A stretch of 40,496 nucleotides of DNA from a virus, in the IMG/VR virus record IMGVR_UViG_3300021090_000058, positions 1 through 40,496 of that record. One strand, given 5' to 3'. The notes under the pieces are model-generated. The model saw nothing but the letters and a program-made list of their open reading frames with translations. It was not told the DNA's origin and made no database searches. A program made the position numbers and the translations under genes. Of the stretch, positions 1 to 40,496 are shown in pieces (position 1 is the first letter of the stretch; each line of letters starts with the position of its first letter).

Positions 1-131
1 TGCTCAAGGCTTCAGATACTATGTAGTCTGCGTTTGCTTTATCGTAGACGTAATACATGATGTCAGAGAACTGATCTGCTGTTTTAACATCTGATCCCTC
101 AACAGGGGTGCAAACCGTGGCAGTGCGGTTC
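1..131. repeat. Left copy of contig-end overlap
   Basis: These bases are repeated at 40365-40496. The only difference seen is one A: the left copy reads tgctcaaggc and the right copy tgctcaaaggc. Both copies lie inside the portal gene. The right copy keeps the reading frame open, while the left one shifts it, so the missing A is probably an error at the contig edge. The simplest reading is a circular or circularly permuted genome assembled with an overlap. Confidence 0.93.
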
Positions 132-373
132 TCTCTCTCATATCCAGAATATAGGTTTACCACCCTACGAATCTTGTTAAGCTCCAGAACCATTCTGTTC
201 TGTTTGATGAGCTTAGATTTCTCTAGATTGGTCCAGTTATCACCGGCATAAGCGCGTAAATCTCTATAGGCAGCAGCATAGTACACTCCCCACGTACGAT
301 AGGCGTCGTAGAAGAACTGGGTGAACTGAAACACCTTCTCGTTGTTAGTACCTGTTGCTACATATCCTGACAT
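1..373 (-). CDS. Portal protein, N-terminal part (continues at the right end)
   Basis: This is the 5' part of the portal gene. It starts at the ATG at 373 (MSGYVATGTNNEK...) and reads leftwards to the contig edge. Joining 373-132 to 40496-38675 gives one open frame of 2064 nt (687 aa). The N-terminal segment is rich in Tyr and Asn and includes the stretch LNKIRRVVNLYSGYERENR, as in large P22-like portals. TerL ends 42 nt upstream. The frame is broken in the left copy of the overlap by a one-base difference, which I regard as a sequencing or assembly error and not a pseudogene. Confidence 0.85.
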   Translation of the reverse strand, partial: MSGYVATGTNNEKVFQFTQFFYDAYRTWGVYYAAAYRDLRAYAGDNWTNLEKSKLIKQNRMVLELNKIRRVVNLYSGYERENRTATVCTPVEGSDVKTADQFSDIMYYVYDKANADYIVSEALS

Positions 374-379
374 AGTTTC

Positions 380-396
380 TCAAATATTTACTTGAC
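380..396. promoter_or_regulatory. Intergenic palindromic site (operator family)
   Basis: The site TCAAATATTTACTTGAC carries TCAA/TTGA half-sites and sits between the TerL stop and the portal start. Related sites are at 2306-2325, 3859-3874, 9394-9409, 10732-10749, 11662-11679, 11700-11713, 18006-18019, 18583-18601, 21398-21412, 27242-27263 and 37350-37367. Function as a repressor site is inferred. Confidence 0.4.
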
Positions 397-414
397 ACTC
401 AGGTCAAAATTTTT

Positions 415-1905
415 TTAGAGCCACTCTCTTCGCATTCTAGCCCATTCTTCAGCAGTCATTCCTGCTGATGAGCCGGTTCTTTGTACCGCTTCGGAACAGT
501 AGATCAAGGCTTTAGATCCGTGAGAAGCCCAGTCATGGTAGCTCTTCTCTCTGTAACAGCCCAATTTCTCGTTCCATTCTTTCCTAAAGCTTTCTACAGC
601 TTTGACACCTTTCTCACATTTAGTTTGGTCGAAAAAGAATCGAGGAAGCATACTTCTGAGACATTCGATACCGAACATTTCGTTAGTATCTCTAGGTAGG
701 ACGTCTATTTTTAGACCAGCACCCCTTGCGACATCAACTAAACTCTTTCCACTTTGTAAAGACCTCGAGGCTGCATCGTGAGGCATGAAGTGCTTCTCGT
801 ACATGTACGGCTTGCTCTTCAACCACTTCACGTAGTGAGCTAGAGGTTCATCACTGTTTTCATAGTAGTCGATACAGTGGACTTCTTTACCAATCAGCTG
901 GAACACCCAGATTGCGTTGCTGTCTCCGATTCCGATATCCCAAGCTGTATAAGTCTTAGCATTCTCATCGTAAGGCAGGTGGCAGATTCGATGTTCCTGT
1001 CTGGCTATAGAGATCATCTTAGCAAAGTAGTACCCCTCGTTAGCGGTTTCAAACGCTTCCTCGGGTGTGGAGGGGTATTCCCTCTTCATGTACTCACCTT
1101 GTGTCATCATTTTCTTTACGTACCAGGCTTTTTGCTCCGAATTTAAAATAATGTCTTTACTTTCTAAAGCCTCAAAATACTCTGACATCTCTTTACTTAT
1201 CAATACATTTTTTGAATCTAGAACATAATCTGGATGTTGCCACCAAGGAAAGAACCAAAGCTTCCAATCCAGAGTTCCTAAAGGAGTCTGTGAATCTTCC
1301 AACGCCTGAGCGGACTTGCATAGGTTATAGAAATGACCTTCCCTTCCCCTTGCTGTGGATTCAATACAGACAAATTGGCCGGCTTGAACAGCGTTAAGCG
1401 CTCCTGAGATAATTTCGTTAGCTTTCGTGGGATTTTCCTGGCAGACCTTAGCAAATTCTGTAATGTGAAGAAGCTGAAGGGTTCCTCCTCGAAGTGAAGT
1501 AGCCACTCTAAAAACCGATCCGTTGGCAAAACGCATTTCATGCACGTTATCTCTGTACGCATGGCACATATCTCTAACAAATTGAGGGAGATTGTCATAA
1601 GCAAACTTTACCTTGTCGACGAAGATTTCTCTTGCAATATCTTTGTTATCAGCTACAATGGCAGCATTCGTATTGGGCTGGAAAAGGCAATAGTCTAGAA
1701 ATAAGAGAGCATGGAAAGTAGTAATTCCAAGCTGCCTAGCCTTCAAGACGATGTTTAAGTTATGAGAACGAAGTAAAGTTTTTTGAGCCCAATTGGGTTC
1801 GAAATCTACTACATTCCCTTCTTTGTCTTTGATTTTGTATAGGTTTGAAAGCCTCCACTCCTGACTATTCAGAAGTTCGAAAGCTTGATCTTGGGATATG
1901 CTCAT
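415..1905 (-). CDS. Terminase large subunit (TerL)
   Basis: This is the ATP-driven DNA packaging motor and nuclease that docks on the portal. The 496-aa protein has a Walker A-like KARQLGITT (about 55-63), a Walker B-like LLHITE (145-150), a coupling-type ESTARG (182-187), and a C-terminal RNase H-like nuclease with D323 in WDIGIGDSNA, D346 in IDYYE and D377 in PHDA. The length is normal for the family. The ATG overlaps the stop of the upstream gene (ATGA), so it is translationally coupled, and the portal follows directly. The small terminase candidate lies far away at 11120-11539. No truncation is seen. Confidence 0.95.
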   Translation of the reverse strand: MSISQDQAFELLNSQEWRLSNLYKIKDKEGNVVDFEPNWAQKTLLRSHNLNIVLKARQLGITTFHALLFLDYCLFQPNTNAAIVADNKDIAREIFVDKVKFAYDNLPQFVRDMCHAYRDNVHEMRFANGSVFRVATSLRGGTLQLLHITEFAKVCQENPTKANEIISGALNAVQAGQFVCIESTARGREGHFYNLCKSAQALEDSQTPLGTLDWKLWFFPWWQHPDYVLDSKNVLISKEMSEYFEALESKDIILNSEQKAWYVKKMMTQGEYMKREYPSTPEEAFETANEGYYFAKMISIARQEHRICHLPYDENAKTYTAWDIGIGDSNAIWVFQLIGKEVHCIDYYENSDEPLAHYVKWLKSKPYMYEKHFMPHDAASRSLQSGKSLVDVARGAGLKIDVLPRDTNEMFGIECLRSMLPRFFFDQTKCEKGVKAVESFRKEWNEKLGCYREKSYHDWASHGSKALIYCSEAVQRTGSSAGMTAEEWARMRREWL

Positions 1906-2291
1906 TTTCGCCTATGCTCTTCACACGTTGTTGATACCCAACCAGTCGAATTGTCTATCTTTGCTGGCTTTCCGCAGACCTCACAAGTTCTAGAGCTACG
2001 GTCTTCATATTCGTCTATAAGATCACACATCTCATCGGTGCACGCATCCATATAGAAACGAAGAGTTCCATACTTCTCTTTCACTTGACTTGCTCTACAA
2101 GAATACCCGTACTCATCAGGAACGATCTTCTGAACTAAAGGGTAGAGCTTTTCGCAAAGTTCCCTTATCAGTTCGTACCATCCATCCCCACATTCAAACC
2201 CAAATCCCATAGCGGAAGAGCGAATGTTTGCATCCTTGTCAAACAAGAGCGGAAAGTCGTTAAATAGCTTTTCTTCTAGTTCTGTTTTCAT
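1902..2291 (-). CDS. Conserved phage protein with C-terminal Cys cluster
   Basis: The 129-aa product starts at ATG 2291 behind AGAGGGTC. Its C-terminal part has CEVCGKP followed by TTCEEH, a likely zinc-binding knuckle. The centre (GDGWYELIRELCEKL ... QVKEKYGTLRFY) resembles short hypothetical proteins common in phages, for which I know no function. It is the first gene of the minus-strand late operon and overlaps TerL by 4 nt. It could be a small regulatory or packaging-accessory protein, but nothing in the sequence decides this. Confidence 0.75.
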   Translation of the reverse strand: MKTELEEKLFNDFPLLFDKDANIRSSAMGFGFECGDGWYELIRELCEKLYPLVQKIVPDEYGYSCRASQVKEKYGTLRFYMDACTDEMCDLIDEYEDRSSRTCEVCGKPAKIDNSTGWVSTTCEEHRRK

Positions 2292-2305
2292 GACCCTCTT
2301 TTATC

Positions 2306-2325
2306 AATTAAAATATTTACTTTAC
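2306..2325. promoter_or_regulatory. Intergenic operator-family site upstream of late operon
   Basis: The element AATTAAAATATTTACTTTAC lies just upstream of the first late-operon gene. On the minus strand it overlaps a possible promoter: TTGTAA, 17 nt, then ATAAAA. It belongs to the palindromic site family listed at 380-396. Confidence 0.35.
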
Positions 2326-2360
2326 AACGTTTTTTTAGGAGAGACTTTAAACAAACTTTG

Positions 2361-2390
2361 CTAGCTTTACAACATACAGTGTGATATAGT
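2361..2390 (+). promoter_or_regulatory. Plus-strand promoter with extended -10 TGATATAGT
   Basis: The extended -10 is TGATATAGT (TATAGT at 2385-2390). No good -35 is seen, as expected for a TGN-type promoter. The same TGATATAGT core occurs before two other plus-strand operons, at 11740-11745 and 27329-27334. It drives the metallophosphoesterase gene, 25 nt downstream. Confidence 0.55.
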
Positions 2391-2414
2391 GAGCACTAAA
2401 TAATAGGATTTTGA

Positions 2415-3089
2415 ATGATCATAGACTGCATAGCTGACCTCCATGGATTCTGTCCACAGTTAGAAGGAGGCGACCTTCTCATCGTGGCTGGAGACATGAC
2501 AGCTAGAGATTCCCTCAAATGCTGGGACAAGTTTTTCACATGGTTTGATGCTCAAAACTACCGTAAAAAGATCTATATCGGCGGCAATCACGATAACTTT
2601 CTTACTCAGTGTTGTAATAATAAAGATGCCGCCGATATCGTTTATGGACCTGAGTGTGAGAAGCAAGAATACCTATGCGATTCAGGCACAGAATTTGAAG
2701 GTTTAAAGATATGGGGCTCGCCCTGGACCAAAACTTTTCCAGGGATGAATCCTCATTGCAAGGCGTTTACTTTTGATAAAGAAGAGCAGCTTTCTGAGAA
2801 ATGGAGATTGATTCCTAGAGACACAAACATCTTGATCACTCACTCCCCTTCGTTCGGAAACTATGATTGGGTTTACAATCGAAATGGAACGATAGGTCCT
2901 TCAGTAGGAAGTATTACTCTATGGATGGAGATGTTAACCATGGTTCCTAATTTAAAGCTTCACGTAACGGGTCATATTCATGAAGCCTACGGTGAAAGCG
3001 TACACACGAATGGAATCCATTTAGTCAATGCAAGCCATGTTAATGAAAGATATCAACCAGTCAACAAACCTATTCGGATTATCCTATGA
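2415..3089 (+). CDS. Calcineurin-like metallophosphoesterase
   Basis: This 224-aa protein has the metallophosphoesterase motifs in order: an N-terminal DLHG (D-x-H, IADLHGF), then GDMTARD, GGNHDN (GNHD/E), THSP, and a C-terminal GHIHEAYG (GHxH). These ligate the two metals, so hydrolysis of a phosphodiester or phosphomonoester is expected; the substrate is unknown. The start has AGGATTTTGA upstream. It is the first gene of a two-gene plus-strand operon and overlaps the next gene by ATGA. Given the RNA ligases at 4.7-6.9 kb, a role in trimming RNA or nucleotide ends is possible but is inference. Confidence 0.9.
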   Translation: MIIDCIADLHGFCPQLEGGDLLIVAGDMTARDSLKCWDKFFTWFDAQNYRKKIYIGGNHDNFLTQCCNNKDAADIVYGPECEKQEYLCDSGTEFEGLKIWGSPWTKTFPGMNPHCKAFTFDKEEQLSEKWRLIPRDTNILITHSPSFGNYDWVYNRNGTIGPSVGSITLWMEMLTMVPNLKLHVTGHIHEAYGESVHTNGIHLVNASHVNERYQPVNKPIRIIL

Positions 3090-3382
3090 CAAGTCCTGCT
3101 CCTGTTTCAAAATCGTACATGGAATTATGTTTTCATGTGGATGGCGCCCAAAGTCTATACTTAAGAGTCCCCACTGTGTGGGACGATAGAAGAAAACTTT
3201 GGATCGGCTTCGTTAAAAGCCCCAAGACTCAACGATTGATACACGGAGAGGGTAAGGATAGCTTTGAACTTCAAAACTCGTTTAACGCGGCTATATCGGC
3301 TATTTTTGAGAAAAACGATGGTTTAGCTGAAGAAGTCTTCTCGATGTTTCAGCCACTTTCTTATTGGGATGAAATGTCTTAA
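3086..3382 (+). CDS. Hypothetical 98-aa protein coupled to the phosphoesterase
   Basis: The start ATG overlaps the phosphoesterase stop (ATGA), so the two are co-translated. The product is soluble-looking, with an N-terminal part (MELCFHVDGAQSLYLRVPT) that reads as beta strands. No membrane segment or Cys motif is seen, and I do not recognise a family. It is convergent with, and overlaps by 4 nt, the minus-strand gene ending at 3379. Confidence 0.7.
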   Translation: MTSPAPVSKSYMELCFHVDGAQSLYLRVPTVWDDRRKLWIGFVKSPKTQRLIHGEGKDSFELQNSFNAAISAIFEKNDGLAEEVFSMFQPLSYWDEMS

Positions 3383-3849
3383 ACAGGTGGAAAAATCGGA
3401 AGCCCAGGCGGAGGGAAGTTAGACGGATTCACAATCAAAGGTGTGTTGCCTGCAAGGGTAAACTCTCCACCCGATATGAAGGTGTTATATCCTCTACCAT
3501 CAATTGGAACCCCATTAGCATCGTAGAGCTCAAATGTATCTGCGGTTGCGTGCTGTACATAGAAGAGTCTGTTATTCAGCTGCTGCATCCCTGTAGCGTT
3601 TGCCACAGGCATATAAATGAATTTAGTTGTTCTAACTGCTTGGCCGTTTTCAAAGCCATGAGCTGTGAGAGTCACGACAATCGGTAGAGTTGCAGTTATC
3701 GCTTCTGGAACTTTTTGTCTTACTGTAAAATGACTTGGAGATGTATCGGGAGTATTAGGGAATGGAGATTCTGGCTGCGTGTCTATGAAATCATATAACA
3801 CACTGTCTGGATCTTGCGGATTAGGTCCTGTGCCTGGAATTGTGGTCAT
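3379..3849 (-). CDS. Virion-type protein with FCCH-like beta module
   Basis: A 156-aa product is read from ATG 3849 (MTTIPGTG). An upstream TTG at 3861 is open too but lies inside an operator-like site. Residues about 60-150 (TLTAHGFENGQ ... LNNRLFYV ... TFELYDANGVPI ... ISGGEFTL) form the same module as in the capsid-adjacent protein at 35672-36382 (AAHGLVDGDRV ... LNNNTYMV ... TFGLYDIYGVPV). Such modules resemble the first catalytic cysteine half-domain annotated in many phage structural proteins. A decoration or tail role is likely. It lies outside the main structural operon, which is unusual. Confidence 0.75.
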   Translation of the reverse strand: MTTIPGTGPNPQDPDSVLYDFIDTQPESPFPNTPDTSPSHFTVRQKVPEAITATLPIVVTLTAHGFENGQAVRTTKFIYMPVANATGMQQLNNRLFYVQHATADTFELYDANGVPIDGRGYNTFISGGEFTLAGNTPLIVNPSNFPPPGLPIFPPV

Positions 3850-3858
3850 TGATATTCC

Positions 3859-3874
3859 CAAATAAAGACTTTAC
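3859..3874. promoter_or_regulatory. Operator-family site CAAATAAAGACTTTAC
   Basis: This site has the palindromic core TAAAG-A-CTTTA and lies between divergent genes (3849 minus and 3934 plus). It is one of the clearest members of the intergenic site family and nearly matches those at 10732 and 11662. Confidence 0.5.
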
Positions 3875-3933
3875 ATAAATTCATACTACTGCCAAAAATA
3901 AAGAAAAACAAGCTAATTCACAAGGATGCTGCT

Positions 3934-4092
3934 ATGGCCAAAGGTCTAAACGAAAAATCTATAAGAATCACTGCTAAACCTCCTAAGAATGTAGGCATCT
4001 TGCCTTCTTATTCCGATGGACAAAAGCAATCAAAGGTTCCGAAGCCTAAGAGTCTCACGCCCCTTAAGAACGCCTCTTCTAAGAAGAAGTAA
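3934..4092 (+). CDS. Small basic protein (52 aa)
   Basis: The ATG at 3934 follows AAGGATGCTGCT and the frame runs to TAA at 4090. The product (MAKGLNEKSIRIT ... NASSKKK) is rich in Lys and Pro and has no hydrophobic segment. Its style is like the other short lysine-rich proteins of this genome (20618-21389). Its 3' third overlaps, on the opposite strand, the end of the 4030-4395 gene. The role is unknown; nucleic-acid binding would fit the charge. Confidence 0.55.
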   Translation: MAKGLNEKSIRITAKPPKNVGILPSYSDGQKQSKVPKPKSLTPLKNASSKKK

Positions 4093-4395
4093 TTCGGCTT
4101 TCTTAGCGTAAACTCTGCCAGCTCCCCAGATAAAGAGGACTCCCTCTTTCCTGCAAGTATCCTCGAGAAACTCTCTTGCTAGAGCCTCTATGTATTCTTT
4201 TTCGTCGAATACGGTCCTGGGTATGTACTTTCCTTGAGTAACACTTCCATCATCAAAGAACATCTGTGCCCAAACCTTCACTTCTTCTGTCATCCCTGGA
4301 ATCATTTGAAAGTAGTTTAGCATAGGGGTTGATATTCTTTTCTTACATCTGCAATCTGTGCAGTGCTCTCCGCAATCATCACATTCACCGCTCAT
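4030..4395 (-). CDS. Hypothetical protein with N-terminal Cys-rich knuckle
   Basis: ATG 4395 (MSGECDDCGEHCTDCRCKKR) is preferred over ATG 4404 because it sits tightly over the end of DUF3310. The first 18 residues hold six Cys/His in CxxCGxHCxxCxC order, a probable zinc site. The remainder (FDEKEYIEALAREFLED ... LFIWGAGRVYAKK) looks like a small alpha/beta domain that I do not recognise. The product is 121 aa, last gene of the 3-gene run after Rnl5. Confidence 0.65.
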   Translation of the reverse strand: MSGECDDCGEHCTDCRCKKRISTPMLNYFQMIPGMTEEVKVWAQMFFDDGSVTQGKYIPRTVFDEKEYIEALAREFLEDTCRKEGVLFIWGAGRVYAKKAELLLLRRGVLKGRETLRLRNL

Positions 4396-4588
4396 GAGAT
4401 TCAATCTCCCTTTTTATGTACCAAATGGCTTTCTCTAGATCTTGTTTCTTGCATCCTTTCTTATCGCATCTAAGGATGTATTTTATGGCATTTCCAAGGC
4501 AGAAGTTGAGATTGAAGTCTTCGATGATATCGATAGATTCAAACTTTTTACCCTGGTAGTGGGCTGGATGATTTACTAAATCCATCAT
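4385..4588 (-). CDS. DUF3310 family protein
   Basis: The 67-aa product has the DUF3310 signature: VNHPAHYQG at the N-terminus, IDIIEDF, LGNAIKYILR and DLEKAIWYIKREI. The family is widespread in phages and sometimes annotated as nucleotide-kinase-like, without an established activity. Start ATG 4588 has AAAGGATT upstream, and a second ATG follows at once. It overlaps both neighbours and so belongs to the RtcB/Rnl5 operon. Confidence 0.9.
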   Translation of the reverse strand: MMDLVNHPAHYQGKKFESIDIIEDFNLNFCLGNAIKYILRCDKKGCKKQDLEKAIWYIKREIESHER

Positions 4589-4748
4589 AATCCTTTATTG
4601 GAGTTCCCCATAGTTTCTTTAAATCTTCTACACTCAATCCGGTGTAGCAAGCTGAGCACATCATTTTCCCATGTTCATCTCTTCTATCTTTATACAAACG
4701 ACCACATTCGCATATTTCTGGAACTATCGTCGTGGTTTTAATAGCCAT
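4548..4748 (-). CDS. Small zinc-ribbon-like protein
   Basis: The product is 66 aa with CECGRLYKDRRDEHGKMMCSAC, i.e. CxCG...CSAC, which is a likely treble-clef or ribbon zinc site. Start ATG 4748 overlaps the Rnl5 stop (TAATG). Its position after the two RNA ligases suggests an accessory, perhaps RNA-binding, role, but this is inference from neighbourhood only. Confidence 0.65.
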   Translation of the reverse strand: MAIKTTTIVPEICECGRLYKDRRDEHGKMMCSACYTGLSVEDLKKLWGTPIKDYDGFSKSSSPLPG

Positions 4749-5725
4749 TACTTCTCAAATCCCAGGTTGATTACTTTAAAGCTAATAGGCTTGTGCCCTT
4801 CAAGGTTTTCTTGAGATCGGATGACTACACCCTCTCTTTGTTTGCCGTTGGAATAGACTCCTTCACCTCGAGTTTCTAGCCCATGAGGAATGAAGCAGTG
4901 ACCCCATTCAATCATTCGAACCGTAGGGAATTTCAAACTGTCACTCAATGCGCGTAGTTCTTTAAATGTGAGATATCTCTTCTCTACGATGTGATAGCCT
5001 GAGAATAAGAAACCATCGATATCCTTGAGTCCCATTGGATTGCTTTGAATCCCAGGTCCACAAGTCTCCCATTGGATAGCAATACCATCAGGGAGATTGG
5101 GCTCTAACTGATATTTCTCTGAGACTTTCCAGTATCCATTGTCAGGATTCCTGACAAGCTCCAGATTCCTAGAGCAAATACCGAACTCTCCTTTCCAACG
5201 ATATGCAGTCGTTGAAGAGCCATCGGCTTTCTCAGTCATGTACCATGCTTTTCCAACCAAATTGTCCACCAATTCGGGATATCTCTGGTAATTTAGCTCG
5301 TCAGTCTTTGGAATGAAGTCTGGGAAGTTTCCTTTGGCGATTCCTTGCAGATGAGCAGGGACTGGTTTATGGTATTTGACAACCTGATAGTCAATTGTGA
5401 CATCTTTTCCTACATGAATACATCCGTCTCCAAGCCTGGTAAGAGTGATTAAAACCTCACTTGGCGCTCCCTTAAACCTTCTCATCTTAACTCGCCAATT
5501 AGAATCCTTCATGAAAGGGAGATATGAGTGAATTTCAGGATCTAATAAAGAATCGGGAAGGAAAACAATGCAATAATCATCAACATTAAAGTCAGCTTTC
5601 CTGACAATTCCCTTCCATTTGCCTCCTTCTCCACATACAACCGTAGCCGAGACAATGAAGTCTGCGCCTGGAATAGGCTCTAGATTGATGATCTTTCCTA
5701 CATAAACTAGGCCGTCTTTACTCAT
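4748..5725 (-). CDS. RNA ligase, DRB0094/Rnl5 type
   Basis: This ATP-dependent ligase joins 3'-OH and 5'-phosphate RNA ends. The 325-aa protein starts at ATG 5725 behind AAGGATTAGC. It has an N-terminal OB-like domain (YVGKIINLEPIPGADFI), a linker with PKTDE, then the nucleotidyltransferase domain: motif I EKADGSS with adenylated K166, CSRNLEL (184-190), motif IV EGVVIRS (298-304) and motif V SFKVIN (315-320). The OB-plus-ligase architecture is that of Deinococcus DRB0094. It overlaps the end of the RtcB coding unit closely, so both repair chemistries are co-expressed. Confidence 0.92.
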   Translation of the reverse strand: MSKDGLVYVGKIINLEPIPGADFIVSATVVCGEGGKWKGIVRKADFNVDDYCIVFLPDSLLDPEIHSYLPFMKDSNWRVKMRRFKGAPSEVLITLTRLGDGCIHVGKDVTIDYQVVKYHKPVPAHLQGIAKGNFPDFIPKTDELNYQRYPELVDNLVGKAWYMTEKADGSSTTAYRWKGEFGICSRNLELVRNPDNGYWKVSEKYQLEPNLPDGIAIQWETCGPGIQSNPMGLKDIDGFLFSGYHIVEKRYLTFKELRALSDSLKFPTVRMIEWGHCFIPHGLETRGEGVYSNGKQREGVVIRSQENLEGHKPISFKVINLGFEK

Positions 5726-5726
5726 G

Positions 5727-6911
5727 CTAATCCTTATATGGGTCAAATTCGCGTTCATCTGCCATACAAACGCCTATTGGGGTTAAAGTGTGTAGAATGT
5801 TGACTGTGGCTTTATGAGCCTCTAGGACCGATTCTATGCGTTTATAAGCGTATGGGCTTTCATCTAATCCGCTTCCTCGAACTTCCACCCCGACTCTCTT
5901 AATCCATTCATCGTGCGCTGATTTGGAGACAAGCCCTTCAGAGATTCTAGTTCCTGTTCGTCTATTGAATTTTCCTTTGGCTTGAGTTCTTCCCATTGCA
6001 CGGCCTGCACCATGGATTGTAGAGTACAACGCGGCTTGGGACTCGGGCTCCTCGACTCCTTCAAGAATGACCGATATATCTGCCATAGATCCCCCAACAA
6101 ACCCCTTTTGACCTGGGAAGGCCGGAGTTGCTCCCTTTCGTACCACCCAAAGATCTTTACCAAAATGTCGTTCTTTCCATGCGAAGTTATGGTGATTATG
6201 GATCGATTCAACAACATTTGCTCGTAAGATTCTAGCCACTCTTTCACATACCCAATCTCTGCCAGCGTAAGCATAGCGACCAGCAAGTTCCATACACTTA
6301 AGATATTGCTGTCCGAGGTCTGAATTTTCATTAAATATGACTGGCTCCGCATGAACCCCATCTTTTCCTCCTCCTACTTTGACGAAATGAGTCGCGATGC
6401 TGTGCCCCAGGCCACGAGATCCAAAATGAACTCCGACCCAAATTCGGCTTTGCTCATCAGTAAAGATATCAACATAGTGGTTGCCTCCTCCGACAGTACC
6501 CAGCTGATCTCTGGCTTTCTCTTTGAGTCCTTTGAGCAACTCAATTTCATCCCATGCTGGGTCATCGAACAACTCATGATCAACTTTTTCACTGTTTCTC
6601 CTTCCCATTCCGAAGCTTATGTGCTTTTGCACTTCATTCATCGTTCTATAGATGTTATCTTTAACCGACTGAACGCTACAATCCAGCAGCACTGCTTTAT
6701 TGCCACAAGCAATATCAAAACCCACCCCATTAACGTTGATATGGTTTTCATAACAAACCACACCTCCAACAGGAACGCTATAACCGATATGATGATCGGC
6801 CATAAGGGCAACGTAATCCGGTTTGATTTCATAATTCATTACCGCCTTCATTTGTTCTACTGCTTCTGGCAGTGCATCTCCCCATACTGGGATTCCGTCA
6901 ATCGTCTTCAT
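5727..6911 (-). CDS. rtcB: RNA-splicing ligase RtcB
   Basis: RtcB joins 2',3'-cyclic phosphate or 3'-phosphate ends to 5'-OH ends using GTP and Mn2+. The 394-aa product (ATG 6911) has the metal-binding GFDIACGN (D66, C69), GTVGGGNHY (N144, H145), HFGSRGLGH (H162, H170), HNFAWKE, RKGATPAFPGQKG, and the guanylylated-His motif TIHGAGRAMGR (H300). All catalytic motifs are present, so it should be active. Its stop is TAG. No archease gene is visible nearby. The pairing with an Rnl5-type ligase points to repair of tRNAs cut by host defence nucleases (inference). Confidence 0.95.
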   Translation of the reverse strand: MKTIDGIPVWGDALPEAVEQMKAVMNYEIKPDYVALMADHHIGYSVPVGGVVCYENHINVNGVGFDIACGNKAVLLDCSVQSVKDNIYRTMNEVQKHISFGMGRRNSEKVDHELFDDPAWDEIELLKGLKEKARDQLGTVGGGNHYVDIFTDEQSRIWVGVHFGSRGLGHSIATHFVKVGGGKDGVHAEPVIFNENSDLGQQYLKCMELAGRYAYAGRDWVCERVARILRANVVESIHNHHNFAWKERHFGKDLWVVRKGATPAFPGQKGFVGGSMADISVILEGVEEPESQAALYSTIHGAGRAMGRTQAKGKFNRRTGTRISEGLVSKSAHDEWIKRVGVEVRGSGLDESPYAYKRIESVLEAHKATVNILHTLTPIGVCMADEREFDPYKD

Positions 6912-7128
6912 CTTGTTCTGCCTCTTTAGGTATTGGTCCTTCCTGGATTGCAGTAACGTGGACCCCATAAGTTGGGTTGTTATTCATGTGATTGTGCCAT
7001 ATCCAAGCAGCCTTAATATCATCCACTATTTCAATCTGAATCGTTAATACTCTTCCCATTCCTACCAAGCCATTTTCTTCTGTTTCTGGTCTTACAATCA
7101 CACCAATACTTTCCTTCCCAGTGTCCAT
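6898..7128 (-). CDS. Hypothetical 76-aa acidic protein upstream of rtcB
   Basis: The frame has a beta-rich start (IGVIVRPETEENG ... LTIQIEIVDDIKAAWIWHNHM) and an acidic tail (EAEQDEDD). It overlaps the rtcB start by 14 nt. The ATG at 7128 has AGAGG directly abutting it, so a downstream GTG with GGAAAG may be the true start. No family is recognised. Too short for archease. Confidence 0.55.
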   Translation of the reverse strand: MDTGKESIGVIVRPETEENGLVGMGRVLTIQIEIVDDIKAAWIWHNHMNNNPTYGVHVTAIQEGPIPKEAEQDEDD

Positions 7129-7171
7129 CCTCTGGATTAGGCTTCTTCTTGATGAATTTCTTCTTACTCAT
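7031..7171 (-). CDS. Alternative overlapping 46-aa ORF
   Basis: The ATG at 7171 overlaps the stop of the membrane peptide gene (ATGA). It encodes a basic peptide (MSKKKFIKKKPNPEDGHWEG, then WCDC and RRKW). It overlaps the first 98 nt of the 6898-7128 gene in another frame. Coupling favours it, a weak ribosome site does not, and only one of the two overlapping frames may be used. Confidence 0.35.
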   Translation of the reverse strand: MSKKKFIKKKPNPEDGHWEGKYWCDCKTRNRRKWLGRNGKSINDSD

Positions 7172-7314
7172 CTGTTTTCTAGATTCTGTACTCTTTCCTG
7201 AAGACACTTTATTTCCTTATAAATCCGAAAAGTATTGAATTGTAAAAACTCAGGACCAACCTGATAAATTAAATAAATAAAAATACCTAATAGGATAACA
7301 AGTAGTCCTTTCAT
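7168..7314 (-). CDS. Small single-pass membrane protein (48 aa)
   Basis: ATG 7314 overlaps the stop of the RHH gene (ATGA). The product has an N-terminal transmembrane helix (LLVILLGIFIYLIYQV) followed by a short amphipathic, coiled-coil-like tail (IKCLQERVQNLENR). It is co-transcribed with the partition genes. Possible roles are membrane anchoring, exclusion or a small holin-like function; none is demonstrated. Confidence 0.6.
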   Translation of the reverse strand: MKGLLVILLGIFIYLIYQVGPEFLQFNTFRIYKEIKCLQERVQNLENR

Positions 7315-7541
7315 GATTCTTTTTCCAATTTCTGGTGAATTGCTTCTAAAATCCACCCAGTTCTGGTAATTCCTACCCTTCTGTCTACCGATCCATCCAC
7401 TGCCTTGAGCATTCCTTCCGAAATCCTAAGGTTGATGATCGGCCATTTCTTGGCTTCTCTCTTGAAATCTTCCTTGACCTTAGCTCCTCCATCGATGAGG
7501 GCTTCAATATCTACATTGCCTAACGGCTTTCTGACTCCCAT
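7311..7541 (-). CDS. Ribbon-helix-helix partition partner of ParA (ParB-like)
   Basis: The product is 76 aa from ATG 7541, with AAGGA seven bases upstream; the frame is open further but enters the repeat array. The C-terminal half (INLRISEGMLKAVDG ... RTGWILEAIHQKL) has the beta-strand/helix/helix layout of Arc/CopG/ParG DNA-binding proteins. It lies directly after parA with a repeat array between them. This matches type Ib-like partition loci, where a small RHH protein binds the centromere and also autoregulates. Confidence 0.75.
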   Translation of the reverse strand: MGVRKPLGNVDIEALIDGGAKVKEDFKREAKKWPIINLRISEGMLKAVDGSVDRRVGITRTGWILEAIHQKLEKES

Positions 7542-7591
7542 ATACATTCCTTGTGTGTTTGATGTGTCTTCACTATATATTCTCTGTGTGT

Positions 7592-8248
7592 CTAACATAC
7601 ATCCAACATACATTTACTGTATACAAAATCATAAAGGGCATTCATTTCATGAATTGCCTTCTTATCTTGAACTTTCATCTCGGTTACACTTAATCCATCG
7701 CTTGCAGCGTTAGCAAAAGCCTTGCGGCATCCAATGGTGACTGGAATACATTTGATTTCTTCACACTCTTCCAGAATACTCTGGGAACCTTCGTTATCGG
7801 AACCCTTAGCATCGGCTTGATTGATGAATGCAAAGACTTTGAGGTTTGGATTGGCTGGCTTCATTTCGGCGACTACTGCCTTTACATCTCCAAGAGTCCA
7901 GATGTCTAGCGATCTTGGCTTGAAAGGAACGATACAGACGTCAGCTATTGAAAGAGACGCACGAAGAGACGTAGTTTCTCTTCCACCCACATCAATAATA
8001 ATATCATCGTAATCATCCTTCATCCTTTGAAGCTGAGAGCGCAATGCTTTTCCTCCGAAACTGACGGTTGTCCACTTTGTTTCAATCCCCAACACATCTC
8101 TTTGATTCGCCCAAATCGTTGTAGATCTTTGCTCATCTGCATCAACTAGTAAGAGTTTCTTACCTGTTGCAGCTCTCATTACCGCAAGATTCGTGGCTAT
8201 AGTGGTTTTACCCGTTCCACCCTTCACTCCAGCTATCATGACTATCAT
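7592..8248 (-). CDS. parA: ParA-type partition ATPase
   Basis: This Walker-type ATPase moves or positions plasmid copies on the nucleoid. The 218-aa product starts at ATG 8248, preceded by GGAGGTGTAT; the open frame upstream only translates the repeat array. It has the deviant Walker A KGGTGKTT (9-16), LLLVDADEQRSTT (Walker A'/switch) and DDIIIDVGG (Walker B-like). The length is that of short ParA proteins lacking an N-terminal HTH, which usually pair with RHH partners. The stop is TAG. The arrays on both sides suggest autoregulation. Confidence 0.92.
   Translation of the reverse strand: MIVMIAGVKGGTGKTTIATNLAVMRAATGKKLLLVDADEQRSTTIWANQRDVLGIETKWTTVSFGGKALRSQLQRMKDDYDDIIIDVGGRETTSLRASLSIADVCIVPFKPRSLDIWTLGDVKAVVAEMKPANPNLKVFAFINQADAKGSDNEGSQSILEECEEIKCIPVTIGCRKAFANAASDGLSVTEMKVQDKKAIHEMNALYDFVYSKCMLDVC
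7595..7623. repeat. Partition-site-like repeats between parA and its partner
   Basis: The 8-mer ACATACAT occurs at 7595-7602 and 7606-7613, and an inverted variant (ACTGTATA) lies at 7616-7623. The spacing is about 11 bp, one helical turn. A further ATATACAT lies at 7540-7547. The array overlaps the last codons of parA. It repeats the element found upstream of parA at 8259-8310. Confidence 0.7.
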
Positions 8249-8258
8249 ATACACCTCC

Positions 8259-8310
8259 AATGTATGTTTAATGTATGGATAACATACATCTAATATACAT
8301 TTAATGTATA
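8259..8310. repeat. Helically phased partition/operator array upstream of parA
   Basis: Five 8-bp units occur at 8259 (AATGTATG), 8270 (AATGTATG), 8282 (ACATACAT, inverted), 8293 (ATATACAT, inverted) and 8303 (AATGTATA). They are spaced 10-12 bp, so they fall on one face of the helix. The array lies between the tRNA genes and the parA ribosome site. RHH partition proteins bind arrays of this kind, so this is the likely centromere and parA operator. Confidence 0.75.
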
Positions 8311-8318
8311 CCAACAAG

Positions 8319-8398
8319 TGGCGGCCGGTGAGAGATCCACCCTCCCTTCTCCTGGATTTAGACTCCAAGTGTCCTTTCTACTATTAGACGAACCAGCC
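8319..8398 (-). tRNA. tRNA-like gene, anticodon CUA (putative amber suppressor)
   Basis: Two bases after tRNA-Asp the minus strand folds as a cloverleaf. The acceptor GGCTGGT/ACCGGCC has 7 of 7 pairs (one wobble). The D stem is GTCT/GGAC. The anticodon stem is CTTGGA/TCCAGG with loop GTCTAAA (T33, CTA anticodon, A37). The T stem is GGGAG/CTCTC. The discriminator is G73 and CCA is encoded. The anticodon stem can extend to 6 bp. The T loop is GGTGGAT, not TTCRANY, which is a serious departure. It may be a divergent suppressor tRNA or a decaying one. Many genes here end in TAG, so general amber recoding is not supported. Confidence 0.5.
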
Positions 8399-8400
8399 AT

Positions 8401-8472
8401 CGGGCTATCATGGAGTTGAACCATGGCTTCCTCCGTGACAGGGAGGCGTGACTACCGCTGCACTAATAGCCC
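8401..8472 (-). tRNA. tRNA-Asp(GUC)
   Basis: The acceptor GGGCTAT/ATAGCCC pairs perfectly. A D arm with AGCGGTAG loop follows. The anticodon arm is CCTCC-CTGTCAC-GGAGG with anticodon GTC. The variable loop AAGC is short, and the T arm is CATGG-TTCAACT-CCATG. The discriminator is G, as expected for Asp, and CCA is not encoded. It is 72 nt long. It lies between the partition locus and a small-gene operon. Confidence 0.93.
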
Positions 8473-8476
8473 AAAA

Positions 8477-8523
8477 GAGTGGGATGGGTTGTATCACATA
8501 TCTCATCCCCTGAGGGCCCACTC
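8477..8523. repeat. Inverted repeat upstream of the tRNA genes
   Basis: GAGTGGG (8477-8483) pairs with CCCACTC (8517-8523), with a nested GGGATG/CATCCC option. On the minus strand it follows the 8527-8751 gene and is followed by TTTT and then tRNA-Asp. It may be a weak terminator or a tRNA-processing element. Confidence 0.45.
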
Positions 8524-8526
8524 AAC

Positions 8527-8751
8527 TTACTTGCGATCTTTCCAAAGTTGCACCATCTTAGGAGCATCTTCTGAAATCTCACCTGAAGGAACTAGTGTTA
8601 AATCTTTGCCATGATGGAAATTCCAGCACTCTAGATACTTCATCGCTTCTTCAAGCTCGCGGAAGTCTTCACCGAATGCCCACTCTCCGAACGCATCTAG
8701 CTCTTTCTCTTCTGGAATGAAGGTGCTAAAATAGTCTTTCACGCTGCTCAT
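8527..8751 (-). CDS. Hypothetical 74-aa protein
   Basis: This short soluble protein is acidic and aromatic (FGEWAFGEDFRELEEAMKYLECWNFHH). Its start overlaps the stop of the preceding gene. No known motif is seen. It is the last gene of the minus-strand operon that begins near 10699 and is followed by the tRNAs. Confidence 0.6.
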   Translation of the reverse strand: MSSVKDYFSTFIPEEKELDAFGEWAFGEDFRELEEAMKYLECWNFHHGKDLTLVPSGEISEDAPKMVQLWKDRK

Positions 8752-8993
8752 ACCGCCTCAACTGGGTTCACTCCTGGAACAGGAACTGTCTCTGGAGCTG
8801 GTGGTTTAGCAATAGGGTTTACTAAAAGCATATGCTCGGAATTGCCTTGCATAGCCATACCCTCTACTTGGACAAACAACATTCCAGGCATTAGCTTAGC
8901 TATAATCATCATGGAGACTTCATCTGCCATAAGTAAATATTGTTTTGCTTTAGCAACAGGTGCTGCTTCTGGTTGTTTTACTTCTTCACTCAT
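8748..8993 (-). CDS. Hypothetical 81-aa protein with Pro-rich tail
   Basis: ATG 8993 is chosen because a perfect AAGGAGG lies seven bases upstream, inside the end of the previous gene. The N-terminal linker is Pro/Ala rich, the centre is Met rich (ADEVSMMIIAKLMPGMLF), and the C-terminus is AKPPAPETVPVPGVNPVEAV. No family is recognised. It overlaps both neighbours. Confidence 0.65.
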   Translation of the reverse strand: MSEEVKQPEAAPVAKAKQYLLMADEVSMMIIAKLMPGMLFVQVEGMAMQGNSEHMLLVNPIAKPPAPETVPVPGVNPVEAV

Positions 8994-9342
8994 CGCATCC
9001 TCCTTCACATTCATCGCCTTCTTCTTCCGCTGGTCTACCCAACTTCGCCAATAATACATCAAGCTTCTCACGCACGGCCTCGTTTTGTTTATGTAGTGTC
9101 AAAAACTCTTCCATATAATGCAGCAACGATGGAAGAATGTTCTCCACTTGCTTATGGAGGTCTACAAGTGTCTTCTTGTACACCATCTCCAAATCTTGTA
9201 ACTCGTCTTTATACATAGGTCTCCTATTGATCATGTTTAACTTAAATCCGCCGTAGTACTTTCTACAGGCCTTAGCAGATGATCTGTCCATCCGAGCTTT
9301 CTCGTAATCTTTGCAGTCAATGACCCATCTGAAAGTTGGCAT
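8986..9342 (-). CDS. Hypothetical helical protein with C-terminal Cys (118 aa)
   Basis: The start ATG 9342 follows GGAGACAGA. Residues about 45-100 (LQDLEMVYKKTLVDLHKQVE ... FLTLHKQNEAVREKL) predict a long coiled coil. The tail is acidic with ECEGGCDE. No family is recognised. A 63-bp gap upstream contains one of the operator-family sites, so it may have its own promoter. Confidence 0.65.
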   Translation of the reverse strand: MPTFRWVIDCKDYEKARMDRSSAKACRKYYGGFKLNMINRRPMYKDELQDLEMVYKKTLVDLHKQVENILPSLLHYMEEFLTLHKQNEAVREKLDVLLAKLGRPAEEEGDECEGGCDE

Positions 9343-9393
9343 TCTGTCTCCGTAGTAAAGATTTTTTTATAATATCTGCCAAGTATTTTCTTT

Positions 9394-9409
9394 TCAAATA
9401 AATATTTAC
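9394..9409. promoter_or_regulatory. Operator-family site TCAAATAAATATTTAC
   Basis: The site sits in the 63-bp gap between two minus-strand genes and matches the intergenic palindromic family. A further GTAAAG lies about 40 bp downstream near the 9342 start. Confidence 0.35.
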
Positions 9410-9594
9410 ATAAAGTCACGCCAAGACATTCCCAGGCAGTCCATACAGAAATAGCCACAGGAGCAACCATGCTCTTCTTCTGGCTCTATATCATCGTCTT
9501 CATCAGGCTCATCTTCAGGGTCTGGTTCATAATCCTTTCCCTGCCATGAATCTAAATCTGCTTTATCCCATTGACTCCAGTATGGACCACACAT
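9406..9594 (-). CDS. Acidic Cys-rich protein (62 aa)
   Basis: ATG 9594 overlaps the stop of the previous gene (TGATG); the longer frame needs a TTG. The centre is very acidic (PEDEPDEDDDIEPEEEH) and is followed by CSCGYFCMDC, a compact Cys cluster suggesting a metal site. Its charge resembles DNA-mimic proteins, but no homology supports that. Confidence 0.55.
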   Translation of the reverse strand: MCGPYWSQWDKADLDSWQGKDYEPDPEDEPDEDDDIEPEEEHGCSCGYFCMDCLGMSWRDFM

Positions 9595-9806
9595 CAGTTG
9601 TCCGCCTTTTCCGGACAAGTCAACTTCTGTATCTCATAGCAAATAGTAGCTAGAGCCATGGGAAGATTGAACTCATCCTTCATGTGGTCAGGAATTGGTT
9701 CTTTGGGATTCATCTCCTTAAATTGCTTGCGTAGCTGCCTATTATTCTTATCCGCCTCTTCTGCATGCTTGAGGAATGTATCTATGAGAAAGTCTAGCTT
9801 GTACAT
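9594..9806 (-). CDS. Hypothetical 70-aa protein
   Basis: A mostly helical protein (FLKHAEEADKNNRQLRKQFKEM). Its start overlaps the stop of the GNAT-like gene (TGATG), so it is coupled to it. No family is recognised. Confidence 0.6.
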   Translation of the reverse strand: MYKLDFLIDTFLKHAEEADKNNRQLRKQFKEMNPKEPIPDHMKDEFNLPMALATICYEIQKLTCPEKADN

Positions 9807-10699
9807 CAGTCTCTCTCCAATGTTAATGCAGGCTTCTTGAAGTTCCCATATCTGGCGAAGTCAGTGCGAAGTGCATCCATCTGCTCTAACTGCTCTGGAT
9901 TGTCTTCATAAAACTTCTTCAACTCTTCAACTGCATCTGGATTCTCTCTCAGGAAAAGCATGGTCTCAACATTGATGCGAATGATCTCATCCATCCCTAG
10001 GTCTTCCATCATTCCACCTCGATGTTTCATAGCAGAAGCCATCTCCATACCTTGACGAACCCTTAGAAGTTCCTCATCAGTTAGAAGATCAACTCGAGCT
10101 GTAGGGCTTTTCTTCTGAAGGAATTTGCGGCACATATCACAGTGCTTAGACAAGAGCTCTGGAGTTTCTCTTATCTTCTTAGATGCGGAATGCATGCATC
10201 TCTCGAAAGGCTTAAACACCGGAGGAGATACAGCTAGGTTATTCTCATGGGTTCCATACCACACAAGAAAATCTCTAAAGATACCCTTATTGCGAATGAA
10301 AGGATGAATCCATGCGATCTGTATGCAGTCATCATTAACCTCCATAAAACCCACATAGCGGAATCTATTCGACCTCTTGAACCCAGGAGCCAATAGTCGC
10401 ATTACAAGAAGATAAACTACGGAAGGCTTCTCTGTACGGATGAGATCACACACCTCTCTTTCGTAATTTACAAGTAAGTCCTCATAGGCACTTCTCACTC
10501 CCTCAAGATTCGTATGCTTGCATATATAGGTCTCACTACATAGACCCTCAAAGACAGTAATAGCCCTAGGCATAAACACAGACTCATAAGCCACCGGAAC
10601 ATTGATCTCTAAATCAACCAAAGTCTTCTTGTGAATACGCTTCGCATCTTCATCTATGCCAGCCATCTCCATCAATTCTTGCTTACTACACTTCTTCAT
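9806..10699 (-). CDS. GNAT-like protein with long C-terminal extension
   Basis: The 297-aa product starts at ATG 10699. Residues about 115-150 (YVGFMEV ... IQIAWIHPFIRNKGIF) match strands beta4-beta5 and the acetyl-CoA loop of GNAT acetyltransferases (RNKGI in place of R/QxxGxG/A). The N-terminal 100 residues could supply the rest of the fold. The C-terminal part (from about 180) has CDMCRKF and then long helices. Acetyl transfer to a protein or small molecule is possible, but the degenerate pyrophosphate loop leaves activity uncertain. It is first in an operon with a promoter-like region at 10720-10749. Confidence 0.55.
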   Translation of the reverse strand: MKKCSKQELMEMAGIDEDAKRIHKKTLVDLEINVPVAYESVFMPRAITVFEGLCSETYICKHTNLEGVRSAYEDLLVNYEREVCDLIRTEKPSVVYLLVMRLLAPGFKRSNRFRYVGFMEVNDDCIQIAWIHPFIRNKGIFRDFLVWYGTHENNLAVSPPVFKPFERCMHSASKKIRETPELLSKHCDMCRKFLQKKSPTARVDLLTDEELLRVRQGMEMASAMKHRGGMMEDLGMDEIIRINVETMLFLRENPDAVEELKKFYEDNPEQLEQMDALRTDFARYGNFKKPALTLERD

Positions 10700-10731
10700 A
10701 TAGCCACCTCTCTTTTCAGCACTATATGAAT

Positions 10732-10749
10732 GTAAAGACTTTATTTGAA
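10732..10749. promoter_or_regulatory. Operator-family site over the 10699 gene promoter
   Basis: GTAAAGACTTTATTTGAA has the palindromic core TAAAG-A-CTTTA. On the minus strand a candidate promoter (TTCAAA, 17 to 18 nt, TATAGT) overlaps it, so binding would block transcription of the GNAT-like operon. Confidence 0.5.
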
Positions 10750-10966
10750 TGAAAAAATGACAAGAATTTTTTTGACGTGACTGTGCACTGGGAACGCATT
10801 GTTTCCTGATCTATGTATACTCTTTTCTTGAATTTTCTGGGAGGATTTTTTTAGTTAGAGTTAATTAGGCAGGATGTAGGAATGTGCATTATGTAATATG
10901 AAAAGCTTTAGTTTAGTTGAGAAAGTGAACTGTCTATGAGAGAGGTCATGAGATATATATAATGAT

Positions 10967-10978
10967 AGTACCGGTACT
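10967..10978. repeat. Perfect palindrome AGTACCGGTACT
   Basis: A 12-bp perfect palindrome sits at the border of an AT-rich and a pyrimidine-rich tract within the 420-bp non-coding block. It could be a protein binding or resolution site. Seen directly; function unknown. Confidence 0.5.
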
Positions 10979-11119
10979 GCTTAAGGTCCTACCCCCACCC
11001 CTCTTTCCTAGCTTTCCCAGGCTGATGGGACCCTAGGCGTTGCAGCACGTCCGTGTTGCTACTGAAGTAAAGCTTGTTTATGTGTGTGTTATCTAGGTGA
11101 GTAGTGATGGTAGCCTATG

Positions 11120-11539
11120 CTAGGACTGCTTAGGCTGCTTGCTGATGATGAAGTCAAAGGCTGCTGTAGCTATGTCCTTAGCTGCATTCTTAGCTTCATC
11201 TTGGTCATATCCACGATGTTTAGCTTGAGTCTTCAACAAGAACAGTTGAAGCGTTGTATCATTAGACTTCTTGGCTCTATCCCATACCGACTCTTCTAGT
11301 TCGTCGATCTGTCTTTCTCTTGCAGTCTCTAAAGCAATCCCTAGTTCTTTGTCATCATCGCATCTTCTGCGTATGGTATGTCTAGTGCTGCCCATTGCAT
11401 CAGCTACTCTGCTTAGATTGCCACCATGTTTGATGATGAGTTCTAACATCATATTTTTATCGAGTGGTATACCTGGCTTTGGTTGTTTGGCTGTCTCGCC
11501 TCTCTTATTACCTTTAGCTTTACTTGGGAAGCCTGCCAT
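11120..11539 (-). CDS. Terminase small subunit-like DNA-binding protein
   Basis: The 139-aa product has a basic N-terminus, then an HTH (MLELIIKHGGNLSRVADAMG, TRHTIRRRC) and a helical region (ETARERQIDELEESVWDRAKK, LQLFLLKTQAKHRGY), as in small terminases that recognise pac/cos DNA. The C-terminal segment would contact TerL. The family assignment is by pattern only; an HTH regulator is the alternative. It stands alone on the minus strand, 10 kb from TerL, next to a non-coding block that could be its target. The stop is TAG. Confidence 0.65.
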   Translation of the reverse strand: MAGFPSKAKGNKRGETAKQPKPGIPLDKNMMLELIIKHGGNLSRVADAMGSTRHTIRRRCDDDKELGIALETARERQIDELEESVWDRAKKSNDTTLQLFLLKTQAKHRGYDQDEAKNAAKDIATAAFDFIISKQPKQS

Positions 11540-11560
11540 GTTTGTTATCTCTTTCTTTGT

Positions 11561-11588
11561 TTAGTGACTTAGCTCACTTGGTTACTAA
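11561..11588. repeat. Inverted repeat upstream of the TerS-like gene
   Basis: TTAGTGAC (11561-11568) and GTTACTAA (11581-11588) form a 7-of-8 inverted repeat 12 bp apart. Next to it, CCGCC and GGCGG arms around 11590-11606 could form a GC-rich hairpin. It lies in the divergent region between the TerS-like gene and the plus-strand operon. Confidence 0.35.
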
Positions 11589-11661
11589 GCCGCCTAGAGC
11601 CGGCGGGTGGCTATGTTCAAGACTGATTATAACCGCATGATGAATCTGACCCTATTTTAAT

Positions 11662-11679
11662 GTCAAGTCTTTATTTGAA
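11662..11679. promoter_or_regulatory. Operator-family site GTCAAGTCTTTATTTGAA
   Basis: On the minus strand it differs from the 10732 site at only a few bases. It lies in the divergent intergenic region, with a third copy at 11700-11713, so two sites flank the plus-strand promoter at 11716-11745. Confidence 0.5.
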
Positions 11680-11699
11680 TCCTCTCTAGAAACATGGAA

Positions 11700-11713
11700 G
11701 TAAAGTTCTTTTG
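11700..11713. promoter_or_regulatory. Operator-family site GTAAAGTTCTTTTG
   Basis: Essentially the same 14-mer occurs at 21398-21411, upstream of the signal-peptide gene, and its reverse complement (one or two differences) at 18006-18019. It abuts the extended -10 promoter of the 11790 operon. Confidence 0.5.
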
Positions 11714-11715
11714 TG

Positions 11716-11745
11716 TTGTGTATATTCCTTAAAGAGTGATATAGT
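11716..11745 (+). promoter_or_regulatory. Promoter of the plus-strand maintenance operon
   Basis: A weak -35 (TTGTGT), 18-nt spacer and -10 TATAGT with extended TGA (TGATATAGT) are present. The downstream bases (TGGATACATAAA) match those of the 27329 promoter (GGGATACTAAAA). It precedes a perfect AAGGAGG ribosome site. Confidence 0.6.
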
Positions 11746-11789
11746 TGGATACATAAAGCAAAGATAGACAAAGCAAAGAAGGAGGACCT

Positions 11790-11852
11790 ATGTACATTTC
11801 AACATTCACATTAATAGCCTTGATATGGCTAACGATTCAATGCAGACAATAA
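11790..11852 (+). CDS. Tiny hydrophobic peptide (20 aa)
   Basis: The ATG at 11790 follows AAGGAGGACCT, the strongest ribosome site in this region. The peptide MYISTFTLIALIWLTIQCRQ is a single hydrophobic segment. It opens the plus-strand operon. It may be a membrane peptide or a leader; the parallel with the 27375 membrane peptide, which has the same promoter type, supports a real product. Confidence 0.5.
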   Translation: MYISTFTLIALIWLTIQCRQ

Positions 11853-11897
11853 AAAAGAGAGGGTGTGCTGCCCTCTCCCAAAAACCTAAAGGAGTCT

Positions 11898-12158
11898 ATG
11901 AAAAAACTTGCTAAACCGAATACTACATTGAATGCAGATAGTATTCAAGAAAAGATTACTAATTTAAGTGATGACCTTTTGACTGTATTAGAAGGACACA
12001 TGGATGAGTTGGATAATGAAGTGATCTTCTATCATGCATTCAAATTCATGACAATAGCACTATATGAATGTTTCGAGTCTCATCAAGAGGCTCTCAAAGT
12101 ATTAAGAATGGGCATGGATCATGGTATCCAAGCTGCAATGGAAAAAAGGGGGAAGTAA
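11898..12158 (+). CDS. Hypothetical helical protein (86 aa)
   Basis: ATG 11898 is used because AAAGGAG precedes it; a GTG at 11865 is in frame but has a poorer site. The protein is helical (NADSIQEKITNLSDDLLTVLEG ..., FHAFKFM-like core) with no membrane segment. It overlaps the next gene (TAATG). The function is unknown. Confidence 0.65.
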   Translation: MKKLAKPNTTLNADSIQEKITNLSDDLLTVLEGHMDELDNEVIFYHAFKFMTIALYECFESHQEALKVLRMGMDHGIQAAMEKRGK

Positions 12159-12367
12159 TGGATCTAACAGTAGTACTAACAGGGATTGGAACAGCCATTA
12201 CAATCGTTGGAGCTAACATTGCTCTAATCTCTTGGTTAAGAGCTGATATGAAAGCTTTTGAGACAAAGATTGATGGATGGAAAGATGAAATCAACAAAGA
12301 GATGAAAGATTTCCATGGAAGACTATGCACTATCGAGGAAAGAAGAAATGCTAAGCCACCAGCTTAA
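12158..12367 (+). CDS. Single-pass membrane protein with coiled-coil tail (69 aa)
   Basis: The ATG overlaps the previous stop (TAATG). An N-terminal hydrophobic helix (LTVVLTGIGTAITIVGANIA) is followed by a charged helical tail (DMKAFETKIDGWKDEINKEM). Proteins of this layout occur near phage lysis or immunity genes, where some act as holins or exclusion factors. Operon context (regulator, recombinase) makes a maintenance or exclusion role as likely as lysis. Confidence 0.6.
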   Translation: MDLTVVLTGIGTAITIVGANIALISWLRADMKAFETKIDGWKDEINKEMKDFHGRLCTIEERRNAKPPA

Positions 12368-12656
12368 GGAAACGCTCAAGAAGAATTGGGGAGATAAGGC
12401 TGCTGCTTTAGATTGTTATGCCGAAGTAAAGCTTATTGATCCCATTTCCTCTTGGTGTTGCTACATATTTGCCATGGACCAAGAAGAAGAGGTGATTCAC
12501 TGCCTTCTTTACAGCGAAGCGATGGGAGTTGAGATATACACGCAATGTATTCAGGATGTATATTCAATGTATAATGAAGAGGGTGAAAGCCCAAGGATTG
12601 ACCCAGAGTTCAGAAGAACGAGGGTGATAGAATTACTACAAAGGTTGAATAAATGA
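12348..12656 (+). CDS. Hypothetical 102-aa protein (possible DUF2958-like)
   Basis: ATG 12348 has AGGAAAG upstream and overlaps the previous gene. The sequence AEVKLIDPISSWCCYIFAMD ... YSEAMGVEIYTQ ... IDPEFRR is faintly like the small DUF2958 fold found on plasmids and phages; this is a weak match by eye. It overlaps the HTH gene by ATGA, an arrangement also seen in toxin-antitoxin pairs, but no toxin motif is visible. Confidence 0.55.
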   Translation: MLSHQLKETLKKNWGDKAAALDCYAEVKLIDPISSWCCYIFAMDQEEEVIHCLLYSEAMGVEIYTQCIQDVYSMYNEEGESPRIDPEFRRTRVIELLQRLNK

Positions 12657-12862
12657 AGCCAGAAGAAATTCAAGAGATCAGGCGTAAGTTATGTGTATCC
12701 CAAGAGAAGTTTGCTCAGCTATTGGGAACTACTGTAGTCAGCGTCAATAGATGGGAGAATGGTAAAGCTGTTCCCTCAAGACTTTATATCAAAGAACTAA
12801 AAGAACTAAGGAATAATCATGGATCATACGTTTGTAGACGAAAAGAGTTTGAAGAGTCTTGA
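12653..12862 (+). CDS. HTH regulator (XRE/YiaG-like)
   Basis: This 69-aa protein is almost entirely an HTH domain: EIQEIRRKLCVSQEKFAQLL, TTVVSVNRWENGKAVPS. The SQEKFAQLLG and WENG signatures are classic for Cro/CI- or YiaG-type regulators. It is the only clear transcription regulator on this operon and is the best candidate to bind the palindromic sites dispersed in the intergenic gaps (inference). The start overlaps the previous stop. Confidence 0.85.
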   Translation: MKPEEIQEIRRKLCVSQEKFAQLLGTTVVSVNRWENGKAVPSRLYIKELKELRNNHGSYVCRRKEFEES

Positions 12863-13145
12863 AGAGCTCGTTGTTTTCTTAGGCGGAGGCAAAGCTTCTT
12901 TACAAACATTGCTTATCTTGCAAGCCAAGGCAATCAAGGCCGGAATCATGCAAGAAGACATGAATGTAAGAGCAGCTCATATACTTGGATGCATACAAGA
13001 TTTGATAAAGCTATACGAAAAGCAAATGGAAGCATGCCTTGAGTTATTGCCTGATGATTTCAAAGCTGAGCCAGTGATAGAGAGACTAAAGAAACAAGAG
13101 CTTGTAAGAGCAAGAGCTATGCTGAGGAAACCTAAAGATGCTTGA
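12819..13145 (+). CDS. Hypothetical helical protein (108 aa)
   Basis: It overlaps the HTH gene by 44 nt in another frame. The product is rich in Leu, Ala and Lys helices (SLQTLLILQAKAIKAGIMQED, LIKLYEKQMEACLELL) without Cys or membrane motifs. No family is recognised. Its fixed place between the regulator and the recombinase suggests it belongs to the maintenance operon. Confidence 0.6.
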   Translation: MDHTFVDEKSLKSLEELVVFLGGGKASLQTLLILQAKAIKAGIMQEDMNVRAAHILGCIQDLIKLYEKQMEACLELLPDDFKAEPVIERLKKQELVRARAMLRKPKDA

Positions 13146-13353
13146 GCAAAACGGATTTTTCGTACAACAAAAAGATGGAGTCACTAAGATTATAAACTAC
13201 ACGGAAAATACATTGTGTGTATATCTAAAGCCCATCAAACCCAAAAGGAAATTGGTGAAGATCTTCTTGATTCCTAGAGAGTCATTTAAGATATTTGATC
13301 ATCAATTTGAAATAGATTTAACAACCATGCTTTTTTCATTGGAGAAAGAATGA
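13138..13353 (+). CDS. Hypothetical basic protein (71 aa)
   Basis: Short beta-rich sequence (FFVQQKDGVTKIINY, LCVYLKPIKPKRKLVKIFLI). It overlaps both neighbours by a few bases. I do not recognise it. Confidence 0.6.
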   Translation: MLEQNGFFVQQKDGVTKIINYTENTLCVYLKPIKPKRKLVKIFLIPRESFKIFDHQFEIDLTTMLFSLEKE

Positions 13354-14081
13354 GATACATAGTGTTTAGTCGAGTGTCTACCAAGAAACAGACTGTAGAG
13401 AACCAGATTCGAGAATGCTTTCAAAGAGTAGAGAGCCTAAAGCAACCAAACGATGAAATCGTACGTTTCGATGAGCCAGAAACATCCTCTCGTATTCCAA
13501 TGGAAGATAGAGAGCAATTACAAGCTATGCTTACCTTTGTTAAGCGCGGTGATACTCTTGTAATCTACAAATTAGACCGATTAGCCAGGGATGGTGAAGA
13601 GCTTGTTTACATTTACCGAAGTAAACTAATAAAGAAAGGAATCAAGGTCATTTCTCTCTATGAGCCACACATCGATGATGCTAACATTCATATCTATGCA
13701 TTTTTGGGTGAGACTGAGAGAAACAACATTAGACTTCGGACTATTTCAGGCCTAAAATCTAAGCAAGCTAAGATGGAGAAAGTAGGCACTGCGTGGTATG
13801 GATATAGAACTGACCCAGAGAAATTACAACTTCACAAGCCAGACTGTCATTCTTTCGAAAAGCCCTACTTACTCATTCCTGAAGAAAGTGAGCAGATGCA
13901 AGTGAACCTAATGGTGGAATGGCATAGTCAGGGTCTGACTTATGGCCAAATAGCGAACGAACTTGAGTCCAGAGGTCACAAGAACCGTAAGGGTAATCCT
14001 GTGCACAAAAGCACGGTATATCGCGTTCTTCAGCGTCTAAAAACGCAACATCAAGCTCCCATGGGTTTAGCTGCTGTGTAG
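13350..14081 (+). CDS. Serine recombinase (resolvase/invertase family)
   Basis: The 243-aa protein has the N-terminal catalytic domain: SRVSTKKQ with nucleophile S10, then YKLDRLARDGEEL with the conserved Arg cluster, then FLGETERNNIRLRT leading into the E-helix. A short linker is followed by a C-terminal HTH (LTYGQIANELESRGHKNRKG ... STVYRVLQRL). This is the small resolvase size, not a large integrase, which fits multimer resolution of a plasmid-like prophage. Inversion of a tail segment is the alternative. It is last in its operon, and its 3' 209 nt overlap RusA on the other strand. Confidence 0.9.
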   Translation: MRYIVFSRVSTKKQTVENQIRECFQRVESLKQPNDEIVRFDEPETSSRIPMEDREQLQAMLTFVKRGDTLVIYKLDRLARDGEELVYIYRSKLIKKGIKVISLYEPHIDDANIHIYAFLGETERNNIRLRTISGLKSKQAKMEKVGTAWYGYRTDPEKLQLHKPDCHSFEKPYLLIPEESEQMQVNLMVEWHSQGLTYGQIANELESRGHKNRKGNPVHKSTVYRVLQRLKTQHQAPMGLAAV

Positions 14082-14475
14082 TCTCATGAATCCATATGAT
14101 TGTTTTGGGATCTGGGTGGTATACCTTAAGGCAAGGACCAAGAGAAACCTTTTGGTCTCCCTGTATTGCGATACCATCCAGACAATCTAAGTAAAGTTTA
14201 ATTAAGTTGTCTACATCCGGTTTCTTATCATGTTTTAGTCTGCCGGACTCATAGAGTTCTTTGTCTCTTTTCCGAATACCTTGTGGAATAGGCATATGAA
14301 AAAGAAAGCTAATCCTAGGAAAATCAACTGAATCGACAGACCTAAAATCTTCAAGCAGATGACGAATAAGGCTCTTTTCTTTGGCTTTTGGGTCATAGGT
14401 AGTTACAAATCCTCTCCTATTGGAATGTTTCATCCTAGCTTGTGGTACTGGTATGCCAGGAATGATTATCTTCAT
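13873..14475 (-). CDS. rusA: RusA-family Holliday junction resolvase
   Basis: RusA homologues cut four-way junctions. From ATG 14475 (TAATG overlap with the upstream gene) the protein begins MKIIIPGIPVPQARM and has the catalytic core KPDVDNLIKLYLDCLDG with paired Asp, and the third Asp in IQGDQKV. A normal RusA ends near residue 135. Here about 65 extra residues, rich in Pro, Cys and Tyr, are encoded antisense to the recombinase. That tail is probably a by-product of loss of the original stop, though a real extension is possible. Confidence 0.88.
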   Translation of the reverse strand: MKIIIPGIPVPQARMKHSNRRGFVTTYDPKAKEKSLIRHLLEDFRSVDSVDFPRISFLFHMPIPQGIRKRDKELYESGRLKHDKKPDVDNLIKLYLDCLDGIAIQGDQKVSLGPCLKVYHPDPKTIIWIHETTQQLNPWELDVAFLDAEERDIPCFCAQDYPYGSCDLWTQVRSLFGHKSDPDYAIPPLGSLASAHFLQE

Positions 14476-14756
14476 TATTTCTCTACTCTCCAAGAAACAT
14501 CTACTATTCCTTGAAAGTTATTATCCTTCATTTGTTGAAGGCTGAAGATGTTATTAATCCAATGAAACATCATTTTGTCTTCTTGCACAGACTTATTAAG
14601 ATCTGTAGATTCATGAAGCTTACCTATGAAATACTCAGCCGCCATTACAGCTTGCTGAGCAAATTCATAGATATCATCAGGAGCCACATGAGTGCGTAAC
14701 CATTTGACATTACCTAGATATTCTTGCATTGGCTTCTTTACAATTTCTTCACTCAT
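14475..14756 (-). CDS. Hypothetical protein (93 aa)
   Basis: ATG 14756 (MSEEIVKKPMQEYLG) is preferred to the upstream GTG because it overlaps the previous stop. The protein is helical (YEFAQQAVMAAEYFIGKLHES). It sits between the SSB-like gene and RusA in the replication operon. No family is recognised. Confidence 0.6.
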   Translation of the reverse strand: MSEEIVKKPMQEYLGNVKWLRTHVAPDDIYEFAQQAVMAAEYFIGKLHESTDLNKSVQEDKMMFHWINNIFSLQQMKDNNFQGIVDVSWRVEK

Positions 14757-14940
14757 TCTTTTGCTCACAAGGTTTACCTGTTACTTCAAAATAGACATGA
14801 AAACCTTCTGCATCTTCTTGCTGGTAAACATGAATAATATCTCTACCACTTTTCCCAAGCTTGTTAGCTTTCTTAACAAGATATTCCAAGTCCTTCATAG
14901 AGATCTTCTCTGTGTACGTGATTGCATGCTCATTAAGCAT
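14749..14940 (-). CDS. Hypothetical protein (63 aa)
   Basis: ATG 14940 has AAGGGGG upstream. The product has a helix (MKDLEYLVKKANKLGKSG) and a beta hairpin (DIIHVYQQEDAEGFHVYFEVTG, about residues 34-55). It lies directly downstream of the SSB-like gene. The function is unknown. Confidence 0.6.
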   Translation of the reverse strand: MLNEHAITYTEKISMKDLEYLVKKANKLGKSGRDIIHVYQQEDAEGFHVYFEVTGKPCEQKNE

Positions 14941-14949
14941 AATGCCCCC

Positions 14950-15261
14950 TTAGAACGGTATTTCTTCATCCATTGAGCTGGATGTTGTTTTTGCGCCTTT
15001 CTTTTCCCATGAACGATCATCGAGATATTTCTTGATGTCCTTCTCTAGGTAAGCGCTGTCTTGAAGATAAGATTCGTAGTAATTCTTAACTCCATCTTTG
15101 GTGACTGCTACACTTGAAACGCCCCAGAATTGACCACCGTTCTTCGCTTGCTTACGAACGAATGCGACTCTCGCTGGGACATTGAGCTCAAGATACACGA
15201 GCTCTTTTGTGTATTGATCTTCAGGGAATTCTTCATGAGATACAAATTTGATAGTTGACAT
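14950..15261 (-). CDS. SSB-like single-strand DNA-binding protein
   Basis: The 103-aa protein ends in SSSMDEEIPF, which closely matches the acidic C-terminal tip (DDDIPF) by which bacterial SSBs recruit partners. The body (ELVYLELNVPARVAFVRK ... FWGVSSVAVTKDG) is beta-rich, as expected for an OB fold, though it is not a standard SSB sequence. The start has AAGGAAAC upstream. It lies just downstream of the helicase loader in the replication operon, which supports the role. Confidence 0.65.
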   Translation of the reverse strand: MSTIKFVSHEEFPEDQYTKELVYLELNVPARVAFVRKQAKNGGQFWGVSSVAVTKDGVKNYYESYLQDSAYLEKDIKKYLDDRSWEKKGAKTTSSSMDEEIPF

Positions 15262-15275
15262 ATGTTTCCTTTTGT

Positions 15276-16118
15276 TTATAAAACTGTTGGTTTTCTTCTT
15301 GATTTATCTTTAAATTCAAATAACTGCCCTGTTCTAATTCTATCATTCAAAGCATTCCCGCAATAATTGGAGAAATCTTTGTCATTTAGATTAGTTGTGA
15401 TAATGGTTCCCCTGTTACTCCACTGCATGCGAGTGTTAATCACATCCATGAAGAAACTCATGAAACCAGAGGAAACTTCGCCGGTTCCAAAGTCATCAAT
15501 GACTAGGAGATTGCAGCTAGTGACTCGATCAATGAAATTACTTACCCTATCGGACTTGAAAGTGTCTAACCAGTCGTTAAGCATTTGCTTTTGGGTGGTG
15601 AAGATGGCCGATGTATTCTTGCGAGTGAATAACTCACAAACCGCCATGCTTGCATAGGTCTTTCCAGATCCTGGGGTGCCCTGCATGAAAATGATCCCGC
15701 AAGGTTTAATACCAAACTTGAGTAGATAATCAATTTTACCGGCCGATTGTTCAATCTTCTCAAACTTGACATCATGATGTAGGTCTCCAATACCGTTTAT
15801 TTCGCAGAATTTGGCCCATTCCAGGGCTCTTTGTGGCACGGGGGTAGTAAGGGTACCAACATAGTGCTTTTTCTTCGTGTAGACGTCGCAAAGCGTGTTG
15901 GCGCACAACCACACTCTTTTGTCTGAGGAGGCAGGGTCTAGATAAGGAGTGTAATGAGAATTGCCTCCACAATATCCGCACTCGTATTCATGCGAAGGGA
16001 CGGGATTTGGCATAAGATGAGGGCCTGCTGGGCTCATGACGTAATCGCATAGAACCAGCTTAAACTCACCCTTCATTGTCTCAAGCGTAGTTTCGCAGAT
16101 GGAACTAAGTGTTTTCAT
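15276..16118 (-). CDS. DnaC/IstB-type helicase loader ATPase
   Basis: This AAA+ protein should load the host replicative helicase. From ATG 16118 (ATGA overlap with rep, GAGGGC ribosome site) it has 280 aa. An N-terminal zinc knuckle has C47xxC50 and C72/C77. A Walker A QGTPGSGKT (146-154), Walker B LLVIDD (204-209) and sensor TIITTNLN follow. The zinc knuckle is a phage-type addition to the DnaC fold. Direct coupling to Rep indicates a Rep-loader pair, as in lambda O/P-like systems. Confidence 0.9.
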   Translation of the reverse strand: MKTLSSICETTLETMKGEFKLVLCDYVMSPAGPHLMPNPVPSHEYECGYCGGNSHYTPYLDPASSDKRVWLCANTLCDVYTKKKHYVGTLTTPVPQRALEWAKFCEINGIGDLHHDVKFEKIEQSAGKIDYLLKFGIKPCGIIFMQGTPGSGKTYASMAVCELFTRKNTSAIFTTQKQMLNDWLDTFKSDRVSNFIDRVTSCNLLVIDDFGTGEVSSGFMSFFMDVINTRMQWSNRGTIITTNLNDKDFSNYCGNALNDRIRTGQLFEFKDKSRRKPTVL

Positions 16119-17095
16119 AGAGCCCTCTTCTTCATATCTTCCATGCATTCAAGTGCCGCATTTTGATCAGAGCTAGGAGCAAACTTGCGTTCTCTTTTAG
16201 GTTGCTCGGGTTTAGCGAGCATCTTCATCTCAAGCTGATCAAACTTTTCACGCAGATATTTAGCCGGATTGGGCTTGAACATCTTGTCTGCCCAAAAGGA
16301 GTCTGATAAAGCCCAGTTGAAAACATCCATTGTCTTGTCAGCTTCACGCTTATCGAGTCGCAGGAGAAAGTCTACCTCAGTGAGAAATGCACTTAGGTTT
16401 TTGGAAGGAAGATAGTCCGGCTTTGTGCGAGTAAGAGAGTTGATCATCTGATTGCCAACCTCACGAACCTTAGGCGAGAAGTCTGGCTTTTCTCTTTTAG
16501 GCTTTGGAGAAGGTTTAACTTCCATCTCAGCAGCTTTAGCTGCGTTATCCCCATTTGCCTGTTTGGGCAATTCAGGAACCTTTAAGGAGGAGTTAGATTC
16601 TTTAGGATAGTCTTTCTTAGAACTATAGTCTTTCTTAATGTGCGGAAAACCAGGGCCCTGGTCACCAGTATCCTGGTTTTCAGTATGCTGGATAACTTTT
16701 TTGAATTTTGGGGATTCTGAGACAATGTAACGAAAACCTTTTAGAGTCCCCCCGTTTGGATTCTTTCGAGCATAGTCTTCTCTTTTTATGTAGCCTGCAT
16801 TAATTCCTTCATTGAAAAGAGCATGAACTTTATCTCTTCCCATGTGAGGCTTTAAATGATTAATTACCTGCTGGACGTTGATTTTCCATCCCTCTTTATT
16901 AGACAGCAAATAGATCACTAGCCAGCGGCATTCTGGGGAGATGGATACATCTCTAATCAAAGCATTGCTTACGACAGAAAATCGATATCCCTCATCTTGC
17001 GGACATCTTTGAATTGTATCTGTGTCGGGAAAGCCGGATATGGAAGATTCTTCGTTGACGGGTAAAGCTTCATTAGCTATAATTGGGTCAGACAT
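16115..17095 (-). CDS. Replication initiator-like protein (Rep)
   Basis: The 326-aa protein starts at ATG 17095 with AGAGG four bases upstream; the longer open frame overlaps the upstream gene and is not used. Residues about 30-120 (FSVVSNALIRDVSISPECRW ... INHLKPHMGRDKVHALFNEG) form a winged-helix DNA-binding domain of phage replisome organisers. A Lys/Pro-rich linker follows, and then a C-terminal helical domain (FNWALSDSFWADK ... PAKYLREKFDQL) of the type that meets helicase loaders. Its start region is covered by a plus-strand antisense RNA candidate (17090-17163), suggesting copy-number control. Confidence 0.82.
   Translation of the reverse strand: MSDPIIANEALPVNEESSISGFPDTDTIQRCPQDEGYRFSVVSNALIRDVSISPECRWLVIYLLSNKEGWKINVQQVINHLKPHMGRDKVHALFNEGINAGYIKREDYARKNPNGGTLKGFRYIVSESPKFKKVIQHTENQDTGDQGPGFPHIKKDYSSKKDYPKESNSSLKVPELPKQANGDNAAKAAEMEVKPSPKPKREKPDFSPKVREVGNQMINSLTRTKPDYLPSKNLSAFLTEVDFLLRLDKREADKTMDVFNWALSDSFWADKMFKPNPAKYLREKFDQLEMKMLAKPEQPKRERKFAPSSDQNAALECMEDMKKRAL
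17055..17083 (+). promoter_or_regulatory. Near-consensus sigma70 promoter of the antisense RNA
   Basis: TTGACG (17055-17060), a 17-nt spacer, and TATAAT (17078-17083) on the plus strand. It is the best sigma70-like match I found in the window. It lies inside the first codons of rep and points away from rep, towards the leader. Confidence 0.8.
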
Positions 17096-17163
17096 TATAC
17101 CTCTGTTTTTTGGGTTATGTTGTTTAATGCCAGTTTTCGTTTGCCCAACGACTGGCATTTTTT
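17090..17163 (+). ncRNA. Candidate antisense RNA to rep translation start
   Basis: The predicted RNA of about 74 nt starts 6-8 nt after TATAAT and ends in an intrinsic terminator. It is fully complementary to the rep mRNA leader, including the start codon (17095-17093) and AGAGG ribosome site (complement of 17099-17103), up to the end of the upstream gene at 17166. This is the layout of plasmid counter-transcribed RNAs that set copy number. The matching hairpin in the mRNA would carry a loop around TTGGGCA, which contains a YUNR-like turn. There is no direct expression evidence. Confidence 0.7.
17126..17163 (+). terminator. Intrinsic terminator of the antisense RNA
   Basis: AATGCCAGT (17126-17134) pairs with ACTGGCATT (17151-17159), with an inner CGTT/AACG extension and TGCCC loop. 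It is followed by a T6 run (17158-17163) on the plus strand. On the minus strand no T tract follows, so it terminates plus-strand transcription only. Confidence 0.75.
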
Positions 17164-17165
17164 GT

Positions 17166-17504
17166 TTAGCCTTCATTTTTACGCTTCCTTGCGTACTCTT
17201 TGTAGTACTCAGGGTACTTTTCACGGAATTTGCGGCGATATTCCGCAAACTTGTCTTTGTTCTTGGAATAGTAATCGACCATGTAAGAACGTTGCTGTTC
17301 ATCATCAACGAAGCGATGTTTCCAAGCTTTAACTCGTTTTTGATAACGCACGTTCTTACGTATGGTGCACATTTTGCATTCGCTTCGCCACTTGCCTTGG
17401 CACATGTAAAAGTCCATATGTGCGATTTTCGCACAATTGCACTTACTGCATATCTTGAGGTCGTTATTCACAACTACCTCCACAAAAATATGAGTCGTCT
17501 TCAT
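17166..17504 (-). CDS. Zinc-knuckle HNH-like protein (112 aa)
   Basis: The N-terminal part has CSKCNCAKIAHMDFY...W..CKMCTIRKNVRYQKR, i.e. two CxxC pairs about 20 residues apart. This is the zinc stub seen in many phage HNH or endonuclease VII-like proteins. The C-terminal half is very basic and aromatic (YSKNKDKFAEYRRKFREKY). No clear HNH catalytic triad is seen, so nuclease activity is doubtful and DNA or RNA binding is safer. It lies in the replication operon before rep. Confidence 0.65.
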   Translation of the reverse strand: MKTTHIFVEVVVNNDLKICSKCNCAKIAHMDFYMCQGKWRSECKMCTIRKNVRYQKRVKAWKHRFVDDEQQRSYMVDYYSKNKDKFAEYRRKFREKYPEYYKEYARKRKNEG

Positions 17505-17739
17505 CGGAATGGAAGCCGTTAACTTTGACGACTATCATGTGAGGTGTTTCGGTAGTGGTGATAAAGCCCATAAGCTCAAGTAAGCGTAGCGATGGGTCAT
17601 CAGGAATGAGAAGTCCGAAGATGCGAGAATGCAGATGAATGTTGCAAAGATCTAACCAGAGTCTGGCCGCTCTGGTATCTTTCTTTCCAATCATTTCAAC
17701 GCAACTATCGCAACATAGCCCAGGCTTACTCATTTTCAT
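17464..17739 (-). CDS. Hypothetical protein with Cys pairs (91 aa)
   Basis: ATG 17739 overlaps the end of the preceding gene; a second in-frame ATG at 17733 is possible. It has CCDSC near the N-terminus and YFCGGSC at the C-terminus, which could together bind a metal. The middle (FGLLIPDDPSLRLLELMGFIT) is a helix-rich domain. No family is recognised. Confidence 0.6.
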   Translation of the reverse strand: MKMSKPGLCCDSCVEMIGKKDTRAARLWLDLCNIHLHSRIFGLLIPDDPSLRLLELMGFITTTETPHMIVVKVNGFHSDEDDSYFCGGSCE

Positions 17740-17998
17740 CGAGAGCCGCCAGTGTGACTGATATACCGCCGTTGAATGGATGCCACTCAAGCAGGTTCTC
17801 TAGTGCTAGTTTCTTGATTTGGTTCTTAAATTTCGTCCAACCTTCAGACATGTCAACTTCAACAAGTTGCTTAGAAAAGAAGATCGTACCTTCTTCGTTT
17901 GCACGGTTAATGCATTGAAGATAAACGGAAAGTGATTCTGGGCAATGACGGGAAATCCGTTCCAGAACTTCTTGTGAGGTAATAGCGTATAAATCCAT
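17726..17998 (-). CDS. Winged-helix-like small protein, first of the rep operon (90 aa)
   Basis: The pattern of helices and a wing (SVYLQCINRANEEGTIFFSK ... WTKFKNQIKKLALENLLEW ... GGISVTLAAL) resembles small winged-helix DNA-binding proteins. It might be an auxiliary or regulatory Rep factor. Its leader (18000-18142) contains the second plus-strand RNA candidate and an operator-family site. Confidence 0.55.
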   Translation of the reverse strand: MDLYAITSQEVLERISRHCPESLSVYLQCINRANEEGTIFFSKQLVEVDMSEGWTKFKNQIKKLALENLLEWHPFNGGISVTLAALDENE

Positions 17999-18005
17999 GG
18001 TTCTC

Positions 18006-18019
18006 CAAAAGAACTTTAC
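18006..18019. promoter_or_regulatory. Operator-family site CAAAAGAACTTTAC
   Basis: This is nearly the reverse complement of the sites at 11700-11713 and 21398-21411. It lies eight bases upstream of the first gene of the replication operon, where a bound protein would block it. Confidence 0.45.
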
Positions 18020-18021
18020 TC

Positions 18022-18050
18022 TGGACTTATTCCCGCTACTCCCTTATGAT
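18022..18050 (+). promoter_or_regulatory. Promoter of the second antisense RNA candidate
   Basis: TGGACT (18022-18027, 4 of 6 matches), a 17-nt spacer, then TATGAT (18045-18050, 5 of 6 matches), on the plus strand between minus-strand genes. Confidence 0.5.
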
Positions 18051-18054
18051 ACTA

Positions 18055-18163
18055 GACATTGCTACGTGTCTAAGTGATCATTACTCGATTCTTCTCAGGG
18101 AATCGTTGGGGTAGTGGGAACAAATCCTAAAAGCGCCGAGGTTTATTCCTCGGTGTTTTTTTT
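18055..18163 (+). ncRNA. Candidate structured RNA in the rep-operon leader
   Basis: A predicted 109-nt RNA has three consecutive hairpins: AGACA/TGTCT (18054-18071), AGTGA/TTACT (18073-18085) and CGATTC/GAATCG (18086-18105). These are followed by an intrinsic terminator. It is antisense to the leader of the minus-strand replication operon. In addition TCCCGCTACTCC (18031-18042) can pair with GGGGTAGTGGGA (18108-18119), so the region could fold as a larger junction in either transcript. The three-hairpin-plus-terminator layout recalls ColE1-type RNAI by form only. Confidence 0.55.
18134..18163 (+). terminator. Intrinsic terminator (possibly bidirectional)
   Basis: The stem CGCCGAGG/CCTCGGTG (8 pairs, one wobble) with TTTATT loop is followed by eight T residues on the plus strand. 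It overlaps the stop of the minus-strand gene ending at 18143. On that strand the hairpin is followed by CGCTTTT, so it may also end minus-strand transcripts weakly. Confidence 0.85.
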
Positions 18164-18523
18164 ATGCAAAGTAAGTTTATTTTCTTGTTTTGTCAATTCT
18201 TTTCTGTCATCTCTCATTTTCGCAAAATAATCATTGCGTAGCTGTATACACTTCTCTAGATTCCAATCTAGCATGTCAAATACTTTATTTAAAATAGATA
18301 CTTGCTCTTCGTCTGAAACCTTCTTACTTTCCCATTTTGTATGGTGAATTTTCGTTTCACCATTGCTCCAAAATTCAGGCATTCTCACCCAAACATGAGA
18401 GTCTTTGTAAAGACATATGTCACAGTAAACGATTAAGCGTCCGTGCTTTATAGTAGCCATTCCTATACGTCTCTTTGTGACACATACCTTTGCCTCTAAT
18501 ACTTCCGTTAGAATATCAGTCAC
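18143..18523 (-). CDS. Hypothetical protein (126 aa)
   Basis: The start is GTG 18523 with a strong AGGAGGG seven bases upstream. The N-terminal half is a beta-rich domain (KHGRLIVYCDICLYKDSHVWVRMPEFW) with CDIC, and the C-terminal half is helical and basic (LRNDYFAKMRDDRKELTKQE). It is probably co-regulated with, but upstream of, the replication operon. No family is recognised. Confidence 0.65.
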   Translation of the reverse strand: MTDILTEVLEAKVCVTKRRIGMATIKHGRLIVYCDICLYKDSHVWVRMPEFWSNGETKIHHTKWESKKVSDEEQVSILNKVFDMLDWNLEKCIQLRNDYFAKMRDDRKELTKQENKLTLHKKNTEE

Positions 18524-18582
18524 AAAACCCTCCTAAAGTTCAAAAAAAAACTTGTCTTTTTCAAGTAAAACATATACGTTGA

Positions 18583-18601
18583 GTTTAAAATAATTATTTA
18601 C
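18583..18601. promoter_or_regulatory. Operator-family site between divergent operons
   Basis: GTTTAAAATAATTATTTAC lies between the divergent genes at 18523 (minus) and 18616 (plus). A second inverted repeat, ACTTG-N7-CAAGT (18550-18566), is close by. The position suits joint control of both operons. Confidence 0.4.
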
Positions 18602-18615
18602 ATAGGTGCTCCTAA

Positions 18616-18816
18616 ATGTTGGAAGTATGGAAGGAAATTTGTCAAGGAATGGGTATCAAGACGTTCCTTGTCACTTTACTTTCAATCGCCATCATCATGA
18701 TTTTAGCGTTTATGCTCTCGTTCTACCTATCTAGCAGACAGGGTGATAAAGATCAAAAATCTATAAACATAGGGCACCTGCATTTTAAACCAAATCAAAC
18801 AAACTTTACATCGTGA
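18616..18816 (+). CDS. Single-pass membrane protein (66 aa)
   Basis: It has a central transmembrane helix (IKTFLVTLLSIAIIMILAFML) and a polar C-terminus. It opens the recombination operon and its stop overlaps the GTG of the nuclease. Holin, exclusion or regulatory roles are all possible; nothing distinguishes them. Confidence 0.6.
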   Translation: MLEVWKEICQGMGIKTFLVTLLSIAIIMILAFMLSFYLSSRQGDKDQKSINIGHLHFKPNQTNFTS

Positions 18817-19355
18817 CTGAGAAAAACACTAGAGAAAACTACACGAGAGTGACGACAGTGCTCTACCCCTTCTCAGGACTTGAGAAGTTAGATGCTGGTA
18901 TGGTTCAACATGCTGCTGAGCGAGGAACGAAAGTTCATAAGATTTGCGAGGGTATCATCCAAGGCTACGGAGAGCTTGGTGTTGACGATGAGACAAGAGG
19001 ATACGTCGAGTCGTTTAAGAAGTGGTGGGAGAAAGGTCATGAAGTAATCATGATGGAACAACGCTTCTGGGATGATGAACTTCAAATCACAGGTCAGGTT
19101 GATCTAATCATAAAGACTCCAGATGGATTAGCAATAGTCGATCTTAAAACCTCAAGCAGACCATCCCCTACATGGGAAGCTCAAGGCTCTGCGTATGCTT
19201 ATCTAGCTAAGAAAGCTAAACACGATATCAAAAAGATCTATTTTCTTCACCTCAATAAAGCCGGACGAGAGCCGAAGATATACGAATATCCCGTTGACGA
19301 TAGTTTTTTTTTCGCCGTATTCAGAGTCTGGCAACACTTCTTCCAAAGGAAATAA
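18813..19355 (+). CDS. PD-(D/E)XK exonuclease of the recombination pair
   Basis: The 180-aa protein has the RecB/Cas4-type core: a GTKVHKICEG helix, then GQVDLIIKTPDGLAIVDLKTS with D, D and K of the catalytic site, and QGSAYAYLA corresponding to motif QxxxY. It would resect double-strand ends for the ERF protein two genes downstream. The start is GTG 18813 overlapping the previous stop (GTGA). The length fits phage single-domain nucleases. Confidence 0.85.
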   Translation: MTEKNTRENYTRVTTVLYPFSGLEKLDAGMVQHAAERGTKVHKICEGIIQGYGELGVDDETRGYVESFKKWWEKGHEVIMMEQRFWDDELQITGQVDLIIKTPDGLAIVDLKTSSRPSPTWEAQGSAYAYLAKKAKHDIKKIYFLHLNKAGREPKIYEYPVDDSFFFAVFRVWQHFFQRK

Positions 19356-19358
19356 ACC

Positions 19359-19592
19359 ATGGCAAAAGAACCATTCAACGATCTAACACCCGTCATGCAG
19401 GCACGTTTAGACAAGTGGAAAGCAAACGCTTTACCTGTCAAAAGCGCCGATATCCTAAGGGGAAAATCGCTCTCAAGCTGCCGACAAGTTCGAGGGGACT
19501 ATGGGGACGACATAAGAGATTTTGAACGTAAGGATCAAGAGGCTTGGGCGAAAGAGCTTCAAAACAATCCAATCTATAGAGGTTACAGATGA
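19359..19592 (+). CDS. Hypothetical protein between nuclease and ERF (77 aa)
   Basis: It is polar and helical (PVMQARLDKWKANALP, DFERKDQEAWAKELQ). Its ATG comes a few bases after the nuclease stop, and its stop overlaps the ERF start. It may be an adaptor of the recombinase pair, judged by position only. Confidence 0.6.
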   Translation: MAKEPFNDLTPVMQARLDKWKANALPVKSADILRGKSLSSCRQVRGDYGDDIRDFERKDQEAWAKELQNNPIYRGYR

Positions 19593-20254
19593 GTGAAAAT
19601 TTAATGCCTCAGATGAGTGAGAAGAACGACATCGTACTCTCTAAACTCATGAAGGCTAAACAACAGATTGGTACTGTGAAAAAGGATTCTAAAAACCCTT
19701 TCCATAAGTCCAATTATGCATCTTTGAATGCATACATAGATGCATCCGAAGAACATTTGATCGAGAATGGTCTTATTCTTGTACAAGCTGGCAATGGTAG
19801 CTTCTCCGAGCCTATTATCGTGGCTACTTTAATCCATCCCGAGAGCGGACAGTGGCTAAAGTCATACCTACCAATCTTAAATCCAAAGCTAGACAGTCAG
19901 GGACTTGGTGCTTCCGTTACTTACATGCGTAGGTACTCTATTGCAACTCTGCTAGGTCTTGTCTCTGAAGATGATGATGGTGAGACTGCTTCAGGACGAG
20001 GGAAATACGATCATCAGAAGAAGAAAGCTACCCCAGTAGAAAAGCCTGAAGTTGATAATGCACAAGACGAAGAGTTCTTGAGAAAGCTTTTACAAATGTT
20101 CGATAAAGAAGACCAACACTTAGTCATGGAATATATGAAAGTAGTGAGCAAACACTTTGATTGGTCTCAAGCCGAATGTGTAAAGAAATTCCTTGAAGAT
20201 AAAGACCTAATTGATAAGTTTAACAAGTGGAAATCTAAGAGGAAAGTCACATGA
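19589..20254 (+). CDS. ERF-family single-strand annealing protein
   Basis: ERF proteins anneal complementary strands in phage recombination and genome circularisation. The 221-aa protein has KAKQQIGTVKKDSKNPFHKS, then NYASLNAYIDA, LIENGLILVQ, HPESGQWLKSYLPI and QGLGASVTYMRRYSIATLLGL, which are the family hallmarks. The C-terminal 70 residues are a variable, acidic helical tail of the kind that binds partners. It is co-operonic with the PD-(D/E)XK nuclease. Confidence 0.92.
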   Translation: MSENLMPQMSEKNDIVLSKLMKAKQQIGTVKKDSKNPFHKSNYASLNAYIDASEEHLIENGLILVQAGNGSFSEPIIVATLIHPESGQWLKSYLPILNPKLDSQGLGASVTYMRRYSIATLLGLVSEDDDGETASGRGKYDHQKKKATPVEKPEVDNAQDEEFLRKLLQMFDKEDQHLVMEYMKVVSKHFDWSQAECVKKFLEDKDLIDKFNKWKSKRKVT

Positions 20255-20466
20255 TCCTCGATGTAGAAGAGAGTAAAGAATTGTGTGATTGGCTCATGGA
20301 AAGAGGTCTTGGGCTTGGAGAGACAGCTCACTTCCTATGTGACCTTGGGTGTGGTGATACATTCGCCATAGCACTGATGAAAGTCTTTAAACATCGTCAA
20401 AACTTAATGGAGAAATTACATGCTAAAAAACCTATTCCTGACTGGGGCAACCCTATTACTCCTTAG
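20251..20466 (+). CDS. Hypothetical protein (71 aa)
   Basis: It starts at an ATGA overlap with ERF. The protein is soluble (ELCDWLMERGLGLGETAHFLC ... KVFKHRQNLMEKLHAKKP). Its last 47 nt overlap the lipoprotein gene in another frame. No membrane segment, so it is not an inner-membrane spanin partner. No family is recognised. Confidence 0.6.
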   Translation: MILDVEESKELCDWLMERGLGLGETAHFLCDLGCGDTFAIALMKVFKHRQNLMEKLHAKKPIPDWGNPITP

Positions 20467-20599
20467 TGGTTGTACTTATTCAATCACTATGGTTCACACA
20501 GAAGGTCAAGCTACAGATGTTGTAGACGAAACCGCAACCAACACCCCAAGCACTAGCGTTTCTGTACCCGTAAGTGTAGTACCAAAACCAGGTGTATGA
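20420..20599 (+). CDS. Small lipoprotein (59 aa)
   Basis: The N-terminus MLKNLFLTGATLLLLSGCTY has a lipobox (LLSGC), so the mature protein starts at Cys18 and is lipid-anchored. The rest is Thr/Ser/Val/Pro-rich without charged helices. It would sit in the periplasm, attached to a membrane. Phage lipoproteins of this size include outer spanins and superinfection-exclusion proteins. Overlap with the upstream gene recalls Rz/Rz1, but the upstream product lacks a membrane anchor. Confidence 0.75.
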   Translation: MLKNLFLTGATLLLLSGCTYSITMVHTEGQATDVVDETATNTPSTSVSVPVSVVPKPGV

Positions 20600-20617
20600 A
20601 AAACAAGTGGAGCAACT

Positions 20618-20761
20618 ATGCCCTTAAAGACGGGAAAGTCCAAAGCAGTTATATCCGAGAATATAGCAGCAGAAGTCCGAAGCGGCAAGCCCGTGAAGCA
20701 AGCTGCCGCAATCGCTTACTCCAAAGCGGGGAAAAGCAACCAGAAGCCGAAAAAGAAGTAG
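20618..20761 (+). CDS. Small Lys/Ala-rich phage protein (MPLK...GKS type)
   Basis: The 47-aa product begins [20 protein letters not shown] and continues with [18 protein letters not shown] and a KPKKK tail. This pattern is common in phage genomes as a short conserved protein near structural or recombination genes, with no known function. It is out of frame with a longer open frame (20596-21102) that I consider mostly a shadow. The stop is TAG. Confidence 0.8.
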
Positions 20762-20851
20762 AGCTGGTTTATCGTGAACCAACTCATTATAGAGTTAATG
20801 TAGATCCAATCATCTTGAATGATGCGTGGGTAGTAAACTTAAGGAAACAAG
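20762..20851 (+). pseudogene. Possible capsid C-terminus remnant
   Basis: This 90-bp gap translates, in the 20596 frame, to DPIILNDAWVVNLRK. The major capsid C-terminus is GSVILDDSWCVNLRS. In the aligned 11 residues, 8 are identical, and GTAAACTTAAG is identical in DNA. It may be a relic of an older or duplicated capsid gene end, or chance. Nothing else is seen here apart from the ribosome site of the next gene. Confidence 0.3.
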
Positions 20852-20986
20852 ATGAAAGTAGCAGAGAAGAAGATGTTGGTGAAGCACATCAACAAGGACG
20901 ACAAGGAATTCAGAGCTCAGATCAAGGACGATGTGAAGCTGAAGAAAGAAGTGATGAAATCAAAACCCGAGAAGAGGAAAAAATGA
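20852..20986 (+). CDS. Small basic protein (44 aa)
   Basis: The ATG at 20852 follows AAGGAAACAAG. The product (MKVAEKKMLVKHINKDDKEF, then RAQIKDDVKLKKEVMKSK) is a charged helix. Its stop overlaps the next start (ATGA). Lysine-rich small proteins cluster here; they could be virion DNA-condensing or nucleoid proteins, but that is a guess from charge. Confidence 0.5.
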   Translation: MKVAEKKMLVKHINKDDKEFRAQIKDDVKLKKEVMKSKPEKRKK

Positions 20987-21102
20987 AGAAGGAAAAAATA
21001 ACACCTAAAGAGAAGAAACATGAAGCTCGTGAAAGCAAAAGTTACGAGAAGATGGAAGATAAGAAAGAAGCTAAGAAAGAAATGAAGGTTAAAAAGAAAT
21101 AA
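20983..21102 (+). CDS. Small Lys/Glu-rich protein (39 aa)
   Basis: It starts at an ATGA overlap and ends in a TAATG overlap with the next gene. It is almost wholly Lys, Glu, Ala and Ser (SYEKMEDKKEAKKEMKVKKK). No family is recognised. Confidence 0.45.
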   Translation: MKKEKITPKEKKHEARESKSYEKMEDKKEAKKEMKVKKK

Positions 21103-21389
21103 TGGCTAAGAAAATTGTTGTAGCGAAAGGCAAGGAAGAACCAGCTAAAGAAGTTAAGAAGGCCCATGAAAGAGCGGGTGGTTCTAACGTTGGCAAATAC
21201 AAGAACGTTAAAGAGTCAGAAATGGCAGGAACAGCTGGCGGAGCTCCTAAAGGTTCATATCCCATCAATACAGAGAAGCGTGCGAAAGCCGCACTCGCTT
21301 ACGCACATAATGCTCCGAACCCAGCAGGGATCAAAGCTAAAGTTCATGCTAAGTATCCCGATCTTGGCAAAAAGAGTGCAAAGAAATAG
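21102..21389 (+). CDS. Lys-rich protein with DUF6582-like tail (95 aa)
   Basis: The N-terminal half is Lys/Ala/Glu-rich. The C-terminal half (GSYPINTEKRAKAALAYAHN, then IKAKVHAKYPDLGKK) matches the YPI...A..AL.........V..KYP..G pattern of DUF6582-type domains found at the ends of many phage proteins. The function is unknown. It is last in the recombination operon before a promoter-type gap. Confidence 0.65.
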   Translation: MAKKIVVAKGKEEPAKEVKKAHERAGGSNVGKYKNVKESEMAGTAGGAPKGSYPINTEKRAKAALAYAHNAPNPAGIKAKVHAKYPDLGKKSAKK

Positions 21390-21397
21390 TCTTTGAA

Positions 21398-21412
21398 GTA
21401 AAGTTCTTTTGA
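21398..21412. promoter_or_regulatory. Operator-family site GTAAAGTTCTTTTGA
   Basis: A 14-bp near-perfect copy of the 11700-11713 site, with inner inverted AAAG-TT-CTTT. It lies 14 bases upstream of the signal-peptide gene. Confidence 0.5.
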
Positions 21413-21425
21413 AAAAGGAGCTACT

Positions 21426-21665
21426 ATGAAGATACCAGTTTTTCTCATGGCCATTCTATTCTCGTTTGGCCTTTTTGCTGATACAATCCAGATGCGTCCC
21501 CTATGGGAAGAAGACGCTCATTTTCAACAATATCGTTGTCTGATGATGGAAAGTGCAGTCTATCGTCTAGAAGATATCTCAAAAACATTGGAAGGTGAGG
21601 TTAAAAAACAGATTGATGCTGAGTTAAAAGTTCTCAAGATCAATCTAGGATTTCCCTCTAGTTGA
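21426..21665 (+). CDS. Secreted or periplasmic small protein (79 aa)
   Basis: ATG 21426 follows AAGGAG. The N-terminus MKIPVFLMAILFSFGLFADT is a Sec signal peptide with cleavage expected at LFA-D. The mature part is a helical domain with one Cys (FQQYRCLMMESAVYRLEDIS ... VKKQIDAEL). It is convergent with the last fibre gene and overlaps it by 8 nt. A periplasmic role in exclusion or lysis is possible; no enzyme motif is visible. Confidence 0.7.
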   Translation: MKIPVFLMAILFSFGLFADTIQMRPLWEEDAHFQQYRCLMMESAVYRLEDISKTLEGEVKKQIDAELKVLKINLGFPSS

Positions 21666-22953
21666 CTTCGTAGCCTGTACCATTGAAGGTGTACCTTCGG
21701 AAACCATAGTTGGCTCCGATTACATTGGTAGCAGCTCCATCAATTAGCACTGCTCCGCCTGGAGTAGTAACAGTGATGTTGTTAGCTGTAGCATTTCCTA
21801 CGCTGTCTTTAATGACATAGGTTCTGCCAGTAGTGGTAGTATTAGGAAGGTTGATTGTTCTAGCGGCAGCTGTGGTATCAACACGAATATAGTAATCGGT
21901 TGCTACTGCTGTATATGGATAAGCGCCTGGAGTAATCATGTGAACAATTTGACCAGCTTTCTGTTCAAAGTTTCCGTTGCTTTCTAGAACTAATAGTTCA
22001 GTTCCACTTGAAGGAGTAGGAGCAGATGGATTGAATGTCCATTTGAACTTTTGGCTATCAGAGTTGTCTATCCCAAAGGCATAATTCGCTACAGCTTCTA
22101 CAGCTGCTATGAAGAAAGCATCGGCTGCTGATGCAGCAACTACTGAAGCTGCTAATCGCGCATAACTAGCAGAATTTGTGTCTGTATTTCTGCTCGCTAA
22201 ATCTTGAAAAGTTGTGCTTGCGTTGTTCTGAAATATATAGCTTCCTAGGAAAGGAGTTTTAAGTCTGATCCCTAGTTCATCAGCTGCTATATTGTAAGTT
22301 TCTACGCCATTCGTACTTGCTGGATTTTGACCGTGTGCTTTCAATACTCCAGTAGATAACGGAGTTACATTAGCTCCAGTATCTGGATTGATAGCTGTAA
22401 TAGCTGGATTTACTGTACTTCCCTTAAGAGAAACCATTCCGCTTGTAGCATCAAAATCAAATTGATTTGTGTTGAAGCTTGATAACCCTACAGCATTAGA
22501 ATTTACTGGAGTAGGAGTGACTAGGGATGAAAGTTGCACTTCCACATTGTACGCATTCAAAGCACGTGTACGGGTTTCTATAGGAACTGAATGGGCTGCT
22601 ACAAGAGCTGCATTTACAGTGACTAAGCCAGTTGCATCTGGTGTAACGGGATTAACTCCAGGGGCTGTAGCTGCTTGAACTTGAAAGGAATCTACAGCAA
22701 TTTCACCTGATGATCCAATATGTACCCAATAAGCCACATTGGAAACAATTTTAGAGAGCATCCATAGCTCACCTTCAAATCCTGTGGTAGGATCTTTGCC
22801 TACTTGCCAAACTGTTCCGACTGAATATAAAGTTCCTGTTTCTGGCTGTCGGTAATCCGATCCAATTGGCTGACGATTTCTAGTTACAAAAAAGGTGATG
22901 AACTTATTTGTACCTAGATATTTACTTGGATTCTTTGGATTAAAGTTTGTCAT
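21658..22953 (-). CDS. Tail fibre-like protein 1 (431 aa)
   Basis: The N-terminus (about 1-75; LGTNKFITFFVTRN ... GTVWQVGKDPTTGFEGELW) is a small globular domain. It is followed by a beta-rich module with ATAPGVNPVTPDATG and FDFDATSGMVSL that recurs in the 23256-25151 protein. The C-terminal 100 residues (TPGAYPYTAVATDYYIRVDT ... GNATANNITVTTPGG) form a second beta-structured domain of a kind common at the ends of fibres. It is the last gene of the late operon. Host adsorption is likely. Confidence 0.75.
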   Translation of the reverse strand: MTNFNPKNPSKYLGTNKFITFFVTRNRQPIGSDYRQPETGTLYSVGTVWQVGKDPTTGFEGELWMLSKIVSNVAYWVHIGSSGEIAVDSFQVQAATAPGVNPVTPDATGLVTVNAALVAAHSVPIETRTRALNAYNVEVQLSSLVTPTPVNSNAVGLSSFNTNQFDFDATSGMVSLKGSTVNPAITAINPDTGANVTPLSTGVLKAHGQNPASTNGVETYNIAADELGIRLKTPFLGSYIFQNNASTTFQDLASRNTDTNSASYARLAASVVAASAADAFFIAAVEAVANYAFGIDNSDSQKFKWTFNPSAPTPSSGTELLVLESNGNFEQKAGQIVHMITPGAYPYTAVATDYYIRVDTTAAARTINLPNTTTTGRTYVIKDSVGNATANNITVTTPGGAVLIDGAATNVIGANYGFRRYTFNGTGYEVN

Positions 22954-22954
22954 C

Positions 22955-23245
22955 TTATTTTCCTGTAGTTTCTCGTTTACTTCGATTTTTATAATCTGGC
23001 TGAGAGAAAATTAATTCGGCTAATTCATCTGCATTCGTTGGGATAGAGCTCATTACTTGGGCTAATTTAGGTTCCCATTCCTTTTTAAGACGATCAAAAC
23101 ACTGTTCGTACTTATGCATGATGATATACTTAATCCTACGCTTCATATCTTCATCGAATATTTCTTCTTGTATATCATTCTTAATCACTTTTTTCTGAGT
23201 TTCAGAAATGGTAAAAAGCTCTTGATCATCTATGCTAATTTTCAT
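22955..23245 (-). CDS. Hypothetical protein between fibres (96 aa)
   Basis: The product is helical and charged (FTISETQKKVIKNDIQEEIF ... QCFDRLKKEWEPKLAQVM) and ends near PDYKNRSKRE. Similar small proteins in phage tail regions accompany phage tail-fibre measurement or assembly, but I do not recognise this one firmly. ATG 23245 has GGAGAGATAA upstream. Confidence 0.65.
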   Translation of the reverse strand: MKISIDDQELFTISETQKKVIKNDIQEEIFDEDMKRRIKYIIMHKYEQCFDRLKKEWEPKLAQVMSSIPTNADELAELIFSQPDYKNRSKRETTGK

Positions 23246-23255
23246 TTATCTCTCC

Positions 23256-25151
23256 TTAACATGTTAAATATCCACTTACTGTTGTTTCTCTAGCAAATGT
23301 GCCTGATACTCCAGCTGTGTTTCCTACTCCACCATAGATAGCTATTGTAAAAGTCGCAGTATCTGCGGCATCCATATCTGCAAGTACATTGCAACAGAAA
23401 GAATAAAAATCAGCAAAAGTTGATATGGTTTTTCCCACTGCACAATTTGCAAATGTGCCGATAAATACTCCATTGGAAGTTACAATGGCAATATCCCCAG
23501 TAGTCATCGCAGCTGTTATAGAAAACATTAGAATTACGTTATTCAGCTGATATTTCCCTGTAACTGGAGCAGTAAATACCCCTGTTGCTGGGTCAAAGTT
23601 GGATCCTTGGTCGAAAACTTCTGTTAAATCTGAAGTAGTTCCTAGAGTGTAGGTAGCTCCGTTTCCTGTGGCATTCGTTTGGTTTCCACTTTGAAAAGCC
23701 AAAAACGCTGGCTGTGAAGTATTTTTCATTCGTCCAGAACTATCGATTGTAGCTGATGGGTTGTCGAATAAAGCGGTTCCACCAGTTCCATTCCATGTAG
23801 ATATTGCTCTATCTGTTGAAGATCCTGGCCCTGTTACTCCTCCTGCTGGAGTGGCCCAAGTACCGTCACCTCTCCAAAAGGTTGTGTTGGAGGCCGAGGT
23901 GCCGCTGTTGAGATTTCCGACTGGCAGGTTTCCTGTGACGCCGTTAGCCAAGTTGACTTGGGCCCAAGCAGGATTGTTTGTAGTACCAGTATTGGAAAGA
24001 TAACGAGTAGCATTTGTATCTTTAGCCAAGAGCGAGTAAGTGTTAGCTGCTGAGCCATAAAGCAAGTCTCCTTGAGATGCTGAAGTTAATCCTGTACCTC
24101 CATAGATGACTCCTATGACCGTTCCGTTCCATACCCCTGTGGTTATAGTCCCTAAGGTAGTGATCGAAGCCTGGCCCACGTAAGAGGCCGAGATATCGAT
24201 TACAGGAGTAGTACCTCCTGTTGAGGTGATTCTATTAACCGTACCAGAAACGCTGGTGACTGTTCCGCCTGATGGAGCTACCCATGCAGGGATGCCTGCA
24301 ACTAGTTGAAGAACAAACCCGTTAGTGGTAGCCGCCAGCTTTGAAAGAGTGTTGGCTGCTGAAGCATACAAGATGTCCCCAGTAGCATATGTTGTTTGAC
24401 CTGTACCGCCAAATGTTGGCCCTACGGCTGTACCTTGCCATACGCCTGTAGTAATCGTTCCTAGGGTCGTTATCGAGCTTTGACCAACGTATGAAGCAGA
24501 GATGTCTATGACTGGGTTTTGTCCACCAGTAGAAGTAATTCTATTAGCTGTCCCAGTGACTGATAAGACGCCTAAAGCTGTAGAGTTTAGGGTTACAAAT
24601 CCATTTGCACCTACGCCGAATCCTGCGGAATCGAAGTGAGAGACACCGTTAGCTCCTACGGTGGATACCGCTTGAGCTGAGCTTCTTTGAATCTGTATAG
24701 TGTAGGTATTCGCAGATAGAGAATTTGTTCGAATTACATTAGCTGTTGTTCCTGCTGCGACCTGTCCCCCTGTGACTGTGATGACGCTAGCTAAAGGTGT
24801 GACGGGATTTGTGCCAGGAGCGGTAAAAGCATCAACCTGCATATTCGTGTCACCAGCTGTTGCATCTAGAGAAACGAATCCATTAGCATCTACATCAAAG
24901 TCTGCTGATTGGAAGGAAGCAATACCTGCCAAGAGAGGGTTAGATACAGGAGAGGCTTGAGCATATTGAACTTGAAAGGTGATTGTATTGCCAGAACCGA
25001 TAGACCTAAAAGGATTGGTTCCAGCTGCTACTACTTCGCCTAGAAGTTCTAGAGTGTTAGCGATAGGGATCGCATTGCCTACGTTAGCGATGAAGTCTGT
25101 TGGAATCTCGGGATGGGTTCCGATGATATCGATTATGCCTTCTTGACTCAT
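23256..25151 (-). CDS. Modular tail fibre protein 2 (631 aa)
   Basis: The N-terminal 195 residues hold two modules ending in [12 protein letters not shown] and [12 protein letters not shown]. Residues about 197-400 are two tandem repeats of about 100 aa, each with [18 protein letters not shown], then [11 protein letters not shown] and GGTG....[29 protein letters not shown] stretch follows, typical of phage fibres, and the last 150 residues form a TNF/C1q-like beta domain ([13 protein letters not shown]). It should be a trimeric host-binding fibre. The ATG overlaps the stop of the upstream gene. Confidence 0.85.
24126..24560 (-). repeat. Tandem repeat units in fibre 2
   Basis: The stretch 24126-24252 and the stretch 24436-24560 encode the same block ([11 protein letters not shown] reading back to NRITSTGG) with many silent differences. 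The units are about 310 bp apart. They are protein-level repeats, not CRISPR. Confidence 0.75.
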
Positions 25152-25819
25152 TTCATCCCTTCCTTCAATCTTTCGATCAATGTGTAAATGTTTTCAAACT
25201 TCTTCTGATCGTATGCGACTGACCTCTTGAGAATAGCGATCTCCCTTACTAAGCCATCAAAATCGACCTTTAACACCTTGAATCTTTCATCCAGCTTTAC
25301 ATCGACTGGATCGACCTCTGGGATCACAGGTGTCAAGTCTTTCTTGACAACTTCAATATCTTGTTTGAATTGAGCCTTGATAGTCGCTAATGCATAGTTG
25401 AAGTAGTCACCCCTTTCTGCGACCTTCTTTTCAAGATCATCTAGGTGTTTTACTTCCTTTACATAAGCATTATAGAACTCTTGCTTGGTCAAGTTCTTCA
25501 GGACGATCTCTTCTTTCAGATCTGTAAATGAGTCCAAGACTTCAAACAATTTACTTTCTACATCGCCTAGCCTTTGATCCATTTCTTTCATGGATTCAAG
25601 GACAGATTCTCTAAGATTTTCAAACTCGATCAGAAGAGCTTTACGATCGCTATGAGAACTGCTATGGGCCTTTTCATTTTTGATCGTAAGCGCGGCAAGA
25701 CCTTGCGCTAAGCTTTGGATTGACTGGTTTGTTTCATACTTGAAGTCCCTATCATTCTTTAGCTCTTGTGCAGCTCTTAAATCAGCGTCCGATATTCCTC
25801 TAGGCGTAGACGTCTTCAA
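25148..25819 (-). CDS. Coiled-coil tail protein (223 aa, TTG start)
   Basis: The frame lacks an upstream ATG. TTG 25819 with GGAG nine bases before it is the best start, and it overlaps the end of the previous gene, which stops with TAG. The protein is almost all heptad helices ([57 protein letters not shown]). It is probably a trimeric stalk or chaperone-like component for the flanking fibres. Confidence 0.7.
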
Positions 25820-26138
25820 TGTACACAGCTCCGCTAGTAGGTGCAGTTACTTGCTTAACGTAGAACTGTGTGCCTTTAGCGATGACGAAGTTGTCGTCTT
25901 TACCAGGAACCAAGTTCGCAGTCAGGTCGTACAATTTGAATGCTCCTGCTGGCAAGAAGATCTGACCATCCACATTCGTATTGTCCGTACTTAGAATCAG
26001 GTCTCCCTGTGTCTTGTTGGTGAAACATATGATGCGCGCCTCTTGAGTAAAGGGAGTTCCTACAGGTGCATAAACAGCTGAGATCCCCCCGAACGCTAAA
26101 GAGCGCAACGTGTCAAAGTAAACTTTTTTTGCTGACAT
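25800..26138 (-). CDS. Small beta-rich structural protein (112 aa)
   Basis: It starts at ATG 26138 behind AGGAGG. The sequence (ISAVYAPVGTPFTQEARIIC ..., DLILSTDNTNVDGQIFLPAG, VIAKGTQFYVKQ) reads as a jelly-roll or Ig-like domain. Similar small proteins precede fibre genes in many phages. The stop is TAG. Its exact role is not known; a fibre-base or decoration protein is likely. Confidence 0.65.
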   Translation of the reverse strand: MSAKKVYFDTLRSLAFGGISAVYAPVGTPFTQEARIICFTNKTQGDLILSTDNTNVDGQIFLPAGAFKLYDLTANLVPGKDDNFVIAKGTQFYVKQVTAPTSGAVYIEDVYA

Positions 26139-26149
26139 ATTGCCTCCTA

Positions 26150-27226
26150 TTAGTTAATGATCATCCAGCCGATGCTTGAAGTATCTGTTCCATCAGATGA
26201 TGTGATTGTGAACGAGGTAGCGTTTGTTCTTGCTGTAACAGCAATTGGCATTGGAGTCGCAACAGTCCCTAAAGCTTGAGTTGTCAATATGATTATTGAG
26301 TTTGTCAAAGCAGCAGTGGTGCTAACAACGGCAGCTCCAGCAACTAGAGTGACTTTTCCAAAGGAGTTTGCACCCGCTGTTGTTGTAGAAGCTACGCTTG
26401 TGCTGATGATCTTGTTTCCAGCTGTTCCTAGAACCACGTTACCGTTCGTTGCAGTGATTGCACCGAGTGTAGCTGTGAGTGTAGTAGAGGCTGTCAAAGA
26501 TCCAGTAACCGCAGTGTTGCCTGTGGCGTTACCAATGTTTACGGCTCCTGTTCCGCCTGTACCGATTGTGGTTACGGCAGCTCCAGAGGCGTTGATCAGA
26601 GTAGTACCTACTTGAGTCAATCCTGCAAGAGTCGAGAGTCCTGTTACTCCAAGAGTTGTACCGATTGTTGCGGAAGTAGTGACCGCAAGAGACGAACCAG
26701 CTGTCAAAGTTGTTGTTGAAGCAATCGTTCCAGGAGCAATGAATGTCGCTGGGACAGAGAATGTCAGGCTATTCAATCCACCAGTTGTGGTGATTTGGTT
26801 AGCTGTACCAGCCATTGTGCAACTTCCTGTAGCCGAAGGAACTACTGGGTTTGTACCGGCATCGGGTACGAATGAATCAAAGGCAACTCCACCACCTGTT
26901 AGGGCTATGGTCAATGTGCTACCAGATCCTGTGACCGTTACACCAGCTCCACCTAGAATATTAATGTTTCCAGCTGTGGGGGTAAGAGCTCCGCCTGTAT
27001 CTCCGGTAAGAGTGACGATGGCTCCGGTAGTTCCAGATCCCAAAGAGATCCAAACTCCACCAGCTCCAGAATACATAAAGGCTGCTGGGGCTGCTTTATT
27101 AAGCCATAAAGTTCCCTTTACATACGCCGTATCGGACGTTAAAGGATTTCTTGAGGCCGTTTGTAAATCAGGTGGAAGGAGCGCCCTTACACCTAGGTAT
27201 TGACGTGATGCTCTAGCTAAGGACAT
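26150..27226 (-). CDS. Fibre-like protein 3, Thr/Ala/Gly-rich (358 aa)
   Basis: The N-terminal 100 residues (RQYLGVRALLPPDLQTASRN ... TLWLNKAAPAAFMYSGAGGVW) resemble the attachment domain found at the start of similar phage fibres. The remainder is a repetitive, low-complexity beta region (TTLTAGSSLAVTTSATIGTT ...) with a AGTNPVVPSATG module shared with the other two fibre proteins. The last 60 residues (TTQALGTVATPMPIAVTART) form a compact tip domain. ATG 27226 has AGGAGTGTGAG upstream. Confidence 0.75.
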   Translation of the reverse strand: MSLARASRQYLGVRALLPPDLQTASRNPLTSDTAYVKGTLWLNKAAPAAFMYSGAGGVWISLGSGTTGAIVTLTGDTGGALTPTAGNINILGGAGVTVTGSGSTLTIALTGGGVAFDSFVPDAGTNPVVPSATGSCTMAGTANQITTTGGLNSLTFSVPATFIAPGTIASTTTLTAGSSLAVTTSATIGTTLGVTGLSTLAGLTQVGTTLINASGAAVTTIGTGGTGAVNIGNATGNTAVTGSLTASTTLTATLGAITATNGNVVLGTAGNKIISTSVASTTTAGANSFGKVTLVAGAAVVSTTAALTNSIIILTTQALGTVATPMPIAVTARTNATSFTITSSDGTDTSSIGWMIIN

Positions 27227-27241
27227 AACTCACACTCCTGT

Positions 27242-27263
27242 GTTTAAAGTTTTTTCTTTACAC
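27242..27263. promoter_or_regulatory. Operator-family palindrome upstream of fibre 3
   Basis: GTTTAAAG (27242-27249) and CTTTACAC (27256-27263) are inverted half-sites (7 of 8 matches) six T apart. The site lies 15 bases upstream of the fibre-3 ATG. It is one of the two clearest palindromes of the family. Confidence 0.55.
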
Positions 27264-27304
27264 TAGCACGGAGCATGTCAAAAGTATATACAAATTCTTT
27301 GAAA

Positions 27305-27334
27305 TTGACTTTCCCCTCGGAAGGATGATATAGT
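27305..27334 (+). promoter_or_regulatory. Moron promoter TTGACT-18-TATAGT
   Basis: TTGACT (27305-27310), an 18-nt spacer and TATAGT (27329-27334) with extended TGA on the plus strand. It matches the promoters at 2385 and 11740. It reads against the late operon and into a small membrane gene. Confidence 0.7.
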
Positions 27335-27374
27335 GGGATACTAAAAATACATATATAGATATAAGAAGGAGCAA

Positions 27375-27521
27375 ATGCTAACACTACTTTTTTGGATAAT
27401 AGGACTGGCTATTGCATGGACATTGGTATGTCTTGCATTTCATACGATGATGTTTTTTATAACACCACTTTTTAGATTTGTATGGTGGGTGTGCAGATTT
27501 AAGGTTGAAGAAGAATCCTAA
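27375..27521 (+). CDS. Moron-type small membrane protein (48 aa)
   Basis: ATG 27375 follows AGAAGGAGCAA. The peptide has two hydrophobic segments (MLTLLFWIIGLAIAWTLVCL and MMFFITPLFRFVWWVC) and an acidic tail. It is a lone plus-strand gene between two minus-strand late genes, with its own promoter, which is the definition of a moron. Such genes are usually expressed from the prophage and alter the host envelope, for example in superinfection exclusion. No homolog is known to me. Confidence 0.65.
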   Translation: MLTLLFWIIGLAIAWTLVCLAFHTMMFFITPLFRFVWWVCRFKVEEES

Positions 27522-29317
27522 TCTTCGTCTTCTTCACCTGGAGTGTAGAATTGAAGTTCTTTGATTCCCTGCTTCATAAACTCATCCATGCTTCCGTACT
27601 CATCTACTATCATTCCTTCCAAGGTAGCAAAGTCTTTAGCCATATTGCTGAATGATCCTTTTGAGGCATTCTTTACAATGTCTCTATAGACAGTACGAGC
27701 TGCTGGTCGAGTTAATAGATATCCACGCACATAGTCTGTGAAAGGCTTTACAGCTACTGCTGCTGCACCTACAGGAGGAACTTTTGCAAGAAGGAAGCCA
27801 GCTAATGGTCCCCATTCTCCCACTTGAAATTTATGTTTGGCAGAGTTTGCGAATTGAGTAGTTGCTTTCACTGCTGTTTGTCCGAATTCAGCAATGTCTC
27901 TTAGCTCTTTTACCCCTTGTTCGCCTATATCTCTTCGAAGAACAGCGCCTTGTTTAGAGTTCAGAACTTGATGTAGTTTCTTAGGGCTATATTCACCATT
28001 TTGAAAAGCTTTAGTTACCATTCCTTCAGTTCTGGCGAGTGAAGCATTCTGTCCATAGATCTTATTGGCTGCTTTATAGGCATCTGTGATCTCAGATCCA
28101 GCTTCTTTCTCTACTGTATTTCGGATGGAATTGTTAAGGAATCCATAGGCATTCTTTACCTCTTCTTCTACTCCGCTAAACTCAGCTTTCTTATAGATGC
28201 TCTTGACGTTTGAGTTGTAGTTCTGAGTCTGAGTTATGAGTTGTTCAGCGTTAGCCTTCGTCTTGCCAAGAACTTTTTTCTCTTTCTCAAGGATTCTGAT
28301 AGCGGCTTGTTGAGCATCGCTAGGAGAAGGAGCAAGACTTTTGATTCTAGCAATCTCTCTATCAATGTCCAAAACAATCTGTTTAGTATCTATAGGATTA
28401 GGCTTGGCTTTCGCTAGAGTTTTTGCCTGTTCATAGGCTTCGGATTCCAATACCTCTAGATCTTTTCCTTGAGCTCGGAGTTTGGCTATCGGGATCTTGT
28501 CTTCTACAACCTTGGCTATTGCTTCTTCAGTGGTCATACCAAGTTCTTTTTCGAAGGCAGCTTTTCTTCCTTGAGTGATACGAGCTGTAGGAGAGATTTC
28601 ATCTTTTAGCATTACTTCCATCAGAGGAAGTCCGTGCTTATCTGCTATCTCTGTAATTCTTTTGGCTTCAGGAGAAAGTTTTCTAGCTTGCTTCTCTAAA
28701 GTAGCTAATCCACCAGTGATGTCTCCTCCAAGTTCGGATACAATTTCTGGAGCTCCCGCTTCTCTTAATGCGGCAGTTGTGGTAGCTCCTGTTACTCCAG
28801 CTTTTATAGCTTTTCCCCACCCCTTTCCTCGGGTTAACCCTCCTAGAAAGAAAAGTTTATTAAAGAACTTACCAGTCCGAGTTTTGGGATTTTCGATGTT
28901 AGTCCCAAAGTTTTCATCAATAGTTCTTTCTAAAAGTGCTTGGGTAGGAATGAATTCCCCTTGCTCCATCACGGTTTTTATGTACTTGTCTCTATCAAAT
29001 TCTTTCCCAGCTTTTTGGAATGCTTCTTCAAGCTCATCAATATCGGTTAATCCCTCACCCACCATAGCTAATTTCAATACATCTAAAGGCCAAGAGAAGG
29101 CTTGTCCTAATCCAGCGATAGACTGAACACCCGCTTCTTTAGCAGCATCCCACCATGTAGCCTCTTCAGCCTCGTGAGATTGAGCATATTCAGCCATATC
29201 AATTGTTCCTTCGTCATCATCTTCATTTGACTGGGCTTCTTGTTGTTGACTATATGCGGCTAAATCAATGCCTTCATCTTCATCGTCTAAAACGGGTGTT
29301 TGAGCTGGAACTGTCAT
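27518..29317 (-). CDS. Ejection/internal virion protein, large (599 aa)
   Basis: ATG 29317 (MTVPAQTPV) overlaps the previous stop (TAATG) and has GGAGAGAC upstream. The N-terminus is acidic with repeats (DEGIDLAAYSQQQEAQ and DEGTIDMAEYAQSHEAE). Long helices dominate (DIDREIARIKSLAPSP, NAEQLITQTQNYNSNVKSIY), with a hydrophobic C-terminal segment (GPLAGFLLAKVPPVGAAAVA). Size, helicity and position after the tail genes fit podovirus DNA-ejection proteins, which cross the host envelope. Sequence identity to a known family was not recognised. Confidence 0.65.
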   Translation of the reverse strand: MTVPAQTPVLDDEDEGIDLAAYSQQQEAQSNEDDDEGTIDMAEYAQSHEAEEATWWDAAKEAGVQSIAGLGQAFSWPLDVLKLAMVGEGLTDIDELEEAFQKAGKEFDRDKYIKTVMEQGEFIPTQALLERTIDENFGTNIENPKTRTGKFFNKLFFLGGLTRGKGWGKAIKAGVTGATTTAALREAGAPEIVSELGGDITGGLATLEKQARKLSPEAKRITEIADKHGLPLMEVMLKDEISPTARITQGRKAAFEKELGMTTEEAIAKVVEDKIPIAKLRAQGKDLEVLESEAYEQAKTLAKAKPNPIDTKQIVLDIDREIARIKSLAPSPSDAQQAAIRILEKEKKVLGKTKANAEQLITQTQNYNSNVKSIYKKAEFSGVEEEVKNAYGFLNNSIRNTVEKEAGSEITDAYKAANKIYGQNASLARTEGMVTKAFQNGEYSPKKLHQVLNSKQGAVLRRDIGEQGVKELRDIAEFGQTAVKATTQFANSAKHKFQVGEWGPLAGFLLAKVPPVGAAAVAVKPFTDYVRGYLLTRPAARTVYRDIVKNASKGSFSNMAKDFATLEGMIVDEYGSMDEFMKQGIKELQFYTPGEEDED

Positions 29318-30675
29318 TAAAAGTCTCTCCATTTTTTAGCCTTAAGAGATTCAACTCTATCTTTAGGAACTGCTCTGAAAGAGCCATCTGGTTTTTGCAT
29401 CATAATCATTCCTCGGAACTTATCTGGATTCTCCGCCATCAAGTTGATAAAGGAAGATGCTTCCACTAGATTGTTTATTTTACCGAGGAGGTCTTGTTCT
29501 CTTTCTCCGACTTTCTTATCAACTTCTTGAACCACTTGATTATAGTTTGCAGTACGTCCATACTTCTTCAATCCTTCGTTTAAAGTATTATTATGAATCG
29601 CTTCTAGATCATTAACATACTTCATCTGTTTAAGAATTAATCTACGCCCTTGTTCATTATTTAAGAGAGAAGGCAACTGAGCCATGAAGGATGAAACGTC
29701 GAAGTTAGTCACTCTAGCACCAAAGAAGTCTTTGGCTCCCTTAAGCCATTGCTTTAAGTTTTTGACATACAGTTGAGTCTCTGGGTTTACTATTCCAGCA
29801 AGCTGAGCAGTAGGGCGAATATCTCCAGTAGACGGATCTATGATTGTCTTGCCAATCCCAGAGGGAAGCTTTCCAGAGTCATTAACCTTGGTCATGCTAT
29901 TAATAAGGATATCGTTTTGAGCGTAAGCTTTCTTTTTAGTTTGTGTTTCTTTTAGTTCTTTGTTATTTTCTTTCTCGTTATTATTCTCCCACTTAATTCT
30001 TTCATCGAACTTCATGTTAGGAGGAATTACAGGAGGAGCCCATTCATCTTCTGGAATAGGTGCTTCGGCTTTAGCATCTTTCTTCTCCATTGGAGTTTCT
30101 GGCTCATCAACGAAGATAGGTCCTTTAGCGGCTACGTTTTCAGCAGTTGGAGTTTCCTCAGCAATGTCTCCTACCTTAGGCTCATTATCTACTCCCTTAG
30201 GAACTGTAACTAATGGCTTTCTCAATCCCCTTTCTGTGAGAGCTGCATGTTCTCTTTCAAGAGTTTGTTTTACTCCAGGAGGAGCATCTAGATATTGATC
30301 TGCTGCATGTTCTGGCCAGCCAGCTTTAATAAGATTGTTTTTCTGACGCTCTTTCTCTTCTTGAGTCAACATTCCTTTATTAACTTTGGCATTCAATGCC
30401 TTATCTCTCTCGATGATTGTCTTCTTCATATCGTTAAGGGACTGTTGAGTTTGAAGCCTCTTAGAGGGAGAAATGTTACTCTTTTCAAGCCCAAGTTGTA
30501 GATTTTCCCAGGCGTGAGCATCTTCTCGATTCGTCTTGTACTCATCGATTAGCTTACCAATTTCAACACGGTCATTCTCATCTCTATAGCTTTTTCCCAG
30601 CTTAGAAAAGAATTCCTCTACACCTGTTGGCTCAGGCTTACGTTCTGTTGTGTCTACGACTTGTAAAGATGGCAT
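29317..30675 (-). CDS. Ejection/internal virion-like protein (452 aa)
   Basis: The product is hydrophilic and helical, with Lys/Glu-rich stretches (FDERIKWENNNEKENNKELK) and a Pro/Ala acidic middle (DEPETPMEKKDAKAEAPIPE). Residues about 270-440 (YVKNLKQWLKGAKDFFGARV ... EQGRRLILKQMKYVNDLEA) are the best-ordered domain. It lies between two other ejection-type genes, with TAATG overlaps on both sides. The role is assigned by context. Confidence 0.55.
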   Translation of the reverse strand: MPSLQVVDTTERKPEPTGVEEFFSKLGKSYRDENDRVEIGKLIDEYKTNREDAHAWENLQLGLEKSNISPSKRLQTQQSLNDMKKTIIERDKALNAKVNKGMLTQEEKERQKNNLIKAGWPEHAADQYLDAPPGVKQTLEREHAALTERGLRKPLVTVPKGVDNEPKVGDIAEETPTAENVAAKGPIFVDEPETPMEKKDAKAEAPIPEDEWAPPVIPPNMKFDERIKWENNNEKENNKELKETQTKKKAYAQNDILINSMTKVNDSGKLPSGIGKTIIDPSTGDIRPTAQLAGIVNPETQLYVKNLKQWLKGAKDFFGARVTNFDVSSFMAQLPSLLNNEQGRRLILKQMKYVNDLEAIHNNTLNEGLKKYGRTANYNQVVQEVDKKVGEREQDLLGKINNLVEASSFINLMAENPDKFRGMIMMQKPDGSFRAVPKDRVESLKAKKWRDF

Positions 30676-31334
30676 TATGTTGTTCCTCCAGCTGGCTTAT
30701 TGAAGAAGTTTTTAGTCTGATCAATCATCTCAGGTGTTATTGATGATAAAACCTTGTTGATGTCGAATCCTCCTCCTTGCTGAGCTGCTGTATCTACGGC
30801 AAAGGTCTGTCTGCCTTGAAGAGAATCCACAGCACTTCTCTTAGCACTCCTAGCATCCTTTTGCTCTCCATAGAGATATTGGGATCTCTGAGCGTCTAGA
30901 TTCTCTTGGATGTCTCGAGCTACTTTAGACAGTGCATCTCCAGCATACGAACTATTCATAAGACCCTGGCTTCGAAACTGGCCTGTGATTCCAGGAGCAA
31001 GATCTTCTTTGAATTTACGATAAGCAGGGTTAGCAATGTTCTGATCAAATACCTTGTTTGCTGCTTCTGGATCGTAGTTATAGAGATCTGCAAGAGGTCC
31101 TTGGCCTAAGATAGCATCATGCTGTTGCTCATTCAGCTTGCTTTGTCTTTTGTCGAAGGTTGAGATCTTCTTCTTTTTCTTCTTCTTACTCCCAAATAAA
31201 CCTGCTACTCCCCCGATAAGTCCACCAACTCCTGCGCCAATTGCTGTACCTACACCTGGGATAACAGATCCAATGGTAGCTCCGGTTGAAGCACCACCTA
31301 GGGCTCCTGTTGCTCCACCTGTCCAATCTGCCAT
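30675..31334 (-). CDS. Ejection-type protein with glycine-zipper N-terminus (219 aa)
   Basis: Residues 5-48 (GGATGALGGASTGATIGSVI and GAGVGGLIGGVAGLFG) form a glycine-zipper membrane motif, followed by a KKKKKKK tract. The remainder is polar helical (AGDALSKVARDIQENLDAQR). Glycine-zipper proteins with this layout are typical podovirus internal virion proteins thought to form an envelope channel. Start ATG 31334 has AGGATT upstream. Confidence 0.7.
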   Translation of the reverse strand: MADWTGGATGALGGASTGATIGSVIPGVGTAIGAGVGGLIGGVAGLFGSKKKKKKKISTFDKRQSKLNEQQHDAILGQGPLADLYNYDPEAANKVFDQNIANPAYRKFKEDLAPGITGQFRSQGLMNSSYAGDALSKVARDIQENLDAQRSQYLYGEQKDARSAKRSAVDSLQGRQTFAVDTAAQQGGGFDINKVLSSITPEMIDQTKNFFNKPAGGTT

Positions 31335-31353
31335 ATAATCCTACCTTTGTTAC

Positions 31354-31635
31354 CTAAGTTATTAAAGTCCAAGTGACCGCGTTTGGCGTCGTTCTTGATG
31401 TCATAATCCATGCCATGTCTGTATCCGTTCTAACAGTTATGTCCCCAATAGAGAAGAAAGAATTCCTTTGATCATTCGCTGCTGGATCTCGTCCTGTTAG
31501 TATATCTTTCTTAATTGCCTGCGACATGGAGTTGGCAATATCGGTGTACATCTGAGATAGCTGATTGGCGAGGTTGGGAGATAGTTCTTTAATCTCTTGG
31601 CCAAAGTTCTTATAGCGTGGAAGATTAAAAGTCAT
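31354..31635 (-). CDS. Small structural protein (93 aa)
   Basis: The N-terminal half is helical (FGQEIKELSPNLANQLSQMY, DIANSMSQAIKKDIL) and the C-terminal half beta (ISVRT-like IGDITVRTDTDMAWIMTSRT). It is coupled to the 727-aa tail protein by ATGA. It occupies a place where head-tail joining or fibre-attachment proteins are found. Confidence 0.6.
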   Translation of the reverse strand: MTFNLPRYKNFGQEIKELSPNLANQLSQMYTDIANSMSQAIKKDILTGRDPAANDQRNSFFSIGDITVRTDTDMAWIMTSRTTPNAVTWTLIT

Positions 31636-33815
31636 ACAAGTCTCCCTACTGGTTGGAATCCAGGCATCATGGCATGCACTTGAATCTTTGCGCCGGCTTG
31701 GTTGTTTCTCATTCTGAACTGTAAGAACTGAGCTGTCTGGTTAATCCAGATCTTTACCCACTTCTTAGATCCAATCTCTCCAGCCAGATTAGTACAGTCG
31801 ATTCGGTATTGGAATGTTGGGACACTATCTACTTCTGTGTCGTTAGTGATGATATCGATATCTAGGAAAGCCGAGACCGGAGATCCATCTGCATTCTCAA
31901 GAATAGTATCAGCCACACTGACGTAGAAATAAATCCATCCACATCGGACTTTCTTGTCAGAATCCACCCAAGGATTCAACTTTTTACTTAACGCTTCCAT
32001 TGGTATTGTTTGCGACGCAATACCGCCGCTTGTGTAAGCAGAAAATCCAAGGGTCTGTATGTCGACATCAAAAGTGACGTAAGGCGTTACAATGGCCTTT
32101 ATAGGGGCTTGCTGATGATTTACCTCTACCATGCCTCCAGCGGCTTCGAAAACTATGTTGTCTCCGATGTTGTAGTTGTTCCAATCGGTTGTCACGCGAA
32201 GAGTATCACCATCAATCACACTCATGGCTCGGATTCTTTGAGGATTGTCTTCGCTCTCAACGTTATTGAGTCTCCAGATCTCTCCTTTATGACCACCACC
32301 GATCGCTATCGGAGTTCCTTTTGAGTAAGGGAAAGCATTCCAGTTACTGAATACACTAGCTAAAGCATCCCAGTTTGGGAAACCGTTGGCTGCTGTTAGG
32401 TCGGACCAAAGAGTGGTGATAGCTACTTGGAAGTTGCCCATGCAGGAGAGAGGGATTCTATAGACTGCATAGTTATCTTCTTCGAAGTTGATGACCAAGA
32501 TTCTATCGGAAGATCCATCTGGTACTAGAGGAGGTTTAATCTTACCTTGAGAAGGATAGATCAAGTAAACATCTCGGTCTTCATCCAAGAATCCAGAGAA
32601 GCATTCAATGAAGTTATTGTTATCGATGCTATTGAAAGCAAAGTCAGAGATGTTGTTATCCATCCTTTCAACTTGATAGCCATCGCTGATAATCAAGCCT
32701 CTTGGACTAGCAGCTAGAGTTCTATTGAGATAAGAGATCACAGAGAAAGCAGCTGAACATCCCCTGCTACCATCGATCTTCTCGAGAGTGAAAGGAGTTA
32801 CATCATTACCGGTATACTTCATCATCCATGTAGCGGCTTCTGTGAAGAAGAGAACATCGTCTCTATTAAAGGCCGCACCAAAGAACCAGGTGTTATCTGG
32901 AATGTCAATGAACCCAGCTCCAGGAGCTGTATTGTCAAAGGTATCACTATTAACTCCTGTTCCAGAGATGCGAATTCTGCGAGGAAAGAGAACACCAGCT
33001 TCAATAGTTTGGAAGAGTACGAGGCGATCTCTGACGTTAAAAATCTGTCTTGCATTTAGTGTGCCACCTGCAAAAGTGGGGGCGTAGTTTGCTACTGTTG
33101 TACCGTCATATTGCTGGATTACATCCCCAACCACTCCATTTGCAAAGAGAAGTCTTGGAACGCTAGTTGGACTTGCATAGTTAACCCATGACCAAAAGTC
33201 TGTCTTTGTTCCATTATAAGCACCGGCTGGGCTGATGTCTTCTAGTCTGTCTGTTATAGGATTGTATCGATTGACATATCTAGTATCGGCTACAATCAAT
33301 TGCCTAACGTTATTTGTTGGGTAGAAACTCATGACTCCCATCACTGGAAGTCCTGGATGGAAGCTGTAGGTGAGCAACACTGTAGATGCGCCAGCTGGTG
33401 GAGCTGTAAAAGTTACTGAGATTGCGCCCGTGGTATAGTTTATTGTTCCAGTTCCAGCACCAGTAAATCCCCCAAGTCCATTATCTGTTAGCACTTGCAC
33501 TGGGTTACTGCCAGTTACTACAACACTTCCTCTAGCAATAGGAGGAGTTAGAGTCCAGGTAAAGGTGGCATTTACACCATTGATGGCTCCAGTCGCTGGA
33601 GCTACTGCTGCTACCTGATGGACCATACGGCTTTCGACATAAACAGACTTCAATCCATTGGCAAATCCAGAGTATCCATCTCGTTTCCTTGTAACTCCCC
33701 TATAAACATAGCTATCCAAAAGATCGACGAATGCATCATTTGGCAAAAGCCAAGGCTGAAGCTCTCGGTCGAACCCTGTTGAGTAATTAGCTATTAAGTA
33801 GGGAGAGTATGTCAT
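31632..33815 (-). CDS. Tail hub/tube protein, beta-propeller-like (727 aa)
   Basis: The N-terminus (LIANYSTGFDRELQPWLLPN ... RDGYSGFANG) and the repeated beta-rich blocks (VIVADTRYVNRYNP-like, ILVINFEEDNYAVYRIPLS) resemble the propeller-bearing tail proteins of podoviruses (P22 gp10 or T7 gp12 in position and size). An inserted Ig-like block (about 65-130; GAISVTFTAPPAGASTVLLT) is present. It would close the portal channel and carry fibres. Homology to either family is not certain. Confidence 0.7.
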   Translation of the reverse strand: MTYSPYLIANYSTGFDRELQPWLLPNDAFVDLLDSYVYRGVTRKRDGYSGFANGLKSVYVESRMVHQVAAVAPATGAINGVNATFTWTLTPPIARGSVVVTGSNPVQVLTDNGLGGFTGAGTGTINYTTGAISVTFTAPPAGASTVLLTYSFHPGLPVMGVMSFYPTNNVRQLIVADTRYVNRYNPITDRLEDISPAGAYNGTKTDFWSWVNYASPTSVPRLLFANGVVGDVIQQYDGTTVANYAPTFAGGTLNARQIFNVRDRLVLFQTIEAGVLFPRRIRISGTGVNSDTFDNTAPGAGFIDIPDNTWFFGAAFNRDDVLFFTEAATWMMKYTGNDVTPFTLEKIDGSRGCSAAFSVISYLNRTLAASPRGLIISDGYQVERMDNNISDFAFNSIDNNNFIECFSGFLDEDRDVYLIYPSQGKIKPPLVPDGSSDRILVINFEEDNYAVYRIPLSCMGNFQVAITTLWSDLTAANGFPNWDALASVFSNWNAFPYSKGTPIAIGGGHKGEIWRLNNVESEDNPQRIRAMSVIDGDTLRVTTDWNNYNIGDNIVFEAAGGMVEVNHQQAPIKAIVTPYVTFDVDIQTLGFSAYTSGGIASQTIPMEALSKKLNPWVDSDKKVRCGWIYFYVSVADTILENADGSPVSAFLDIDIITNDTEVDSVPTFQYRIDCTNLAGEIGSKKWVKIWINQTAQFLQFRMRNNQAGAKIQVHAMMPGFQPVGRLV

Positions 33816-33816
33816 A

Positions 33817-34404
33817 TTAAACCCTATTAATCATTAAGGACCAAAGAACAGTCTGAGAACTACCACTGTTGTTTTTAGCCTGTAAAATTGTGCCTGAGAA
33901 CTGAAGAGTAGGTCTAGAGACTGCTCCCGAGTTATTATCCAGTTCATTAAGGTCAGTAAGAACACCTGTTCGCAAAAAGTTGTATGTTCTCTGGGAAGTT
34001 GTACCTAGTACAAAAACAGTTCCGAATCCAGTAAAGGCATAAGCTACGTTAAAGATGTTAACCGTGGCTCCAGATGCTAGAACTGTACTCCCAAAAACCT
34101 TGCTGGGATTCTGAAAGTCAAAAGGTGTTATCTGATTCTCAACTCCTGAGTCATCCATGTAAAAAAGCTGAATGTTTGGACCATTGGACCGGCAATAAAG
34201 ACGTCCAGTAGCGGCAAGTGCTCCAGTTGGAGCTTGTTGAGTTAAATGGATCACGTTGTGATATCCATCGTCTGCGGCGGCAGTGAGATTAAACTGGTGA
34301 TCAGCTCCTATAATTGTCTGGAGCCTAGCCATGTTCACCTGATTCTGGCTGGGAAAGATCGCCGGAGAATCACCGTTTAGTGGAACTGCTGGATTAAATG
34401 TCAT
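33817..34404 (-). CDS. Tail/fibre-base protein (195 aa)
   Basis: ATG 34404 behind AGGAGATACT. Residues 35-95 (FNLTAAADDGYHNVIHLTQQ ... RLYCRSNGPNIQLFYMDDSG) match a small beta domain that occurs at the start of fibres in related phages. The C-terminal half is also beta-rich (RTYNFLRTGVL ... LQFSGTILQAKNNSG). It lies between the adaptor and the hub protein. Confidence 0.65.
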   Translation of the reverse strand: MTFNPAVPLNGDSPAIFPSQNQVNMARLQTIIGADHQFNLTAAADDGYHNVIHLTQQAPTGALAATGRLYCRSNGPNIQLFYMDDSGVENQITPFDFQNPSKVFGSTVLASGATVNIFNVAYAFTGFGTVFVLGTTSQRTYNFLRTGVLTDLNELDNNSGAVSRPTLQFSGTILQAKNNSGSSQTVLWSLMINRV

Positions 34405-34412
34405 AGTATCTC

Positions 34413-35117
34413 CTAAAAGTCTGGGGCTGTTCTTTGTGATTCAAACTGCTGCCAAGTCCTTGCCAATACTTGCCCTCTGTATCTGCGATAGACTTGGAAA
34501 ACCTCGTTGTATTTATCCATCTCTCCGTAATCACTTAAGATGTCTAATGAAGCTCCATAGGCAAAATAGCGAGTAAGATAGGCATTCGGAACGTTGGCTA
34601 AGATGGAACCAGCATTTGTATTGGTTCCTCCAGCGAACGAATAATCGATATTATAAGCCGAAATTCGGACGTTATATACTTGGTCTGGTGGACCTCGGAA
34701 AGTCAGCTCATTGTTGTAATACAACGCATAAGTTGGCATCTGAGGAGTAAAGACCTGATCCCATGGCCATCTGGCATAGAACTGCTTAGGATCTAAGTAC
34801 CAAAAAAGAGGGAAGGAGGTGAAATCACCAGTCGTATAGGAAATATATGCAGGGGCATTGATAGTACTAAAACCTAGGGCATCTAAATCCACTGGCATTG
34901 GATCAAGAGTCGTTGGATCAATAGAGAAATCCCACCAAGTTTGGTTTTGAAAGATCCGAACCTCTTGGGGATGCTCTTGCTGAACAAACGCATTTAGGTA
35001 ATCGAACATGATAGGATCGGTAAAGGCAGGATCGTTTTTATCGACCCTACCCGTAACGTTTCTCATGATCTGGATTACGCTTGCTCCGGATTGTGGTAAT
35101 ACAGGCCCTGTTGTCAT
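34413..35117 (-). CDS. Head-tail adaptor / tail tubular A-like protein (234 aa)
   Basis: The helical N-terminus (ASVIQIMRNVTGRVDKNDPA, IMFDYLNAFVQQEHPQ) and the Trp/Tyr/Pro-rich middle (FPLFWYLDPKQFYARWPWDQ) with a C-terminal helix (LDILSDYGEMDKYNEVFQVY RRYRGQ) follow the pattern of podovirus adaptor proteins that form the ring under the portal. It is placed directly upstream of the hub protein gene, as expected. ATG 35117 has AGGACAAC upstream. Confidence 0.75.
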   Translation of the reverse strand: MTTGPVLPQSGASVIQIMRNVTGRVDKNDPAFTDPIMFDYLNAFVQQEHPQEVRIFQNQTWWDFSIDPTTLDPMPVDLDALGFSTINAPAYISYTTGDFTSFPLFWYLDPKQFYARWPWDQVFTPQMPTYALYYNNELTFRGPPDQVYNVRISAYNIDYSFAGGTNTNAGSILANVPNAYLTRYFAYGASLDILSDYGEMDKYNEVFQVYRRYRGQVLARTWQQFESQRTAPDF

Positions 35118-35126
35118 AATGTTGTC

Positions 35127-35621
35127 CTATGCGTATTCAAGTACATTACATGAGAATCTTGGTGTTTCTCCTACCTGCTTAGTCTCAGTGTGAACAACGT
35201 TTCCGTGCTCTGTTTTAACTTCTGCAAAGTCAGGTGTAGCCAACTTGTTCAAGAAGTTAATCACTGGCAATGGAAGCATGTAAGTTCCACCAGATTTAAG
35301 TTGACCTGACCAATCGATCTCTTTATTGCGAACACGGACTTTTAGTACGTTTTCATGCTGTTGGAATCGATGGAACTTGGTCTTGAATTTCTTATAGAAG
35401 GATTCATCAGGAACCTTCACTTTCATCTTATTACGTTCATGCGTGCAGAATCTGTTATGCTTGCGAACGTGTGCATTGTAGACATCAAAGTCTTCTACCT
35501 TCTCGAACTTGAAAGTATCGAAATCAAAAGGCTCCATTTTCTCTTTAGGGAGATCGGCACCTCTCAATACGGCTGCTTCCATTAGTTCTGAATCTTTATC
35601 TTTCTGAGTTTTTTTGCTCAT
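35127..35621 (-). CDS. Conserved virion-region protein (164 aa)
   Basis: ATG 35621 (MSKKTQKDKD) is chosen for its AGAGGAACT ribosome site over the upstream frame start at 35651. The protein is basic with a central RKHNRFCTHERNKMKVKV and FHRFQQHENVLKVRVRN. It lies between the beta-module protein and the adaptor. Proteins at this place often are head completion or non-capsid structural components; no domain is recognised. Confidence 0.6.
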   Translation of the reverse strand: MSKKTQKDKDSELMEAAVLRGADLPKEKMEPFDFDTFKFEKVEDFDVYNAHVRKHNRFCTHERNKMKVKVPDESFYKKFKTKFHRFQQHENVLKVRVRNKEIDWSGQLKSGGTYMLPLPVINFLNKLATPDFAEVKTEHGNVVHTETKQVGETPRFSCNVLEYA

Positions 35622-35671
35622 AGTTCCTCTTTTAAAAGTGGGTAGGGACATTTTGTCCCCACCCTATTGGT

Positions 35672-36382
35672 TTAAGCTACATCGCCTAGGTTGAAGTAAG
35701 CGTTGAACTTGGTCGCTTGGAAGTAGATAACATCGTTATCAGCTCCCATAACCGCAGAACCTAACTGAAGTCTGTAGGTAATTGGGTTATCGACTACATT
35801 GAAGTTCTCACCTGATCTAGTGATCTGACCACCTGAAGCGCTATAAGTAGCGAGTACAGGGACTGGAACACCGTAGATGTCATACAAACCGAATGTAGTA
35901 GCCGAAAGAACGTCTACCATATAGGTGTTGTTGTTAAGCGCTTGGCCGATAGCACCAAGAAGCTTAGTGATGACAACTCTATCTCCATCAACCAGCCCGT
36001 GAGCTGCCGATGTAGTTACAACCCCAGGAGTCGCTGTTGTGATCCCTGTGATTGTTCGGTGTTGGTCTGTGAAACCTCCAGCCAAGTTGTTGATCGTCAC
36101 CCCGTTCGTTGCTTCCAACGTAGAAGTAAGATCTGTAGTCCCTCTAGATACGATCAAAGCGTCCCCAGCAGGGAAGTCTCTAAACCATACGCCAGAGATG
36201 TTGTTGGCGTTAGTGGCGAACTTTGTATAGTTGTACCACTCAAGTTTATCCGCCTGCCAAGGCAGGATCAGATTGTAAGCGGCACCTGCTGATTGCAAGT
36301 ATCCACCATATGTATTCGTCACTTGCCCGAACTCTCGTGTTCCGGTGTAGACGTTTGCGGCATTGCCGATTGGTGCAGTCAT
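35672..36382 (-). CDS. Capsid-adjacent structural protein with FCCH-like module (236 aa)
   Basis: A perfect AAGGAGGAAAAT precedes ATG 36382, so it should be abundant. The middle (about 110-195) is the FCCH-like module TTSAAHGLVDGDRVVITKLL ... ATTFGLYDIYGVPV shared with the 3379-3849 protein. The flanks are beta-rich (YRLQLGSAVMGADNDVIYFQ). Its position right after the capsid gene suggests a decoration or major tail-associated protein. Confidence 0.75.
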   Translation of the reverse strand: MTAPIGNAANVYTGTREFGQVTNTYGGYLQSAGAAYNLILPWQADKLEWYNYTKFATNANNISGVWFRDFPAGDALIVSRGTTDLTSTLEATNGVTINNLAGGFTDQHRTITGITTATPGVVTTSAAHGLVDGDRVVITKLLGAIGQALNNNTYMVDVLSATTFGLYDIYGVPVPVLATYSASGGQITRSGENFNVVDNPITYRLQLGSAVMGADNDVIYFQATKFNAYFNLGDVA

Positions 36383-36392
36383 ATTTTCCTCC

Positions 36393-37337
36393 TTAACCTT
36401 TTGTACTTCTTAAGTTTACACACCAGCTATCATCAAGGATGACTGAGCCAAGACGACCCTTCCAACCCATTGTCTGTCTTTGGTTCAATGGATCTTGTCC
36501 AGCTCCCAAAGGTTTGATGATCATTTCCATCGACTGATCGTCGATCATGATTCGTCCGTAAGCGTTAGCCGCGAACAGCATGTTGGAATAGACAGGTGGT
36601 GATACAGTAACGTCCTTGTAACCTTCTGAAGTCATAACAAGGCGAACTTCATCGCAAGAGCCTAGCTCAGCTTCAAGTACAGATTGTTGACGTGGGTAGT
36701 CAGCAGTAGCCAAGAAGTTTGCAAGGTTTTTGAAATCAGTTCTAAGATCGGTGGAAATGACCATCCAATAGGCCGCCCAAACTGGAGCAGTCCCGAAGGC
36801 GTTAGTACCTTCTTGGTTGGGTGATAGTTTCTTACCGTTGTTCTCTGTAACGTAGTCAACTGCTAACTCTAGGTCAGTAGTTGTTACCTCTGTGATCGCG
36901 TTCCCGTTAACCCCGTTTAGGCAGTCAATTTGAGCGCTTGTTGCCACGAGCATGTTACGAACGATTTTGTCGTAAGTAGATGCCATGTTCTGTGCCAACA
37001 TATCTGCAACTTCGTTCGCAGTTTGGTCTTGCACAGTGATGATCACATCGTCACTAAGTTCAACGACTTTACCGTACTGAGAAACAGTCGCGGTGATATC
37101 GAATTTAGTAACTTGTTCAGCATTCGGTGTAACGCCCTCAGTAAGGGGAGTTAAAGCGTCTGCTAAGTTGTCAAATCTACGGAAGATAGCGTTCTTGCTA
37201 TTCTTCTGTGGAATGCGTCTCTCCTGAGCGAAATAACCATAAACATAGTATGGTTGGTAACGGTCAAGGAGTATGTTGTCGAAGAACAAGTTGACTTCTG
37301 GGTCGACTTGTACTGTCGTGGTTGTTCCTGCGGCCAT
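36393..37337 (-). CDS. Major capsid protein, N4-gp56 family type
   Basis: The 314-aa protein has the features of the N4-gp56 group: ARRIPQKNSK-like QERRIPQKNSKNAIFRRFDN, then LTEGVTPNAEQVTKFDITAT, QYGKVVELSDDVIITVQDQT (the most conserved stretch) and RQQSVLEAELGSCDEVRLVM. The fold is HK97-like. The ATG has AGGAG eight bases upstream, and a palindromic operator-type site lies 13 bp before it. Scaffold lies upstream and a decoration-type protein downstream. Confidence 0.9.
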   Translation of the reverse strand: MAAGTTTTVQVDPEVNLFFDNILLDRYQPYYVYGYFAQERRIPQKNSKNAIFRRFDNLADALTPLTEGVTPNAEQVTKFDITATVSQYGKVVELSDDVIITVQDQTANEVADMLAQNMASTYDKIVRNMLVATSAQIDCLNGVNGNAITEVTTTDLELAVDYVTENNGKKLSPNQEGTNAFGTAPVWAAYWMVISTDLRTDFKNLANFLATADYPRQQSVLEAELGSCDEVRLVMTSEGYKDVTVSPPVYSNMLFAANAYGRIMIDDQSMEMIIKPLGAGQDPLNQRQTMGWKGRLGSVILDDSWCVNLRSTKG

Positions 37338-37349
37338 TTTTTTCTCCTA

Positions 37350-37367
37350 GTCAAAAAATGTTTTGAC
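37350..37367. promoter_or_regulatory. Perfect palindrome upstream of the capsid gene
   Basis: GTCAAAA (37350-37356) and TTTTGAC (37361-37367) are perfect inverted repeats around AATG. It lies in the 48-bp scaffold-capsid gap. It is the clearest palindrome of the intergenic site family. On the mRNA it would form a 7-bp hairpin just before the capsid ribosome site. Confidence 0.65.
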
Positions 37368-37385
37368 AATAGCGGCAAAATTTTT

Positions 37386-38018
37386 TTATGCCTCGCCTCG
37401 GAGCACCTTCTGTCGATATTCCCTAAACTCTTTCTTCCCTTGAATGCTCTTGAGATATTCGGTTCCGCTAGGCTGCGCAGACTTCCCCACTTCCGTAGGT
37501 GATCTAGGCTTATTAGCGTTATCAACTATCCTTTGCGCATCTGCTACATTGCTCTTAGCACGAGGTTTGTCGTTTACTAAGTGGATGTAGTCATCAACGA
37601 TTTCGTTGGCACGGGCCAAGCGGTTTACGGCATTATCTAATGTCGCTGCTAACCAAGGCTTCTTGTCCAAAATTGGTTTCAAATACGTGTTTATTTTTTG
37701 AACTGCCTCAGGATTCATGTCTTGGTAGACCTGCTCAAGAATCTCCCTCTTCGTGAGGGCTTTCTCTTCTCGGAAAGAAGACTTAGTAAGCAAAGCTTCT
37801 GGGTCTTCATCTTCCTCTTCTTCAGTAGGAACGTTTTTCTTCGCTAGAAGATCCTCGTACACTTTGGTGCGAGTCTCAAATTCTTGGCGCTTCCGACGTT
37901 CTGCCTGTAGAGCAGCCAGTGGAACCATCTTTGGTTCTTCCTGTGTTGTATCCTGTTGGTCGACTACGGCATGCTCGGAGACAGCAGCTTGGTCTTCTTG
38001 TTCTTCGTTACTCATCAT
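37386..38018 (-). CDS. Scaffolding protein
   Basis: The 210-aa protein is acidic at the N-terminus (SNEEQEDQAAVSEHAVVDQQ) and helical in the middle (AALQAERRKRQEFETRTKVY, EEEDEDPEAL), and ends with a basic helix (GKKEFREYRQKVLRGEA) of the kind that binds capsid. Its place just before the capsid gene and its composition fit an internal scaffold. Two ATGs in tandem follow AGGGAGTT. Confidence 0.82.
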   Translation of the reverse strand: MMSNEEQEDQAAVSEHAVVDQQDTTQEEPKMVPLAALQAERRKRQEFETRTKVYEDLLAKKNVPTEEEEDEDPEALLTKSSFREEKALTKREILEQVYQDMNPEAVQKINTYLKPILDKKPWLAATLDNAVNRLARANEIVDDYIHLVNDKPRAKSNVADAQRIVDNANKPRSPTEVGKSAQPSGTEYLKSIQGKKEFREYRQKVLRGEA

Positions 38019-38037
38019 AACTCCCTATTGTCTACCG

Positions 38038-38409
38038 TTACCTCGGTAGGAGGATTGTTGAACCCGTATTTCCGCCGGTTACACGGATGGACTTCCCAAG
38101 TGTGGGAAAACTTAACATGTCCCCTGGATGCATGATCCAGAGCAGAGTCTTTACGCCTCTTCTATTGTCCACTTCATAGACGAAGCTCTCTTTGATGATT
38201 CCAGGTTTCTCTTCGCACGCCTGTAAAAACGGACGGACGATATCCTTACCTTTCTTCTTCTCAATCTTCGCTTTGCCAAGAATCCAGTACTTATCCTTAT
38301 GCTTGTTTTCATTAAGGATTTTTTCCAGCAAGTAGTTAAAGTGGTTGGTTATCCCTTCCCTTGTTTCTATATGCTGTTGCATCTGGACGCTAGCAGGCGT
38401 GATTAGCAT
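38038..38409 (-). CDS. Conserved protein between portal and scaffold (123 aa)
   Basis: An alpha-beta protein (IETREGITNHFNYLLEKIL, KYWILGKAKIEKKKGKDIVR ... VKTLLWIMHPGDMLSFP). It overlaps the preceding gene by 7 nt. A protein of unknown role is often found at this place in related phage clusters; I recognise no domain. Confidence 0.65.
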   Translation of the reverse strand: MLITPASVQMQQHIETREGITNHFNYLLEKILNENKHKDKYWILGKAKIEKKKGKDIVRPFLQACEEKPGIIKESFVYEVDNRRGVKTLLWIMHPGDMLSFPTLGKSIRVTGGNTGSTILLPR

Positions 38410-38666
38410 GGCTGTCCTCGAAGAGATTCTTTTTTCTCTTGTTCGTTCTTAGCTGCCATAGCTTTCATGCGATCAGCATTACCATAACCAGGTCCGATAT
38501 CGGAACCTTTCTTGGGAACGCTCATGGGATTCTTTTTGGTGCTGTATTCACCAAAAGCTGCTGCTCCGGCTGATCCTTGTGGAGGCTGATAACCTGGGTT
38601 ATTCTGACCACCATAAGTCTCCATACGGGGCATCATCTTGTTAGATGTAGCTGTACCTTTTGCCAT
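38403..38666 (-). CDS. Small Gly/Lys-rich protein downstream of portal (87 aa)
   Basis: Low-complexity sequence (MMPRMETYGGQNNPGYQPPQ, GAAAFGEYSTKKNPMSVPKK) with a charged C-terminal helix. ATG 38666 has AGGAAAACAT upstream. It could be a head-interior or minor scaffold component. No family is recognised. Confidence 0.6.
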   Translation of the reverse strand: MAKGTATSNKMMPRMETYGGQNNPGYQPPQGSAGAAAFGEYSTKKNPMSVPKKGSDIGPGYGNADRMKAMAAKNEQEKKESLRGQPC

Positions 38667-38674
38667 ATGTTTTC

Positions 38675-40496
38675 CTATTGTTTAAGGGCTTCTGCCCGTT
38701 TCATGTCCTTCTGCAATTCGACCTCTGTCGCTTGCTTCTCTTGCATCCGAATTTCAGATGCGAGCTTTAGTACCTCGATTAATCGTTTTCGAGGAATGTC
38801 TTCAATCTGCGCAATCGTCTTAGCGTTATCAAGGAACGCCTTAGCGTGGTTTTGCGTGACTTCAGACTCACGTTCTTTTGCCAAACCAATATCAGCCAGT
38901 ACTCTTGCTCTACGTTCTTCTGCGAGTGCTGTTGATTGATTAACAGCAGCCATATCAAGCATTTTCTGCATTTGGGCGGCTTCTTGTTCGACAGCGGCAG
39001 CTTGTTGAGCAGCCTCGGCTTGTTGCCTCATTATTTCATGCAGCTTGGTGCTTCCCTGTAGTGGAGCAACTGCCAAGATATCTGGCCATGGGATCGGAGC
39101 GCCTAAAGCTACGAGTTGCAGCAACTGGTAGTAGTATGCTTCTCTTTGTGTAGATGTCTTAACTGCCTGTTTAATAGCACAGTCATATTCTTCAAATTGA
39201 CCCGAGAAGAATTCTTCTGTGGGCTCTTCTCCTATGATTCTTTGGATCTTCCCAGGAGAGTAGTTCTTTTGGATGCACTCGATTACAAGCTTTCCAAGAT
39301 ATTTCTTGGATTGCTCGAGATTATCGAAGATTCCTCTGTTGCCTTTGAGGCCGTTTGAGGCTCTAACTTCTGCGAGTTTCCCTGACACTTGGCTGTCACC
39401 AACAGCAGAAAGACCAAGCAACTCATCAGACGCACCAGGGATTTCCATGATGTTTTTGTCGATGATGTCTTGGTATTGGAGGTATCCAGGTGGAATGTTT
39501 GGAGGAGAGATTTCCCGAACGTCTGCGTTGACATCATAGCCCTCATTGACGACGATTTGTTTACCCTGACCTGCTTGCATTAGCATGTTAGGATCTAATA
39601 CTGCGCCATTCTTGGTGATCCAGCCTGTATTGATTATCGATTCCATGAGGTCGATTATCTGGCTATGGCGTCTGTTATATTGTCTTTGAGCATCAATTAC
39701 CGATCGGACGATCCCCTGTATCTTGAGCTCGAACGTGTCTATTAATGGTTCGTGGTAAAGTAACACGGGAATGAAAGGGTAATTATCTAGGCCTGTAGGA
39801 TCAGGACCAGTATATAAAAGTTGCCCAGAAACGATAATATTAAGCTCCACCGATCGCTTGTGAGAATTGATAAACTCAATTCTGGGAGCCTCACCCATTT
39901 CAGCCCTTCGTGCAGCTTCTTCCCTAAGTTCAGCTTTGAGAGCCCTTTCCTCTTGAGCATCGCCATTCCATTCCTCCGTCACTCCTGTTTCCATGTCGAC
40001 AAGGTACTTCTGAACTTTGTTGATTCGCTTCCAATATTGGTCGTAGGTGCAGAGGTTTTTAGCGATGTAAGTAGAGTTGTATTGTCTATAGATTCCCAAG
40101 TATTGATACTTGTTATCTCGAATCCCAGTAGGTAGATTATCGATGACTGTAGGATCTACCCATGGAAGCATAGACTTAATTTGTTCTTTAGAGAGAAGAT
40201 CACGGGTTGAAGCCTGGTCACAATCACTGAGATCTCGCTTAGTAAAGTAGGGATCTAACATCAGTGCGTTGAATGGCTTCCAGTACATTTTGATGTCGCC
40301 ATTCACTTTGTCCCTTGAATAGTCCATGTAGAGACCGATGATTGACAATCCAGTCTTAAGACTATGCTCAAAGGCTTCAGATACTATGTAGTCTGCGTTT
40401 GCTTTATCGTAGACGTAATACATGATGTCAGAGAACTGATCTGCTGTTTTAACATCTGATCCCTCAACAGGGGTGCAAACCGTGGCAGTGCGGTTC
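38675..40496 (-). CDS. Portal protein, main part (continues at the left end)
   Basis: The dodecameric portal is the DNA entry and exit channel. This part covers residues about 81-687 of the 687-aa protein. Conserved-looking stretches are KPFNALMLDPYFTKRDLSDC, LYTGPDPTGLDNYPFIPVLL, RQYNRRHSQIIDLMESIINT and ASDELLGLSAVGDSQVSGKL. The C-terminal 120 residues are a long Ala/Gln/Glu helix (QAAAVEQEAAQMQKMLDMAA), as in the P22 portal barrel. The size agrees with P22-like portals. The gene is split only by the contig ends. Confidence 0.9.
   Translation of the reverse strand, partial: NRTATVCTPVEGSDVKTADQFSDIMYYVYDKANADYIVSEAFEHSLKTGLSIIGLYMDYSRDKVNGDIKMYWKPFNALMLDPYFTKRDLSDCDQASTRDLLSKEQIKSMLPWVDPTVIDNLPTGIRDNKYQYLGIYRQYNSTYIAKNLCTYDQYWKRINKVQKYLVDMETGVTEEWNGDAQEERALKAELREEAARRAEMGEAPRIEFINSHKRSVELNIIVSGQLLYTGPDPTGLDNYPFIPVLLYHEPLIDTFELKIQGIVRSVIDAQRQYNRRHSQIIDLMESIINTGWITKNGAVLDPNMLMQAGQGKQIVVNEGYDVNADVREISPPNIPPGYLQYQDIIDKNIMEIPGASDELLGLSAVGDSQVSGKLAEVRASNGLKGNRGIFDNLEQSKKYLGKLVIECIQKNYSPGKIQRIIGEEPTEEFFSGQFEEYDCAIKQAVKTSTQREAYYYQLLQLVALGAPIPWPDILAVAPLQGSTKLHEIMRQQAEAAQQAAAVEQEAAQMQKMLDMAAVNQSTALAEERRARVLADIGLAKERESEVTQNHAKAFLDNAKTIAQIEDIPRKRLIEVLKLASEIRMQEKQATEVELQKDMKRAEALKQ
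40365..40496. repeat. Right copy of contig-end overlap
   Basis: It is identical to 1-131 apart from one extra A at 40370-40372. It keeps the portal frame intact and is taken as the correct version. The overlap is best read as evidence of circular or permuted DNA. Confidence 0.93.

Follow-up and report, generated by a model that had tools for sequence, protein, structure and literature searches.

The start of the replication initiator gene (rep) in the phage genome analysed here (the window: the whole stretch of 40,496 nucleotides) is covered by a conserved, predicted antisense transcription unit: a promoter within the first codons of rep, directed against the gene, followed by a short RNA with its own terminator. 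The unit has outlasted swaps of rep itself, a sign that it may govern the timing or the amount of phage replication. Our preferred interpretation, which we think probable, is a cis-antisense unit of the lambda pO/oop kind, most likely lowering Rep synthesis and so setting replication from an origin inside rep.

Genomic setting of rep

Portal, large terminase and major head protein genes define the window as the genome of a tailed phage of ∼40 kb. Part of the portal gene is encoded twice, at 1–373 and at 38675–40496, the two ends of the window, so the contig is likely to be a circle or to have terminal redundancy. The rep gene (16115–17095, minus strand) encodes an O-like/DnaD-like replication initiator of 326 aa, identified by matches to PHROGs families (phrog_2514, 2e-13; phrog_391, 9e-10); searches of Pfam, NCBIfam and solved structures returned no match for it. 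It overlaps by 4 nt the gene for a DnaC-like helicase loader (15276–16118, minus strand; phrog_50, 6e-29; Pfam IstB), and genes for an Erf-like annealing protein, an exonuclease and RusA are found close by. Upstream of rep is an open reading frame (17166–17504, minus strand) for a cysteine-rich protein of 112 aa, for which Pfam, PHROGs and NCBIfam gave no matches and nothing CII-like; its stop abuts the antisense terminator. Elsewhere the window carries a tRNA-Asp gene (8400–8473) and, at 4748–6968, an RNA ligase beside an RtcB-like ligase, a possible RNA repair pair.

Inside rep lie palindromic repeats of the CCAGNNNNCTGG type with 15-nt spacing (16646–16698), candidate origin iterons for which an equal array was seen in 0 of 100 shuffles. 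The same region of rep holds similar arrays, made of other sequences, in L099, L103, L115, L125 and L126, that is, in at least six phages including the window; the repeat-finding script missed lambda's own iterons and is thus insensitive, so that its silence on the other relatives means little. We infer that the repeats inside rep are the replication origin.

The antisense promoter, RNA and terminator

The promoter, TTGACG-17-TATAAT (17055–17083, plus strand), falls within rep codons 5–14. Its boxes were read directly: the −35 occupies 17055–17060 and the −10 occupies 17078–17083, with a 17-nt spacer. Scoring 11/12, it is the top site between 12000 and 22000, on the basis of sigma-70-type boxes whose use by the sigma factor of the window's host is assumed. 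With a start placed 7 nt past the −10, the predicted RNA extends for ∼74 nt (17090–17163, plus strand) and ends in an intrinsic terminator (17126–17163, plus strand) recognised as an inverted repeat and by its fold: the stem arms, 17126–17134 and 17151–17159, form 9 bp and are 100% complementary, and a T6 run occupies 17158–17163. These elements had been named in the original prediction; every coordinate given there was right, as were the RNA length, the stem and the T run.

The prediction had further proposed that the RNA would be complementary to the rep start codon, the ribosome site and the leader up to the upstream gene, and by sequence it is. The rep ATG lies at 17093–17095 (minus strand) and is served by the ribosome site AGAGG; the predicted RNA is complementary to rep codons 1 and 2, hence to the start codon, and to the ribosome site and the leader. 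Its end at 17163 leaves 2 nt before the stop of the upstream gene (17166–17168), so that the two do not overlap. Folding of the 75-nt RNA is 4.1 sd better than that of shuffles, mostly because of the terminator hairpin. At the Rfam gathering threshold a tRNA is the only feature of the window to score, and the antisense RNA falls in no family. Two other uses of these sites were ruled out: a plus-strand protein expressed from the promoter, because the terminator breaks the sole notable open reading frame, and a sense-strand terminator, because the T run is absent after the hairpin on that strand.

By itself the promoter is not unusual. An 11/12 match is expected about once per window by chance, and the window contains two distinct sites scoring at least 11/12 against a shuffle mean of 0.9. 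The combination of a promoter scoring at least 10/12 with a terminator within 130 nt occurs once in the window and on average 0.03 times in shuffles; with an 11/12 promoter it occurred in none of 60 shuffles. The other 11/12 site, TTGACA-16-TATAAA (15255–15282, plus strand), is located at the start of the gene at 14950–15261 and has no terminator downstream; the ATGTCA context of a start codon yields such −35 boxes.

Conservation among related phages

Related regions were found in 20 uncultivated viral records, giving 21 phages with the window. The relatives were recovered via the DnaC-like protein and neighbouring genes, 13 of them via the neighbouring genes with no regard to the promoter; rep alone as query retrieved none. 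The Rep proteins compared are 22–39% identical to that of the window over their full length. Several of the relatives' records are fragmentary, and in some the start codon was set by hand. Searched genome contigs yielded distant DnaC-type ATPases alone and no prophage of the window's kind, and in phage and plasmid collections all matches were partial and below 60% identity. In five cultured or named phages with DnaC-like genes (L143–L147) the promoter–terminator unit was absent at the gene examined, the position of the initiator being assumed in some.

At the rep start, TTGAC recurs in 17 of the 21 phages and the spacer measures 17 nt in 15 of these; 11 of the 13 relatives fetched through neighbouring genes have it. 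A promoter scoring at least 10/12 is found at 13 of 21 rep starts (10 of 18 without L115, L136 and L127, where the start was placed by hand near the motif) as against 3.6% of 304 other gene starts at the same loci (Fisher 7e-12, a value that overstates independence given that the records are interrelated); the strict motif TTGAC-N18-[TC]A...T occurs at 13 of 21 rep starts and at 3 of the 304 others. A clear promoter at the rep start is missing from L007, L104 and L118. In L006 the only site is weaker (TTGATT-16-TACAAT) and sits in the leader; L099 combines TTGAC with a poor −10 (TAAGCT); and L101, L106, L115 and L127 depart from the strict motif in one feature, either the −10 or the spacer.

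Of the 21 phages, 17 have a same-strand terminator no more than 420 nt away, or 19 if the weaker ones of L101 and L125 are counted; the background rate is 0.12 per kb. In most phages no more than 15 nt separate the hairpin from the upstream stop, and the hairpin sequence varies from phage to phage. Relatives that retain rep were examined for loss of promoter and terminator, which would have spoken against the original prediction; most keep both. As for covariation of the hairpin, also suggested there as a check, L009 and L095 have a common hairpin loop, GGCGTTGTAAC, and three stem pairs altered on both sides, the pattern expected under selection for the hairpin; this pair alone is cited, a formal count over all hairpins having been left out because they had been chosen as paired.

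In some phages the leader between the antisense terminator and rep is enlarged by tandem ribosome-site-plus-start units (L095, 3205–3420; L005, 3425–3650; L101, 4917–4995; also L126 and L111). Those of L095 include four chained mini-ORFs, each stop overlapping the next ATG (ATGA) and the last overlapping rep.

Two pairs of phages show what happens to the promoter when rep itself changes. In L103 and L105 the first nine codons, from the ATG to GTC-AAG, are nearly alike, and from the outer edge of the −35 onward the two belong to different rep types. L009 and L095 have the promoter segment in the form of a 22-codon leader ORF (MNIPILANKALPVN... in L009) whose stop overlaps the start of the replaced rep. 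The predicted promoter thus persists where the N-terminal domain of rep was replaced.

Mode of action and alternatives

Promoter, terminator, position and persistence are features of sequence and conservation, and from them we infer transcription, pairing, the direction of the effect and the position of the origin. A sigma-70-type promoter in the first rep codons would produce a short RNA that ends at its own terminator and is complementary to the leader of rep. Pairing of this RNA with the leader would block ribosomes or invite RNase III, leading to less Rep; antisense transcription would also converge on the rep operon and lower Rep further. The lower level of Rep would then set the strength of replication start at the origin inside rep. 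As the predicted RNA of the window hardly reaches beyond the rep leader, a pairing-based drop in Rep is the first choice.

The main rival, possible if unlikely, is that transcription from the promoter counts rather than the RNA: it would converge on the operon and tune the passage of polymerase through the origin inside rep, as reported for lambda, where pO reduces pR transcription and its loss lowers plasmid and phage replication (PMC3985674). The position of the promoter is nearly fixed across the phages, whereas the RNA varies widely, from roughly 45 to 330 nt, and its sequence is not conserved; what matters may therefore be the activity of the promoter and not the RNA, and the candidate iterons inside rep point the same way. 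Also against the preferred interpretation, the −10 of L103, L105, L125 and L126 is placed at offset −3 relative to the rep start, and the RNA would begin near the ribosome site, leaving the start codon uncovered. However, the terminator is held near the upstream stop and the RNA would cover the whole leader, neither of which interference alone needs. Variable RNA length thus favours transcription and the kept terminator position favours the RNA; pairing and transcriptional interference can work together.

A target in the upstream gene, on the model of OOP, which in lambda is an antisense RNA to cII (PMC5869508), seems improbable. The order of genes is the same (upstream gene, antisense unit, initiator), and in L007, L009 and L125 the terminator does overlap the upstream stop. 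Against this, there is little or no overlap in most relatives and none in the window, and the upstream protein lacks a CII-like match.

Still less credible is the notion that a conserved N-terminal peptide of Rep, LPVN, spells the −35 by accident and that the hairpin is unrelated. The peptide is conserved in most Reps and accounts for part of the promoter score, but in L009 and L095 the motif is outside the rep ORF. Where the neighbouring residues vary (QVN, CVN, SVN, NVN, PVK), the Val codon is always GTC: it is GTC in 16 of the 16 phages having the motif, as against 18% of Val codons overall, the motif being recognised partly from DNA. Nor would a peptide account for a −10 at 17 nt followed by a terminator. 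With the peptides held fixed and synonymous codons drawn, the codons favour the promoter (combined P 3e-4); the signal is modest, so LPVN may also be under protein selection. That promoter-like and terminator-like sites came together by chance is hardly tenable: a lone promoter match is expected in the window, but the pairing is conserved in relatives, which refutes chance as far as sequence allows.

Relation to known systems

Plasmid rep genes have counter-transcribed RNAs, CopA of R1 being one example, and it was this kind of control that the original prediction envisaged. The predicted RNA is like them in its complementarity to the rep leader and ribosome site and in its hairpin with terminator. 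This part of the proposal stands: there is a predicted antisense unit over the rep start, conserved beyond chance. The suggestion of a plasmid replication switch built into a phage is not supported: the initiator matches phage O-like and DnaD-like families and not a plasmid Rep, a DnaC-like loader adjoins it, and repeats lie inside rep. Copy-number control as such may or may not operate here. ParA-like genes are present in just 3 of the 21 genomes, several of which are ∼40 kb and probably near complete: the window (7592–8251), L004 and L095. Nothing, therefore, links the antisense unit to partition genes or plasmid life.

Heinrich and co-workers (1995, cited in PMC9948254) reportedly described an antisense RNA of the P1 lytic replicon. 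It too belongs to a phage replication operon, with the origin thought to be inside the rep gene; RepL is a different protein, and the likeness is a general one.

The most extensive likeness is to lambda pO/oop. The lambda sequence, compared directly, has pO as TTGAGT-17-CATAAT overlapping the start of O, with its −10 at offset −3, identical to that of L103, L105, L125 and L126; OOP RNA is 77 nt, with its terminator within cII, and four iterons lie inside O. In both cases a promoter convergent with the initiator operon, with a 17-nt spacer, sits over the first codons of the initiator and gives (in the window, by prediction) a short RNA with its own terminator; in both the initiator gene carries internal repeats and is followed by a gene for a helicase loader. 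For the window, the phrog_391 match and the palindromic repeats, to which Rep may bind, suggest an O-type initiator with iterons. The promoter is also at the edge of exchanged replication modules, just as pO in lambdoid phages adjoins replication genes that have been swapped (PMC3349717). The differences concern mainly cII. Complementarity to the 3′-end of cII is lacking, the upstream gene being not CII-like; OOP overlaps 55 nt of cII, whereas the predicted RNA of the window stops before the upstream gene and, unlike OOP, would lie over the start codon and ribosome site of the initiator itself. The hairpins are unrelated, and the 20-nt core of the 33-bp pO/oop box of lambdoid phages has no match in the window with up to three mismatches allowed. 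The sequence is too short for judging common descent with pO.

A limited literature search found no papers on such units outside lambdoid phages, and to our knowledge OOP has been studied almost solely in that group. Whether the OOP promoter serves cII control or replication is debated. Here a distant group with no recognisable cII has the same promoter position and a terminator, and in the window an RNA predicted to lie over the initiator start; this argues for a role in initiator or origin control that is either older or separate. Tentatively, and with what we would put at just short of an even chance, an independent phage lineage has evolved or kept an OOP-like unit that targets the initiator itself: a modular controller that stays put while initiator domains and origins swap behind it, with leader peptides left as relics and, in certain phages, a chain of duplicated start sites under the RNA. 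The regulatory element also seems to hold constant a peptide motif of Rep, whose gene it overlaps. Judged by its predicted parts, the unit has pO/oop as its closest known system: alike in anatomy, and not a member by the features linked to cII.
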